DNA from: Dichotomicrobium thermohalophilum
GTDB taxonomy: Bacteria; Pseudomonadota; Alphaproteobacteria; Rhizobiales; Rhodomicrobiaceae
DNA: 64,000 bases
NCBI RefSeq assembly: GCF_003550175.1
Contig: NZ_QXDF01000001.1
Coordinates: forward strand, 1,884,501 to 1,948,500
Direction of reading: 5' to 3'
The notes beneath the pieces were generated by a model. That model saw nothing but the letters and a program-made list of their open reading frames with translations, was not told the origin of the DNA and searched no databases. This document shows, in pieces, positions 1 through 64,000 of this stretch. The position numbers and the translations under genes are program-made. Each line of letters starts with the position of its first letter. The first letter of the stretch is position 1.

Positions 1-1
1 C

Positions 2-169
2 GTGCGACAGATGAAGCGCACGGGTGAGACGCTGGACGTCAAGGTGAAGAACCCGGTGCCGCTTTACATGAACTACGTCACGGCCTGGGCAACGCCAGAC
101 GGCGTGGTCCATTTCCGCCGTGACATCTACGGCCGGGACGGCGTGGGCGCGACGGCCTCGGCCTACTGA
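2..169 (+). CDS. L,D-transpeptidase, C-terminal fragment
   Basis: Only the last 55 codons are in the window; the gene starts upstream. The residues read PVPLYMNYVTAW followed by GVVHFRRDIYGRD, which matches the conserved end of YcbB/LdtD-type murein L,D-transpeptidases (after the YkuD catalytic domain). These periplasmic enzymes form 3-3 cross-links in peptidoglycan. The catalytic Cys lies outside the window, so activity cannot be judged. A hairpin with a T-run follows 34 nt after the stop. Confidence 0.8.
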   Translation: MRQMKRTGETLDVKVKNPVPLYMNYVTAWATPDGVVHFRRDIYGRDGVGATASAY

Positions 170-202
170 CTGGCCGAACAGCGCGCAGATCGCGAGCGTC
201 AC

Positions 203-238
203 AGCGCCTGGTCCCGACGGGGCGGGCGCTTTTCTTTT
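203..238 (+). terminator. Rho-independent terminator after the transpeptidase gene
   Basis: AGCGCC pairs with GGCGCT across a GC-rich loop and is followed directly by TTTCTTTT. It sits between the transpeptidase stop and the convergent small gene. Confidence 0.7.
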
Positions 239-241
239 GCG

Positions 242-466
242 CTAGAGCCCGCGCGCGACGTCGTGCCCGAAATTGATCAGCAACGCAACAAGCACCACCG
301 AGATTACGATCACGAGGGCCATGAAGCGGCGAAAGGCCGGCAAGATCAGCATGACGAGCAAAAAGACGCCGGCAACGATGGCGATCGTCACCCACAGCGC
401 CAGCTCGGTGTTCGTCTGGTAGTAAAGCGCGATGGTGTTGCGCAGGTCATCGAGAAACGCCATCAC
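242..466 (-). CDS. Small two-helix membrane protein, function unknown
   Basis: 74 aa. Two hydrophobic segments (about residues 22-42 and 48-66) are separated by a short basic turn (FRRF), so a two-pass inner-membrane hairpin is likely. The protein starts MM; either Met is possible. I do not recognise a family. It lies alone between the terminator at 203-238 and tRNA-Glu, convergent with the transpeptidase gene. Confidence 0.55.
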   Translation of the reverse strand: MMAFLDDLRNTIALYYQTNTELALWVTIAIVAGVFLLVMLILPAFRRFMALVIVISVVLVALLINFGHDVARGL

Positions 467-579
467 GGCCTCCCCAGCGCCGTTCGACTATTAGCGCGCC
501 GCGACGCGCAAAGTGGTTATACCGCGAGACCCTGAATTCCCGAAAGTGTTTGGAGAATGGAGCTCAAAAGCGACCCGAA

Positions 580-655
580 TGGCGCTCCCTAGGGGAATCG
601 AACCCCTGTTTCCGGCGTGAGAGGCCGGCGTCCTGGGCCACTAGACGAAGGGAGC
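580..655 (-). tRNA. tRNA-Glu (anticodon CTC)
   Basis: On the minus strand the 7-bp acceptor stem pairs GCTCCCT with AGGGAGC. The anticodon arm is CCGGC-CTCTCAC-GCCGG, giving anticodon CTC (reads GAG). The T arm carries the usual GGTTCGAATCC. The discriminator base is G and the CCA end is encoded (580-582). Confidence 0.95.
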
Positions 656-737
656 ATGCATTGCTTGGCAAAATGCCATTAACCGCACGCTCTTGCAAAT
701 GGCATTCGCCGCGCCCCAGTCAAGAGGAACGCATGCG

Positions 738-1112
738 CTATTGCGGCGACAGGCGCAGGCGGGTGACCGCATTCCCGCGGGCGGTGTCGACGATAACGAT
801 TTCCTCGGTCCCCGGCCCCTTGAGATGCAGGATCACGCGCCCGCCGTCAGCCATGATGCGCGCGACTTCGGCGCCGACTGGAATCTGTACGGTCACCTCG
901 CCACCGTCCGAATCCCTCTGAACGGTGCGCTCGCGCACGGCCTCACGCGCCTCACGCTGCTCACCGATCTTTGTCGCCTGGTAGTATAGGCCGGCGATCA
1001 GCAACGCAAACCCGAGGACCAGAAGGACCGTCATCACGATCACGACAATCTTCAGCGTGCGGACCTGGCGCGGATTGAAAACGCTGCCGGGAAGCGGTTC
1101 CTGATCGGACAT
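738..1112 (-). CDS. DUF6476-like single-pass membrane protein
   Basis: About 124 aa starting MSDQEPLPGSVFNPRQVRTLK. One strong transmembrane helix (about residues 23-45) is followed by a short charged linker and a periplasmic-type beta-rich tail ending in VTRLRLSPQ. This resembles the alphaproteobacterial DUF6476 family, which has no assigned function. The frame is open 40 codons further upstream, but this ATG is chosen because the protein then begins just before the helix and does not overlap rluD, which diverges from position 1217. Confidence 0.65.
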   Translation of the reverse strand: MSDQEPLPGSVFNPRQVRTLKIVVIVMTVLLVLGFALLIAGLYYQATKIGEQREAREAVRERTVQRDSDGGEVTVQIPVGAEVARIMADGGRVILHLKGPGTEEIVIVDTARGNAVTRLRLSPQ

Positions 1113-1216
1113 TGCTGGCCTTGCGCGAAAAGGTGTTGTTTGCGACGCGGTTTGCGCCAAAAGATGAGCGGAGACACGATCGAAATTCCACGCCACCGGA
1201 CCGGCGCACGACCCGC

Positions 1217-2221
1217 ATGCACCATTTGACATTTACCGCGCAAGATCAAGACCGCGGCAACCGCCTGGACCGATTTCTGGCCGATGCGGCGGCGGAGCTG
1301 AGCCGCGCACGCATCCAGGCGCTCATCAAGGACGGGCAAGTCACGGTCAACGGCGCAGCCATAACCTCGCCGAAACACCGTATACAACCCGGCGACGCGG
1401 TCGATCTGAAGATGCCGGAGCCGGAGCCTGCGCAGCCGGAGCCCGAGGACATCCCGCTCGACATCGTTTATGAAGACGACGACATCATCGTCATCGACAA
1501 GCCCGCGGGCATGGTCGTGCACCCGGCCGCCGGAAACTGGACGGGCACGCTGGTCAACGCCCTGCTTGCTCATTGCGGCGACAGCCTTTCCGGTATTGGC
1601 GGAGTGCGCCGGCCCGGCATCGTCCACCGGCTCGACAAGGATACCAGCGGCCTGATGGTCGTCGCCAAGAACGACCGCGCCCATCGCCGGCTGAAGGCAC
1701 AGTTCACTGACCGTGGCCGCGCTGGCAAGCTGCTGCGGGAATATCAGGCGCTTGTCTGGGGCGCGCCTCTGCCGGCGCTTGGCACGATAGACGCGCCGAT
1801 CGCGCGCCACGCGACCAACAGGTTCAAGTATGCGGTGGCCCCGGCGCGCGGCCGCGATGCGATCACCCATTACCGGACGCTGACCAAGTATTCGGCGCCG
1901 GACGTGGAGGGTGAAGACAAGACGGTCGCGGCGCTCGTGGCCTGCCGGCTGGAGACCGGGCGCACCCACCAGATCCGTGTCCACATGGCGCATATCGGCC
2001 ACCCGGTCATTGGGGACCCGCTTTACGCAACCGGTTTCAGCAACCGCGTTGCCGCCTTGCCCGAAAACGCCCGATCTGCAATACTTTCTCTTCATGGACA
2101 AGCGCTTCACGCTGCCAAGCTTGGCATCGAACAGCCAGCAACAGGCGCGTACTTATCCTTCACCTCCGATTTGCCACAGGATATGCGCGATGTTATTGCG
2201 GCGCTGAGCGCAGAGAGTTGA
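1217..2221 (+). CDS. rluD: 23S rRNA pseudouridine synthase RluD family
   Basis: 334 aa. Converts uridines of 23S rRNA to pseudouridine in the cytoplasm; in E. coli RluD these are in helix 69. An N-terminal S4 RNA-binding domain (about residues 15-60) precedes the synthase domain. The catalytic Asp is D140 in the motif HRLDKDTSG. RTHQIRVH and HPVIGDPLY follow as in the family. The frame is open further upstream, but the ATG at 1217 begins next to the S4 domain and avoids overlap with the divergent gene. rluD followed by rpoH is a common alphaproteobacterial order. Confidence 0.93.
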   Translation: MHHLTFTAQDQDRGNRLDRFLADAAAELSRARIQALIKDGQVTVNGAAITSPKHRIQPGDAVDLKMPEPEPAQPEPEDIPLDIVYEDDDIIVIDKPAGMVVHPAAGNWTGTLVNALLAHCGDSLSGIGGVRRPGIVHRLDKDTSGLMVVAKNDRAHRRLKAQFTDRGRAGKLLREYQALVWGAPLPALGTIDAPIARHATNRFKYAVAPARGRDAITHYRTLTKYSAPDVEGEDKTVAALVACRLETGRTHQIRVHMAHIGHPVIGDPLYATGFSNRVAALPENARSAILSLHGQALHAAKLGIEQPATGAYLSFTSDLPQDMRDVIAALSAES

Positions 2222-2255
2222 AATCGGCCGGGAGGCAGGCGGCGAAATCAGACGG

Positions 2256-2282
2256 GCGGCCTTAGCCAGGCCGCTTTTGTTT
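2256..2282 (+). terminator. Rho-independent terminator after rluD
   Basis: GCGGCC and GGCCGC form a perfect 6-bp stem around a 7-nt loop, followed by TTTTGTTT. It separates rluD transcription from rpoH. Confidence 0.85.
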
Positions 2283-2418
2283 CGTCTGATATCGCGTGAG
2301 ACCAGGGGCGCGCCGGCGGGGTGAAACCAGCGCGCTTTCTTGCACTCCGGCGGCAGAATCGCTGATCCAAACCTGATGCTGTTGCGTACAAGCTGCAGTA
2401 ATGAAACAGGAACACAGT

Positions 2419-3300
2419 ATGAACAACCTCCCAACGGTTTCCGGCAGCGGCGGTCTCAGTCGTTATCTCGATGAGATCCGCAAGTTTCCGATGCTGGAAC
2501 CGGAAGAAGAATACATGCTCGCCAAGCGTTGGAAGGAGCATGAGGACACAGAAGCCGCGCATAAACTCGTGACATCGCATTTGCGACTTGTCGCGCGTAT
2601 TGCCATGGGCTATCGCGGCTACGGCCTGCCGATCGGCGAGGTCGTGTCGGAGGGCAATGTCGGCCTGATGCAGGCCGTCAAGCGCTTCGACCCGGATCGC
2701 GGCTTCCGGCTGGCGACCTATGCGATGTGGTGGATCCGCGCCTCGATCCAGGAATACATCCTGCGCTCCTGGTCGCTGGTGAAGATGGGCACCACGGCGA
2801 GCCAGAAAAAGCTGTTCTTCAATCTGCGCAAGATGAAGGGACAGCTGGAAGCCTATGACGAGGGCGATCTGCGGCCCGAGCATGTCCGCCAGATTTCGGA
2901 CCAGTTGTCGGTCTCGGAAGAGGACGTGATCTCGATGAACCGCCGACTGGCCGGTGACAGCTCGCTGAACGCGCCGTTGCGTGCGGACGCCGAAAGCGGC
3001 GAATGGCAGGACTGGCTCGTTGACGAGGAAGAGGTCGGTCAGGAGGCCGAACTCGCCGACCGCGAAGAGCTGGAGCAGCGCCGCAGCTATCTCCAGGAGG
3101 CACTGGAGACGCTTAACGAGCGCGAGCGCCGGATTTTCACAGCCCGGCGTCTCTCGGACAGTCCGCTGACCCTCGAAGAGCTGTCGCACGAGTTTGGCGT
3201 CAGCCGAGAACGCATCCGCCAGATCGAGGTGCGTGCGTTCGAGAAGGTCCAGAAGGCCGTCCAGAAATCCGCTCAGATGGCGGAGGCTCCGGCCGAATAA
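2419..3300 (+). CDS. rpoH: RNA polymerase heat-shock sigma factor RpoH (sigma-32)
   Basis: 293 aa. Sigma region 2 includes the DPDRGFRLATYAMWWIRASI block (residues 91-110), followed by the RpoH-specific box QKKLFFNLRKMK (about 129-140). Region 4.2 has a helix-turn-helix, VSRERIRQIEVRAFEKVQ. An ATG six codons earlier is possible, but AGGAA sits at good spacing before this one and the protein then starts as relatives do. It follows the rluD terminator, so it is probably transcribed alone. The Hsp20 gene at 7900 is a plausible target in this window (inference). Confidence 0.95.
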   Translation: MNNLPTVSGSGGLSRYLDEIRKFPMLEPEEEYMLAKRWKEHEDTEAAHKLVTSHLRLVARIAMGYRGYGLPIGEVVSEGNVGLMQAVKRFDPDRGFRLATYAMWWIRASIQEYILRSWSLVKMGTTASQKKLFFNLRKMKGQLEAYDEGDLRPEHVRQISDQLSVSEEDVISMNRRLAGDSSLNAPLRADAESGEWQDWLVDEEEVGQEAELADREELEQRRSYLQEALETLNERERRIFTARRLSDSPLTLEELSHEFGVSRERIRQIEVRAFEKVQKAVQKSAQMAEAPAE

Positions 3301-3311
3301 GGATAGCCCTT

Positions 3312-4229
3312 GTGCGCAAGCGGTTTCTGATCGTCCACAACCCCAACGCGGGTTCGGGCCGGCGCAGGCTCATGCGTGGCGTTTTGGGCGCGCTTGAGCA
3401 CGCTGGCGCCGAGGTGGCGGTCCAAAAGGCGCTTTCTGAAGACAGCGGACGCGCCATTGCGAGCGAGGCGGCCCGCACAGGCCATTATGATGCAATAGTT
3501 GCCGCCGGCGGGGACGGCACGATCCGCAGTGTCGCCGCCGGCTTGCGCGGCTCCGAGATTCCCGTTGGTATCCTGCCGCTTGGCACGGGCAACGTCATGG
3601 CCAATGAGATCGGGTTGCCGCGCCAACCCGACGCCATCGCCCGTTACCTCCTCGACGGTGTTGCCGTGCCGGTGGCAGGAGCTGTCGCCGACGACACCCC
3701 CTTCTTCCTGATGGCCGGTGCCGGGCTCGATGCCGAGGCGGTGGCCGGGCTCAACAATCGTCTGAAGCGCTGGATCGGCAAGCTCGCCTATGTCTGGCCG
3801 GTGGTGCGCGGAATTCTCCGACCGGCTCCAACCATCCAGGCCGTGCTCGACGGCAAGCCGCACCACGCGCGCTGGGTGGTGCTGTGCAAGGCGGGCAGCT
3901 ATGCTGGCGGTTTCCGGCTCTCGCCGGACAGCCATCTGTTCATGCCAGGTCTCACGGCTGTTTTGTGCACCGCGCGCGATCCTTTCAGCCTGACCCTCAA
4001 CATTCTGATGATCGGCGCCGGACAGGCAAAGCACGCACCGCATCTGCATTTCGTGCGTTGTCGTCGGGCGCATCTCGGCGCAGACCGGCGCGTCGCCGTT
4101 CAGATTGACGGGGAGAGTCACGGCGAACTGCCGGTGTCGATCAGCGAGGACCACACAACAGTTCATCTGCTTGCCCCGGCCGAAACCGCGGCGGCGTTCG
4201 CGCACCAGCGTGCGCGCGCGGCCGCGTGA
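3312..4229 (+). CDS. Diacylglycerol-kinase-family lipid kinase (DAGK catalytic domain)
   Basis: 305 aa from a GTG start 11 nt after rpoH. The N-terminal NPNAGSG and the nucleotide-binding GGDGTIRSVAAG are the signature of the DAGK_cat/YegS fold, and PLGTGNVMANEIG is the second conserved block. The C-terminal beta-sandwich carries VAVQIDGE. Such enzymes phosphorylate diacylglycerol, sphingoid bases or related lipids; the substrate cannot be read from sequence. It may be co-transcribed with rpoH because there is no terminator between them. Confidence 0.85.
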   Translation: MRKRFLIVHNPNAGSGRRRLMRGVLGALEHAGAEVAVQKALSEDSGRAIASEAARTGHYDAIVAAGGDGTIRSVAAGLRGSEIPVGILPLGTGNVMANEIGLPRQPDAIARYLLDGVAVPVAGAVADDTPFFLMAGAGLDAEAVAGLNNRLKRWIGKLAYVWPVVRGILRPAPTIQAVLDGKPHHARWVVLCKAGSYAGGFRLSPDSHLFMPGLTAVLCTARDPFSLTLNILMIGAGQAKHAPHLHFVRCRRAHLGADRRVAVQIDGESHGELPVSISEDHTTVHLLAPAETAAAFAHQRARAAA

Positions 4230-4548
4230 GCCGCGGGCATTTTTCCCCACGGTATCCACAGCCCGCGAATCGCGTTAGTCTCCCAATCATGACGAAAGCG
4301 TGGCGTAGTGCGCCCGGTGGCGTGTTATGGATGCGCTTTCAACTCCATCGGGTTTCCGGCGCAGGCAACCGGCGTCGGGAAAACAGGTCGGCGGCGCCTT
4401 GTCCGGGGGGCGATGCTCCCAGGCATCCGGCCCGGCAAGCGGGCACCGACCTTAGAGGGGGCGGAATGCTTTTAGCGTTCCGCAGATGTGCCGTAACGGT
4501 GCGGGAGAGAACCTGTTCTCGTGCGGCCACGCACAGATGGAGAGACCG
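4230..4548. other. Structured GC-rich intergenic region, possible leader or sRNA
   Basis: No convincing gene lies in these 319 bases. A 9-bp stem, GCGGAATGC with GCGTTCCGC, occurs at 4461-4483 around a TTTTA loop. Another short arm pairs GTGCGG...GCAC near 4514-4531. The stretch looks more like a folded RNA than coding sequence, but no known riboswitch, 6S, SRP or RNase P signature was found. It leads into the small gene at 4549, and a terminator follows at 4739-4765. Confidence 0.35.
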
Positions 4549-4686
4549 ATGCGAAACAATCTGCTGAAAACACTGGACGGGCGTGTTTCAGAGCATCTCG
4601 AGGATCATGTCATTCGGCGTCGGCTGGACTCTCTCCACGATATCGACCTCATCCGGAAGGCGAAATATCTTCACCCCCCGAGTTGA
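4549..4686 (+). CDS. Candidate 45-aa small protein
   Basis: ATG at 4549 is preceded by GGAGAG at suitable spacing. The product is charged and helical, begins MRNNLLKTLDGRVSEHLEDH and ends KYLHPPS, with an RRRLDSLHDIDLI stretch faintly like small DUF1127-type basic proteins. There is no signal peptide or membrane helix. A strong terminator 52 nt after the stop supports a real transcription unit. I do not recognise the family; it could be a chance ORF inside an RNA gene. Confidence 0.4.
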   Translation: MRNNLLKTLDGRVSEHLEDHVIRRRLDSLHDIDLIRKAKYLHPPS

Positions 4687-4738
4687 GGCAATTGATGGTA
4701 AAGCGTTTTCCCAATCCAAGCGATTGCGGTATCAGCGG

Positions 4739-4765
4739 AACCGGCCCTCTTGGGCCGGTTTCTTC
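4739..4765 (+). terminator. Rho-independent terminator upstream of cysE
   Basis: AACCGGCCC and GGGCCGGTT form a perfect 9-bp stem with a TCTT loop, followed by TCTTC. It closes the transcript covering 4230-4686 and isolates cysE. Confidence 0.8.
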
Positions 4766-4848
4766 ATGCCCCCTCACAATTGCATGCCTTTCACATCGGC
4801 AGCGGAATGGCTATCTTAGCGGCAATGTGCGCAATCAAGGGGTTACCC

Positions 4849-5700
4849 ATGAGCCAGTCTCATCCCGATCAGCGATCCGCCGCCGTCAAGCCCTGCGACC
4901 CGGTCTGGAGCGATGTTCGCGCCCAGGCGGACGCTATCGTCGCCGAAGAGCCGGCGCTGGCTGGGTTCATTTCCACGACGATCCTGAACCAGCCGAGCCT
5001 CGAAGAGGCCGTTCTCTTCCGGCTCTCGCAGCGACTTGACCAAGCGGACCTGCCAGGCGGGCTGATCAGGCAGACCTTCAGCCGGGTCCTGGAAAGCCAT
5101 CCCGAGCTGGGCGAGATGTTCCGTGCAGACTTGGCGGCGGTGGTCGACCGCGACCCGGCCTGCCAGCGGGCGATCGAGCCGATCCTTTATTTCAAGGGCT
5201 TCCACGCGCTGCAGACCTATCGCTTCGCTCATGCGTTATGGAAGGCCGGCCGGCGTGATTTTGCCCTGTATCTGCAAAGCCAGTCCTCGCGCGTTTTCGG
5301 GACGGACATTCACCCGAACGCGCAGATCGGCCGCGGTATCATGCTCGACCATGCCACGGGGCTGGTCGTCGGCGAGACGGCAGTAGTCGGGGATCAGACT
5401 TCGATCCTGCATTCGGTCACACTCGGTGGCAGCGGCAAGGAGTCCGGTGACCGCCATCCGAAAATCGGCTGCGGCGTCATGATCGGCGCAGGTGCGAAGA
5501 TTCTGGGCAACATCTCGGTGGGCGATTGCGTGCGGATCGCGGCCGGCAGCGTCGTTCTGCGCGATGTTGAGCCGCGCGTCACTGTCGCCGGCGTCCCGGC
5601 CAAGGTGGTCGGTCTCGCTGGCTGCCCCGAACCGGCCCGCGCGATGAACCAGCTGTTCGGCTCGATCGGTTCCGAAACCGAGACCGCGGCAGAGGAATAA
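4849..5700 (+). CDS. cysE: Serine O-acetyltransferase
   Basis: 283 aa. Makes O-acetylserine from serine and acetyl-CoA, the first step of cysteine synthesis. The N-terminal helical domain contains the block AIEPILYFKGFHALQTYR. The C-terminal left-handed beta-helix has hexapeptide repeats: DIHPNAQIGRGI, then LDHATGLVVGE, then GGSGKESGDRHPKIG, the last carrying the conserved DRHPKI active-site region. The start is the ATG after AAGGGG, giving the normal family length. A small DUF3126 gene follows, a pairing common in Alphaproteobacteria. Confidence 0.95.
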   Translation: MSQSHPDQRSAAVKPCDPVWSDVRAQADAIVAEEPALAGFISTTILNQPSLEEAVLFRLSQRLDQADLPGGLIRQTFSRVLESHPELGEMFRADLAAVVDRDPACQRAIEPILYFKGFHALQTYRFAHALWKAGRRDFALYLQSQSSRVFGTDIHPNAQIGRGIMLDHATGLVVGETAVVGDQTSILHSVTLGGSGKESGDRHPKIGCGVMIGAGAKILGNISVGDCVRIAAGSVVLRDVEPRVTVAGVPAKVVGLAGCPEPARAMNQLFGSIGSETETAAEE

Positions 5701-5805
5701 GCTGGCGCGCCGCTTGACCTTGTCCAGTGGCCTCTGTAGCGATGAAGGGGCTTCGGACGGCGCGCCTCGTGCGGGCGACAACCCAAAACTGACAGGGACA
5801 CTGAT

Positions 5806-6015
5806 ATGAAGGGCGAAGAAATCACGCGCCTGCAAAGCTATTTGCAGCGGAAATTCGAGTTGCCCGAACTGGAGGTGCGTCAGCGGCAGAAGCAGGAAGA
5901 CTCCGCGGAGGTCTATATTAGCGGAGAGTTCATCGGCGTGGTCTACCGCGACGATGACGATGAGGACCTGTCCTACCAGTTCCAGATGGCCATTCTCGAA
6001 ATGGACCTCGACTAG
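5806..6015 (+). CDS. DUF3126 family small protein
   Basis: 69 aa. The acidic protein reads ITRLQSYLQRKF then EVYISGEFIGVVYRDDDDEDLSYQFQM, the DUF3126 signature. It has no membrane or signal segment, so it is cytosolic. Its place right behind cysE is conserved in many Alphaproteobacteria, which hints at a link to cysteine metabolism, but no function is established. A 105-nt gap separates the two genes. Confidence 0.85.
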   Translation: MKGEEITRLQSYLQRKFELPELEVRQRQKQEDSAEVYISGEFIGVVYRDDDDEDLSYQFQMAILEMDLD

Positions 6016-6148
6016 GCCCGCGGGCGTGGGCCTCGATGCCTTTTGCGAATGTCATGCCCGCGATTGCGACGGGAGTTCACCCTGGCTCAGACTTGCCGAA
6101 GGAACTTCGGCAACGGAGCGCGAGGCAAACACCAAAACAGAGCACGGC

Positions 6149-7171
6149 TCAAAGCCCCAGAAGCTGTTCAGCCCGGCTGGGCCGCGCCCCGGGGATGTAG
6201 GCGTCGAATGCTGCCCAGAACTGATCGCGCAGACCGTTCCGCTCCTGAAGGACTTCGTGGCGCGCGCCAGGGATCAGTACATGCGCGCCCATGCGCAGCC
6301 GGCTGGTAAAGCCTTCGATGGCGCGTAGCGAGACGATCGGGTCGTTGCCGGAAGCAACGATCAACGCCGGTACCTTGACAGAGCGCGGGAACGGGTCGCT
6401 GTTCAGAAGCGACATGGATTGCCAGGCGGCGTGATACCAGCCAATCGTGGGCGAGCCGAGCGCCAGTTCCGGCGCGGTGCGGAGGACTTCCTGCGTGCGC
6501 GCATAGCGCTGCGCATCACTTGTCAGCGGGTTGCCCTCAAAAGGCCGTTCGTCCAGCGCAATGCCGTTGCCGCCCGGCACATGCATTGTGCCCATCCCGC
6601 ACAGCGTCAGCACTTCCGCGACCCGTGGCGGCCTGGGAACGCGTGTGTGGTTCGGCTCGAGCGCAATGAGCGGTGCGGTCAGGATGATCCGGTCGAACCA
6701 GCACATGCGTGAGCGGGTCGCACGCAGCAGGATGTTCGCGCCCATCGAATGCGCCAGCGCGTAATAAGGTGCCGGACAGTCGGGCAGCACAATCTCGGCC
6801 ATGAACTGTTCGAGGTCGGCATCATACTGCGCAAAATCGTCGACATGGCCCTTCCGTGGATTGGCTAGCGGGCGGCTCGACCCGCCCTGCCCGCGGTGGT
6901 CCATGATCGCGACGGCGAAGCCACGCCGGCGCAGGTCCGAAATGACCTCGAAATACTTTTCGATGAACTCGGCCCGGCCCATCAGAATGCAGACGGTACC
7001 GAGCTTGTTCAGACCGGTCGGTCCCCACCAGGCGAAGCGAATGCGCGCACCGTCGCTCGCCAGAAAATGCCCCGCCGTGCCCCCGCCCGGCACCGGATTG
7101 CGCGGCGTGGAGACAAGGATCTCCTGCGACACCCGGTCGGTGCTTGGCATTGGCTCGGCAACTGTCAGCAT
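6149..7171 (-). CDS. Alpha/beta hydrolase, lysophospholipase/monoacylglycerol lipase type
   Basis: 340 aa. The nucleophile elbow is AHSMGAN (G-x-S-x-G-like, with Ser central). An earlier strand carries MDHRGQGGSSRP. The acid and base are expected in VASGNDPIV and GARHEVLQE, matching the Hydrolase_4 (PldB-like) pattern. The likely substrates are lipid monoesters, but the exact one is unknown. The ATG at 7171 has GGGGAG at good spacing; an in-frame ATG at 7237 would overlap the upstream gene. It is probably transcribed with the secreted protein gene at 7203. Confidence 0.8.
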   Translation of the reverse strand: MLTVAEPMPSTDRVSQEILVSTPRNPVPGGGTAGHFLASDGARIRFAWWGPTGLNKLGTVCILMGRAEFIEKYFEVISDLRRRGFAVAIMDHRGQGGSSRPLANPRKGHVDDFAQYDADLEQFMAEIVLPDCPAPYYALAHSMGANILLRATRSRMCWFDRIILTAPLIALEPNHTRVPRPPRVAEVLTLCGMGTMHVPGGNGIALDERPFEGNPLTSDAQRYARTQEVLRTAPELALGSPTIGWYHAAWQSMSLLNSDPFPRSVKVPALIVASGNDPIVSLRAIEGFTSRLRMGAHVLIPGARHEVLQERNGLRDQFWAAFDAYIPGARPSRAEQLLGL

Positions 7172-7202
7172 TTTGGCTCCCCGCGTCGAAGGCCCCGGCG
7201 CG

Positions 7203-7709
7203 TCAGCGCGCCCAGAGGCGATGGCCGCCGTCCCCATCCAGAGGCCGGGCTCTCAGCACGCGGCCCGAACACCTTTCTATCCGCAGTTGGTAAACAGTGC
7301 CATTCGGACGGCGCGCGCGAACAGCGAAATTGTCGCCCACCCGGCGCAGGCCGTGAAAATCCCACCAGCCCTGGCGCTGCAAACGGCGGCGGACCTGGCG
7401 CGGCCTGCGGCATTCGCCGCCAGCGCCTGAGCCCGGCGTCATCAAGCCCCGAAATGCGTCAAGAGGACGCCGCTGTCGCCGGCGGCGCTCGTTGACGGGG
7501 CGGACATGCTGGGGAGCCGGAACGTGCAGCCTTGGCCCCTGTTGTCCGACTTTATAGGCCGCGCCGACGGCCGGCGCAGCTCCGTAACCGGTTGATAGCG
7601 CCTGCGCCTTTCCCGGGCTCGCAGGCGCGACGAACAGCGCGAGGGTCAAAAGCGCCGGACCGCACAGCGCGCGCAGCCGCCCTTTGCCCCATGAAAACTC
7701 CCTCGTCAT
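7203..7709 (-). CDS. Small secreted protein with a PepSY-like C-terminal domain
   Basis: 168 aa. The start MTREFSWGKGRLRAL leads into a hydrophobic signal segment ending near PGKAQA. The middle is Arg/Pro-rich. The C-terminal 50 residues (WDFHGLRRVGDNFAVRA, then GTVYQLRIERCSGRVL) match the short repeat-like domain of many rhizobial secreted proteins that relate residues to a remote PepSY fold. Function is unknown; a periplasmic or exported location is inferred. The frame runs open upstream to 7991, but that part overlaps the Hsp20 leader in antisense and looks spurious. Confidence 0.55.
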   Translation of the reverse strand: MTREFSWGKGRLRALCGPALLTLALFVAPASPGKAQALSTGYGAAPAVGAAYKVGQQGPRLHVPAPQHVRPVNERRRRQRRPLDAFRGLMTPGSGAGGECRRPRQVRRRLQRQGWWDFHGLRRVGDNFAVRARRPNGTVYQLRIERCSGRVLRARPLDGDGGHRLWAR

Positions 7710-7819
7710 GCATCGAGTCTGCCAGATGTAAAGTGAACGCCCGAGCAACCACCCTGTCAGCCGCCGTTCATGAAAACACGAGGTCTTGACGCCCGGCGCC
7801 CGTGACTTACCTCTCAGGT

Positions 7820-7896
7820 GCATACGCCTTGAACGGGTATGCCTGTTGGACTGGCCGAAAGGCAGTGAAAACGCATGTCGCTCACAAGGAGGATAT
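7820..7896 (+). promoter_or_regulatory. ROSE-type RNA thermometer in the hsp20 leader
   Basis: Three successive hairpins lead to the hsp20 start. Hairpin 1 (7820-7842) pairs GCATAC with GTATGC. Hairpin 2 (7851-7865) pairs CTGGCC with GGCAG around GAAA. Hairpin 3 has a 5' arm at 7875-7883 and a 3' arm at 7888-7896 that contains the Shine-Dalgarno AAGGAGG. The 5' arm carries TCGCT, which matches the ROSE consensus UYGCU, and faces GGAGG with G-G and other non-canonical pairs. The ROSE motif is established in rhizobial small heat-shock genes; the assignment here rests on that pairing. A possible RpoH-like promoter (CTTGAC at 7785, TTACCT at 7807) lies just upstream. Confidence 0.65.
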
Positions 7897-7899
7897 GTC

Positions 7900-8379
7900 A
7901 TGAGGCGTTTTGATCTGACCCCCCTGTACAAGTCGACCGTCGGTTTCGACCATGTTGCGTCCATACTGGAGCAGCTGGCCTCCGCAGACACGGATAACGG
8001 CTATCCGCCCTATAACATAGAGCGCGTGGACGAGAATAACTACCGCATCACGATGGCGGTGGCCGGGTTCTCGGAAGACGACCTCGACATCGAGGTCCGC
8101 GAAGGCATGCTCCGCGTGGCCGGGACCAAGCCGGAGAAGGAGCAGGAGGACTCCGACACGGTATTCCTGCATCGCGGTATCGCCTCGCGCAATTTCGAGC
8201 GCCGGTTCCGGCTGGCCGAGTATGTCGAGGTCAGCTCTGCGAAGCTGGAGAACGGCCTGCTCCACATCGACCTGCGGCGCGAACTGCCTGATGCGATGAA
8301 ACCGCGCAAGATCGAGATTGCGACCGGCAACGGTCAGTCGCACAAGACGATCGAGGCGCAGCCGGATCAGGTCAACTGA
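7900..8379 (+). CDS. Small heat-shock protein Hsp20/IbpA family
   Basis: 159 aa. An alpha-crystallin domain spans about residues 35-130. It includes PPYNIERVDENNYRITMAVAG, the family motif for class A rhizobial sHsps, and ends in LENGLLHIDLRRELPD. Such proteins hold unfolding clients in an ATP-independent way in the cytosol. The ATG at 7900 follows AAGGAGG. The frame is open to 7786, but that part is the thermometer leader. Control is likely through RpoH plus the RNA thermometer. Confidence 0.93.
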   Translation: MRRFDLTPLYKSTVGFDHVASILEQLASADTDNGYPPYNIERVDENNYRITMAVAGFSEDDLDIEVREGMLRVAGTKPEKEQEDSDTVFLHRGIASRNFERRFRLAEYVEVSSAKLENGLLHIDLRRELPDAMKPRKIEIATGNGQSHKTIEAQPDQVN

Positions 8380-8466
8380 CGCGCGCCGCAGTGCCCGGCA
8401 CGCGCATGGGGCGGGGGCCTTCGCGGTCTCCGCCTTTTATATTGCCCGGCCCGAAGCCGGGCGGAC

Positions 8467-8496
8467 AAAAAAGCGCCGGTCCTGCTCGACCGGCGC
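8467..8496 (-). terminator. Terminator of the iscR-suf operon
   Basis: Read on the minus strand, a perfect 9-bp stem (GCGCCGGTC with GACCGGCGC, 6-nt loop) is followed by six T. It lies 28 nt beyond the sufA stop. An adjoining GCCCGGC/GCCGGGC stem at 8443-8461 may also stop hsp20 transcripts from the other side. Confidence 0.85.
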
Positions 8497-8523
8497 GACT
8501 TCAGATCGCAACTTCGCCGTCGC

Positions 8524-8916
8524 TTAGCGGGTGTCCGCACCTTCAGCCACACCCGCCTCCGCAGCCGGCTGGATTTCTACGGATTCGCCGCAGCCACAGG
8601 CACTCGTCTGGTTCGGATTGTTGAACACGAAACCGGATGACAATTTGCCCTCCTCATAGTCCATTTCTGTGCCCAGCAGAAACAGAACCGCCTGCGGTTC
8701 GATCAGGAGCTTCACTCCCTTCTCCTCGATCACCTCGTCCATCGGGCCGATCTCGGTGGCGTAGTCCATCGTGTATTCCATTCCGGCGCAGCCACCCTTC
8801 TTCAGCCCGACGCGCACGCCGGCCACAGGCTTGTCGCTGGCTTCGATGATCTCCGACAGGCGCTTGGCTGCCGCGTCCGTGAGGGTCATCACTTTGAGAG
8901 GTGTCGCGCTTGCCAT
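8524..8916 (-). CDS. sufA: A-type Fe-S carrier SufA/IscA
   Basis: 130 aa. The three conserved Cys of the HesB/IscA family are present: C43 in KKGGCAGMEY, and C107 and C109 in SACGCGES. The protein holds and hands on a 2Fe-2S or 4Fe-4S cluster. It is the last gene of the suf operon, just before the terminator. The tail after the CGC motif is about 20 residues longer than usual and Ala/Glu-rich. Confidence 0.92.
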   Translation of the reverse strand: MASATPLKVMTLTDAAAKRLSEIIEASDKPVAGVRVGLKKGGCAGMEYTMDYATEIGPMDEVIEEKGVKLLIEPQAVLFLLGTEMDYEEGKLSSGFVFNNPNQTSACGCGESVEIQPAAEAGVAEGADTR

Positions 8917-9016
8917 CGGTTACTGTCCATTCGCTTGGTCATGTTTCACCGTCAAGTATGGGATAACATGACGGCATTGCCAACCCGTGCCCGATCACGA
9001 GTGGAGCCGGACCCGG

Positions 9017-9436
9017 TTAAACCATGCCCAGCATCATCTGCGCCTCTTCAGACATGCGCGTCATGTCCCAGGGCGGGTCGAAGGTCAGTTCGACCTTGGC
9101 GCCGCTGACGCCGGGCACCGCGCTCACCGCATTCTCCACCCAGACCGGCATCTCGCCCGCCACGGGGCAGCCGGGCGCGGTCAGCGTCATCAGCACCTTG
9201 ACCATCCGGTCATCCTCGATCTCGACCCGGTAGATCAGGCCCAGCTCGTAAATATCCACCGGGATTTCCGGGTCATAGACGGTCTTGAGCGCCGCGATGA
9301 TGTCCGCACTCATCCGCTCCAGTTCGTCCTTTGGGATCGCGGATTCCGGCTCGCCCGCGCCTTCGGCTGCCGGCGCATCACCCTCGCTCGCCTGCTTGGC
9401 TTCCATCTCCGCGGCTTCGGTTGTCCAATCGTTCAT
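9017..9436 (-). CDS. sufT: SUF-associated DUF59/MIP18 family protein (SufT-like)
   Basis: 139 aa. The DUF59 core reads TVYDPEIPVDIYELGLIYRV and then LTAPGCPVAGEMP, holding the conserved Cys. A low-complexity Ala/Glu N-terminus of about 35 residues precedes it. These proteins help mature Fe-S clusters; the precise step differs between species. It lies between sufS and sufA, 12 nt after the sufS stop. Confidence 0.88.
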   Translation of the reverse strand: MNDWTTEAAEMEAKQASEGDAPAAEGAGEPESAIPKDELERMSADIIAALKTVYDPEIPVDIYELGLIYRVEIEDDRMVKVLMTLTAPGCPVAGEMPVWVENAVSAVPGVSGAKVELTFDPPWDMTRMSEEAQMMLGMV

Positions 9437-9448
9437 GTCATCGCTCCC

Positions 9449-10720
9449 TTACGCGAAAAACTTCTGCGCGCGCGTGATCGCCTCGGCCAGCGCGTCGACC
9501 TCTTCCATCGTGTTGTAGACCGCGAAGGACGCGCGGCAGGTCGCGTTGACGCCGAAGCGCGCCATCAGCGGCTCGGCGCAATGGTGCCCGGCGCGCACCG
9601 CCACGCCCGAACGGTCCATGATGGTCGCCATGTCGTGGGCGTGCGCATCCTTCATTTCGAATGACAGAATGGCACCCTTGCCCGGCGCTTCGCCGATGAT
9701 GCGCAGCGAATTGATGCCCCTGAGGCGTTCGTGAGCGTAGGCGCAGAGCCGGTTCTCATGCTCGGCGATCCGCTCGCGGCCCAGCGCCATCATGTATTCC
9801 AGCGCAGCGCCCAGCCCGATCACCTGTGCGATCGGCGGCGTGCCCGCCTCGAACTTGTAGGGCGGCGCGCCATAAGTGACCTGATCCGTCGACACCGACT
9901 CGATCATCTCGCCGCCGCCCATGAAGGGGGGCATCGTCTCCAGATGCTCGCGCTTGCCGTAAAGCACGCCGACGCCGGATGGTCCATACACTTTGTGTCC
10001 GGTGAACACGTAGAAATCACAGCCGATATCCTGCACATCCACGGGCATATGTACTGCCCCCTGGCTGCCATCCACCAGCACCGGGATGCCGCGTTCATGC
10101 GCGATGCGCGTGACCTCCTTCACCGGGACGACGGTGCCGAGCACATTCGACATATGCGTAATCGCGACCATCTTGGTGCGCGGGCTCAGTGCCTTCTCGA
10201 ACTCTTCCAGGCTGAACGAGCCATCATCTCCGACCGGCACCCAGGTGAGCTTTGCGCCCCTGCGCTCGCGGTGATAATGCCACGGCACGATGTTCGAGTG
10301 GTGCTCCATGATGGTGAGCACGATCTCGTCACCCTGCCCGATGCGCATCCCGCCGAAGGACTGCGCAACGAGATTAAGCGCCGCGGTGGCGTTGCTGGTG
10401 AAAATAATCTCGTTGCTCGACGGCGCATTCAGGAACTTCGCCGCGATGCCCCGGGCGTTCTCATAAGCGTCAGTCGCGGCATTGCTCAGATAGTGCAAGC
10501 CGCGATGGACGTTGGCGTATTCCTGCGAGTAGACGTGCTGCAACTTGTCCAGCACCGCTTTCGGCTTTTGCGCCGAGGCGGCGTTGTCCAGGTAAACCAG
10601 CGGCTTGCCATAGACCTCCCGCGCGAGGATCGGGAAATCCTCCCTGATCTTCGCCGGATCGATCGGCCCGGCCGCCTCCGGTGTCGCCTCGTCTTTCGGC
10701 AGGGTATTCGCCTGGTCCAT
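9449..10720 (-). CDS. sufS: Cysteine desulfurase SufS
   Basis: 423 aa, PLP-dependent. Removes sulfur from cysteine and supplies it to the SufBCD scaffold. The PLP Lys lies in FTGHKVYGPSG (about K243), and the persulfide Cys in RAGHHCAEPLM (about C381), the class II pattern. ITHMSNVLG and VDGSQGAVH are the other cofactor-binding blocks. The ATG is preceded directly by an in-frame GTG; the ATG is preferred. A short low-complexity N-terminal extension precedes the catalytic fold. Confidence 0.95.
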   Translation of the reverse strand: MDQANTLPKDEATPEAAGPIDPAKIREDFPILAREVYGKPLVYLDNAASAQKPKAVLDKLQHVYSQEYANVHRGLHYLSNAATDAYENARGIAAKFLNAPSSNEIIFTSNATAALNLVAQSFGGMRIGQGDEIVLTIMEHHSNIVPWHYHRERRGAKLTWVPVGDDGSFSLEEFEKALSPRTKMVAITHMSNVLGTVVPVKEVTRIAHERGIPVLVDGSQGAVHMPVDVQDIGCDFYVFTGHKVYGPSGVGVLYGKREHLETMPPFMGGGEMIESVSTDQVTYGAPPYKFEAGTPPIAQVIGLGAALEYMMALGRERIAEHENRLCAYAHERLRGINSLRIIGEAPGKGAILSFEMKDAHAHDMATIMDRSGVAVRAGHHCAEPLMARFGVNATCRASFAVYNTMEEVDALAEAITRAQKFFA

Positions 10721-10737
10721 CACGGCTTTCCTAACTT

Positions 10738-12090
10738 CTAGGCGCTCGCATCCACGGAGCCGCGCAGCCAGTCCGCGGTCCGGGCAGTGAGCGCCTCCTT
10801 CAGCGCCTCGTTCTCGATGCCGTCGAACACTTCGTCGACGAAGGCGGCGATCAGCAGCGCCCGGGCTTCGGCTTGCGGAATGCCGCGCGCCAGCAGATAG
10901 AACATCGCTTCCTCATCGAGGTGGCCCGACGTCGAGCCGTGCCCGCAGACCACGTCGTCCGCGTAAATCTCCAGCTCGGGCTTGGAGTCAAACTCCGCCT
11001 CATCCGAGAGGAGCAGCGCGTTGGCCATCTGCTTGCCGTCGGTCTTCTGCGCCCCGGGATGCACATGCACCTTCGCCTGAAACACCGAGCGCGCCTTGTC
11101 GTCCAATACGGATTTCACAAGTTCGCGGCTCATGCATTCCGGTACGGCGTGCTCGATCACCATCGTGGTATCGAAGTGCTGCGCATCACGACCAAGGCAC
11201 ACGCCATTGACGGCGGCCGAAGCGCCCTCCCCGGCATAACGCAGGAACACCTGGTTGCGCGTCAGCTCGCCCCCCACGTTGACATGCGTGGCGCGGTAAT
11301 TCGCACCGGCTTCCAGCCGCAGATTCCAGCTCGCCAAGTGGGTCGAGGCCTTGTTTTCGTCCTGCACCTTCAGATGCTCGATCTGCGCGCCTTCATTAGC
11401 CAGCAGTTCGGTCATCGTGAAGGTGTGGAACGCCGTGTCGTTCAAGCTCGCATAATGCTCGACGATCGTGGCCTCGGCGCCCTTTTCCACGCGGATAAGG
11501 TTGCGCGTCGCGATACGGCCCGGCTGATCGCCCGTGGTGACATTCACCAGATGGATCGGCTTGGCCGCCGCGCCGTTCGCCGGGGCCGTGATGCGGATCA
11601 CCGCGCCGTCGGTCATGAAGGCCGTGGCGAGGTTTGCAACCGTTTCAGGGTCCTTAGGGTTCACCTGGCCGAACATCTCGTCGAACCAGTCCGGACGGCT
11701 TTCCAGCGCCTCTGACAGGGTCATCACCTGCACGTTCGGCGCGTCGATCGCCTGCATGGGCTGGTGATAGCCATTCACGAACACGACCACATGCGCATCG
11801 AGTGCGTCGAAGTGCCCGCGGGCGCGCACAAGTTCGGCCTCGCTGATGCCGTCGGTCCTCGGGGCCGGCGCAAAAGCCTCGCGCATCCGCGCGCGCAGGT
11901 CGGTGTATTTCCACTCTTCCACGCGCCGGTGCGGCAGGCCGCTGCGGGCGAACGCCCCGATGGCCTGCTCGCGCAGTTGACGAACCCGCGCGTCGCTCTC
12001 CTGCGCGATACGCTGCTCGAAGGAACGCAGGAGGTCGGCCTCGGCCGGCGAATGATCTTCTGTCACGCGCACTGGCGTTTCGATATTCAT
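10738..12090 (-). CDS. sufD: Fe-S scaffold protein SufD
   Basis: 450 aa. The SufBD core domain is recognisable from VFQAKVHVHPGAQKTDGKQ and LLSDEAEFDSKPELEIYADDVVCGHGSTSG, which carries the His and Cys shared with SufB. SufD pairs with SufB and SufC in the cytosolic cluster-building complex. The ATG at 12090 has GGAG at good spacing; an ATG four codons earlier touches the sufC stop and lacks a ribosome site. sufS follows 17 nt later. Confidence 0.94.
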   Translation of the reverse strand: MNIETPVRVTEDHSPAEADLLRSFEQRIAQESDARVRQLREQAIGAFARSGLPHRRVEEWKYTDLRARMREAFAPAPRTDGISEAELVRARGHFDALDAHVVVFVNGYHQPMQAIDAPNVQVMTLSEALESRPDWFDEMFGQVNPKDPETVANLATAFMTDGAVIRITAPANGAAAKPIHLVNVTTGDQPGRIATRNLIRVEKGAEATIVEHYASLNDTAFHTFTMTELLANEGAQIEHLKVQDENKASTHLASWNLRLEAGANYRATHVNVGGELTRNQVFLRYAGEGASAAVNGVCLGRDAQHFDTTMVIEHAVPECMSRELVKSVLDDKARSVFQAKVHVHPGAQKTDGKQMANALLLSDEAEFDSKPELEIYADDVVCGHGSTSGHLDEEAMFYLLARGIPQAEARALLIAAFVDEVFDGIENEALKEALTARTADWLRGSVDASA

Positions 12091-12102
12091 CGCTGGCTCC
12101 AT

Positions 12103-12858
12103 TTACGCGGCCTGTTCCCCGTAAGCGGCATAGCCGGACTTCTCCAGCTCCAGCGCCAGTTCCTTGTCGCCCGAGCGCGCGATCTTGCCGTTGATGAGCA
12201 CATGGACATGATCCGGCACGATGTAGTCGAGCAGGCGCTGATAGTGGGTGATGAGCAGGATCGCCCGGTCCGGGTCGCGCAGCTTGTTCACACCGTCGGC
12301 CACGATACGCACCGCGTCGATGTCCAGGCCGGAGTCGGTCTCGTCCAGCACGCACAGGCCCGGCTCCAGCAACGACATCTGAAGAATCTCAAACCGCTTC
12401 TTCTCGCCGCCGGAGAAGCCCGAGTTCACCGGGCGCTTGAGCATGTCCATCGAGATGCCGAGATCGCTCGCCTTCTCGCGCACCAGCTTCATGAAATCCG
12501 GTGTGCTCATCTCGGCTTCGTCGTTCGCCTTGCGGTGAGCGTTGACCGCCGTTCGCAGGAAGGTCATCGAGCCGACGCCGGGGATTTCAAGCGGATACTG
12601 GAACGCAAGGAACACGCCAGCGCGGGCGCGCTCATCCGGCTCCATTTCCAGCAGGTCCTCACCGTTCCAGAGGATCTGGCCTTCGGTAACCTCGTAGTCC
12701 TCCTTGCCGGCCAGCACATACGCCAGCGTGGACTTGCCCGAGCCATTCGGGCCCATGATCGCGTGCACCTGCCCCTTCGGCACGGTGAGGTCGAGGCCGC
12801 GGATGATCTCCGCGTCTTCCTCGGCGATCTTCACGTGCACGTTCTTGATCTCAAGCAT
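12103..12858 (-). CDS. sufC: SUF system ATPase SufC
   Basis: 251 aa ABC-type ATPase that drives the SufBCD scaffold. Walker A is GPNGSGKSTL, the signature is GFSGGEKKR, and Walker B plus catalytic residues are LCVLDETDSGLD. The start MLEIKNVHVKI is chosen over an ATG 15 codons upstream because it matches the family's beginning and follows AAGGAAG. A strong inverted repeat lies in the 108-nt gap to sufB. Confidence 0.95.
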   Translation of the reverse strand: MLEIKNVHVKIAEEDAEIIRGLDLTVPKGQVHAIMGPNGSGKSTLAYVLAGKEDYEVTEGQILWNGEDLLEMEPDERARAGVFLAFQYPLEIPGVGSMTFLRTAVNAHRKANDEAEMSTPDFMKLVREKASDLGISMDMLKRPVNSGFSGGEKKRFEILQMSLLEPGLCVLDETDSGLDIDAVRIVADGVNKLRDPDRAILLITHYQRLLDYIVPDHVHVLINGKIARSGDKELALELEKSGYAAYGEQAA

Positions 12859-12927
12859 TATCGTCGTTCTTCCTTGTTTCCCGTCTCGTCGATGCTCTGC
12901 CAATCCCGGGCGCGGCCTCGGGCAGAT

Positions 12928-12954
12928 GGATGCCCGGAACGCATCCGGGCATCC
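12928..12954 (-). repeat. Intercistronic inverted repeat between sufB and sufC
   Basis: A perfect 10-bp stem, GGATGCCCGG with CCGGGCATCC, surrounds a 7-nt loop. No T-run follows, so it is not a classical terminator. It resembles REP-type palindromes that stabilise or tune segments of an mRNA. No second copy was noticed in the window. Confidence 0.6.
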
Positions 12955-12966
12955 CGCACAGGCTGA

Positions 12967-14478
<1,512 letters not shown>

Positions 14479-14553
14479 GTCACTACTCCTGTCAGTTGCC
14501 GTTGTCCGTTATGAACCTGCTGTTGCTCGGTTCCCAAGTCATTTTGGGCGGCT

Positions 14554-15735
14554 TCAGGCGGCCGCCGATTCATGTTTTCGCCGTTCGTAGATCGCCTGCC
14601 AGGCGCTCAGAAACCGCTCGACCTCCGCATCCGTCGAGGACCACCCCAGGCTGATACGGATGGCGCCGGAAGCGGTTTCGTTGTCCAGCCCCATCGCATC
14701 GAGCACATGGCTGCGCTCCACCTTGCCGGAGGAGCAGGCCGAGCCGGCGCTCACTGCGATGCCTTCGAGATCCATGGCGATGACCAGCGTCTCGCCGTGC
14801 AGGCCGGGCACCGCCACGCAGGTGGTGTTCGGCAGGCGCGACGCGTTCTCCGCCGCAATCCAGGCGTCGGCCGCGATGCGCTTCAGTTCCCTCTCCAGCC
14901 GGTCGCGCAGCGGCTGTACCGCACCGATGCCGTCACCGGTCTGAAGGTCGCGTTGCACTGCTTCAGCCGCCGCGCCGAACCCGGCGATCGCCGGGAAATT
15001 CTCTGTGCCTGCGCGGCGTCCGCGCTCCTGCCCGCCGCCATGCATCACAGGCACGGGGTTGTGCAGCTCGTCGCGGACAATGATCAACGCGCCCGCCCCC
15101 TTTGGTCCACCGAACTTGTGCGCCGAGACGCTGACCAGATCCGCGCCGAGCGCGCTCACATCCATCGGCACGCGGCCCACTGACTGAACGGCGTCACAAT
15201 GTAAAATCCCGCCCGCCGCGCGCACGATTTCACCCAGTTCGGCAGTTGGCTGGATAGCGCCGGTCTCGTTGTTCGCGCTCATGACCGAAACCATGAACGG
15301 CGCACCGTCCCCTCGGCTGATCAGCTCTTTCGCAGCGTCCAGATCGACCACGCCATCGGCCGTCACGGGCAGGCGCGTGATCTGCTGCGCATCGAATCCA
15401 CCGCCTTGATATGCCGATGGATGCTCGATTGCGGAGGTGAACAGCCGCGCCTTCTCCGGCGCATAGCCCGGCAGCTTGCTGAGCCACTCCGGGGCGAGCG
15501 CCAGGACATTCGACTCGGTGCCACCGCTGGTGAAAACGACCTGCGCGGTATCCGCACCGCATAGCCGCGCCACCTGCTCGCGCGCATCCTCGATCGCCGC
15601 CCGCGCCGCGCGTCCTTCGGCATGAACCGACGAAGCGTTACCGACGAGGTCGAACGCACGCATCATCGCTTCGCGCGCTTCAGGGCGCAGCGGAGAAGAG
15701 GCGTTGTGATCGAAGTAGCACCGAGCCCGGATCAT
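14554..15735 (-). CDS. Cysteine desulfurase, IscS/NifS type (second desulfurase of the operon)
   Basis: 393 aa. The PLP Lys is K207 in VSVSAHKFGGPKG, and the catalytic Cys is C334 in the SAGSACSSGKVERSHVL loop, the long flexible class I loop that differs from SufS. The start ATG overlaps the iscR stop by 4 nt, so the two are translationally coupled. It may supply sulfur to the Suf scaffold or to tRNA thiolation. Having both a class I and a class II enzyme in one suf operon is usual in this group. Confidence 0.9.
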   Translation of the reverse strand: MIRARCYFDHNASSPLRPEAREAMMRAFDLVGNASSVHAEGRAARAAIEDAREQVARLCGADTAQVVFTSGGTESNVLALAPEWLSKLPGYAPEKARLFTSAIEHPSAYQGGGFDAQQITRLPVTADGVVDLDAAKELISRGDGAPFMVSVMSANNETGAIQPTAELGEIVRAAGGILHCDAVQSVGRVPMDVSALGADLVSVSAHKFGGPKGAGALIIVRDELHNPVPVMHGGGQERGRRAGTENFPAIAGFGAAAEAVQRDLQTGDGIGAVQPLRDRLERELKRIAADAWIAAENASRLPNTTCVAVPGLHGETLVIAMDLEGIAVSAGSACSSGKVERSHVLDAMGLDNETASGAIRISLGWSSTDAEVERFLSAWQAIYERRKHESAAA

Positions 15736-16214
15736 TCAGCCGTCACCCCTTCGAGCTTTGCGCAGGCATCCACCGACGGCGAGAACACGCTGTCCTTGAG
15801 GACAAGATCGCCGTCGAGCACGTCGCGCAGCGTCACGGTCTGGAGAAACAGCAAGATGTGATCGCCGAGCGCCCGCCAGAGATCATGCGTCAGACATCTG
15901 CCCTTGTTGCCGATGCAGGCGATCTCGCTGCCGCTGATGCAACGCGTCATCTTGATCGGCTCATCGACCGCATTCATGATCTCCGAGACAAAAATCTCTT
16001 CCGGCCGACGCGAGAGCCGATATCCGCCACCCGGCCCGCGCGCCGATGTCACAAGCCCGGCGCGGCGCAGCTTGGTGAACAACTGCTCCAGATAAGCCAA
16101 TGAAATCTGCTGCTTTTCGGCAATCGAGGCCAGGCGGATCGGACTATCCGACGATCGCGATGCCAGATCGACCATCGCCATTACGGCGTAACGCCCTTTC
16201 GTGCTGAGCTGCAT
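15732..16214 (-). CDS. iscR: Rrf2-family Fe-S regulator, IscR-like
   Basis: 160 aa. An N-terminal winged helix (MQLSTKGRYAVMAMVDLA, then ISLAYLEQLFTKLRRAGLV) is followed by RGPGGGYRL. Three Cys at about 92, 100 and 107 (TRCISGSEIACIGNKGRC) are placed to bind a 2Fe-2S cluster as in IscR, with slightly longer spacing than in E. coli. It heads the suf operon and lies 175 nt from an IscR-type operator over its own promoter, so feedback by cluster status is likely. Confidence 0.92.
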   Translation of the reverse strand: MQLSTKGRYAVMAMVDLASRSSDSPIRLASIAEKQQISLAYLEQLFTKLRRAGLVTSARGPGGGYRLSRRPEEIFVSEIMNAVDEPIKMTRCISGSEIACIGNKGRCLTHDLWRALGDHILLFLQTVTLRDVLDGDLVLKDSVFSPSVDACAKLEGVTAE

Positions 16215-16380
16215 GGCCTAAAAACTCCCGTTGAAACGCAGCGCCCCGTAATTTCATAGAAAGGACAGCCGGTTCGCTGCGACATAACAATTCAAATTCC
16301 TAACGTCCTCATGCTACACACGCAGCGCGCGCTCAGACACGGTACAGGAAATCGGAGTGTTTTGAAACGTTCTAAACCGA

Positions 16381-16413
16381 CAGATAAATTATCTGAGTGG
16401 TGTAGTCAAGTAT
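16381..16413 (-). promoter_or_regulatory. iscR-suf promoter with IscR type-1 operator
   Basis: On the minus strand TTGACT (16404-16409) and TATCTG (16381-16386) form -35 and -10 boxes with a 17-bp spacer. Overlaying them on the plus strand, 16389-16413 fits the E. coli type-1 IscR consensus: the right half TAGTCAAGTAT is a full match and the left half TTATCTGAGTG matches at 9 of 11 positions or slightly fewer. A perfect 15-nt palindrome, CAGATAAATTATCTG (16381-16395), overlaps the -10. The rest of the 328-nt gap 16215-16542 shows no gene; the long iscR leader of about 160 nt has no clear fold. Confidence 0.65.
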
Positions 16414-16542
16414 CTTGGCGCGCGGGCACGCCCCAGCAAGATGCGCGGCCGTTAGCGGAGAAAATGTCGCAGTGCCGCGTACTTGCGCCGCCGGATGCAC
16501 TCTGCTCCCGACAAGAAACCGCTTGGACAAGAACGGTCTCTC

Positions 16543-17199
16543 ATGCCTGAAGTCATCATCAACGGTCCCGCCGGGCGTCTCGAAGGCCGCTACCACCATG
16601 AGCCGGCTGCCGATTCGCCGATCGCGCTGATCCTGCACCCGCACCCGCAGTTCGGCGGGACGATGAATAACCCCATCGTGTATCACCTGTATTACGCCTT
16701 CGCCCGGCGTGGCTTTTCAGTGCTGCGCATCAACTTCCGCGGCGTGGGGCGCAGTCAGGGTTTGTTCGACAACGGCCCCGGCGAGCTGTCAGACGCCGCG
16801 ACGGCGCTTGACTGGCTCCAGGTCTACAATCCGGATGCACGGTCCTGTTGGATCGCAGGCGTGTCGTTCGGCGCGTGGATCTCCATGCAACTCCTGATGC
16901 GCCGGCCAGAGATCGCCGGCTTCATCTCTGTCGCACCGCCGGCCAATCTTTACGACTTCAGCTTCCTGGCGCCCTGCCCGTCCTCCGGGCTGATCGTGAA
17001 TGGCGACATGGACCGCGTGGCGCCTCCGGAAGCGGTGCGCAGCCTCGTGAACAAGCTGAAAAGCCAAAAGGGCATCTCGATCACGCACGAGGTCGTCCAC
17101 GGTGCCAACCACTTCTTTGAGGACAAGCTCGACGAGCTGATGGATGAGGTGATCGGGCCGTATCTGGACGAGGCGACCGGACAGGCCGCCAGCGCCTAA
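16543..17199 (+). CDS. Alpha/beta hydrolase (dienelactone-hydrolase-like)
   Basis: 218 aa. HPHPQFGGTMNNPIVY near the N-terminus, NFRGVGRSQG, and the nucleophile elbow AGVSFGAWI define a small-substrate alpha/beta hydrolase family found throughout Alphaproteobacteria. GDMDRVAPP and the His of HGANHFFEDKL complete the expected triad. There is no signal peptide, so it is cytosolic; the substrate is unknown. It diverges from the iscR promoter and ends 7 nt before gluQRS. Confidence 0.8.
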   Translation: MPEVIINGPAGRLEGRYHHEPAADSPIALILHPHPQFGGTMNNPIVYHLYYAFARRGFSVLRINFRGVGRSQGLFDNGPGELSDAATALDWLQVYNPDARSCWIAGVSFGAWISMQLLMRRPEIAGFISVAPPANLYDFSFLAPCPSSGLIVNGDMDRVAPPEAVRSLVNKLKSQKGISITHEVVHGANHFFEDKLDELMDEVIGPYLDEATGQAASA

Positions 17200-17206
17200 G
17201 TCGACC

Positions 17207-18088
17207 ATGGCGACAACCGAGGAAGCCCGTCCGGCGATCCGCTTCGCCCCCAGCCCGAACGGCCGGCTGCATCTGGGCCACGCCTATTCGGCGCTGCTCG
17301 CACATGACACGGCGCGAGCGATTGGCGCGCGCTTTCTGCTGCGCATCGACGACATCGACACCGCGCGCTGCACGCCGGAATTCGAACAGGCGATCTATGA
17401 CGACCTGGCCTGGCTGGGACTGTCGTGGGAAACGCCCGTGCGGCGGCAGTCCGAGCATTTCTCGACGTATCGGCAGGCCGCAGAAGAGTTGGGCGCGCGC
17501 GGCTTGCTCTATCCGTGCTTCGCCACCCGCAAGGAGATCGCCGAGACGGTCGCCCGGGTCGCCAAACCCGCTTTCGACCCGGACGGCGCGCCGCTCTACC
17601 CCGGCCTCTACCGCAATGCCAATCCAGAAAAGGTCGCGCAGCTCATGGCCGAGGGCCGCCCCTATGCGCTGCGGCTGGACATGGCGCGGGCGCGCGATGC
17701 GGTGGGCCCTGCGGCGCTTACCTATCGCGTCTTTGATCTTCACGGCGGCGCGCGCGAATGCCTTGCAAGGCCGGAGCGGTGGGGCGACGCGGTCATCGTG
17801 CGCAAGGATACGCCGACGAGCTATCACCTCGCGAACGTGATCGACGACGCGCTGCAAGGCATCACACACGTCATCCGCGGGACCGACCTGGAAGCGGCGA
17901 CGGACCTGCACGTCCTGCTCCAGCGCCTGCTCGGCCTGCCGACGCCCGCCTATCACCATCACCGGCTGATCCTGGACGAGAGCGGGCGGAAGCTGTCGAA
18001 AAGCGCGGGCGACCTGAGCCTTGCAGCGTTGCGCGAGCACGGCGCTACGCCGGAGCAAATTCGCTGTATGGTGGGGCTGGCTAGCTGA
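17207..18088 (+). CDS. gluQ: Glutamyl-Q tRNA(Asp) synthetase
   Basis: 293 aa, a truncated GluRS-like class I synthetase without the anticodon-binding domain. It loads Glu onto queuosine of tRNA-Asp. The HIGH motif is HLGH in NGRLHLGHAYS and the KMSKS motif is KLSKS. RFAPSPNG and LLRIDDID bind Glu and ATP. The zinc site looks degraded: only one Cys remains in YPCFATRKEI, where the family has C-x-C, and the later Cys is replaced (YPGLYRN). The 3' end overlaps the convergent amidase gene by 8 nt. Confidence 0.92.
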   Translation: MATTEEARPAIRFAPSPNGRLHLGHAYSALLAHDTARAIGARFLLRIDDIDTARCTPEFEQAIYDDLAWLGLSWETPVRRQSEHFSTYRQAAEELGARGLLYPCFATRKEIAETVARVAKPAFDPDGAPLYPGLYRNANPEKVAQLMAEGRPYALRLDMARARDAVGPAALTYRVFDLHGGARECLARPERWGDAVIVRKDTPTSYHLANVIDDALQGITHVIRGTDLEAATDLHVLLQRLLGLPTPAYHHHRLILDESGRKLSKSAGDLSLAALREHGATPEQIRCMVGLAS

Positions 18089-18989
18089 TCTGCCGCCCGT
18101 CGAGCGCGGCGATGAGCCGGTCGAGCGTCTCCAGCGTGGAGGTATCGGCCCGGCCATGCACCCCCTCCGGCCGAAACCGCCGCTGAAAGGCAGCGACGAC
18201 GGACGCCGTGTGCTCATCGAAGCGTGCGCCGGGTGTCACGCCATAACCCACCCGGGCCAGCTTGGCCTTTAACACCTCGACATCCGCCGACTCCGCGCCC
18301 GCCCCGATACCGGTGTCATCGCCGAGGGGCACGGGCGGCACCCACACGCAGACCCCCTCCCGCGCCAACGACTGCCAGTCAAAGTGCTCGCCCGGATCGA
18401 CCTTCCGTCCCGGCGCCACGTCGGAATGCCCCAGCACCCGCTCCGGCGGCACCGACCAGCGCGCGGCGATGTCGCGGCACAGTGCCACGACCGCCTCCAT
18501 TTGCGCGCGCGGATAAGGCGGCAACCCGTCCGGTGCTTCATGTCCGTGATTATGGATTTCGATGCCGATCGAGACGCTGTTGATGTCGCGCTCGCCCGCC
18601 CAATAGGACGCACCGGCGTGCCAGGCCCGGTGCCACTCCGACACCATCTGAACGATCGTGCCGTCCTCTTCGACCAGGTAGTGCGTCGAGACCTTGGCCT
18701 CGGGGTTCGCCAGCCAGCGCGCGGCTGCTTCCGCGGTCCCCATGCCGGTATAGTGGAGGAGGATCATGTCCGGCCGCTTCCCGCCGCGCCGCGCGCCATA
18801 ATTCGGCGACGGCATCACCCGGCTTGCCAGCGGGGTCTCAGGTTCGCGCAGCGGCCCGCCAAGGCCCGGCCACAGCCAGCGATAGACGCCGCCCGCCAGC
18901 GCCGCGCTCCCGGCCAAAAGGGCAATCTTCCGCAACACCCCTCTGCGCTCCACCGCCCTAGAGTCCGCGTTCCTTCGCGATTTCGTCAT
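18081..18989 (-). CDS. N-acetylmuramoyl-L-alanine amidase, AmpD type, with peptidoglycan-binding domain
   Basis: About 302 aa. RRGVLRKIALLAGSAALAGG looks like a twin-arginine or N-terminal anchor signal. The amidase_2 domain starts at MILLHYTGMG and has STHYLVEEDGTI, IGIEIHNHG and GHSDVAPGRKVDPGEHFDW, with the zinc His residues and catalytic Lys region of AmpD. A C-terminal peptidoglycan-binding repeat reads LKAKLARVGYG to VAAFQRRFRPEG. The start is uncertain: this ATG overlaps djlA by 32 nt, while a GTG at 18953 just beyond the djlA stop would also keep the signal. Confidence 0.85.
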   Translation of the reverse strand: MTKSRRNADSRAVERRGVLRKIALLAGSAALAGGVYRWLWPGLGGPLREPETPLASRVMPSPNYGARRGGKRPDMILLHYTGMGTAEAAARWLANPEAKVSTHYLVEEDGTIVQMVSEWHRAWHAGASYWAGERDINSVSIGIEIHNHGHEAPDGLPPYPRAQMEAVVALCRDIAARWSVPPERVLGHSDVAPGRKVDPGEHFDWQSLAREGVCVWVPPVPLGDDTGIGAGAESADVEVLKAKLARVGYGVTPGARFDEHTASVVAAFQRRFRPEGVHGRADTSTLETLDRLIAALDGRQIS

Positions 18990-19680
18990 AGGCCTGGTTG
19001 ATTGCCGCGATCTTGTTGTTGGCGATCTCAACGAACTCCTCCGGGACGCCGCGGGCCATCAGCCGGTCCGGGTGGTTTTCGCGCACCAGCTTGCGGTAGT
19101 GCTTTTTCAGTTCCTCATCACTGATCGACGGATCAACCTCCAGCACGTCATACGGGCTGCGCTCCTTGGCGTGAACGTGACGCGCGCGGATATAGGCGAA
19201 CTCGGTGTCCGAAAACCCGAAGATGCGCGCCACCGAGGCGAGATAGTCCTCCTCGCTCGGGTGGATCACCTCGTCAGCCTTGGCGATGTGAAACAGCCCG
19301 TCCAGCACGGCCTTGAGCGTCTCGCGGTCGTCCTGGAACAGCCGGGCAAGTTGTTTCGCGTAAGACTCGTAGCCCGCCACATCCTTCTTGGCGAGGTTGA
19401 ACAGCCGCGCGACATTCTTCAACTCGCTGTCCGGGACCTTGAAGACATCCTTGAAGGCGGAGACCTCGTCCTTGGTCACCACGCCGTCGGCCTTGGCCAT
19501 CTTTGCACCCAGCGCGATGACGCCCATTGAGAACGCTACCTCGCGCTCTTGCAGGTCGGCAGCTTCGTCATTCTCGCGGTCGATCGCGTAGTGGCCGGCC
19601 AGCCCGCCCAACAGCGCGCCCAGCGGCCCGCCGATGGCAAGCCCGGTGGCCGCGCCCGCAATTTTGCCCCAGATCGACAC
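18958..19680 (-). CDS. djlA: DnaJ-like membrane co-chaperone DjlA
   Basis: 240 aa. A Gly-rich N-terminal membrane helix (AATGLAIGGPLGALLGGLAG) precedes a TerB-like helical domain (about residues 48-165) and a C-terminal J domain with the HPD motif in RENHPDRLMARG. The layout is that of DjlA, which stimulates DnaK from the inner membrane. It is followed by the amidase gene with overlapping ends, so the two are probably one transcript. Confidence 0.88.
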   Translation of the reverse strand: MSIWGKIAGAATGLAIGGPLGALLGGLAGHYAIDRENDEAADLQEREVAFSMGVIALGAKMAKADGVVTKDEVSAFKDVFKVPDSELKNVARLFNLAKKDVAGYESYAKQLARLFQDDRETLKAVLDGLFHIAKADEVIHPSEEDYLASVARIFGFSDTEFAYIRARHVHAKERSPYDVLEVDPSISDEELKKHYRKLVRENHPDRLMARGVPEEFVEIANNKIAAINQAYDEIAKERGL

Positions 19681-19878
19681 CGGTCAAGCTCCAGTGCGCA
19701 CGGCACAAGCAGCGCCGCACCCTTACCTTTACGTTAACGTCAGGCGCTGCTAGCTTCGGATCAGCGTGCGGCGCCCGCAAACACTCACTCCGGACTAGAC
19801 ACCAAGCCGGAGCGCAACGCAACGCCGCGCGGCGTCAATGTCATGCAAGCGCAATAAAAACGCAGGGAGGAAAATGTC

Positions 19879-20295
19879 ATGCGCGCCTTGCTTCCGCTCA
19901 GCCTCGGCCTGTTCGCGGTGTCCTTCGCAGCCGCGCCCGCCCGCGCCGCCGATGCCTTCGGCGTCTGGCGCCACCCGGATAATGGCTCACTTGTGCGCAC
20001 CTATGAATGCGGTGGCGGCCTGTGCGCCAAGGTGATCAAGGTGCGGGACCCTTCGCGCAAAGACGTGCACAATCCGAACCCTGATCTGCGCTCGCGCTCG
20101 ATCGAGGGCATCGTCATCATGAACGGCGCGCGCAAAACCGATGCGAACACCTGGGAAGGGCAGCTCTATAACACGCGCGACGGCAAGACCTATTCCGGCG
20201 TGATCACGCTGAAGAGCCCGCAGAAGCTGGAGCTTGAAGGCTGCGTTCTTGGCGGGCTGTTCTGCAAGGGCGTGACCTGGACGCGTGTGCGATAA
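19879..20295 (+). CDS. DUF2147 family secreted protein
   Basis: 138 aa. A signal peptide ends at ARAAD. The mature part begins FGVWRHPDNGSLVRTYECGGGLCAKVIKV and ends CVLGGLFCKGVTWTRV, the DUF2147 pattern with paired Cys. It is periplasmic by inference; no enzyme activity is established. GGGAGG precedes the ATG. A 10-bp palindrome ACGTTAACGT (19731-19740) lies in the divergent gap to djlA. Confidence 0.85.
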   Translation: MRALLPLSLGLFAVSFAAAPARAADAFGVWRHPDNGSLVRTYECGGGLCAKVIKVRDPSRKDVHNPNPDLRSRSIEGIVIMNGARKTDANTWEGQLYNTRDGKTYSGVITLKSPQKLELEGCVLGGLFCKGVTWTRVR

Positions 20296-20336
20296 GAGCG
20301 TTCTCGCCAAACCTGCCATGGCTGGGTGTGACGCGG

Positions 20337-20645
20337 CTACGCTGCGTCCTCCCGAGGCGCATCGGCCTCACCTTCCGGCGCCTGCCAGGACGGCGTGTCC
20401 TCCAGCATCCCGAGGGCGTGGAGATAAGTGGTCAGCACCGCCTCTTCCTCCTGACGCTCATGCGCTTCCTTCTTGCGCATCTGCACGATCTTGCGCAGCG
20501 CCTTGGTGTCGAAACCGTGGCCCTTGGCCTCGGCATAAACCTCGCGGATGTCGGCGGCCAGCGCGGCCTTTTCCTCCTCCAGCCGCTCGATACGCTCGAT
20601 GATGGCGCGCAACTGCTGGCGGGTGCTTTCGTGAAGTTCGCTCAT
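20337..20645 (-). CDS. gapR: GapR-like DUF2312 nucleoid protein
   Basis: 102 aa. A long N-terminal coiled coil ([33 protein letters not shown], read here in part) is followed by [15 protein letters not shown], the DUF2312 signature. In Caulobacter GapR encircles overtwisted DNA and aids topoisomerases. The acidic tail after the core is longer than minimal. It stands alone on the minus strand next to the amidohydrolase gene. Confidence 0.9.
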
Positions 20646-20795
20646 GCGACGGCCTGTTGTCTGGTTGGAGATGGGTAAGGGCGGCTGGCGAGCGATTCGC
20701 CCGCTCTACCTTTACATCAGGCTAGGCCGCCGCCCCTGCCGTCTCAAGCGCCCGCCGCGCGTTATCCAGAATTGCGCGCAGCCTGTGGATGGGCC

Positions 20796-21974
20796 TCAGT
20801 GGCTGTCGCCGTGGGCCTCCTGAAAACGGGCCTGCTGCTCCGCCGTCGCCTCGGTCTGGTACTTCGCCTTCCACTCGTCATAAGGCATCCCGTAGACGAG
20901 TTCGCGCGATTCTTCTTTGGAGAGGTCGAAGCCGCGCTCCTCCGCGGCCTCGCGATACCAGTTCGACAGGCAGTTCCGGCAGAAACCCGCCAGGTTCATC
21001 ATGTCGATGTTCTGCACGTCGGTGCGCTCGCGCAGATGGCTCACCAGCCGGCGGAACACCGCGGCCTCGATTTCGGTAGCTGTCTTCGGGTCGATTTCCC
21101 GCATCAACTCCTCCTCGCGTGGGGACCTGACATGAGGCAATAATGCCCCCTCATCCGCAAAGGAGCCATAATAGTGTATGCGGTGCAAGCCGGAGCCTCG
21201 TCGCGTCTCCAGGATACCACGGATGATTCGCGCCAAACGCTCGGCCCAGGCCTGCTGGCCGGCTGCATCGCGGATCAGGTCCTGGCGGATTTCGATGAGC
21301 GCGTGAGGCAGCCCGCGGCGCGTGCCATGCTCATACATGCTGTCGCCCTTGAGCCGGCCGGTGTAAGGCTCGTTCTCACCGGCGACGATGCCTGGTTCGG
21401 CGTGCAGCGCGTCGACCAGCGGCTTGGCGAAGCGCGGATCCTTGTCCCAGAGCACCGTGGCGTGCCAGGGCCGCGGGTGGCCGCGCCAGGCTTCGGTGAA
21501 GCTGTGGATCGAAAAGATCGCGGGCGGCTTCCCCGCCGAGATGCCGGCGTCCAAGGCAGCGTCGATGGCGGCGTGATAGGGGCGGTGAAAATTGTTGATC
21601 CGGTAGTCGATCTCGCGCTGGTCGATTCGCGCATTCCCCGGCACCACTGCGCCGTCGGAAATGCGCATGATCAGCGTCGGATCATCGACCGCACGGTTCG
21701 GGTCGATGAAAAGGCGCGAAAACTTCGAGAGCACCGCCGGTACGCCCAGCAGGTTCGCCAGCCGCCGCGTTACCCCGGCCGCGCCAATGTCATAGGCGAT
21801 GTGACGTTCCAGTTGTTCCGGCGGCAGGCCCAGCGTGCCATAGCCGGGCGGAAAAGCATTGGTTGCGTGATCGCAGGTGAGGACCAGCCCCGCGTCTGGC
21901 GCGCCGGCTATGAATTCGAAGGCGTTGGCGGGGGACGACTCGTCCGCTATCTGGATCTCCATCTTCTTCAGCAT
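20796..21974 (-). CDS. N-formylglutamate amidohydrolase joined in frame to DUF1244
   Basis: 392 aa in one frame. Residues 1-285 are an N-formylglutamate amidohydrolase: LVLTCDHATNAFP, SRLFIDPNRAVDDP, IFSIHSFTEAW and the closing GLHRIHYYGSFAD. This family normally stops there. Residues 291-392 are a complete DUF1244 protein (NIDMMNLAGFCRNCLSNWY, YGMPYDEWK), usually a separate gene. GAGGAGGAG at 21108-21116 sits 5 nt (from the AGGAGG core) before ATG 21104, the expected DUF1244 start, so that part may also be translated alone. The enzyme half would release formate from N-formylglutamate in histidine breakdown; the role of DUF1244 is unknown. Confidence 0.85.
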   Translation of the reverse strand: MLKKMEIQIADESSPANAFEFIAGAPDAGLVLTCDHATNAFPPGYGTLGLPPEQLERHIAYDIGAAGVTRRLANLLGVPAVLSKFSRLFIDPNRAVDDPTLIMRISDGAVVPGNARIDQREIDYRINNFHRPYHAAIDAALDAGISAGKPPAIFSIHSFTEAWRGHPRPWHATVLWDKDPRFAKPLVDALHAEPGIVAGENEPYTGRLKGDSMYEHGTRRGLPHALIEIRQDLIRDAAGQQAWAERLARIIRGILETRRGSGLHRIHYYGSFADEGALLPHVRSPREEELMREIDPKTATEIEAAVFRRLVSHLRERTDVQNIDMMNLAGFCRNCLSNWYREAAEERGFDLSKEESRELVYGMPYDEWKAKYQTEATAEQQARFQEAHGDSH

Positions 21975-22028
21975 TGTTGGACTTGGTTTGATTGCAGCGC
22001 CGCGCGCGGCGCTGGATTATCGTTTTTG

Positions 22029-22091
22029 GGTAGGGTCCCTACCGTACAGAACTTTTTTCACAAGCAAACCCTTGTGCTTTAGATGTTTGCT
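22029..22091. promoter_or_regulatory. Clustered dyads in the divergent promoter region before glycerate kinase
   Basis: Three inverted repeats lie between the divergent amidohydrolase and kinase genes: a 15-nt palindrome GGTAGGG-T-CCCTACC (22029-22043), CACAAG with CTTGTG (22059-22076), and AGCAAAC with GTTTGCT (22063-22091). They suggest one or more operators; no regulator is assigned. Confidence 0.35.
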
Positions 22092-22107
22092 GATAATCAC
22101 AGGCGCA

Positions 22108-23400
22108 ATGGCTGAACATCCACATCGCACCGATTTGATCGCTCTTTTCGAAACCGCCGTCGCGCGCGCGCAACCTGGGCGGTGTTTGCCGGGTCTGTTT
22201 CCAGACTGGCCGGGCGGGCGGATCATTGTCATTGCCTGCGGAAAAGCCGGCGCGGCGATGGCACGCGTGGCGGAAGAGCACTATGCGGACGCGGTCGCGG
22301 AGGGCCGCTATCAGGCGCTGGCGGTGACACGGCACGGTTACGGCGTGCCGCTTGAGCACACGCGGCTGATCGAGGCGGGACATCCGGTGCCGGATGACGG
22401 CAGCCTGCGCGGCGCCGAGGCAGCTCTGGAAGCGGCCGGCGCAGCCGGCGCGGATGACCTTGTGCTGGTACTCCTTTCAGGCGGGGCATCTGCGCTGTGC
22501 GCTGCACCGGTTGCCGGGCTGACGCTGGACGACAAGCGCGCGCTGACACAGGCGCTGCTGCGTTCCGGCGCGACGATCAGCCAGATCAACTGCGTGCGCA
22601 AACATCTCTCGGGCTTCAAGGGCGGACGCCTCGCCGCTGCAGCGGCACCTTCGCGCGTCATGACGCTGGCCATCTCCGATGTGCCGGGGGATGCGCCAGA
22701 TGCGATCGGATCCGGCCCCACCGTGCCCGACCCGACCACGCTTGCTGATGCCCGCAAAGTGCTCGGCGAATTCGACATTACGCCCGGCTCGGCCGTCGCA
22801 GCGGCGCTCAACGACCCGGCAAACGAAACACCCAAGCCAGGCGATGACGCCTTTGCAAACGCCGAATACAGGCTTGCTGCCACCGCGGCGCAATCGCTGG
22901 ACGCGGCGGCCGAGGAGGCGCGGGCGCGCGGCTATCGCCCCGTCATCCTCGGCGACGCGCTTGAGGGCGAGGCGCGCGATCTGGCGAAAGCCCATGCGGC
23001 GCAGGCGCTTGAGCTGCAACGCGGAGGTGAGCGCATTGCGCTGCTTTCCGGCGGCGAGGCGACGGTCACCATTCGCGGCGACGGTCAAGGTGGCCCCAAT
23101 CAGGAATACGCACTGGCCCTGGCGATTGCCTTGGACGGCGCGCCGGGCATCCACGCACTCGCTGCGGACACCGATGGCTCGGATGGCGGCACGGGCGCAG
23201 CAGACGACCCGGCCGGCGCCATTACCGACTCCACAACGCTCGCGCGTGCCGCCGAGGCCAATCTCGATCCAGCCACATTCCTTCAAAATAACGACTCACA
23301 AGGGTTTTTTCGCGCGTTGGGCGACCTTCTCATCACGGGCCCGACGCAGACCAACGTTAACGATTTCCGCACGATTCTGGTCGAGCCGCCGGGGGAATAA
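22108..23400 (+). CDS. Glycerate 2-kinase, MOFRL family
   Basis: 430 aa. The N-terminal DUF4147 domain includes IVIACGKAGAAMA and VLLSGGASAL, and the C-terminal MOFRL domain includes LLSGGEATVTIRGDGQGGPNQEYALALAIAL and ALAADTDGSDG. Enzymes of this family (GckA/TtuD) phosphorylate D-glycerate with ATP to 2-phosphoglycerate, which then feeds to pyruvate kinase via enolase. pyk lies two genes downstream. The ATG at 22108 begins the conserved region; the frame is open upstream into the divergent gene. Confidence 0.9.
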   Translation: MAEHPHRTDLIALFETAVARAQPGRCLPGLFPDWPGGRIIVIACGKAGAAMARVAEEHYADAVAEGRYQALAVTRHGYGVPLEHTRLIEAGHPVPDDGSLRGAEAALEAAGAAGADDLVLVLLSGGASALCAAPVAGLTLDDKRALTQALLRSGATISQINCVRKHLSGFKGGRLAAAAAPSRVMTLAISDVPGDAPDAIGSGPTVPDPTTLADARKVLGEFDITPGSAVAAALNDPANETPKPGDDAFANAEYRLAATAAQSLDAAAEEARARGYRPVILGDALEGEARDLAKAHAAQALELQRGGERIALLSGGEATVTIRGDGQGGPNQEYALALAIALDGAPGIHALAADTDGSDGGTGAADDPAGAITDSTTLARAAEANLDPATFLQNNDSQGFFRALGDLLITGPTQTNVNDFRTILVEPPGE

Positions 23401-23452
23401 TGCAAGTCTGTCCCGGCCGTTCGGCCGTGCCCATGCGAACCGAGAGGAGTCC

Positions 23453-23893
23453 ATGACGGAGCGCGCATCCGATCGCACAAACTGTTGCAAGACCGTTTTC
23501 GCCGCCGCTTTGGCGCTGGGGCTATCGGCCTTCGCGCCATCGGCTCAAGCCGATCTCAAGCTTTGCAACATGACCAGCAGCCGTATCGGCGTGGCCATCG
23601 GCTACAAGGACACCGACGGCTGGGTGAGCGAAGGCTGGTGGAATGTCGCGGCGCAAGACTGTGAGATCCTGCTCAAGGGGGACCTGATCGCCCGTTTCTA
23701 TTATGTCCACGCTGTCGATTACGACCGCGGCGGGGAATGGAGCGGCGAAGCCTTCATGTGTACGGACGACAAGGCGTTCACCATCCGCGGCGTCCAGGAT
23801 TGCGAAGAGCGCGGTTACGCGCGCACCGGCTTCTTCGAGGTGGACACCAAGGAAGAGGCGGACTGGACCATCCGCATGACCGACGCGGAATAA
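23453..23893 (+). CDS. DUF1036 family secreted protein
   Basis: 146 aa. A signal peptide ends around PSAQAD. The mature domain begins LKLCNMTSSRIGVAIGYKD and contains GWWNVAAQDCEILL and FYYVHA, the DUF1036 hallmark with conserved Cys. Function is unknown. AGAGGAG precedes the ATG. It lies 12 nt before pyk, an adjacency conserved in many Rhizobiales-type genomes. Confidence 0.88.
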   Translation: MTERASDRTNCCKTVFAAALALGLSAFAPSAQADLKLCNMTSSRIGVAIGYKDTDGWVSEGWWNVAAQDCEILLKGDLIARFYYVHAVDYDRGGEWSGEAFMCTDDKAFTIRGVQDCEERGYARTGFFEVDTKEEADWTIRMTDAE

Positions 23894-23905
23894 GGGGCAC
23901 GGGCG

Positions 23906-25339
23906 ATGGCAGCGCGGCGGGTCAAGATCGTGGCAACGCTCGGGCCCGCATCCTTCAGCCCGGAAACCATCGGCCGGCTGATCGCCGCCGGCACCGACAC
24001 CTTCCGCATCAATATGAGCCACACGTCGCATGACGCGGCGACCGCGGCCGTGCAAGCCATCCGGGCAGCAGAGGCGCGCGCCGAGAGGCCCATCGGCATC
24101 CTGGTCGACCTGCAGGGGCCGAAGCTGCGCATTGGCGACTTCGCCGACGGGGCTGTGGATGTTGAGCACGGCGCCACGTTCCGCTTCGATAAATCCCGGG
24201 CGCCGGGGACCGCGGAGCGCGTCCACCTACCCCATCCCGAGATCTTTACCAGCGTCGCGCCGGGCGACCGGCTCCTGCTGGATGACGGCAAGCTACGCCT
24301 CGACGTCACCCAGATCAGCGCCGACGCGATCACGGCGCAGGTGGTCATCGGTGGTTCGCTGTCCGGGCGCAAGGGCATCAGCCTGCCCGACACGGAACTT
24401 CCCGTCGGGGCCCTCACAGCAAAGGACCGCGCCGATCTCGATTTCATGCTGGAGCAGGACGTGGACTGGCTGGCGCTCTCCTTCGTTCAGCGCGAGGACG
24501 ACATCGCCGAGGCCGCCAAGCTCGCCCGGGGCCGCGCTGCCATCATGGCCAAGATCGAGAAGCCGGCTGCCGTGCACCGTATCGACCGAATCCTGGAGCG
24601 CGCCGACGCGCTCATGGTCGCGCGCGGCGATCTGGGCGTGGAGATGCCGCTGCAGCAGGTGCCGGGTCTTCAGAAATCCCTCACCCGCGCGGCGCGCCGG
24701 GCCGGCAAGCCGATCGTCATCGCCACCCAGATGCTGGAGTCCATGATCGATGCGCCCGCGCCCACCCGCGCCGAGGTTTCCGACGTCGCGACCGCCGTCT
24801 TCGAGGGTGCCGATGCGGTGATGCTCTCGGCAGAGTCGGCTGTCGGCAAGTACCCGGTCGAGGCGGTGGAGGCCATGGCCGATATCGCCGCAGAGGTGGA
24901 GCGCGACCCGCTTTACGACAGCATCATCCATGCCCCTGAGCTTGGCCCCGACGAGAACGCTCCGGGTGCGATCAGCGCGGCCGCCTGCTCCATCGCCAAG
25001 TCGCTGAACCTCGCGCTCATCATTTGCTACACTGCCACCGGCGCGACCGCACTGCGCGCCGTCCGGCACCGACCGTCCACCCCGGTGCTCGCGCTTACAC
25101 CCGTACCCGAAACCGCGCGGCGGCTTGCGCTCGCCTGGGGGCTGCGATGCGTGCTCACGGATGATCCGAGCGATCTCGACGACATGGTCGAACGTGCCTG
25201 CGGCATTGCCCGTGAGTGGGGCTTCGCGGAACCGGGCCAGCGGGTAATTATCGCCGCGGGCGTTCCGCTGGGGACACCTGGCGCGACCAACATGCTGCGG
25301 GTCGCGTTTATCGAGCCAGCCTCGCGCAGCCGGCCCTGA
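23906..25339 (+). CDS. pyk: Pyruvate kinase
   Basis: 477 aa. Makes pyruvate and ATP from phosphoenolpyruvate. ATLGPAS and FRINMSHTSHD open the barrel, DLQGPKLRIG follows, and the active-site helix is IMAKIEKPAAV. MVARGDLGVEMPLQQVPGLQK and IVIATQMLESMIDAPAPTRAEVSDVATAVFEG are diagnostic (quoted in parts). The C-terminal regulatory domain is complete. The stop lies 6 nt from the ancestral end of the convergent PAN-domain gene. Confidence 0.96.
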   Translation: MAARRVKIVATLGPASFSPETIGRLIAAGTDTFRINMSHTSHDAATAAVQAIRAAEARAERPIGILVDLQGPKLRIGDFADGAVDVEHGATFRFDKSRAPGTAERVHLPHPEIFTSVAPGDRLLLDDGKLRLDVTQISADAITAQVVIGGSLSGRKGISLPDTELPVGALTAKDRADLDFMLEQDVDWLALSFVQREDDIAEAAKLARGRAAIMAKIEKPAAVHRIDRILERADALMVARGDLGVEMPLQQVPGLQKSLTRAARRAGKPIVIATQMLESMIDAPAPTRAEVSDVATAVFEGADAVMLSAESAVGKYPVEAVEAMADIAAEVERDPLYDSIIHAPELGPDENAPGAISAAACSIAKSLNLALIICYTATGATALRAVRHRPSTPVLALTPVPETARRLALAWGLRCVLTDDPSDLDDMVERACGIAREWGFAEPGQRVIIAAGVPLGTPGATNMLRVAFIEPASRSRP

Positions 25340-25345
25340 GCGCGG

Positions 25346-25459
25346 TCACTTCACGCCGGAGACGCAGCAATCATCGGAAACCGGCTGCGGCACCGAATGC
25401 TTCAGCCAGCACCGCGCGTCAGGCCCCTGAATGCCCGGTTTGACATACGTATAGGCCGC
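25346..25459 (-). pseudogene. In-frame continuation of a PAN domain beyond a UGA codon
   Basis: Directly after the stop of the secreted protein gene (25460-25462) the same frame stays open for 37 codons: [28 protein letters not shown], then a second TGA at 25346. These are the conserved second half of a PAN/Apple domain. The UGA stands where the family has a Cys (usually CxAYTYV), so a single TGC to TGA change would explain it. The tail ends 6 nt from the pyk stop, as a normal convergent gene would. Confidence 0.75.
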
Positions 25460-26029
25460 TCAGCGGCGCTCCTGTTCGCATTGCCGTGCGCACAAGCCCG
25501 GCTGATCACTTGCCAACGTGAAGTTGCGGTAGTCCGAGCCCGGGCGGTCAATGCCCGGTTCCCAGCTGACGCTGTTGTCCTGCCCGCCGCCGGTCCGGCC
25601 CTTTGTGCTCACCGTTACAAATTCACGCTCGGTCTCCCAGTTGGGACGGAAAATCTTAGGTATCGTGACGGCGATGCCAATCTCGTAGCGCTCACCCCGC
25701 CGGAGGTGGCCCTTCGGGACCCTGTGCGTGAAGGGAAGCATGTTCGAGGAATAGCCACGGCTTGCGCCGCGATCGTTTTCCCGGCTGTATATGACCTGCT
25801 TCGTATCGGTATCGATGAAGTAAATCTCGATAACCTTCCAATTCGGATTGCAGTTGCGCCCGGTCGGCTCAAACTTGATCGTCGGCGTCAACGAAATGGT
25901 CGATCCACCCGACGGGCTCACGATTTTCGGCGGACAGGTCGGCTCGGCCGCCGAGGCCGGCAGCATCGAGGCGAGCGCGAGGGCCACTCCGCTGATCGCT
26001 GAGACAGTGAGGTTTCTCCCTTTGCGCAT
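25460..26029 (-). CDS. Secreted protein with C-terminal PAN domain, cut by an in-frame UGA
   Basis: 189 aa up to the UGA. A signal peptide (MRKGRNLTVSAISGVALALA to ASAAE) leads to an Ig-like or beta-rich region (IVSPSGGSTISLTPTIKF, EIYFIDTDTKQVIYS). The last part, WEPGIDRPGSDYRNFTLASD, then LCARQCEQERR, is the first half of a PAN domain with two of its Cys. Without the remainder the disulfides cannot form, so the product is probably truncated. The ATG at 26029 is preferred over one at 26104 because the signal peptide begins there. Confidence 0.7.
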   Translation of the reverse strand: MRKGRNLTVSAISGVALALASMLPASAAEPTCPPKIVSPSGGSTISLTPTIKFEPTGRNCNPNWKVIEIYFIDTDTKQVIYSRENDRGASRGYSSNMLPFTHRVPKGHLRRGERYEIGIAVTIPKIFRPNWETEREFVTVSTKGRTGGGQDNSVSWEPGIDRPGSDYRNFTLASDQPGLCARQCEQERR

Positions 26030-26571
26030 ATCCTCCCCTCCTTTCCGCTTTTCCCATTTGGTCTGCGGCATCCGCGTGACCGCGCTCTTCGCGGCCACGG
26101 TCATGAGTAAACGCGCCGCCCAAGCAGAACGCCCGGCTCTCGCCTGGCCCGGCGGACAAAAACCCGCCCAAGACGCCCCGGTTGAAGCCGCCTAACAAAC
26201 ACAGAAATGCGCCACAACAGCACAATACTCTTGCAGCATTAGACCAACTCTGGAACGCGCGCACGCGCGGGAAAGTTACGGCTGGCCGATTAAATCGTGT
26301 GGAACTCTTGACGCGAGCGGCGGCAGGGCTGCTGTCGCCGCGCGCGCCCTGCCGCCCCGTGGCATTTTTCAGCAATTCAACACTTGATGTCTTGCGCCAT
26401 GCGCCCGCGAAGAGCCTGACTTGGCGCGACGTTCGGAAATCGGCTCAGCCGCCCGACTCGATCGCCGGTTTCGCGCGGAAATAATCCCGCTTCCGCCCTT
26501 GCCATCTCCGCATGTGCTTGCGACCATATTTGATCCAGCGAGTACCCGATAAATAAACAGCGGAGGAAGAA
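26030..26571. other. 542-bp divergent intergenic region with one long hairpin
   Basis: No gene is supported. A perfect 11-bp stem, GGCGGCAGGGC (26319-26329) with GCCCTGCCGCC (26346-26356), encloses a GC-rich 16-nt loop; TTTTT follows 9 nt later (26366-26370). It could end a small RNA read on the plus strand or be a structured leader. The remaining sequence must hold the divergent promoters, but none is clear. Confidence 0.4.
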
Positions 26572-28617
26572 ATGGCGGATACCGGCGCGCATGACACCCA
26601 CGGCCCCCGTTGCGTGGCTCTGGTCGGTCCGTACGCCAGCGGCAAGACGACGCTGCTGGAAGCCCTGATGGCGCGCACCGGCGCGATCAGCCGACAGGGC
26701 AGCATCGGCGAAGGCAACACACTCGGCGATCACGATCCCTCCGCTCGCGCGCATCAGATGAGCGTGGAAATGAATGTCGGGCAGACCGAGTTTATCGGCG
26801 ACCAGTTCACATTCCTGGACTGTCCCGGCTCGGTCGAGTTCCATTATGAGAGCGTGCCGGCCATCGCCGCCTGCGATGCCGCTGTCGTCGTCTGCGAGGC
26901 CGATCCGCGCAAGGTGCCGGCGCTGCAACTGACTTTGCGTGATCTGGAGGAACAGGGCATCCCGCACTTCCTGTTCCTCAACAAGATCGACAAGGCGGAC
27001 ATGCGCATCCGGGACATCCTGCCGATGCTGCAGCCGGCCAGTCAGCGCCCGCTGGTGCTGCGCCACATTCCGATCTGGGAGAAAGGCATCGTCACAGGCT
27101 TTATCGACCTGGCGCTGGAGCGCGCCTTCGTTTACCGCGAGCACGCCCCGAGCGAGGTGATCGAGATGCCCTCGGAGGCCGGCGACCGCGAGGCCGAAGC
27201 GCGCTTTTCGATGCTCGAACAGCTCGCCGATTACGACGATCAGCTCATGGAACAGCTGCTGGAGGATATAGAGCCGCCGCGCGACCAGGTCTTCGACGAT
27301 CTCGCGAAGGAGCTGCGCGAAGGGGCGATCTGCCCGGTGCTCATCGGCTCGGCGGAGCGCGGCAACGGCATCTTCCGGCTGCTGAAGGCGCTACGGCACG
27401 AGGTCCCGCAGGTGGATCAGGCCGCCGAGCGGCTTGGCGTGGCGGCCTGGCCGAGCGCGCTCGGGATCGTGAAAACGGTGCATACCCCCCACGGCGGCAA
27501 GCTCTCCGTGACGCGCGTGCTGCGCGGCGAGGTGGCCGAGGGCTCGACCGTCTATGCGCCCGAAGGCGAGGACCGGTGCGCCGGCGTCTTGACCATGAAA
27601 GGCTCTCAGGCCTCGAAGCGTGGAGCCGCCGGTCTTGGCGAGACGGTCGCGCTCGCACGCCTCGATAACGCCAAGACCGGCGATATGGCCTCCACCGCGA
27701 AGGACGAGCCGCGCAAGCATTTCGTCGCACTGGGCACCGCGCCGGTCTACGGCGTCGCCATCAACGCCTCTGAGCGCAAGGACGAGGTCCGGCTCACCAC
27801 CGCGCTCGCCAAGATCTGCGACGAAGACCCCTCACTCGTCTTCATCAATAACACCGAAACAGGCGGCATGGAGCTTTGGGGCTTCGGCGAGATGCATCTG
27901 CGCCTGGCGCTGGAGCGGCTGGAGAGCAAATACGGCATCCGCGCCGAAACCCGGCCGCGCAAGATCCCCTACAAGGAGAGCATCAAGAAGAGCACCGAGG
28001 TGCGTGGCCGCCACAAGAAGCAAAGCGGCGGCCACGGCCAATACGGTGACGTCGTGCTGGAGATCAAGCCGCTTCCGCGCGGCAGTGGCTTCGAATTTTC
28101 CGAAAAGATCACCGGAGGGGCGGTGCCAAAGCAATACATCCCCGCCGTTGAAGCCGGTATCCGGGACTTCCTCGGCGAAGGCCCGCTCGGCTTTCCGGTC
28201 GTGGACATCGCCGTGACGCTCAAGGACGGCTCCTATCACAGCGTGGATTCATCGGAACAGGCGTTCCGCGCGGCGGGCCGCATGGCGATGGCCGAAGGAA
28301 TGCCGAAGTGCGAGCCGGTCCTGTTGGAGCCCTTCAGCCATGTCGAAATCGCCGCCCCCAGCGAAGCGACACCGAAGATCAACCAGATCATCTCGGCGCG
28401 GCGTGGCCATATTCAGGGCTTCGACACGCGGCAGGGCTGGCCTGGCTGGGACGTGGTCTGGGGCGAGATGCCCGAGGCGGAAACGCGCGACCTGATCCTG
28501 GAGCTGCGCTCGGCGACCGCGGGCGTCGGCACCTTCACGGCGCGCTTCGATCACATGCAGGAGCTGAACGGCAAGCTGGCCGAAAAGATCATCGCAGGCG
28601 AATCAGCAGCCGCCTGA
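26572..28617 (+). CDS. Elongation factor G-like GTPase (EF-G paralogue)
   Basis: 681 aa. The P-loop is GPYASGKTTL rather than the canonical EF-G AHIDAGKTT, the G3 motif is DCPGSVEF, and G4 is NKIDKAD. Domains II to V follow, with RGRHKKQSGGHGQYGDV of domain IV and the C-terminal FTARFDHMQEL. This is the alphaproteobacterial EF-G-like group, distinct from the fusA gene of the str operon; its role in translation is not settled. CGGAGGAAG precedes the ATG. Confidence 0.88.
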   Translation: MADTGAHDTHGPRCVALVGPYASGKTTLLEALMARTGAISRQGSIGEGNTLGDHDPSARAHQMSVEMNVGQTEFIGDQFTFLDCPGSVEFHYESVPAIAACDAAVVVCEADPRKVPALQLTLRDLEEQGIPHFLFLNKIDKADMRIRDILPMLQPASQRPLVLRHIPIWEKGIVTGFIDLALERAFVYREHAPSEVIEMPSEAGDREAEARFSMLEQLADYDDQLMEQLLEDIEPPRDQVFDDLAKELREGAICPVLIGSAERGNGIFRLLKALRHEVPQVDQAAERLGVAAWPSALGIVKTVHTPHGGKLSVTRVLRGEVAEGSTVYAPEGEDRCAGVLTMKGSQASKRGAAGLGETVALARLDNAKTGDMASTAKDEPRKHFVALGTAPVYGVAINASERKDEVRLTTALAKICDEDPSLVFINNTETGGMELWGFGEMHLRLALERLESKYGIRAETRPRKIPYKESIKKSTEVRGRHKKQSGGHGQYGDVVLEIKPLPRGSGFEFSEKITGGAVPKQYIPAVEAGIRDFLGEGPLGFPVVDIAVTLKDGSYHSVDSSEQAFRAAGRMAMAEGMPKCEPVLLEPFSHVEIAAPSEATPKINQIISARRGHIQGFDTRQGWPGWDVVWGEMPEAETRDLILELRSATAGVGTFTARFDHMQELNGKLAEKIIAGESAAA

Positions 28618-28684
28618 TGCGGGCAACAGAGCCGCAGACCGGCGCGAAGCGCCGCAACATCGCAAAAGCGTGAAGAGCCGTGTG

Positions 28685-28713
28685 ATCCTTTCGCCCGCCT
28701 CATTCCCTATAAT
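28685..28713 (+). promoter_or_regulatory. Candidate msrP promoter
   Basis: A perfect -10 box TATAAT lies at 28708-28713, inside CCCTATAATGAGGG, whose CCCT and AGGG ends are complementary. The -35 is poor (ATCCTT at 28685), so activation may be needed. The msrP ATG is 29 nt downstream. Confidence 0.4.
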
Positions 28714-28742
28714 GAGGGCAGCAACGACGCGGGAGAGTTTTG

Positions 28743-29720
28743 ATGCGGATCATTCGCAAGAAGGGTTGGGAACTGCCGGAACGGCTCGTTACGGATGAAA
28801 CGGTGTTCCTGAACCGCCGCCGCTTCATGCAGGGCGCGGGCGCAGTGGCCGGCGCCGGGCTGGTCGGCGGCGGCCTCGGGGCGGGCCTGTCGGACATGGC
28901 GATGGCGGCGCAAGACCCAAGCGCGGGGCTTTATCCGGTCCCGCGCAACCCTGAATACAAGGTCAGCCGGCCCATTACGCCTGAAGAGACCGCGACCACT
29001 TATAACAATTTCTACGAGTTCGGCTCGCACAAACGGATCTCGTCAGCAGCACAGGCGCTTCCCATCAGGCCATGGGAAATCGCAATTCAGGGCGAGGTCG
29101 AAAAGCCCTTTAAAATCGGTATCGATGAACTGCTGAAGAAGATGCCGCTGGAAGAGCGGGTCTATCGCCTGCGCTGCGTCGAGGCCTGGTCGATGGTGAT
29201 TCCTTGGAGCGGATTCCCCATGAAGGCGCTGCTCGACCTCGCCAAGCCGCTCGGCAAGGCGAAGTACGTGAAAATGCAGACCTTCATGAACGCAGATGTC
29301 GCCCGTGGTCAGCGCCAGCACTGGTATCCCTGGCCCTATACAGAAGGGCTGACGATCAAGGAGGCCGCACACGATCTGACCTTCATGGTGACGGGCATGT
29401 ACGGCAAGCCGGTGCCGCGGCAAAACGGCGCGCCGCTGCGTCTGGCCGTGCCGTGGAAGTACGGTTTCAAGTCGGTCAAATCGATCGTGCTGTTCGAGTT
29501 CACCGATCAGCGCCCCACAACGTTCTGGGAGGAGATCGCACCGTCCGAATACGGCTTCTGGGCGAACGTGAACCCCGATGTGCCGCATCCTCGCTGGAGC
29601 CAGGAGACCGAAGAGGTGATCGGCACGGACAAGCGCATCCCGACGCAGATCTACAATGGTTACGGGGACTACGTTGCCGACCTCTATAAGGGGATGGAGG
29701 GCGAGCGCCTCTTCATGTAG
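28743..29720 (+). CDS. msrP: Protein-methionine-sulfoxide reductase catalytic subunit MsrP (YedY)
   Basis: 325 aa. A twin-arginine signal (NRRRFMQGAGAVAGAG) exports it to the periplasm. The molybdopterin Cys is C145 in YRLRCVEAWSMVIPW, and PYTEGLTIKEA, GKPVPRQNGAPLRL and GFKSVKSI match the SUOX/YedY fold. It repairs oxidised Met in envelope proteins. In most bacteria the haem membrane partner msrQ is the next gene; here a DUF1289 gene follows instead. GGGAGAG precedes the ATG. Confidence 0.94.
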   Translation: MRIIRKKGWELPERLVTDETVFLNRRRFMQGAGAVAGAGLVGGGLGAGLSDMAMAAQDPSAGLYPVPRNPEYKVSRPITPEETATTYNNFYEFGSHKRISSAAQALPIRPWEIAIQGEVEKPFKIGIDELLKKMPLEERVYRLRCVEAWSMVIPWSGFPMKALLDLAKPLGKAKYVKMQTFMNADVARGQRQHWYPWPYTEGLTIKEAAHDLTFMVTGMYGKPVPRQNGAPLRLAVPWKYGFKSVKSIVLFEFTDQRPTTFWEEIAPSEYGFWANVNPDVPHPRWSQETEEVIGTDKRIPTQIYNGYGDYVADLYKGMEGERLFM

Positions 29721-29802
29721 GCCTGCCGATAATTCTTGATCGAATTAGTCAGGTTCTCCTATTCTGACGAACGTGCATCAGCGCAAAGATCAGGAGGCAA
29801 GG

Positions 29803-30084
29803 TTGGGTAAAAAGGGCGACAAACTCCCCTCTCCCTGCATCGACATATGCAAGGACAAGCGCGGCGTGTGCGTCGGCTGTGGCCGGACGAAAAAGCAGAA
29901 GAAGGCCTGGAAGGACGCAGACACGCACGCCGATCGAGAAGCCCTGATCCTGGAATGCGCCGAAGCGGCGAAGTCTCTGGGCATTTACGAGTTCTGGGCC
30001 GGCGAGTACCGCCGCAAATGCCGCAAGAAGGGGCGCGAGTGCCCGCTCGACCAGCTTGAGATGGAGACCGGGGCGCAGGGCTGA
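29803..30084 (+). CDS. DUF1289 family Cys-rich small protein
   Basis: 93 aa from a TTG start. PSPCIDICKDKRGVCVGCGRT near the N-terminus holds the four Cys of DUF1289, a likely metal site; two further Cys (KCRKKGREC) lie near the end. AGGAGG is 5 nt before this TTG, while a GTG ten codons earlier has no ribosome site. The function is unknown. It may be co-transcribed with msrP, 82 nt upstream. Confidence 0.8.
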   Translation: MGKKGDKLPSPCIDICKDKRGVCVGCGRTKKQKKAWKDADTHADREALILECAEAAKSLGIYEFWAGEYRRKCRKKGRECPLDQLEMETGAQG

Positions 30085-30139
30085 AGCGCAAAGCCGCTGC
30101 GCCGCATCTTTTATCCCTGCAGAACCGTGAGCGGCGCGA

Positions 30140-32857
30140 TCAGCGCCGCTGCCACCAGCCGCGCCGGCGCGGGCGCTGTGGCTTGCGTTCCGGTTCGGCC
30201 TCGGCCGTGACGGTTTCTGTCTCGGCCTCAGCGGTCGTCGTTCCGCCCTCTGCTGCGTCTGTCTCGGCTCTTTCTTCGGCCGTGGGCCGTTCCTGCTGGG
30301 CCGTCATGTCGACAACGTCGGCGGGCTGCCGCTCCGCCGGCTGGGCTTCGGCCTCGGCGTGCTCCGCCGGCGCTTTTTCGATCTCCGCCACGTCGACAGC
30401 GCCTTCAGCCCGGGGATGGACGACCACTTCGGCCCGCTCAGGCGCAGCGCTTTCCTCTACACGCCCGGTCGCCTCAGCGGCTGCGCTTTCCTCCGCGGGC
30501 TCGGGCTTCTCGGCAACGGCTTCCGCCGCGGCGCTCTCTTCCCCCGGCGCGCTCTCGCCGACCGCCTCGCTCACGCCTGTTTCCGTGCCGCTCTCGCGCC
30601 GAGCGCGCTGACGACGGCCACCGCGCCGACCGCGCCGGCGGGACTTGCGCGCACGCTGGGCGTCGTCGCTAGTTTCCCCTTCTGCACGGGCCTCCTCTTC
30701 AGCGCCGCCCGCTTCCTCGGCAGTTTGTGCTTCCGCGCTGGCCACGGCCTCTTCGGCCTCCTTGCGTCCATTGCGGCTGCGCCGGCGCTTGCGCCGCGAG
30801 CGTTTGCGTGACTCCTCTTCGCTCTCGCCTTTCGCCTCCGCAGGCGCTTCGAAGCCCCAATCCATCTGGACGACGACGTTGCTCTCGGTCTCGGTGCCGG
30901 GCTCCTGCGCCATCCGCTCGATGGTGAAGCTGCTGCCCTGCATCCGCTCGTCGGTCACAACCCCGAGACGCACGCCAAAGCGCCGCTCGATGTCGTTCAG
31001 GTATTCGCGCTTGTTGTTGAGGATATAAAGCGCAACTTCACCGGACGTGACGGCGGTGAGGTCCATCACCTTGTTGGAGCGCAGGTAGTCCTCCAGCGCG
31101 CGCAGCACCGAGAGCGCCACCGATTCGACCGAGCGGATGATGCCCGTGCCCTGACAGTGCGGGCAGAGGCTGGTCGAGCCTTCCAGCACGCCCGTGCGGA
31201 TGCGCTGGCGCGACATCTCCAGCAGACCAAAGGCGCTGATCCGACCGATCTGGATGCGCGCCCGGTCGTGACGCAGCGACTCCTTCAGTTTGCGCTCGAC
31301 GGCACGGTTGTTGCGCCGCTCTTCCATGTCGATGAAGTCGATAACGATCAGCCCCGCCAGGTCGCGCAGGCGCAACTGCCGCGAGATTTCCTCGGCCGCT
31401 TCCATGTTGGTGCGTAGAGCGGTGTCCTCGATCGAGTGTTGCTTCGTGGCCTTGCCCGAATTCACGTCGATGGCCACCAGCGCCTCGGTCTGGTTGATCA
31501 CGATGTAGCCGCCCGACTTGAGCGTGACATAGGGGCTGTACATGGCGTCGAGCTGGCGCTCGACATTGTTCTTGATGAAGATCGGCTCCGGCTCGCGATA
31601 GGGCTTCACGTTCTTCGCATGGCTCGGCATGATCATGCGCATGAAGTCCTTGGCCTCGCGGTAGGCCGTCTCGCCCGCCACCTGAACTTCGTCGATCTCC
31701 TTGCTGTAGAGATCGCGAATCGACCGCTTGATGAGGTTGCCTTCCTCGTAGACCAGCGCCGGGGCGGTGGACTGCAGCGTGAGGTCGCGCACATTCTCCC
31801 AGAGCCGGAGCAGATATTCGAAGTCGCGTTTGATCTCCGCCTTGGTGCGGCTGGCGCCGGCCGTGCGGATGATCAGGCCCATGCCCTCGGGCACGTCCAG
31901 TTCGTCCACGATCTGGCGCAGGCGCTTGCGGTCGGCGGGCGATGCAATCTTGCGCGATATGCCGCCGCCCGAAGCGGTGTTCGGCATCAGGACGGTATAG
32001 CGTCCGGCGAGTGACAGATAGGTCGTCAGGGCCGCGCCCTTGTTGCCACGCTCTTCCTTCACGACCTGTACGAGCAGGATCTGGCGCCGGCGGATCACCT
32101 CCTGAATCTTGTAATTGCGCCGGCGTTTGCGGGGGCGACGCTGCGGCACCTCCTCTAGCGCGTCGCCGGAGCCGACGGCCTCGACATCCTCGCCTTCCTT
32201 CACCGGACGCCGGTCACCGTTGGCGTCCTCATCGGGCGCGGTCTCCGCCTCGCGCAATGCCTCGGCGTCCAGCGTCTCATCCGGGCCGCTATCTTCTTCT
32301 TCGAGCGCGTCCTGGGTCAGCGCCTCCAGCCGCTCGGTCAGACGCTGCTTCTTCGCGGCGTGAACCTCCGGCGGGATTTCATCGGCAGCTTCCTCCGCCC
32401 GGGAGACCGCGGCGGCCAGTTCCTCGGAGATTTCCGGCGGCAAAACACCGTCGAGCGCCATCTCCCCGGCCTCTTCCCGCGCGCCGGGCTCGCTGTCCGC
32501 CTCTGCCTGCTCGCTGTCGCCGTTTTCGGCGACGGCGTCGTCGCCGCCGCTGTTGGCGGACGCGCGCGAAAGCTGGGCCTCTTCCTCAAGCAGCGCCCGG
32601 CGATCAGCGACCGGGATCTGATAATAGTCCGGGTGAATTTCGTTAAAGGCAAGGAAGCCGTGGCGGTTCCCGCCATAGTCCACGAAGGCGGCCTGAAGAG
32701 ATGACTCAACCCGCGTTATCTTCGCCAAGTAGATGTTGCCACGCAGTTGCTTGCGCGAAGCTGATTCAAAGTCGAATTCCTCGACACGGTCGCCGCGCAG
32801 AACGACAACCCGGGTCTCTTCCGGGTGCGCGGCGTCGATGAGCATCTTGTTTCCCAT
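30140..32857 (-). CDS. rne: Ribonuclease E
   Basis: 905 aa. The N-terminal S1 domain contains RGNIYLAKITRVESSLQAAFVDYGGNRHGFLAF, interrupted by an acidic insertion of about 180 residues, typical of alphaproteobacterial RNase E. The catalytic Asp region is DFIDMEERRNNRAVE, and the zinc link is CPHCQGTG. The C-terminal third is Arg/Glu/Ala-rich and disordered, the scaffold for the degradosome. The start MGNKMLIDAAHPEE matches relatives. An 8-bp hairpin (AGCGGCGC/GCGCCGCT, 30130-30150) spans the stop codon. rne is divergent from amiC, the usual order. Confidence 0.95.
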   Translation of the reverse strand: MGNKMLIDAAHPEETRVVVLRGDRVEEFDFESASRKQLRGNIYLAKITRVESSLQAAFVDYGGNRHGFLAFNEIHPDYYQIPVADRRALLEEEAQLSRASANSGGDDAVAENGDSEQAEADSEPGAREEAGEMALDGVLPPEISEELAAAVSRAEEAADEIPPEVHAAKKQRLTERLEALTQDALEEEDSGPDETLDAEALREAETAPDEDANGDRRPVKEGEDVEAVGSGDALEEVPQRRPRKRRRNYKIQEVIRRRQILLVQVVKEERGNKGAALTTYLSLAGRYTVLMPNTASGGGISRKIASPADRKRLRQIVDELDVPEGMGLIIRTAGASRTKAEIKRDFEYLLRLWENVRDLTLQSTAPALVYEEGNLIKRSIRDLYSKEIDEVQVAGETAYREAKDFMRMIMPSHAKNVKPYREPEPIFIKNNVERQLDAMYSPYVTLKSGGYIVINQTEALVAIDVNSGKATKQHSIEDTALRTNMEAAEEISRQLRLRDLAGLIVIDFIDMEERRNNRAVERKLKESLRHDRARIQIGRISAFGLLEMSRQRIRTGVLEGSTSLCPHCQGTGIIRSVESVALSVLRALEDYLRSNKVMDLTAVTSGEVALYILNNKREYLNDIERRFGVRLGVVTDERMQGSSFTIERMAQEPGTETESNVVVQMDWGFEAPAEAKGESEEESRKRSRRKRRRSRNGRKEAEEAVASAEAQTAEEAGGAEEEARAEGETSDDAQRARKSRRRGRRGGRRQRARRESGTETGVSEAVGESAPGEESAAAEAVAEKPEPAEESAAAEATGRVEESAAPERAEVVVHPRAEGAVDVAEIEKAPAEHAEAEAQPAERQPADVVDMTAQQERPTAEERAETDAAEGGTTTAEAETETVTAEAEPERKPQRPRRRGWWQRR

Positions 32858-33782
32858 TGTAATCTGTCTCCGGCGCGCGCAATGCCTCACCGCGCCGAGC
32901 CGTCTCGATCAGAGCCGGTTCGCGCTGACACGGGGAGCGCGCACTTGATCCAAGCGTCGGAACCCGCTCGGCGACCGGACTCACTCTGCAGCTGAACACA
33001 ACAGGCCCAGCGCCCGCGTCTCGGGCGGACCTGTCAGCAGCTCTCGTTCCGGTCATGATCGGGTAAAGCATTGCGACGCGATTCGTGTGTTGCCTCTCCA
33101 GCCTTTGCTCATGCTGCGCAGCGGGCGCCCGTTCGATGAGCCCATCCTCGCAGCGGCGTCAAAGACCAACCCTTGCGTTTCCTGCGCCAAAAACTTCGGC
33201 GCGAAACATGTTCGGGCGGAAATCGTCCGACCCGTTTTCCGCCGCCAACCGCGATGGATCAGTGGCGGGAATTCTCATTCACCTGTCGAGGGCACCGGAC
33301 ATCCTCCGCCGGTCCCTCGGCGAAACCCTTGCGATGTTTCAGGCCGCAGCTTCGTGCCGCTTGGTGGCATCAGCCGCGTGCCGCACTGCCTTGGGCGCCT
33401 GTGAACGACGCGCCGCTTTGCGAGTGCCCGCCGCGAATGGCGATGTCCGATCGATCCCGACGAGAAGCGCCACTCACATCCTGCGACTCAGCAAGGAAAT
33501 GGTAACATGGCGCCAGCCGTGCCGAAATCTTGACCGCGGGCATTCCCGGGCGTTGTTCAGCCCTTTTCTTCTTAAACGTGTAAGCTGCTTCCAGCAAGCG
33601 ACTCGTAACGGCACCGCCTTAATCGCGTTAAAAACGAAAGATAGCGTTAACCAACAATGGGGGCGCCGAAACGCTTGAGATTCATTTGCGTCCGTGGCCT
33701 CTTGTGCCGGCGGCGTTTCCCTTGTGGCGTTGACCGGAACGATCCGGCAGCGTCAGGTCTACAGATCATGCGAGGGCGACTC
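32858..33782. other. 925-bp divergent region between rne and amiC
   Basis: No gene is supported; ORFs on either strand have shadow-like composition. The stretch is long enough for an extended rne 5' leader, which in other bacteria mediates RNase E autoregulation. Near amiC an AT-rich tract holds two direct copies of GCGTTAA (33625 and 33644). A weak stem GGGC...GCCC followed by TTTTCTTCTT lies at about 33553-33574. Confidence 0.3.
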
Positions 33783-35057
33783 ATGAGGCGGTTCGGCCTG
33801 AGAGCAGCAAACATCGCACCAATCCGGGCTTTGCAGCAGCTTTCCGGCACCTGTCTTGCGGCACTGGTGCTGTTCAGTTGCCTTGCCGCCGGGGCGCTTG
33901 CCGACCCGGTCGCCAAGGATGCCCGCGTGGGCGGCGACCTGCGCAAGACGCGCTTCGTGGCCGACCTGTCCAAGCCGGTGGATTTCCGCGTTTTCACGCT
34001 GGCCAATCCGTACCGCGTGGTCGTCGATCTGCCGGAAGTCAACTTCCAGATGCCGCCAAAGCTCGGCACCGAGGGCCGCGGCCTCATCAGCGCGTTTCGC
34101 TACGGCCTGTTCAGTCCAGGCAAATCCCGAATTGTCATAGATGTGGTGAAGCCCGTCGCGGTTGAGAAGGCTTTTGTTCAAGAGGCCGCCAACGGGAACC
34201 CGGCGCGGCTGGTCATCGACCTCGCCGCCATCACCTCAAAGGAATTCGCCAAGCGGACCGGCGAAATGACCATCGTCGGCGAGCCGCCCCAGCAACGCCA
34301 GCAGCGCAGTCAACCCGATCCGTTTGACAAGACCGAACGCGACCAGCGCAAAGCAAAACCCGTCGTCGTCCTCGACCCCGGTCATGGCGGCGTCGACCCC
34401 GGGGCGATCGGCAAGGGCGGAACGATGGAAAAAGAGGTGGTGCTCGCCTTTGCCCGCACTTTCAAAAAGAAACTCGATGCCATCGGCAAGTTCGACGTGT
34501 TCCTGACCCGCGAAGATGACATCTTCATTCCGCTGGCCGAGCGCGTGGACATCGCGCATCACCATAATGCCGACCTGTTCATCTCGATCCATGCAGACGC
34601 GCTGGCCGACCGCTACGCCAAACTCGTGCGCGGCGCGACAATCTACACGTTGTCCGAAGAAGCCTCCGACGAACAGGCGCGGCTCCTGGCGGCGAAGGAA
34701 AACAGCGCCGACCTCATCGCCGGCATGCAGCTTGACGAGGCCCAGGACGAGGTCAGCATGATCCTGCTCGACCTGATGCGGCGGGAGACCAAGAACTATT
34801 CAATCGCCTTCGGCCGCACAATGTTGACAAAATTGAAGGGCCATATGGTTCTCAACAAGAAGCCGATGCGATCCGCGGATTTCCGCGTCTTGCGCGCGCC
34901 CGACATCCCCTCGGTGCTGCTTGAATTGGGCTACTTGACCAATCCGAAGGATGAAAAACTGCTGAAATCAGCCGAATGGCGCGGACAAGTTGCCGAGCGG
35001 ATGGCGCGCGCGGTCGAAGCGTTCTTCAGCCAGCGTGAGGTACGCCTACCCTATTAG
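33783..35057 (+). CDS. amiC: N-acetylmuramoyl-L-alanine amidase AmiC type, with AMIN domain
   Basis: 424 aa. A signal peptide (LQQLSGTCLAALVLFSCLAA) precedes an AMIN domain (FVADLSKPVDFRVFTLANPYRVVVDLP in part), which localises such enzymes at the septum. The amidase_3 domain has VLDPGHGGVDPGAIG, MEKEVVLAFA, SIHADA and PSVLLELGYLTN, with the zinc His and Glu residues. It cleaves septal peptidoglycan for daughter cell separation. GAGGG is well spaced before this ATG; one at 33768 is an alternative. mrcA follows. Confidence 0.93.
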   Translation: MRRFGLRAANIAPIRALQQLSGTCLAALVLFSCLAAGALADPVAKDARVGGDLRKTRFVADLSKPVDFRVFTLANPYRVVVDLPEVNFQMPPKLGTEGRGLISAFRYGLFSPGKSRIVIDVVKPVAVEKAFVQEAANGNPARLVIDLAAITSKEFAKRTGEMTIVGEPPQQRQQRSQPDPFDKTERDQRKAKPVVVLDPGHGGVDPGAIGKGGTMEKEVVLAFARTFKKKLDAIGKFDVFLTREDDIFIPLAERVDIAHHHNADLFISIHADALADRYAKLVRGATIYTLSEEASDEQARLLAAKENSADLIAGMQLDEAQDEVSMILLDLMRRETKNYSIAFGRTMLTKLKGHMVLNKKPMRSADFRVLRAPDIPSVLLELGYLTNPKDEKLLKSAEWRGQVAERMARAVEAFFSQREVRLPY

Positions 35058-35220
35058 CCAGCGCGGATGGGCAAAAATCTGCGCCGCACATGGCGAATGG
35101 AGGCCGAAACGATTAGAAGGGTGAGTCGGGCACGGCAGCGATTCGACCTCCTCTGGCGCCCCTGCGCGCCCGGATCGCCGCCATGGAAGAGATCAGCAGT
35201 CGAGAGGATGTCGCGCAACG

Positions 35221-37806
35221 ATGCCTTTTAACCTGAGCGTTCAGCCGCCGCGGCGGCCCAAGCGACGCAAGAGCATCATGCTGCGTCTGTTCGGCTTCAT
35301 GTTCACCGCCGGGGTCATCGTCTTCCTGGCCGCCTCCGCCATCGCGGCATACATCCTCTGGCAGTTCTCCCAGGATCTGCCCGACTACGAGGCGCTCGCC
35401 AATTATGAGCCGAAAGTGATGACCCGGCTGCACGCCAATGACGGCCGGCTGATCGCCGAGTACGCGCGCGAGGAGCGGCTCTATGTGCCAGTCGAGACCG
35501 TCCCGGATGTGGCCATCCACGCCTTTCTCTCGGCCGAGGACAAGAATTTCTTCGAGCATGGCGGCATCGACATCCCGGCGATCATGCGTGCGGTCGTCAC
35601 GAACATCCGGAACTACATGAACAACCGCCGCCTCGTCGGCGCTTCGACGATCACGCAGCAGGTCGCCAAGAACTTCCTGCTCAGCAACGAGCGCAGCCTG
35701 GAGCGGAAGATCAAGGAGGCGATGCTCGCCATCCGTATGGAGCGCGCCTTCGACAAGGGCAAGATCCTCGAACTCTACCTCAACGAGATCTATTTCGGCA
35801 TGGGCTCCTACGGCATCGCTGCCGCCTCTCTCAACTATTTCGGCAAGGAGTTGCACGAGCTTCAGGTTCACGAGGCGGCCTATCTCGCCGCCTTGCCGAA
35901 AGCGCCGAACAACTATCACCCGTTTCGTGACACGGAGCGCGCGATCGCGCGGCGTAACTGGGTGATCGACCAGATGCGCGAGAACGGCTACATCAGCGCC
36001 GAGCAGGCCGAGGCGGCGAAGGCACGCGGGTTGGAGGTGAACCCAAGGCCATTCCGCGGAAACGTCTTCGCCGGCGAGTATTTCGCCGAAGAGGTGCGGC
36101 GCACGCTGGTGGCGCGCTACGGCGAGGAAGGCCTGTACGGCGGCGGCCTGTCGGTGCGCACCACCCTCGACCCGGAACTGCAGGTCCTGGCGCGCAAGGC
36201 CCTGCGCGAGGGGCTCGTCGCCTATGATCGCCGGCACGGTTATCGCGGACCTGTCGACACCATGGACCCATCCGGCGACTGGGGCAGGAAGCTGGCCGAG
36301 AAGGATGTGCTCGGCGATATCGAGCCCTGGCGGATGGCCGTCGTGCTTGAGGTCACGGACGACCAGGCCGTGGCAGGCCTGCGCCCACGCCGTACCAAGA
36401 CGGGCGAACTGGAAGAAAAGCGCCGCACGGTGACCGTCCCGTTCTCGGAGATCGAATGGGCGCGTGAGCAGGTCATGAGGAACCAGGTCCCCACGCGCGG
36501 GCCAAAGGTCAGCTCGGCCAAGGACGTCCTGAGCGTTGGCGATGTTGTTTACCTGGCGCCCCCAAGAGTTACTGGGGAAAGTGCAGACGCAGAGGAGAAC
36601 CTCGCCGAGGTCAAGGAAATCGCCGGCTTTCGCGTCCGCCCCGGGGCCGAGGATGGCTGGCGGCTGATGCAGGTGCCGGAGGTCGGCGGCGCGCTCACGG
36701 TCATGGACCCGCACACCGGGCGCGTGCTCGCCCATGTGGGCGGCTTCAGCTTTGACAAGAGCCAGTTCGACCGCGGCATCCAGGCGCTGCGTCAGCCCGG
36801 CTCGGCCTTCAAGCCGTTCGTCTATGCCGCCGCGCTCGACAATGGTTACACGCCCTCCAGCATCGTGCTGGATGCTCCCATTGCGATCGAGCAGCCGGGT
36901 GAACAGGGGCTGTGGCGACCGAAGAACTATGGCGACAAGTTTTATGGTCCGTCGACGCTACGGCTCGGCGTCGAGAAGTCGCGCAATCTCATGACCGTGC
37001 GGCTGGCGCAGGATGTCGGCATGCCGATCATTCGCGAATACGCGCGGCGTTTTGGCATCTATGACGACCTGATGCCGGTGCTGTCGATGGCGCTGGGCGC
37101 GGGCGAGACCAGCCTCATGCGCATGGTTGCCGGATACAGCATGCTTGTGAATGGCGGCAACAAGATCACGCCGACCATGATCGACCGCATCCAGAACCGC
37201 TATGGCGAGACGATCTGGCGTCATGACCAGCGCGACTGCATCGGCTGTCAGGCGGAAGCCTGGCTGGGACAGCAGGAGCCCGAACTGATTGACAACCGCG
37301 AGCGCGTGATCGACGCCATGACTGCTTATCAGATGGTCTCGATCCTTGAAGGCGTTGTGAAGCGCGGGACGGGGTACCGCGCCAAGAAGATCGGCAAGCC
37401 GGTGGCCGGTAAGACGGGCACGACCAACGACGAAAAGGACGCCTGGTTCATCGGCTTCACGCCCGACCTCGCGGCTGGCGTCTTCGTCGGCTTCGATACG
37501 CCCCGCCCGATGGGGCGCGGCGAGACAGGCGGTGGCGTCGCCTCGCCCATCTTCACCGACTTCATGCAGATGGCTCTGAAGGACAAGCCGGCAGTGCCGT
37601 TCCGCGCGCCGGAGGGCATCAAGCTGATCCGCGTGAACGCCAAGACGGGTCTGCGTGCGCAGCCGGACGACGAGAATGTCATCATGGAGGCGTTCAAGCC
37701 GGGCAACGAGCCGCCGGACCCCTTCTCCTATGTCGGCTATCCGAGTGCCTTCGCGCCGGGTGCCGAGGGCGAAGGTGCACGTCCTGAGGCTGGCGGGCTG
37801 TACTGA
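35221..37806 (+). CDS. mrcA: Penicillin-binding protein 1A (bifunctional)
   Basis: 861 aa. One N-terminal membrane helix (about residues 21-46) anchors a glycosyltransferase domain (AEDKNFFEHGGID, GASTITQQVAKNF) and a transpeptidase domain whose catalytic Ser is S528 in QPGSAFKPFVY. SxN is KSRN, and KTGTT contains K731. An OB-like insertion (about 340-470) matches the PBP1A family. It polymerises and cross-links murein in the periplasm. Gene order amiC-mrcA-prfB is conserved in the class. Confidence 0.96.
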   Translation: MPFNLSVQPPRRPKRRKSIMLRLFGFMFTAGVIVFLAASAIAAYILWQFSQDLPDYEALANYEPKVMTRLHANDGRLIAEYAREERLYVPVETVPDVAIHAFLSAEDKNFFEHGGIDIPAIMRAVVTNIRNYMNNRRLVGASTITQQVAKNFLLSNERSLERKIKEAMLAIRMERAFDKGKILELYLNEIYFGMGSYGIAAASLNYFGKELHELQVHEAAYLAALPKAPNNYHPFRDTERAIARRNWVIDQMRENGYISAEQAEAAKARGLEVNPRPFRGNVFAGEYFAEEVRRTLVARYGEEGLYGGGLSVRTTLDPELQVLARKALREGLVAYDRRHGYRGPVDTMDPSGDWGRKLAEKDVLGDIEPWRMAVVLEVTDDQAVAGLRPRRTKTGELEEKRRTVTVPFSEIEWAREQVMRNQVPTRGPKVSSAKDVLSVGDVVYLAPPRVTGESADAEENLAEVKEIAGFRVRPGAEDGWRLMQVPEVGGALTVMDPHTGRVLAHVGGFSFDKSQFDRGIQALRQPGSAFKPFVYAAALDNGYTPSSIVLDAPIAIEQPGEQGLWRPKNYGDKFYGPSTLRLGVEKSRNLMTVRLAQDVGMPIIREYARRFGIYDDLMPVLSMALGAGETSLMRMVAGYSMLVNGGNKITPTMIDRIQNRYGETIWRHDQRDCIGCQAEAWLGQQEPELIDNRERVIDAMTAYQMVSILEGVVKRGTGYRAKKIGKPVAGKTGTTNDEKDAWFIGFTPDLAAGVFVGFDTPRPMGRGETGGGVASPIFTDFMQMALKDKPAVPFRAPEGIKLIRVNAKTGLRAQPDDENVIMEAFKPGNEPPDPFSYVGYPSAFAPGAEGEGARPEAGGLY

Positions 37807-37888
37807 CAAACCCGGCAGCGCGCCCTACATTCAATGGCAAAGGCGGCACGCCCGCCGCTGGAACATTCACTGATTGCGGGAGGTTTGC

Positions 37889-39020
37889 ATGCGTGCGGAA
37901 GCGCAAGCCGTTGTCGACGATATCCGCGAGTCGCTCGCCCTGATACGGAGGCATCTTTGACTGGGATGCTGCCCAGGAACGCCTGAACGAGCTGAACGCG
38001 GAGGTCGAGAACCCCGAGTTGTGGAACGACGCCGAGCGCGCGCAGAAGATCATGCGCGAGCGCCAGACCCTTGAGTCCGCGCTCAACACTTACGCCTCAC
38101 TCGAACAGCGCCTCAGGGACAATATCGAACTGATAGAGATGGCCGAGGCCGAAGGCGAGGACGAGGTCATCTCCGATGCGCAAGCCGCGCTGGAAACCCT
38201 GCGCCAGGACGTGCAGAAGCAGGAGGTCGAGGCCCTGCTCTCCGGCGAGGCCGACGCCAATGACTGCTACGTCGAAATCCATTCCGGGGCCGGCGGCACG
38301 GAAAGCCAGGACTGGGCGCAGATGCTGATGCGCATGTACATGCGCTGGGCCGAAAGCCGCGGCTACAAGGTGGAAGTGGTCGAATATCAAGACGGCGAGG
38401 AAGCCGGCATCAAGTCCGCGACGCTGCAGGTCCAGGGTCACAACGCCTATGGCTGGTTGAAAACCGAGTCCGGCGTCCACCGGCTGGTCCGCATTTCACC
38501 GTTCGATTCGAATGCGCGCCGGCACACCAGCTTTGCATCGGTATGGACCTACCCCGTGATCGATGACAACATCGAGATCGAGGTCAACGAGAGCGACTGC
38601 CGTATCGACACCTATCGCGCCAGCGGCGCCGGAGGCCAGCACGTCAACACGACGGACAGCGCGGTGCGCATCACCCACCAGCCGACCGGCATTGTCGTCC
38701 AGTGCCAGAACGAACGCTCGCAGCACAAGAACCGCGCTGCCGCCTGGGCGATGTTGCGCTCGCGGCTCTACGAGATGGAGTTGCAAAAGCGGGAGGAAGC
38801 CGCCCATGCCGAATCCGCGTCGAAAACCGATATCGGCTGGGGGCACCAGATCCGCTCCTACGTGCTGCAACCCTATCAGCTCGTGAAGGATTTGCGCACG
38901 GGGCTGGAGAATACCAATCCGTCAGCGGTGCTGGATGGCGAGATCACACCTTTCATCGAGGCGGCGCTCGCACAGCGCGTGAAGGGCGGCGCGGAAGCCG
39001 AGACCGCGGAGGCGGAATAA
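37889..39020 (+). CDS. prfB: Peptide chain release factor 2 with programmed +1 frameshift
   Basis: 376 aa after frameshifting. The ATG at 37889 opens 23 codons ending CTT, then an in-frame TGA at 37958. The site CTT TGA C with GGAGG three bases upstream is the classical RF2 autoregulatory slip; reading resumes at GAC (37959) and continues to 39020. The tripeptide motif is SPF ([15 protein letters not shown]), and [16 protein letters not shown] holds the GGQ catalytic loop. RF2 terminates at UGA and UAA. Low RF2 lets ribosomes pause at the UGA and shift. Confidence 0.95.
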
Positions 39021-39029
39021 CGCGCTGCC

Positions 39030-39308
39030 CTAGCGTGCGGCAAGGCGACGGCGAAAATCGCCGATATGCGCGACGAGAGCTACCGTGAGGAAAAGCGCGA
39101 TCCACGGCCACCCTGCCCCCGTCAGAGCGGCGCGCAGCGCGAGCAGCAGGCAAGCGCCAGCGCCCAGATTCCAGGCGATGTCCGCGAGGGGAAACGAACG
39201 GCCCTGCGCGCGCCGATACGCCCACAGCCCCAGCGCTTCAAGCGCCATGAGCGCCAGCGCGATATCCACGACCCGCCCGGAGGCGAACAGCGCTTCGACC
39301 GCGCCCAT
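39030..39308 (-). CDS. Small membrane protein next to tspO
   Basis: 92 aa with three hydrophobic helices (about residues 12-30, 43-62, 66-82) and a basic C-terminus GDFRRRLAAR. I do not recognise a family. It starts 3 nt after the tspO stop, so it is the last gene of the minus arm of the photosynthesis cluster and lies convergent with prfB. Confidence 0.6.
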   Translation of the reverse strand: MGAVEALFASGRVVDIALALMALEALGLWAYRRAQGRSFPLADIAWNLGAGACLLLALRAALTGAGWPWIALFLTVALVAHIGDFRRRLAAR

Positions 39309-39311
39309 CGC

Positions 39312-39806
39312 TCAGAATGGCCCGTTCAGCTGGACGATCTGGTAGTTCACCACACCGGCGAACGCGACCCAGAGCAGATACGGTACGATCAGCGCGCCCG
39401 CGAGCTTCGAAAACCGGCCGAGGTAGACAAGCAACGCGAGCACCGACAACCATAGGAAGACCACCTCGATCAGCGCCCAGTCCGGCCGCTGCAGCCGGAA
39501 AAACAGCACCGTCCAGAGCACGTTCAGCGTGCCGTTCAGCGCGAACAGGCCGATGATCCATTCCCGACTCACGCCATCAGCCGCGCGCCACGCCGTCACG
39601 CCCGCCAGCGCGGCAAGCGCGAAGATGATCGTCCACGCGGGGCCGAAGGCCCAGTCAGGCGGCTGGAAGGAAGGCTTCTCAAGGCTCTGATACCACGGCC
39701 CGATGTCGGTCATTGTACTGCCGAGCACAGCCACGACCACGGCCGCCGCCCCCGCCGCCAGCACCTGCGTCCACAGCGCGGACATCCGCGTCGCACGATC
39801 CGTCAT
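39312..39806 (-). CDS. tspO: TspO/MBR family tryptophan-rich sensory protein
   Basis: 164 aa, five membrane helices. The signature YQSLEKPSFQPPDWAFGPAW and the helix-4 WTVLFF and W-rich stretch match TspO. In Rhodobacter it is an outer-membrane regulator that links porphyrin intermediates to photosynthesis gene expression. The ATG overlaps the bchP stop by 3 nt, so it is coupled to pigment genes. Confidence 0.93.
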   Translation of the reverse strand: MTDRATRMSALWTQVLAAGAAAVVVAVLGSTMTDIGPWYQSLEKPSFQPPDWAFGPAWTIIFALAALAGVTAWRAADGVSREWIIGLFALNGTLNVLWTVLFFRLQRPDWALIEVVFLWLSVLALLVYLGRFSKLAGALIVPYLLWVAFAGVVNYQIVQLNGPF

Positions 39807-40993
39807 GGATTCACGATCCGCAACAGGTGCGCCATGTCCTTGAAGAAGATGCGCACATGCGCAATCGGGTTCGCCCGCACCAGCTTCTTGTTCATGTAGG
39901 CCTGCCAGGTCAGGCGCTGCACGTCGCGATCCGCGCAGATGTTGACGAAGCGCTCCCGCCGTCCGTCATCGCGGTACCAGAAGTGCTGCATGATGCCGAG
40001 AATCCGAAACACCATGCCGTGCTCCTTCATGAAGCGTTTGCGCGCCTGGCGCAGGACCCTGGCATCGCCCGTGCGCACGAATACGCCGGCCGTCTCCGCC
40101 GCGCGGCGGCCGCAGGTCATGGCGTAGAAAATGCCCTCCCCTGACGCGGGTGCGACCACGCCCGCCGCATCGCCGACCAGCAACACGTCCTGGCCATTAT
40201 CCCACCGTTTCAGGGGCTGGAGCGGGATTGGCGCGCCTTCGCAGCGGATCGTTTCGACGCCTTCCAGCCCCGACTTCTGGCGCAGCGAAGCCGTGGCCCC
40301 GCGCAAGGAAAAGCCCTTCTGCGCGCTGCCCACGCCGACGCTTGTGCATTTGCCATGGGGGAAAATCCAGCCGTAGAAGTCCGGCGAAACCTCACCCTGG
40401 TAATAGACGTCGCAGCGGCTGCCATCGAAGTTCTCGCCGTTCGCGGGCGAGCGGACGATCTCGTGATAGGCAAAGACACACTTATTGTTTTCGCCGCCCG
40501 TAACTTCCTGCTTGGCGACCGCCGAGCGCGCACCGTCCGCGCCGATGACCAGCCGGGCGCGCACCGTCTCCCGCGCGTCGTTCAGCGCCCCCTTTGGCGC
40601 GAAATGCACCGTGGCGTAGCCGTCGCCCTCCCGCGTGATCTGCTTGAAGCTGCCAGTAAAGCGCGTGGCACCGTTGCGCGCGGCGCGGTCGCGCAGCCAC
40701 TCGTCGAACTCCTCGCGGTCAACCATGCCGACGAAGCCGCCGATGTCCATGTCCACCGCCTTCTTTGACGGCGCCACCATGCGCGCGGTCGTCGCACGCG
40801 CGACCATCAGATGCTCGGGAATGGCGAAATCGCGCAGCAGCTTGGGCGGGATCGCCCCGCCACACGGTTTGATGCGCCCGCCCCGGTCGATCAGAGCCAC
40901 GCTGTACCCATCACGGGCCAGATCATTGGCCGCCGTCGCGCCCGCCGGACCGCCACCAACCACAACAACGTCGAAAGTCTGACACTCTGACAT
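39803..40993 (-). CDS. bchP: Geranylgeranyl-bacteriochlorophyll reductase
   Basis: 396 aa flavoprotein. FDVVVVGGGPAGATAANDLAR is the FAD-binding fold (quoted to 20), KPCGGAIPPKLL follows, and LVGDAAGVVAPASGEGI is the second FAD motif. It reduces the geranylgeranyl tail of bacteriochlorophyll to phytyl. The ATG at 40993 has AAGG at good spacing; a GTG three codons upstream overlaps the previous gene's stop. It lies between the PucC-like gene and tspO. Confidence 0.95.
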   Translation of the reverse strand: MSECQTFDVVVVGGGPAGATAANDLARDGYSVALIDRGGRIKPCGGAIPPKLLRDFAIPEHLMVARATTARMVAPSKKAVDMDIGGFVGMVDREEFDEWLRDRAARNGATRFTGSFKQITREGDGYATVHFAPKGALNDARETVRARLVIGADGARSAVAKQEVTGGENNKCVFAYHEIVRSPANGENFDGSRCDVYYQGEVSPDFYGWIFPHGKCTSVGVGSAQKGFSLRGATASLRQKSGLEGVETIRCEGAPIPLQPLKRWDNGQDVLLVGDAAGVVAPASGEGIFYAMTCGRRAAETAGVFVRTGDARVLRQARKRFMKEHGMVFRILGIMQHFWYRDDGRRERFVNICADRDVQRLTWQAYMNKKLVRANPIAHVRIFFKDMAHLLRIVNP

Positions 40994-40998
40994 GGGTT

Positions 40999-42375
40999 TC
41001 ACCTTCCGCTTGCGTCTGCGAGGTAGCCTTCCCCTGCGGCGAAGGCATGCAGGGGCGGGCCGGAGGGTTCGCTGTCGCGGTTGCTCCGGGCCGCCCAGGC
41101 GACCCGCAGGGAGAGTACCGCGGCGATCAGGAAGAGGACGCCTTCAACCGTGAAGACCGTGGCGTACGCCGTGATGGAGGTGTCGAAGATGCTGCGCGCC
41201 AGATCGACAGCGGCCGTGCCAAGGAAGCCGCCCAGGCCGAAGGCGATCGCCTGCGCCGCGCCCCACAGGCCCATGCGCACGCCCTCGCGCTTTTCGCGCC
41301 CGGAACTGGCATGCGCCATCATCGCGCTGATCGCCGCAACGGCGAAGATGCCGTTGGCCAGGCCAAGCGCGAAGACGTTGCTCCACAGCGGCCAAGACGC
41401 GCCGACGAACGCGCCGACCGACAGGCCGATGAGCGCCGCGGCCGACGCGATGCAGCCGGCAACCGTCCACTGGCGCATGCTGGCAGCATCGCGGTGGCCA
41501 ATGAGCGTCGCGCCCACGCCGATGAGCAGCATCCCTACGAGCACGCCCGCGTGCTGGACGCCCGAAAGCTGGGTCGATTGCCCCGGCGTGAAGTCGAAGA
41601 CGAGGCCCGCGAACGGTTCCAGGATCAGGTCCTGCGCGCTGTAAGCCAGCATGGATACGAAGACGAAGACGGTGAAGCGCCGCGCGGTCGGTTCGCCCCA
41701 GACCTCCTTGAGGGCCTGCATGAAGGGCGGTTTCGATTCGGATTGTCCGGTTTCGGTTGGCTCTGACGCGGACGGTGCCCGCTCCACGCCCCAGACAGCG
41801 AGGATGGTGAGGAAGAAAGCCGTCGCGCACACGCCCGCCGCCACGGCGACCAGGCGCTCATGCGAATAGGGATCGAGGAAGCTGCCGGCGATCCCCGCCG
41901 TTACGACAAAACCGGCGATCATCATGATCCAGACCAGCGAGGCGGCCGCCGGCCGACGACCCGACGCGGTTCGCGTCGCCAGCAGGACGAGCAGCGAAGT
42001 ACCGGCCGCGCCGACGCCCACGCCGATCGCGGTGAAAGCGATGACGGAACAGACAATCCCGAGCGTCGGCGAGACAGCCATCAGCGCGGTCGATGCAGCG
42101 GCCCCCAATCCTCCGAGGGCGAGAATGGCCATCCCGCCAATGATCCAGGGCGTACGCCGCCCGCCAGCATCCGAACCGTAGCCCCAGCGCGGGCGCAGCA
42201 GCTGAATGGCGTAATGCAACGCGACGAGGGCGCCGGGCAGCATGGCCGCGAACTGAAGCTCCACCACCATGACGCGGTTGAGCGTTGATGTCGTCAGCAC
42301 CACGATCGCTCCGAGCGCGGTCTGCACGAGACCCAGCCGAACGATCTCGAACCAACTCAGCGGTTTCGCGGTCAT
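40999..42375 (-). CDS. PucC-family transporter (Orf428/Bch2 type)
   Basis: 458 aa with about 12 membrane helices, MFS fold of the PucC/LhaA family. FEIVRLGLVQTALGAIVVLTTSTLNRVMVVEL opens it as in bch2/orf428 of Rhodobacter (quoted in part). These proteins assist light-harvesting complex assembly, perhaps by pigment delivery. The ATG at 42375 overlaps the bchG stop by 4 nt. lhaA at 54876 is its paralogue. Confidence 0.9.
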   Translation of the reverse strand: MTAKPLSWFEIVRLGLVQTALGAIVVLTTSTLNRVMVVELQFAAMLPGALVALHYAIQLLRPRWGYGSDAGGRRTPWIIGGMAILALGGLGAAASTALMAVSPTLGIVCSVIAFTAIGVGVGAAGTSLLVLLATRTASGRRPAAASLVWIMMIAGFVVTAGIAGSFLDPYSHERLVAVAAGVCATAFFLTILAVWGVERAPSASEPTETGQSESKPPFMQALKEVWGEPTARRFTVFVFVSMLAYSAQDLILEPFAGLVFDFTPGQSTQLSGVQHAGVLVGMLLIGVGATLIGHRDAASMRQWTVAGCIASAAALIGLSVGAFVGASWPLWSNVFALGLANGIFAVAAISAMMAHASSGREKREGVRMGLWGAAQAIAFGLGGFLGTAAVDLARSIFDTSITAYATVFTVEGVLFLIAAVLSLRVAWAARSNRDSEPSGPPLHAFAAGEGYLADASGR

Positions 42376-43295
42376 GCTTGCTCCATCAGGACGGCGCCCA
42401 CGGCGAAGGCGCTGATCAACATGCCGAGTACGTAAAGCGTCGTTCCCGTCGCGTTGTACCACGGGGCATTCTTGCGCGGGTCGCGCAGCAGGCGGCGCAT
42501 CAGGAAGAACTGGACAATGAGTAGCGCGGTGACGCCTGCGGCGTGATAAGGCGTGCCCCAGGCGAACAGCAGGCCAATGACGACGACCTGCGGCAGAGCC
42601 ATGACCACGCAGGCGAGCTTTGCCGCGCGGTCTGCGCCAAGCTGGACGGGGAGCGAGCGCACGCCCATCTCGCGGTCGCCTTCTATAGCCTTGAAATCGT
42701 TCAGGGTCATGATCCCGTGCGCCCCGAAGCTGTAGAGCCCGGCAAGCATGACGATCTTCCAGTCCGGCAGCACCGCTGTCAGCACCGCCGCGCCGGTGAA
42801 CCAGGCAAGGCCTTCATAAGAAAGCGCCACGGCAGCGTTGCCCCACCAGCCGTTCTGCTTCAGACGAAGCGGCGGCATGCTGTAGGCCCAGGCGAGGCTC
42901 AAGCCGGCAACGGCGGCCGCGAATACCCAAGGGCCGAGCGCAGCGGCGACAGCAAGCGAAATCAACGTGCCGGCAATAGCGATGTACAGCCCCCACATGC
43001 CGGGGATGCGGCCCGACGGGATCGGTCGGTCCGGCTCGTTGATGGCGTCGACATGCCGGTCGAACCAGTCATTGACCGCCTGGCTGGTGCCACAGACAAG
43101 CGGCCCCGCAAGTACGACGCCAGCCGCAATCACCGGCAGGCTCGCCCAATCCGCAGCGCCGGACGAAACGACGCCACAGCCGAACGCCCACATCGGCGCG
43201 AACCATGTGATGGGCTTCAACAGCTCCAGAACCGCCGCAGGCGCGGGGCGCTGAGCCGGCCTTGGAGCCACCTTGCTGTTCACGGAACCGGACAT
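42372..43295 (-). CDS. bchG: Bacteriochlorophyll synthase
   Basis: 307 aa, UbiA-type prenyltransferase with about eight membrane helices. The prenyl-diphosphate site is NDWFDRHVDAINEPDRPIPSG (D76, D79 or D83 region) and a second Asp block is TLNDFKAIEGDREMG. It esterifies bacteriochlorophyllide with geranylgeranyl diphosphate. The start MSGSVNSK is taken; an ATG five codons upstream is possible. A 42-bp dyad lies just upstream and contains a possible promoter so close that the transcript could be almost leaderless. Confidence 0.95.
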   Translation of the reverse strand: MSGSVNSKVAPRPAQRPAPAAVLELLKPITWFAPMWAFGCGVVSSGAADWASLPVIAAGVVLAGPLVCGTSQAVNDWFDRHVDAINEPDRPIPSGRIPGMWGLYIAIAGTLISLAVAAALGPWVFAAAVAGLSLAWAYSMPPLRLKQNGWWGNAAVALSYEGLAWFTGAAVLTAVLPDWKIVMLAGLYSFGAHGIMTLNDFKAIEGDREMGVRSLPVQLGADRAAKLACVVMALPQVVVIGLLFAWGTPYHAAGVTALLIVQFFLMRRLLRDPRKNAPWYNATGTTLYVLGMLISAFAVGAVLMEQA

Positions 43296-43299
43296 ATCA

Positions 43300-43341
43300 G
43301 TAAAGTACACTTGACGCTGATGGGCGTCAATAAGACTTTAC
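43300..43341 (-). promoter_or_regulatory. 42-bp nested dyad between ppsR and bchG
   Basis: Outer arms GTAAAGT (43300-43306) and ACTTTAC (43335-43341) and inner arms TTGACGC (43311-43317) and GCGTCAA (43324-43330) share one centre. On the minus strand TGT-AAAGTCTTATTG-ACG is one base off the PpsR box TGT-N12-ACA. Also on the minus strand TTGACG and TACTTT, 17 nt apart, could be a bchG promoter. As RNA it would form a hairpin between the two cistrons. Confidence 0.5.
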
Positions 43342-43376
43342 ACATCCGTCAGCGGCGTGTCGCGCCAGCTTGACTC

Positions 43377-44858
43377 TCAGCCGTTATCCGGCACGGAGTC
43401 GCTGTCGAGCAGGCCGTAGCGATGGAGCTTGGCGTAGAGGCTCTGACGGCTCAGGCCGAGAAGTTCGGCGGCCGAGGCGCGATTGTCATTGGTCAGTTCA
43501 AGCGCCGCCTCGATACACAGCTTCTCGATCATGTCCGTGGACTCGCGTACCAGATCGCGCAGCGGCACGCGTCCCACCAGCTTGGTCAGCTTCTCCACGG
43601 AGCGGGCCATCGGATGTTCCGGCGCTTCCATTCCCGCCGGCCGGCCGCTGACGTTGCGGATGACAAAACCGAGACATGGCGTCTCGCCGCTCAGCACCGC
43701 AACAGCAGAAACTTCTACCTCCGTCGTGGAGCCGTACTGCCCGCGCACAATCGTCTCGAACAGCCGGATGGTGCCGTTCTCGATCAGGTTGTGAACCAGC
43801 GCATTGAACTCAACGCCCGGGCGTCCGAGCCAGCGATCCAGCGACTCGCCGCGGATCTGTTCCGGGACAGCCAGTTGCGCCAATTCAAGGAACGCCGTGT
43901 TGGCCGTAAGAATCTTGCCGTCCGTCGTGGTTACGACAAAGCCTTCCGGCGCGTTCTCTACGACGCTGAGCAGGTTGGTCGCCTCCTTGCCCAACGTGGC
44001 GGGGCCTTCCGCGCCTTCCGCCGGACTGAGACGCGCCAGGAACAGGGTCGCCCTATCCTGCCGGAAGACCGAGGCGCTGAGTGTGAACTCTGCACCGCTT
44101 TCGGCGCTGCGGACCTTGATGCTGTCCGCGTGTCCGGAGCTTCCCAGCGCAGCGAACAGCGACTGAATCTCCTTGCGGCTGCGGCTGTCGAACAGCTGCG
44201 GGAAGCCTGCTCCCACAATGCGGTCGATGTCACGTTCCAGCAGTCGCGCGGAGGCTGGATTGGCCTCTGTGACCTTAGCGTTGGCGGCGTTGATGATGAG
44301 CACGGGCTCGGAACTCATCTGGAACAGCAGGCGATAGCGCGTCTCCGTGTGGCGCAAGCGCGCGTATTCCTGCTCCATCGTCTGCTGTGCGTGGATCAGC
44401 CGCTGTTGCAAATTTGACATCATCCGCATGTCGCGGCCGATCGCAACGATATGCCCCTGATCCCCGAGAGGAATCGCTGCGTAGCGTATCGGGAAACTGC
44501 TGCCTTCCGGCGTGGGATGATTCACCTGACGCCAGCGGGGCTGCTCATCCTCAGCCGCTGCGGCCAGCATTTCTCGGATTTTCGGCTTGCTCTCCGTCGT
44601 GACGGTTTCCTGCCAGGGCTTGCCAACCCAGTTGTCCGGCGGCGCCACGGAGAGGTCTTCATCGCTGAGGGCAAGATCGCGCACGATGCCGTCGCTGTCG
44701 ATTATAATAGCTATGTCGGCAGCGGCAGCGATTACGTTCGCGGCGGCAGCCGCGTTCAGGTCCCCGATGGTCTCCTCAGGCGCTCTGAAGCGCATCACAC
44801 CATCGTGGACAGCAGTGCTTTTCGTCATAATGCCCTGCCCAACAGCTCCAATGCTCAT
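43377..44858 (-). CDS. ppsR: Photosynthesis gene repressor PpsR/CrtJ
   Basis: 493 aa. An N-terminal domain, two PAS domains (about residues 172-285 and 295-405) and a Fis-type helix-turn-helix (DNRASAAELLGLSRQSLYAKL, in part) match PpsR. It represses bch, crt and puc genes under oxygen at TGT-N12-ACA sites. The only Cys are C395 in the last PAS and C448 in the HTH. The start is uncertain (TTG 44864, ATG 44858, ATG 44828 with AGGG). It is coupled to aerR. Confidence 0.93.
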   Translation of the reverse strand: MSIGAVGQGIMTKSTAVHDGVMRFRAPEETIGDLNAAAAANVIAAAADIAIIIDSDGIVRDLALSDEDLSVAPPDNWVGKPWQETVTTESKPKIREMLAAAAEDEQPRWRQVNHPTPEGSSFPIRYAAIPLGDQGHIVAIGRDMRMMSNLQQRLIHAQQTMEQEYARLRHTETRYRLLFQMSSEPVLIINAANAKVTEANPASARLLERDIDRIVGAGFPQLFDSRSRKEIQSLFAALGSSGHADSIKVRSAESGAEFTLSASVFRQDRATLFLARLSPAEGAEGPATLGKEATNLLSVVENAPEGFVVTTTDGKILTANTAFLELAQLAVPEQIRGESLDRWLGRPGVEFNALVHNLIENGTIRLFETIVRGQYGSTTEVEVSAVAVLSGETPCLGFVIRNVSGRPAGMEAPEHPMARSVEKLTKLVGRVPLRDLVRESTDMIEKLCIEAALELTNDNRASAAELLGLSRQSLYAKLHRYGLLDSDSVPDNG

Positions 44859-44860
44859 TC

Positions 44861-45781
44861 TCAACCACCGCTCTGCTTGCGGTGGACCAGAGCGCGCGCC
44901 TGCACGACCGCGTCAGGCCCGTTCACGGCTGTTGCGTCGGCGCCCACGCTCTGGATCAGGTCCGGGTGTTCAAGAAAGAACGGTCCGCCAACCATAACGC
45001 CGATCGACCCGTTGCGCGACTGGCGGCGGATATCGCCGATGCAATTCGATAGGTTTTGGTATAACGCCTCGTGGCTCAAGGACAAGCCCACAAGCGCATA
45101 CCAGTTGTCCTGCACCATCTTTACAAGGTCTTCGGCCGATTGCGCGGGATGGTGTTCAACGCGCCACCCTCCACTGCGCATGAATTCCTCGACCATGCTG
45201 ATGCCGAAGGTGTGCTGCTCACCGGGGGCGGGCATGACAAGCGCCTGGCGCAGCGGCGCGTTCACCTCGCCGTCGACCGTGGCTGCCGGGCTATACTTGC
45301 GCAAAAGCTGCTGCAGCATACTCAGCCCGATCGTCACCTGCGTAAAGTCGCAATAATCCTTGTCCCAGTATTCCCCGAGCATCCGGGCCGTCGGAGCCAT
45401 CAACTCGAGAAAAATCTGGTCGAGCGCGGCGCCTTCCGCGCGACGCGCCTCTATGTAGGCGGCCGCCAATGCAAAATCGTTCTGGAGAACGAGTTGCGTG
45501 AAGTCCTCGACATTGCCCGACTTGAGTTGCGGCTCGCCCTTCAGGGGGGCCAGCCCCCATTCCGGCGATATCCGGTGGGCCAACATCAACCGGGGAATGA
45601 CCTCGGACTCGATTGTGCGGCTTAACTGTTCAGACACTTCGTTTTCGCTCGCTGGTCGCCGCGCGGTAATCGGCGTGCGGCTGTCGTTGTCATCTCCCGC
45701 ATCGATCTCGTAGTCGGCGTCTCCCCCTAGGTCTTGTTGGTCCGGGGCGGCGTCGGCTTGCGGTATCCTCGTGACTGGCAT
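44861..45781 (-). CDS. aerR: B12-binding antirepressor AerR
   Basis: 306 aa. The helical cap contains LDQIFLELMAPTARMLGEYWDKDYCDFTQVTIGL (in part) and is followed by a cobalamin-binding Rossmann domain with GEQHTFGISMVEEF, where H190 corresponds to the B12 ligand His of Rhodobacter capsulatus AerR. GPFFLEHPDLIQSVGADA follows. With light, B12-AerR relieves PpsR/CrtJ repression. The ATG at 45781 follows GGGAGG. Its stop overlaps the upstream ppsR starts. An acidic N-terminal tail of about 45 residues is unusual in length. Confidence 0.92.
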   Translation of the reverse strand: MPVTRIPQADAAPDQQDLGGDADYEIDAGDDNDSRTPITARRPASENEVSEQLSRTIESEVIPRLMLAHRISPEWGLAPLKGEPQLKSGNVEDFTQLVLQNDFALAAAYIEARRAEGAALDQIFLELMAPTARMLGEYWDKDYCDFTQVTIGLSMLQQLLRKYSPAATVDGEVNAPLRQALVMPAPGEQHTFGISMVEEFMRSGGWRVEHHPAQSAEDLVKMVQDNWYALVGLSLSHEALYQNLSNCIGDIRRQSRNGSIGVMVGGPFFLEHPDLIQSVGADATAVNGPDAVVQARALVHRKQSGG

Positions 45782-46047
45782 GTGACGCTTCCTCCCTTTT
45801 CGATGCTTCCGGCGCTTCACACCGGAGACATCGCGGCCGCTCGTGGTTACGAAAGACCGCATTGTCAAGGTACATCGACGCCCCTGCCATTGGGAAGAGT
45901 TGTCTCAAATTTTCGTCTTAAATAGCGCCTCCCCAATCCTGTATCACATAAGAATATTTGCATCTCTATTTAAAGCTCTCCGACGAACGCCAGCCCTCGT
46001 CAGTGCTTCTCACGGTGCAGATCGATTAAGACACAACTCGGCTCGAA

Positions 46048-46128
46048 TGTAAAGCACGCTTTACGTCAAGAATGGTTGACTCATGCGCTCGACCCGCCTT
46101 ACAGTGAGAGTGTCAACCGAACTTCACA
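46048..46128 (+). promoter_or_regulatory. bchF promoter with PpsR-type boxes
   Basis: TTGACT (46076) and TACAGT (46100) form -35 and -10 boxes 18 bp apart. TGTCAACCGAACTTCACA (46111-46128) is a perfect TGT-N12-ACA PpsR box 12 nt before the bchF ATG. TGTAAAGCACGCTTTACG (46048-46065) is one mismatch off. GTCAA-N6-TTGAC (46065-46080) overlaps the -35. The whole aerR-bchF gap (45782-46140, 359 bp) holds no gene; its middle, near 45950-45980, is AT-rich. Confidence 0.65.
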
Positions 46129-46140
46129 TAAGGTCAAGCG

Positions 46141-47960
<1,820 letters not shown>

Positions 47961-47966
47961 ACCGGA

Positions 47967-49503
47967 ATGCAACTGACCGTGTGGACATACGAAGGCCCGC
48001 CGCATGTCGGCGCCATGCGGATCGCCACCGCGCTGAAGGACGTGCATTACGTCCTCCATGCCCCGCAGGGCGATACCTACGCTGACTTGTTGTTCACGAT
48101 GATCGAGCGGCGCGACCATCGCCCGCCGGTGACCTATACGACTTTTCAGGCGCGCGACCTCGGCAAGGACACCGCCGAGATTTTCCGCGACGCCATGCTC
48201 GCCTCATATGAACGGTTCAAGCCGAACGCGATGTTGGTCGGCGCGTCCTGCACGGCGGAGCTTATCCAGGACGACCCGGCCGGGCTCGCCGCTGCCTCCG
48301 GCATCCCGGTGCCGATCGTGCCGCTCGAGCTGCCGTCCTACCAGAAGAAAGAGAACTGGGGCGCGGCGGAGACCTTCTATCAGTTGGTCCGTAAGCTGGT
48401 CCGCCCGGCCGAGGAGGCCGCGCCGCGCGAGGAAGGCGTACGGCCGCGTTGCAACCTGCTGGGGCCGACAGCACTTGGCTTCCGGCACCGCGACGATGTG
48501 CGCGAGATTACCTACCTGCTCGACAAGCTCGGCATCGACGTGAATGTCTGCGCGCCGCTGAACGCGACGGCGGAAGACATCGCCCGGCTTGGCGAGGCGG
48601 ACTTCAACGTGGTCATGTATCCCGAGATCGCGGACACGACCGCCCGCTGGCTGGAGCGCAACTTCAAGCAGCCGCGCACGACGATCGTGCCGATCGGCGT
48701 GGGCGCCACGCGCGACTTCATCCACGAAGTGGCGGAACTGGCAGGCATTGATCCGGCCGCCGCGCTTAAAGAACTAGAGTGCCGCCTGCCATGGTACTCG
48801 CGCTCGATCGACTCGAACTACCTGACGGGCAAGCGCGTCTTCATCTTCGCCGACGCCACCCACGCCCTCGCCGCCGCGCGCATCGCCTCGGAAGAACTCG
48901 GTTACGAAGTCGTGGGGCTTGGCACCTACAGCCGGGAATTCGCGCGCGATGTCCGCGCCAAGGCGAAGGACCTCGGCATCGAGGCGCTCATCACCGACGA
49001 CTACCTCGAAGTCGAGCAGCAGGTGCAAGACCTGCAGCCCGAGCTTGTGCTGGGCACGCAAATGGAGCGGCACATCGCCAAGCGCCTCGGCATCGCCTGC
49101 GCCGTGATCTCCGCCCCGGTTCACGTACAGGACTATCCCGCGCGCACCTCCCCGCAGATGGGCTTTGAAGGCGCGAACGTCATCTTCGACGACTGGGTCC
49201 ATCCGCTGATGATGGGCCTGGAAGAGCACCTGCTCGGGATGTTCCGCGAGGACTTCGAGTTCAACGACGACGCTGTTCCCTCGCACCTGGCCATGCATGG
49301 CGAAACCGGCCCGCGCGTTCAGGCGCAGCCCGAAAAGCCAGACGCTGCGGCGGCTGACGACAAGGCCCCCATCATCTGGGAGCCGGATGCCGAGAAAGAG
49401 CTTCGAAAGATTCCGTTCTTCGTTCGCGGCAAGGCCAAGCGAAATGCCGAAGCCTTCGCTGCGGAAAAAGGTCTGTCACAGATAACCGTCGAGACACTTT
49501 ACG

Positions 49504-49529
<26 letters not shown>
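47967..49529 (+). CDS. bchB: Light-independent protochlorophyllide reductase subunit B
   Basis: 520 aa. D36 in [11 protein letters not shown] is the unusual aspartate ligand of the NB-cluster, and C95 in VGASCTAEL also belongs to the cluster region. The C-terminal DUF-type domain [25 protein letters not shown] is the BchB-specific tail (quoted in part as family feature). The gene overlaps bchH by 26 nt. Confidence 0.95.
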
Positions 49530-54174
<4,645 letters not shown>

Positions 54175-54175
<1 letters not shown>

Positions 54176-54879
54176 TGCCGACCTCGACCTACTTCGCGCG
54201 GCGCGGCCGCCTCAGTGAATATTTCGACAAGACAGCCGTCGAGGCGTGGGCGCGGCTGACGACCGATGCGCCCGTGAGCCGGATCCGCGCCACCGTCCGC
54301 GCCGGGCGTGACCGAATGCGCCAAACGCTTTTGGACTGGCTGCCCCCCGATCTTCACGGTCTGCGGGTGCTGGATGCCGGTTGCGGCACCGGGGCGCTGT
54401 CGGTCGCGGCGGCGGAGCGCGGCGCGGAGGTGGTTGCGGTCGATCTGTCCGCTTCACTTATCGAACTTGCCCGCGAGCGCTCGCCTGAGAGTTTCCCGCG
54501 CGGCGGGCGGATCGATTTTCAGGTTGGCGACTTCATTGATCCGGCGCTCGGCCTGTTCGACTACGCGGTCGCGATGGATTCGCTTATCCACTATCACGGC
54601 AAGGACATCTCCCGCGCCCTCGCCCAGCTCGCCGGGCGCACCGAGCGCGGAATCCTCATGACCTTCGCCCCGCGGACACCGGCCCTCGCGACGATGCACG
54701 CAGTAGGCAAGGTGTTCCCGCGTTCGGACCGGGCGCCTGCCATCGAGCCGATTAGCCACGGCAAGCTCACCCGCTTGCTCGCCACCGAGCCCGATCTGGC
54801 GGACTGGCAGTTGGGGCGCACCTCCCGCATCGCCAGCGGTTTCTACACCTCTCAGGCGCTGGAGTTGACCCGGCAATGA
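54175..54879 (+). CDS. bchM: Magnesium protoporphyrin IX O-methyltransferase
   Basis: 234 aa. The SAM-binding motif is LDAGCGTGAL, with VVAVDLSASLIELARER next. FDYAVAMDSLIHY is the family block. It methylates the ring C propionate of Mg-protoporphyrin IX. Its ATG shares one base with the bchL stop (TAATG). Confidence 0.94.
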
Positions 54880-56309
54880 AGCGGCTGAACCAGACATTCG
54901 TCCAGCAGTGGCGCGAGCTCAGTCCGCAGTTCCTCCCGTTTGCGGACGCGGCCACGCCCGACCTGCCCCTGGGGCGGCTGCTGCGGCTGTCTCTGTTTCA
55001 GGTTTCCGTCGGCATGGCCATCGTGCTGCTGACCGGCACGCTGAACCGCGTCATGATCGTCGAGTTGGGCGTGCCGGCCTGGCTGGTGGCGCTGATGGTC
55101 GCGATCCCGCTCGTATTCGCGCCGCTGCGCGCCTTCATCGGCTACAAGTCGGACACGCATCGCTCGTTCCTCGGCTGGCGCCGGGTGCCATACATCTGGT
55201 TCGGCAGCCTGATGCAGTTCGGCGGGCTGGCAATCATGCCCTTCGCGCTGCTGATCCTGTCGGGCGACACGACCGGGCCGCTGTGGATCGGGCACGCTTC
55301 CGCCGCGCTGGCCTTCCTGCTGGTCGGCGCGGGCCTGCACACCACGCAGACCGCCGGGCTGGCGCTGGCAACCGATCTGGCGACAGAGGAGACGCGTCCG
55401 CGCGTGGTTGCCCTGCTCTATGTCATGCTGCTGGTCGGCATGTTCGCCAGCGCCGTGGTCTTCGGCCTGCTCTTGTCCGACTTCACCCAGCTCAAGCTGA
55501 TACAGGCGGTGCAAGGCGCGGCCGTGGTCACGATGGTGCTGAACCTCATTGCGCTATGGAAGCAGGAAAGCCGCGACCCGGCGAAGACCGCGCATGACCG
55601 GCCGCGCCCGACCTTCAGCGAGACCTGGCGCAGCTTCACCCAAGGCGGACGTTCCGGACGGGTATTCCTCGGGGTGGGGCTGGGCACGGCGGCTTTCGCG
55701 ATGCAGGACGTGCTGCTGGAGCCCTATGGCGGCGAGGTGCTGGGCCTGTCGGTGGCGGCAACGACGGCGCTGACCGCTATCCTCGCTGGTGGGATGCTGG
55801 CCGGTCTCGCCTATGCGGCGCGCGCGCTCGGCCGTGGTTCCGATCCCTTCCGGCTGGCCGGGATGAGCGCGGTTGTGGGAATCGCCGCCTTCTCGGCCGT
55901 GATTTTCGCCGGGCCACTCGAATCCGCCACCTTGTTCCGCGTCGGCTCTGCGCTGATCGGCTTCGGCGGCGGGCTGTTCGCGGTCAGCACGCTGATCGCC
56001 GTAATGGACATGGCCGAAGGCGACAATGGCGGGCTGGCGCTAGGCATCTGGGGCGCGGTGCAGGCGACAGCTGGCGGCGGCGCGATCGCGCTCGGCGGGC
56101 TGCTGCGAGACGGCGTCTCGGCGTTGGCCACGAGCCAGGCCCTCGGGCCGGGTCTGGCAAGCAGTTATATCGGCTACAGCTTCGTCTATCACCTCGAAAT
56201 TCTATTCCTTTTCGCGACGCTGGCCGTGATCGGGCCGCTCGTGCGGCGGACCGGCGTGCGCGCAAGGAGTCGCAAGTCGCAATTCGGTCTCGCTGAGTTT
56301 CCCGGCTAG
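54876..56309 (+). CDS. lhaA: PucC-family light-harvesting 1 assembly protein LhaA
   Basis: 477 aa with 12 membrane helices. FQVSVGMAIVLLTGTLNRVM and HRSFLGWRRVPYIW are hallmarks of LhaA, and position before puhA is the classic one. It helps insert LH1 polypeptides or pigments around the reaction centre. The start overlaps bchM by 4 nt. Confidence 0.94.
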   Translation: MKRLNQTFVQQWRELSPQFLPFADAATPDLPLGRLLRLSLFQVSVGMAIVLLTGTLNRVMIVELGVPAWLVALMVAIPLVFAPLRAFIGYKSDTHRSFLGWRRVPYIWFGSLMQFGGLAIMPFALLILSGDTTGPLWIGHASAALAFLLVGAGLHTTQTAGLALATDLATEETRPRVVALLYVMLLVGMFASAVVFGLLLSDFTQLKLIQAVQGAAVVTMVLNLIALWKQESRDPAKTAHDRPRPTFSETWRSFTQGGRSGRVFLGVGLGTAAFAMQDVLLEPYGGEVLGLSVAATTALTAILAGGMLAGLAYAARALGRGSDPFRLAGMSAVVGIAAFSAVIFAGPLESATLFRVGSALIGFGGGLFAVSTLIAVMDMAEGDNGGLALGIWGAVQATAGGGAIALGGLLRDGVSALATSQALGPGLASSYIGYSFVYHLEILFLFATLAVIGPLVRRTGVRARSRKSQFGLAEFPG

Positions 56310-56333
56310 CGAGCTTACTACGGAGGCAGTGCC

Positions 56334-57170
56334 ATGGACGTCATTGGAGATATAACAAGTCACATCGATGTGGCCCAGGTTGTGCTCTATGCATTCTGGA
56401 TCTTCTTCGCGGGGTTGATCTTCTACCTGCGCCGCGAGGACCGCAGGGAAGGTTACCCCCTTGAATCAGAGGTCACGGGGGAAACCGACACTCGCGTGGG
56501 CGGCATCTGGGTGCCTGAGCCAAAGGTGTTTCTGCTGCCTCATGGCGGCACCGCGATGGCCCCGAGCGACCGCCGCGATCCGGAACCCAAGAACATGGAG
56601 CCGGTGGAGCCCTGGTCCGGCGCGCCGTTCCAGCCAACCGGCAACCCGATGCTCGACGGCGTCGGCCCGGCCTCCTACGCGCACCGCGCGGATGTGCCTG
56701 AGCGCATGGAGGACGGCTCCGCGACGATCGTGCCCCTGCGCGTCGCCACGGACTTCACCATCGCCGAGGAAGACCCCGATCCGCGCGGCATGGAAGTCGT
56801 CGGTGCGGATCGCAAGGTCGCGGGCACCGTGAAGGATGTCTGGGTCGACCGTGCCGAGCAGATTATCCGCTATCTGGAGATCGAGGTGCCGGCCCGGCAA
56901 GCCGCGCAGCCTGCCGCCGGCGAGGACGAACAGTCGGGGGCCCCATCAACCATCACGGTGCTTGCACCGATGACGATGTCCGAGATCAAGGGCGGCAGCT
57001 TCAAGCCGCATTTCGTGAAGATCAACGCCTTGACCGCCGAGCAGTTCGCGGATGTCCCGAAGACCCAACATCCGGACCAGGTGACGCTGCTCGAAGAGGA
57101 CAAGATCGTTGGATATTACGGCGGCGGCACCCTTTATGCCATGCCGCGGCGTTTGGAGCCGATGCTATGA
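56334..57170 (+). CDS. puhA: Photosynthetic reaction centre H subunit
   Basis: 278 aa. One membrane helix (about residues 14-31) is followed by YLRREDRREGYPLE and the cytoplasmic barrel with GGIWVPEPKVFLLPHGG. VDRAEQIIRYLEIEV corresponds to the proton-uptake region. It is about 18 residues longer than the Rhodobacter protein because of a Pro/Ala/Gly insert at 187-206. ACGGAGG precedes the ATG. puhB overlaps its stop by 4 nt. Confidence 0.96.
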   Translation: MDVIGDITSHIDVAQVVLYAFWIFFAGLIFYLRREDRREGYPLESEVTGETDTRVGGIWVPEPKVFLLPHGGTAMAPSDRRDPEPKNMEPVEPWSGAPFQPTGNPMLDGVGPASYAHRADVPERMEDGSATIVPLRVATDFTIAEEDPDPRGMEVVGADRKVAGTVKDVWVDRAEQIIRYLEIEVPARQAAQPAAGEDEQSGAPSTITVLAPMTMSEIKGGSFKPHFVKINALTAEQFADVPKTQHPDQVTLLEEDKIVGYYGGGTLYAMPRRLEPML

Positions 57171-57862
57171 GCAAGTACCAGAACAACCGTGTCCGTGGCC
57201 TGCCCGGCGAACTGCCGGAGGGCGAGCGGGTTCTCTGGCAGGGATCACCGGATTGGCGCGAGTTTGCCGTGCGGGTCTTCCACACGCGCTTCGTCGCCGG
57301 GTACTTCGGCCTCCTCTTCGCGTGGACCGTCTTCGCCTCCTTCTGGGAGGGCGGGACTCTCGCCTCGGGACTCTCCTCGGGCGTGTGGTCGCTTGTCGGC
57401 GGCGCGCTGGCGCTCGCCGTTCTCTATGGCCTTGCCTGGCTGTTCGCCCGCACGACGATCTACACGCTGACGAACAAGCGGATCGCCATGCACTACGGTG
57501 TGGCCCTGCCCATGACGATCAACATTCCGCTTCGCTGTGTGGATTCAGCGGGACTACGGGTCTATCCGCGCGGCACGGGCGACATTCCCTTCGCGCTGAA
57601 GGGACCCGACCGGTTCGCTTATCTGCATCTTTGGCCGAATGCGCGGCCATGGCGCTACGCCAAGGCCGAGCCAATGATGCGCGCGATCCCGGACGTGGAA
57701 GACGGCGCGCAGATCATTGCCCGCGCCCTGGTCGCGGCGCAGCAGGCCGAGGAGGCAAAGGAAACCGCGCCGGCGCTCAAGCAGGTGCGCACCGGCGCCA
57801 AGGCGCGCAAGACACGCAAACCGCAGCCCGCAGCGGCCCAACCGCTTCCGGCTGCTGAATAG
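57167..57862 (+). CDS. puhB: Photosynthetic complex assembly protein PuhB
   Basis: 231 aa. GEDxVLWQG-like start (EGERVLWQGSPDWREFA), two or three membrane helices, and a PH-like domain with TIYTLTNKRIAMHYGVALP define PuhB. It helps assemble the reaction centre. The basic Ala/Pro tail (residues 205-231) is likely disordered. Confidence 0.92.
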   Translation: MSKYQNNRVRGLPGELPEGERVLWQGSPDWREFAVRVFHTRFVAGYFGLLFAWTVFASFWEGGTLASGLSSGVWSLVGGALALAVLYGLAWLFARTTIYTLTNKRIAMHYGVALPMTINIPLRCVDSAGLRVYPRGTGDIPFALKGPDRFAYLHLWPNARPWRYAKAEPMMRAIPDVEDGAQIIARALVAAQQAEEAKETAPALKQVRTGAKARKTRKPQPAAAQPLPAAE

Positions 57863-57894
57863 GCATCAACCGCGAACCGAGGTCTGTAAGTCCG

Positions 57895-58353
57895 ATGAGC
57901 GAGAATTCGAACCATACAGGCGTCCCGCTGGCAGCTCTGATCGGTATCTTGCTCTTGATCGGCTTTGCCGTGGGAGCTGTGTTCACCGGGCAGGTGGCCG
58001 ATGTCGGCCGTGTCAGCATGCCGCCCAGCGCGGAAGTCGACCGGGTGAGCCTGCGCTTCGTCGACCGCCGGGACGGCGCAGTCGAGGTCTACAAGGCGGC
58101 AACGGACGAGAGGATCGCGGTTGTCGAGCCGGGAACGGGCGGCTTTATCCGGGGCGTGCTGCGCGGACTTGTGCGCGAGCGGAAGCTGAGCGGCGAAGTG
58201 ACGCGCACGCCGTTCATGTTGCGGCGCTGGGCCGACGGGCGGTTGACGCTGGAAGATCCTCAGACCGGAAGAGTCATTGATTTAGGGGCATTTGGCGTGA
58301 CAAACGCGGGGGCGTTTGCAAAATTAATGGTGTCTTCACAGTCCATGCAGTGA
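57895..58353 (+). CDS. puhC: Photosynthetic complex assembly protein PuhC
   Basis: 152 aa. One N-terminal membrane helix (about 12-33) and a soluble domain LRFVDRRDGAVEVYKAATDE, then GFIRGVLRGLVRERK, match PuhC, which organises LH1 around the reaction centre. The stop shares a base with the next gene's ATG. Confidence 0.92.
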   Translation: MSENSNHTGVPLAALIGILLLIGFAVGAVFTGQVADVGRVSMPPSAEVDRVSLRFVDRRDGAVEVYKAATDERIAVVEPGTGGFIRGVLRGLVRERKLSGEVTRTPFMLRRWADGRLTLEDPQTGRVIDLGAFGVTNAGAFAKLMVSSQSMQ

Positions 58354-58697
58354 TGGGTGTCAAGATGACCACACATGCGCCGCAAGCGCCCCTGCCCCAG
58401 ACAGGCTGGCTGAGACGCAAGAGGTTCGAATTGCCCTGTACCGTACGGGTCGACCACAAGTTCGAAAGCCTTCACGCGGAGGTGGATTTCGGCCAGGTCG
58501 TCGATATCCACCCGGGCGACGAGGTGATTGTTCACGGTGCGCCGATCTTCGTGCCCTACGGCGAAACGCATGAAGAAGAGCGCCGCGCCACAGTGGTGCG
58601 CGCCACATGGCCGGAGCGGCTCTGGACCCGCCTGACAGGTGATTTCGAGTTCATGGAACTCTGCGAATTCAGCTTCTCGGAAGAGAGGAGACTATAA
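58353..58697 (+). CDS. Conserved photosynthesis-cluster protein of unknown function
   Basis: 114 aa. The core [20 protein letters not shown], then [14 protein letters not shown] and [15 protein letters not shown], is soluble and beta-rich; [11 protein letters not shown] ends it. It recalls the small ORF found between puhC and acsF in several alphaproteobacterial clusters; no function is known to me. The ATG overlaps the puhC stop (TGATG); an ATG at 58365 is an alternative. acsF begins 2 nt after its stop. Confidence 0.75.
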
Positions 58698-58699
58698 AG

Positions 58700-59770
58700 A
58701 TGTCTGTTGCCGAGGAAACGCCCTACGTCCCGAACGAGACGACGCAGACGGCGCAGCAGAGCACGGTGCTCAGCCCGCGCTTCTACACCACGGACTTCGA
58801 CAAGCTCGACGCGACGGATGTCAGCAATGTTCGCGGGGAGTGGGACGAACTGATCGCAGAGATGCGCTCCGACCCGAACAAGAACCACTTCGTGCGCGGC
58901 GAGGAATGGGACAAGATTGACCTCGACGCTCTGCCCGAAGACCTGCGCAAGGAGTTTGTCGACTTTCTCGTGAGCTCGCTGACGGCCGAATTCTCTGGCT
59001 GCGTGCTTTATGCCGAGATGAAGAAACGCGGGACCAACAAGGATGTGTGCGAGCTGTTCAAGTACATGAGCCGCGACGAGGCCCGGCACGCCGGCTTCAT
59101 CAACGACGCGCTCAAGGACTTCAATATCGGCGTTGATCTCGGCTTCCTGACAAAGTCGAAGAAATACACGTTCTTCCAGCCGAAGTTCATCTTCTACGCG
59201 ACTTACCTGTCCGAGAAGATCGGGTATGCGCGCTACATCACCATCTACCGCCACCTGGAACGCAATCCTGACAAGCGCTTCCACCCGATCTTCAAGTGGT
59301 TCGAGAAATGGTGCAACGACGAGTTCCGCCACGGCGAGGCATTCGCGCTGCTGATGCGGGCCAACCCCCACGTGCTGCAGGGACTCAACAAGTTCTGGGT
59401 GAAGTTCTTTATCCTGGCCGTCTACGCGACGATGTATGTCCGGGACCACGCCCGTCCAGCGTTCCACCGCGCGCTCGATGTCGACCCGACCGAGTACGAC
59501 TATCAGGTTTTCCGCATCACCTCGGAAATCTCCAAGCAGGTCTTCCCGATGACGGTCGACATCGACAGTCCCGCCTTCCGGGCATCGATGGAACGTCTGC
59601 GCAAGATTTCCGACGGCATGTCGGCGGCAAAAGAGCGCGGCGGCATCCTCGGTCGATTGAAATGGCTTACCTATAGTGGTGCTGCGGCGCTTGCCTTTGC
59701 CCGGCTCTACCTGATTCCGGCCAAAAGCAATGAACTGCCGGCGCAAAGCCGCCTGGTGCCAAGCTGGTAA
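58700..59770 (+). CDS. acsF: Aerobic Mg-protoporphyrin IX monomethyl ester cyclase
   Basis: 356 aa, diiron oxygenase that forms ring E with O2. Diiron ligands lie in E97 region ([13 protein letters not shown]), E127/H130 (DEARHAGF) and E208/H211 (DEFRHGEAF). The anaerobic bchE is not in this window, so ring E formation seen here depends on oxygen. Confidence 0.96.
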
Positions 59771-59782
59771 GGCCTGCGCGCG

Positions 59783-60775
59783 ATGTTGGAATACGGTCTG
59801 GCGATCCTCTACGCTCTGTTCATCTGGTGGTTCAGCACCGGCCTCATCCTGTATCTGGACGGGCTGCCGCGCCGAACCTTCAGCTGGAGCATGGTCGTCA
59901 TGACCGTAATTGCGCTGGCTGCCCTTTACGGTCTATGGGTAAGTGGGACGGACAATTCGATGGGAGGAGCCTACCTCTCGTTCACCTGCGGACTATTAGT
60001 CTGGGCGTGGCACGAGCTGAGCTTCCTGACCGGGTACTTGACTGGGCCGCGCCGTACACCCTGCCCCAAGGTGGACAGCTTCTGGGCCCGCTTCCGCTAT
60101 GCCAGCGAGACGGTGATCCATCACGAGATCGCAATCGCTGCGACAGCGGGGCTTATGGCGATGCTCACCTGGGGCGCGAGCAACCAGATCGGCCTGTGGA
60201 CATTTGTCATATTGTGGCTCATGCGGCTCAGCGCAAAACTCAACATCTTCCTGGGTGTCGCGAACTTGGCTGAGGAATTTTTGCCGCCGCATCTGCGCTA
60301 TCTGGAGACCTATTTTCGTCGCCGACCGCTCAACCTGCTGTTTCCGGTCTCGGTGACAGTGTCCACGATCGTGACTGTCCTGATCCTTGAGCGGGGGCTG
60401 GCCGAGGGCGTGCCGGCCTGGGAAGCAGTAGGCGCCGTGTTCCTGGGAACGCTGCTCGCGTTGGCGGTGCTGGAGCACTGGTTCCTCGTTCTGCCTATCC
60501 AGGCGACGGCGCTTTGGCAGTGGGCGCTCGACGCGCAGCGCACCCGCCGGCGCAAGAATGCCTCCGTGGCGCCTGGCGAGGTCGAAGGGGATGATCTGTT
60601 TCAAGTCTTGCCGGTCTCGGCCGGCACAACAAAGCCGGCCAAAGGCATTGAGGAAGCGGCCGGCATTTCCTGGGGCACGCACAGCCCGCTGACGCGGATG
60701 CAGTCGTGGGATGTGCCCAACAACAAACCACAAGTGTTTCCTGGGCGTGGGTCTGCGCCGGGCTCGCTGGACTGA
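59783..60775 (+). CDS. puhE: Photosynthetic complex assembly protein PuhE
   Basis: 330 aa with about seven membrane helices (DUF3623). [37 protein letters not shown] and [20 protein letters not shown] are typical (each shown in part). Rhodobacter PuhE is about 274 aa; here a polar tail of about 55 residues follows the last helix. Position after acsF fits the cluster. Confidence 0.92.
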
Positions 60776-60789
60776 AGTGGAGGAGAGCA

Positions 60790-62004
60790 ATGGATTATAA
60801 CGGGTTTTTCCGCGACCGGCTGGAGGATCTCCGCAAGGAGGGGAATTACCGTATCTTTGCAGAGCTGGAACGCCGGGCGGGGAACTTCCCGCGCGCCAAA
60901 CAGTATCGCGAGGACGGCGAGGCCGAGGTCACCGTTTGGTGCTCCAACGATTATCTGGGCATGGGCCAGCACCCGGTCGTGCTTCAGGCGATGCACGAGG
61001 CGCTGGACCACTGCGGCGCAGGCGCGGGCGGCACGCGCAACATCTCGGGCACAAACCACTACCACGTGTTGCTGGAGCGCGAACTCGCCGACCTCCACGG
61101 CAAGGAAGCCGCCCTTCTGTTCACCTCCGGTTATGTATCGAACTGGGCCTCCCTGAGCACGCTTGCCGCGCGCATCCCTGGCTGCGTCGTCTTCTCCGAC
61201 GAAGGCAACCACGCCTCCATGATCGAAGGCATCCGCCATTCGCGCGCGGAAAAGCGCATCTGGAAGCACAACGACCCGGAAGACCTCGACCGTCAGCTTA
61301 GCGAGTACCCGAAAGAGACGCCGAAGCTCGTCGCTTTTGAGTCGGTCTATTCGATGGACGGCGACATCGCTCCGATCGCCGAGATCTGTGATGTCGCCGA
61401 CAAGCACGGCGCCATGACCTATCTCGACGAAGTGCACGCGGTCGGCCTCTACGGACCGCGCGGTGGCGGGATCGCCGAGCGCGAAGGACTGATGGACAGG
61501 CTGACGGTCATCGAGGGCACACTGGGCAAGGCGTTCGGCGTGGTCGGCGGTTACATTACCGGCACAAGGGAGCTTTGCGACTTCGTGCGCAGCTTCGCCT
61601 CCGGCTTCATCTTCACCACCGCCCTGCCCCCGGCCGTGGCCGCCGGCGCGATTGCCAGCATCCGGCATCTCAAGCAAAGCTCCATCGAGCGCGAACGACA
61701 CCAACGCGTGGTCGCCAAGGTCCGCCGCAAGCTGGACGCCATCGGCATCCCGTACCTGCCGAACCCGAGCCACATCGTGCCGGTGATGGTGAAAGACCCG
61801 GTCAAGTGCCGCTGGATCAGCGACTGGCTGATGGATCATCACGGCATCTATGTCCAGCCGATCAACTACCCGACCGTACCGAAGGGGACCGAACGGCTGC
61901 GCATCACGCCCTCGCCGATCCATACGGATGCCGACATCGACAAGCTGGTATCCGCGCTCAACGAATTGTGGTCGGAATGCGCGCTGGCGCGGGCCGTGGC
62001 CTAG
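60790..62004 (+). CDS. hemA: 5-aminolevulinate synthase
   Basis: 404 aa. Condenses glycine and succinyl-CoA (C4 pathway). [29 protein letters not shown] (first blocks), [10 protein letters not shown], and the PLP Lys K247 in [14 protein letters not shown] are diagnostic. GGAGGAGAG precedes the ATG at 60790. Placement in the pigment cluster suggests control with bacteriochlorophyll synthesis. Confidence 0.97.
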
Positions 62005-62018
62005 CTGTCACCAAAGAC

Positions 62019-62047
62019 TGCTGGCGCGGCCGCGTGACGTGCCAGCA
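62019..62047 (+). repeat. Inverted repeat between hemA and bchI
   Basis: TGCTGGC and GCCAGCA form a 7-bp stem around a 15-nt GC-rich loop. No T-run follows, so it is probably an mRNA stem in the 76-nt gap. Confidence 0.4.
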
Positions 62048-62080
62048 ATCAGTCAACGTGCGAGGGAGAGTGGCTGCTTA

Positions 62081-63145
62081 ATGGCTGCGCCTTATCCGTT
62101 CTCAGCGATCGTCGGCCAGGACGAGATGAAGCTGGCGCTGATGATCGCGGCGATCGACCCGTCCATTGGCGGCGTTCTGGCCTTCGGCGAGCGGGGCACG
62201 GGCAAGTCTACGGCCGTTCGGGCGCTGGCCGCGCTGCTGCCCCCGATCGAGGCGATCGAGGGCTGCCCCTATCACTGCGATCCGGCAAAACCCTGCGGCC
62301 TTAGCGAAGCCTGCGCCGCGGCTGCGGAGAGAGGCGCGACGCCGTCCGTCCACACCATCTCTGTTCCGGTGGTCGATCTGCCCTTGGGCGCCACTGAAGA
62401 CAGGATCGTCGGTGCGCTCGACCTAGAACGCGCCCTCACCCGCGGAGAGAAAGCCTTCGAGCCGGGCCTTCTCGCGTATGCCAACCGCGGCTTTCTGTAT
62501 ATCGACGAGGCGAACCTGCTGGAGGACCACCTGGTCGACTTGCTGCTCGACGTGGCCGCCACCGGACAGAACATCGTCGAGCGCGAAGGCCTGAGCATCC
62601 GTCACCCGGCGCGCTTCGTTCTGGTGGGCAGCGGCAACCCGGAGGAAGGCGAGTTGCGCCCGCAGCTTCTCGACCGCTTCGGGCTGTTTGTGGAAGTGGC
62701 CGCGCCGCGGGATCTGGACGAGCGCGTGCAGGTGATCCGCCGACGCGACGCGTTCGAACGCGACCCATCCGCCTTCCACGAGGCGTGGCAGGCTGAGGAG
62801 GATGGCCTGCGCGCATCGATCGCCGGGGCAAAGGAGAGCCTGAACGAGGTCGACGTGCCGGATGAGGTCGTTGCGCGAGCCGCGGAGCTGTGCGTAAGCC
62901 TTGGCACCGATGGGTTGCGCGGGGAGTTGACGCTCATCCGCGCAGCGCGCGCGCTTGCCGCGCTGGAGGGCGCCCCGGCGGCGACGCAGGACCACTTGCG
63001 CCGCGTTGCCCCGGCCGCACTGCGCCACCGTCTGCGGCGCGATCCGCTCGATGAAGCCGGCTCGGGCGTGCGCGTCGACCGTGCCATCGGTGAAATTTTC
63101 GGCGGGGAAACGGGCCGGGACGCGGCCCGTACAGCGGCACAGTGA
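62081..63145 (+). CDS. bchI: Magnesium chelatase ATPase subunit I
   Basis: 354 aa, AAA+ ATPase that drives Mg insertion with BchD and BchH. Walker A is GERGTGKST (residues 36-44), Walker B is [17 protein letters not shown], and the arginine-finger region is PQLLDRFGL. The ATG begins [16 protein letters not shown] as in relatives; GAGGGAGAG lies upstream. Confidence 0.96.
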
Positions 63146-64000
63146 GCGGCCAGGACGGCCCCGGCCTCGAGCATGGCGCGCACTGGCGCGGCGACATGCT
63201 CGTGGCGGATTCGCTTCCCTTCGAGGCCGATACCGGCCCGACCGCTTGGCAGAACGCCCTGTTGGCCGCCGCGCTGTTCGCGGTCGATCCTGTCGGCCTC
63301 GGCGGCATCACGATCCATGCCCATGCCGGCCCGGTCCGCGATCAATGGCAAGCCTATCTCGACTCGCTCTGGCCCGCCGATACACCGCGCCGCCTTGCCC
63401 CCCCGAATATCGCCGATGACCGTCTTATCGGCGGTCTCGATATCGCCGCGACGCTGCGCGCGGGCCACCCTGTGGCCGATAGGGGTCTGCTGGCGGAGGC
63501 GGACGGCGGGTTCGTTCTTCTGGCAATGGCCGAGCGGGTGCCACTCTCCACGGCCGCGCGGATCACGGCCGCGATGGACCGCGGCGCTGTGGTGCTGCAG
63601 CGCGACGGTCTGGCGATCACCATGCCGACGCGCTTCGGCGTGGTCGCGCTCGATGAAAGCATCGGCGAGGACGAAAGCCCACCCAGCGGGCTGACCGACC
63701 GGCTCGCCTTCGCGGTGGACCTGCACGGCGTGTCCTGGGGCGAGGCATCGCAGGACGCCGGCGCGCCCGATGCCGACAAGATCGCCGCGGCCCGCGCGCG
63801 GTTGGCCGGCGTTTCTGTGGCAGACGAGATCATCAGGCGGCTCAGCGCCGTCTCGCTGGAACTCGGGATTCCCTCGGCGCGCGCGCCCTTCTTCGCGGTC
63901 CGCGCCGCCTGCGCCGCGGCCGCGTTGGACGGCCGCGACGAAGTGAAGGAGGCGGACGCGGTTCTGGCGTCGCGACTGGTGCTCGCGCACCGCGCACAGC
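63142..64000 (+). CDS. bchD: Magnesium chelatase subunit D, N-terminal part
   Basis: The frame opens with GTG in GTGAGC, overlapping the bchI stop by 4 nt, and stays open to the window edge (286 codons). [20 protein letters not shown] and [19 protein letters not shown] match the BchD N-terminal AAA-like domain, which lacks a full Walker A. The proline/acid linker and the C-terminal VWA domain lie beyond the window. Confidence 0.92.

Follow-up and report, generated by a model that had tools for sequence, protein, structure and literature searches.

The window, as the whole 64,000-nucleotide stretch of Dichotomicrobium thermohalophilum DNA analysed here is called, carries on its minus strand a gene for a PAN-domain protein that is interrupted by an in-frame TGA (Table 1). 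The preliminary description had placed the stop of this frame at 25460-25462, followed by 37 further open codons that end 6 nt from the pyk stop. Translation of 26029..25346 on the minus strand confirmed this layout, including the coordinates and peptides. The final stop lies at 25348..25346, with 6 nt between it and the pyk stop at 25337-25339, and the 37 residues after the TGA end in CCVSGVK. The protein begins MRKGRNLTVSAISGVALALASMLPASAAEP, which resembles a signal peptide by eye; the segment listed in Table 1 has a charged start, followed by a hydrophobic stretch and an A-x-A motif. With this putative signal peptide, the gene product is predicted to be secreted; its C-terminal domain is PAN_4 (PF14295).

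Table 1. Coordinates of the interrupted gene, its parts and the adjacent genes in the window.
Feature	Position	Strand	Remarks
Interrupted PAN-domain gene, whole	25346..26029	-	189 codons, TGA, 37 codons and final stop
Putative signal peptide, residues 1-28 (MRKGRNLTVSAISGVALALASMLPASAA)	25946..26029	-	Judged by eye
Orphan N-terminal region, residues ~29-150	25580..25945	-	Unmatched among 385 genomes of the class
PAN_4 domain, residues 160-210, interrupted by the TGA	25400..25552	-	PAN_4 profile match
In-frame TGA	25460..25462	-	Cys column in relatives
Coding tail after the TGA, 37 codons	25349..25459	-	Second half of PAN domain; conserved residues retained
pyk (pyruvate kinase), intact, convergent neighbour	23906..25339	+	Pfam PK and PK_C
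Elongation-factor-G-like GTPase, 681 residues, divergent neighbour	26572..28617	+	Pfam EF-G domains

Directly before pyk lies a gene for a secreted DUF1036 protein (23453-23893, plus strand; Pfam PF06282, 153.7 bits), which sits within a longer listed ORF (22679-23893); the beginning of that ORF overlaps the frame of another gene. Elsewhere in the window, an FAD-dependent oxidoreductase (39803-41002, minus strand) matches Pfam FAD_binding_3 and Lycopene_cycl. From an impression of its sequence we take it to resemble geranylgeranyl reductases, a hint that the organism is perhaps phototrophic.

The PAN domain on both sides of the TGA

The open run of 37 codons was discarded as evidence for a coding tail, as such lengths are common in this window: the open runs that follow 40 large ORFs have a median of 40.5 codons. 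Additionally, 14% of the out-of-frame 37-codon slices of the window score at least as high as the tail in coding likeness. The tail is considered coding because of its homology, rather than the openness of its frame. The product terminated at the TGA scores 26.9 bits against PAN_4, covers profile positions 1-29 of 51 only, and falls below the Pfam gathering cut-off of 27 bits; with the TGA read through, the score rises to 57.1 bits over all 51 positions and lies above the cut-off. This gain bears out the proposal that the codons after the TGA encode the second half of a PAN/Apple domain. A genome-wide PAN_4 search matched a single locus, with one TGA inside.

A structure model was built on the read-through protein, with the TGA entered as Cys. 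The PAN domain of this model has a pLDDT of ~97, and the N-terminal region is mostly beta with low model confidence. Residues 150-227 match the Apple domains of prekallikrein and factor XI (Z ~11, rmsd 1.8-1.9 for 74-76 residues), and by this similarity to solved Apple domains the read-through model has a PAN/Apple fold. Foldseek alone returned nothing below an E of 0.001, its best match (0.009) being from the same Apple-domain family, and neither a solved structure nor an NCBIfam model was found by sequence match. The strands of the model that are lost through the TGA span residues 192-196, 205-210 and 217-226.

Relatives of the gene and the cysteine column

A close relative of the full-length query was found neither in genome contigs nor in plasmids. 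Searches of 60 relatives and of 397 genomes from the order gave no full-length relative either, and the matches there were confined to the PAN domain. The N-terminal region gave no match at 80 named pyk loci, within the flanks examined, and the full-length query likewise gave nothing at these loci. A separate observation concerns the pyk match of Falsirhodobacter deserti (L094 4001-5648), which takes up 1648 bases for 464 residues, ~250 beyond need; this pyk may be interrupted. Judged from the searches, the PAN gene appears to be an accessory gene of this lineage among the genomes covered. Since no orthologue was found, orthologue-level tests of constraint were ruled out, and domain relatives were substituted.

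These domain relatives are PAN_4 secreted proteins of Alphaproteobacteria that share the domain, its cysteines and a CCVSGVK-type end with the window gene. The closest segment is 56-62% identical to it, depending on the alignment method. They differ in having Cys where the window gene has TGA, and none has its N-terminal region. The TGA aligns with a Cys in each of the 63 relative segments, several of which come from multi-domain proteins or overlapping loci and so are not independent. Moreover, the TGA column is an invariant Cys in a 29-row alignment, in which row 1 is the window protein with the TGA as Cys and is therefore uncounted at this column. The claim that relatives carry Cys at the site of the UGA thus holds. 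A stop at this column occurs in none of the PAN-domain relatives aligned, which stand in for orthologues. Other invariant columns of the 29-row alignment include C180, C184, C207, K210, S224 and G225.

The sequence after the TGA is undegraded. The codon score per codon is 0.16 before the TGA and 0.12 after it, GC3 is 0.77 and 0.76 respectively, and the tail is identical to the closest relative at 25 of 37 residues, compared with 17 of 33 for the residues preceding the TGA. No sign of decay or of a second lesion was seen in the gene on either side of the TGA. Therefore, the TGA is recent, erroneous or tolerated: the missing second lesion fits recency, and it fits readthrough or a sequence error equally well.

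Decoding of UGA in the genome

Sec/Cys pairs usually show themselves by a UGA at a Cys column, and a selC*-type tRNA-Cys with a UCA anticodon occurs in some anaerobic bacteria (PMC7609411). Both points favour programmed recoding, in which the UGA would be read as selenocysteine, or as cysteine via a dedicated tRNA. The preliminary description had proposed a genome search for sel genes; this search yielded no above-cut-off match to selA or selB and no true tRNA-Sec. The selA hit in the genome reaches 22.8 bits, where the cut-off is 267.9. The nine selB profile matches are all under the 242-bit cut-off and are sized like other translation GTPases; the best of them (203 bits) covers positions 1-267 of a 435-codon frame, the size of which fits EF-Tu. 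Two marginal matches over the tRNA-Sec cut-off were both typed by ARAGORN as tRNA-Ser (TGA and CGA anticodons). A UCA anticodon is present in 0 of 45 typed tRNAs, a set that is incomplete in that no tRNA-Ile(GAT) or tRNA-Ala(TGC) was found, and the anticodon of tRNA-Cys is GCA. A genome scan for CTTCAAA, a bare anticodon-loop pattern that is too short to be telling, gave 146 matches versus 119 in the control.

The RNA past the UGA can be folded into a hairpin of -13 kcal/mol, with a z of -0.09 to -0.56 relative to shuffles; it thus folds no better than shuffled sequence. Bacterial SECIS elements vary, so one may be present nonetheless. Selenocysteine was rejected on selA, selB, tRNA-Sec and this folding. 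It had been disfavoured earlier on the ground that no hairpin follows the UGA. The judgement stands, with a correction to its ground: a hairpin can be drawn, albeit one no better than shuffles (z -0.09). Programmed recoding in either form is considered very improbable. Even more remote is a site-specific decoding of UGA that would keep the disulfide cysteine without selenocysteine machinery, via an unrecognised tRNA or local context; if true, it would be a UGA-to-Cys event beyond known systems.

A suppressor tRNA was also rejected, as no stop-codon reader is present among the 45 tRNAs found. A tRNA-Trp with a 4-bp anticodon stem has been reported to read UGA (PMC13092985). This candidate was rejected as well, since the stem of tRNA-Trp(CCA) is the canonical 5 bp. 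Among the tRNA matches, one tRNA-Lys(CTT) (L175, C1:1246459-1246633) scores 30.8 bits versus 74.8 bits for the other tRNA-Lys(CTT) copy, and is perhaps a degenerate or partial copy. Genome-wide reassignment or suppression of UGA is not supported: no tRNA reading UGA was found, RF2 is intact in the genome, and TGA is still in use as a stop, being the commonest one in the window, where 25 of the 40 large ORFs end in it.

Origin of the in-frame TGA

Three readings had been offered in the preliminary description. A fresh nonsense mutation and a base-call error remain, and an unusual recoding is without support, the decoding machinery not having been found. An ordinary and recent single-base change that turned the codon of the invariant PAN cysteine into UGA is the probable explanation, and the gene is probably broken. 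The gene has a premature stop where homologues encode Cys (63 of 63 segments), as nonsense pseudogenes do. TGA is one base from the Cys codons, and 75 single-base changes could make a stop across the present frame, 7 of them at Cys codons, so that a nonsense change on Cys is no rare coincidence. After such a change, ribosomes would terminate at the UGA and release a 189-residue precursor that would lack the last three PAN strands and three more cysteines. The truncated PAN domain would most likely be unable to fold, leaving the gene probably non-functional. In the PAN domain of HGF, function is impaired by mutated core cysteines (PMC9249922). Most likely, the change would break the only PAN_4 gene of the genome. 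The TGA, its place in the domain, the invariant Cys of the relatives and the undegraded tail are shown; a correct base call, a recent change and a truncated product without function are what we infer from them.

A base-call or consensus error, with the gene of the organism intact and the TGA in the assembly only, is possible and somewhat unlikely. Two points are in favour of such an error: apart from the TGA the gene carries no damage on either side, and the genome has no other PAN_4 gene. The genome is a 7-contig draft in which 16S rRNA, tRNA-Ile(GAT) and tRNA-Ala(TGC) were not found, as suits a metagenome or short-read assembly. No match to 16S rRNA was found in the genome by a search that also missed some control genomes and is weak alone; with both tRNAs also lacking among the 45 matches, the assembly probably lacks some sequence. 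The rRNA operon may thus be absent from it despite an estimated completeness of 99.84%. That completeness, together with a contamination of 0.05%, argues against an error at the TGA, as do the neighbouring genes, in which nothing indicated poor sequence quality, and the general rarity of single substitutions in a polished consensus.

Low-level readthrough, in which near-cognate tRNAs would read a leaky UGA, some full-length protein would be made and the tail would be weakly selected, is improbable. UGA is leaky, and many in-frame stops of bacterial genes bear signs of continued constraint (PMC7918605), which together with the well-conserved tail favours this reading. However, UGA readthrough mostly inserts Trp (PMC7918605), which would not substitute for a disulfide cysteine; the 5-bp stem of tRNA-Trp noted above also counts against it, and the conservation of one sequence cannot separate constraint from recency. 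Some readthrough is conceivable at any UGA (PMC7918605), and nothing at this gene specifically indicates it.

The probable recent nonsense change would place the gene beside the nonsense pseudogenes of a published survey (PMC7918605), with which it shares a single premature stop, an otherwise intact frame and a conserved tail. The survey differs in that stops shared among orthologues and constraint on tails were measurable there, whereas the window gene is known from one sequence. With selenoproteins that form Sec/Cys pairs, the gene has in common a UGA at a column that homologues fill with Cys; in contrast to them, neither Sec machinery nor a SECIS-like hairpin with support was found here. 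The PAN gene, itself of little importance, cleanly illustrates that a single base change can imitate a recoding signal when it strikes an invariant cysteine. As a caution, the term recoding should be applied to a UGA at a Cys column only once the decoding machinery has been sought.
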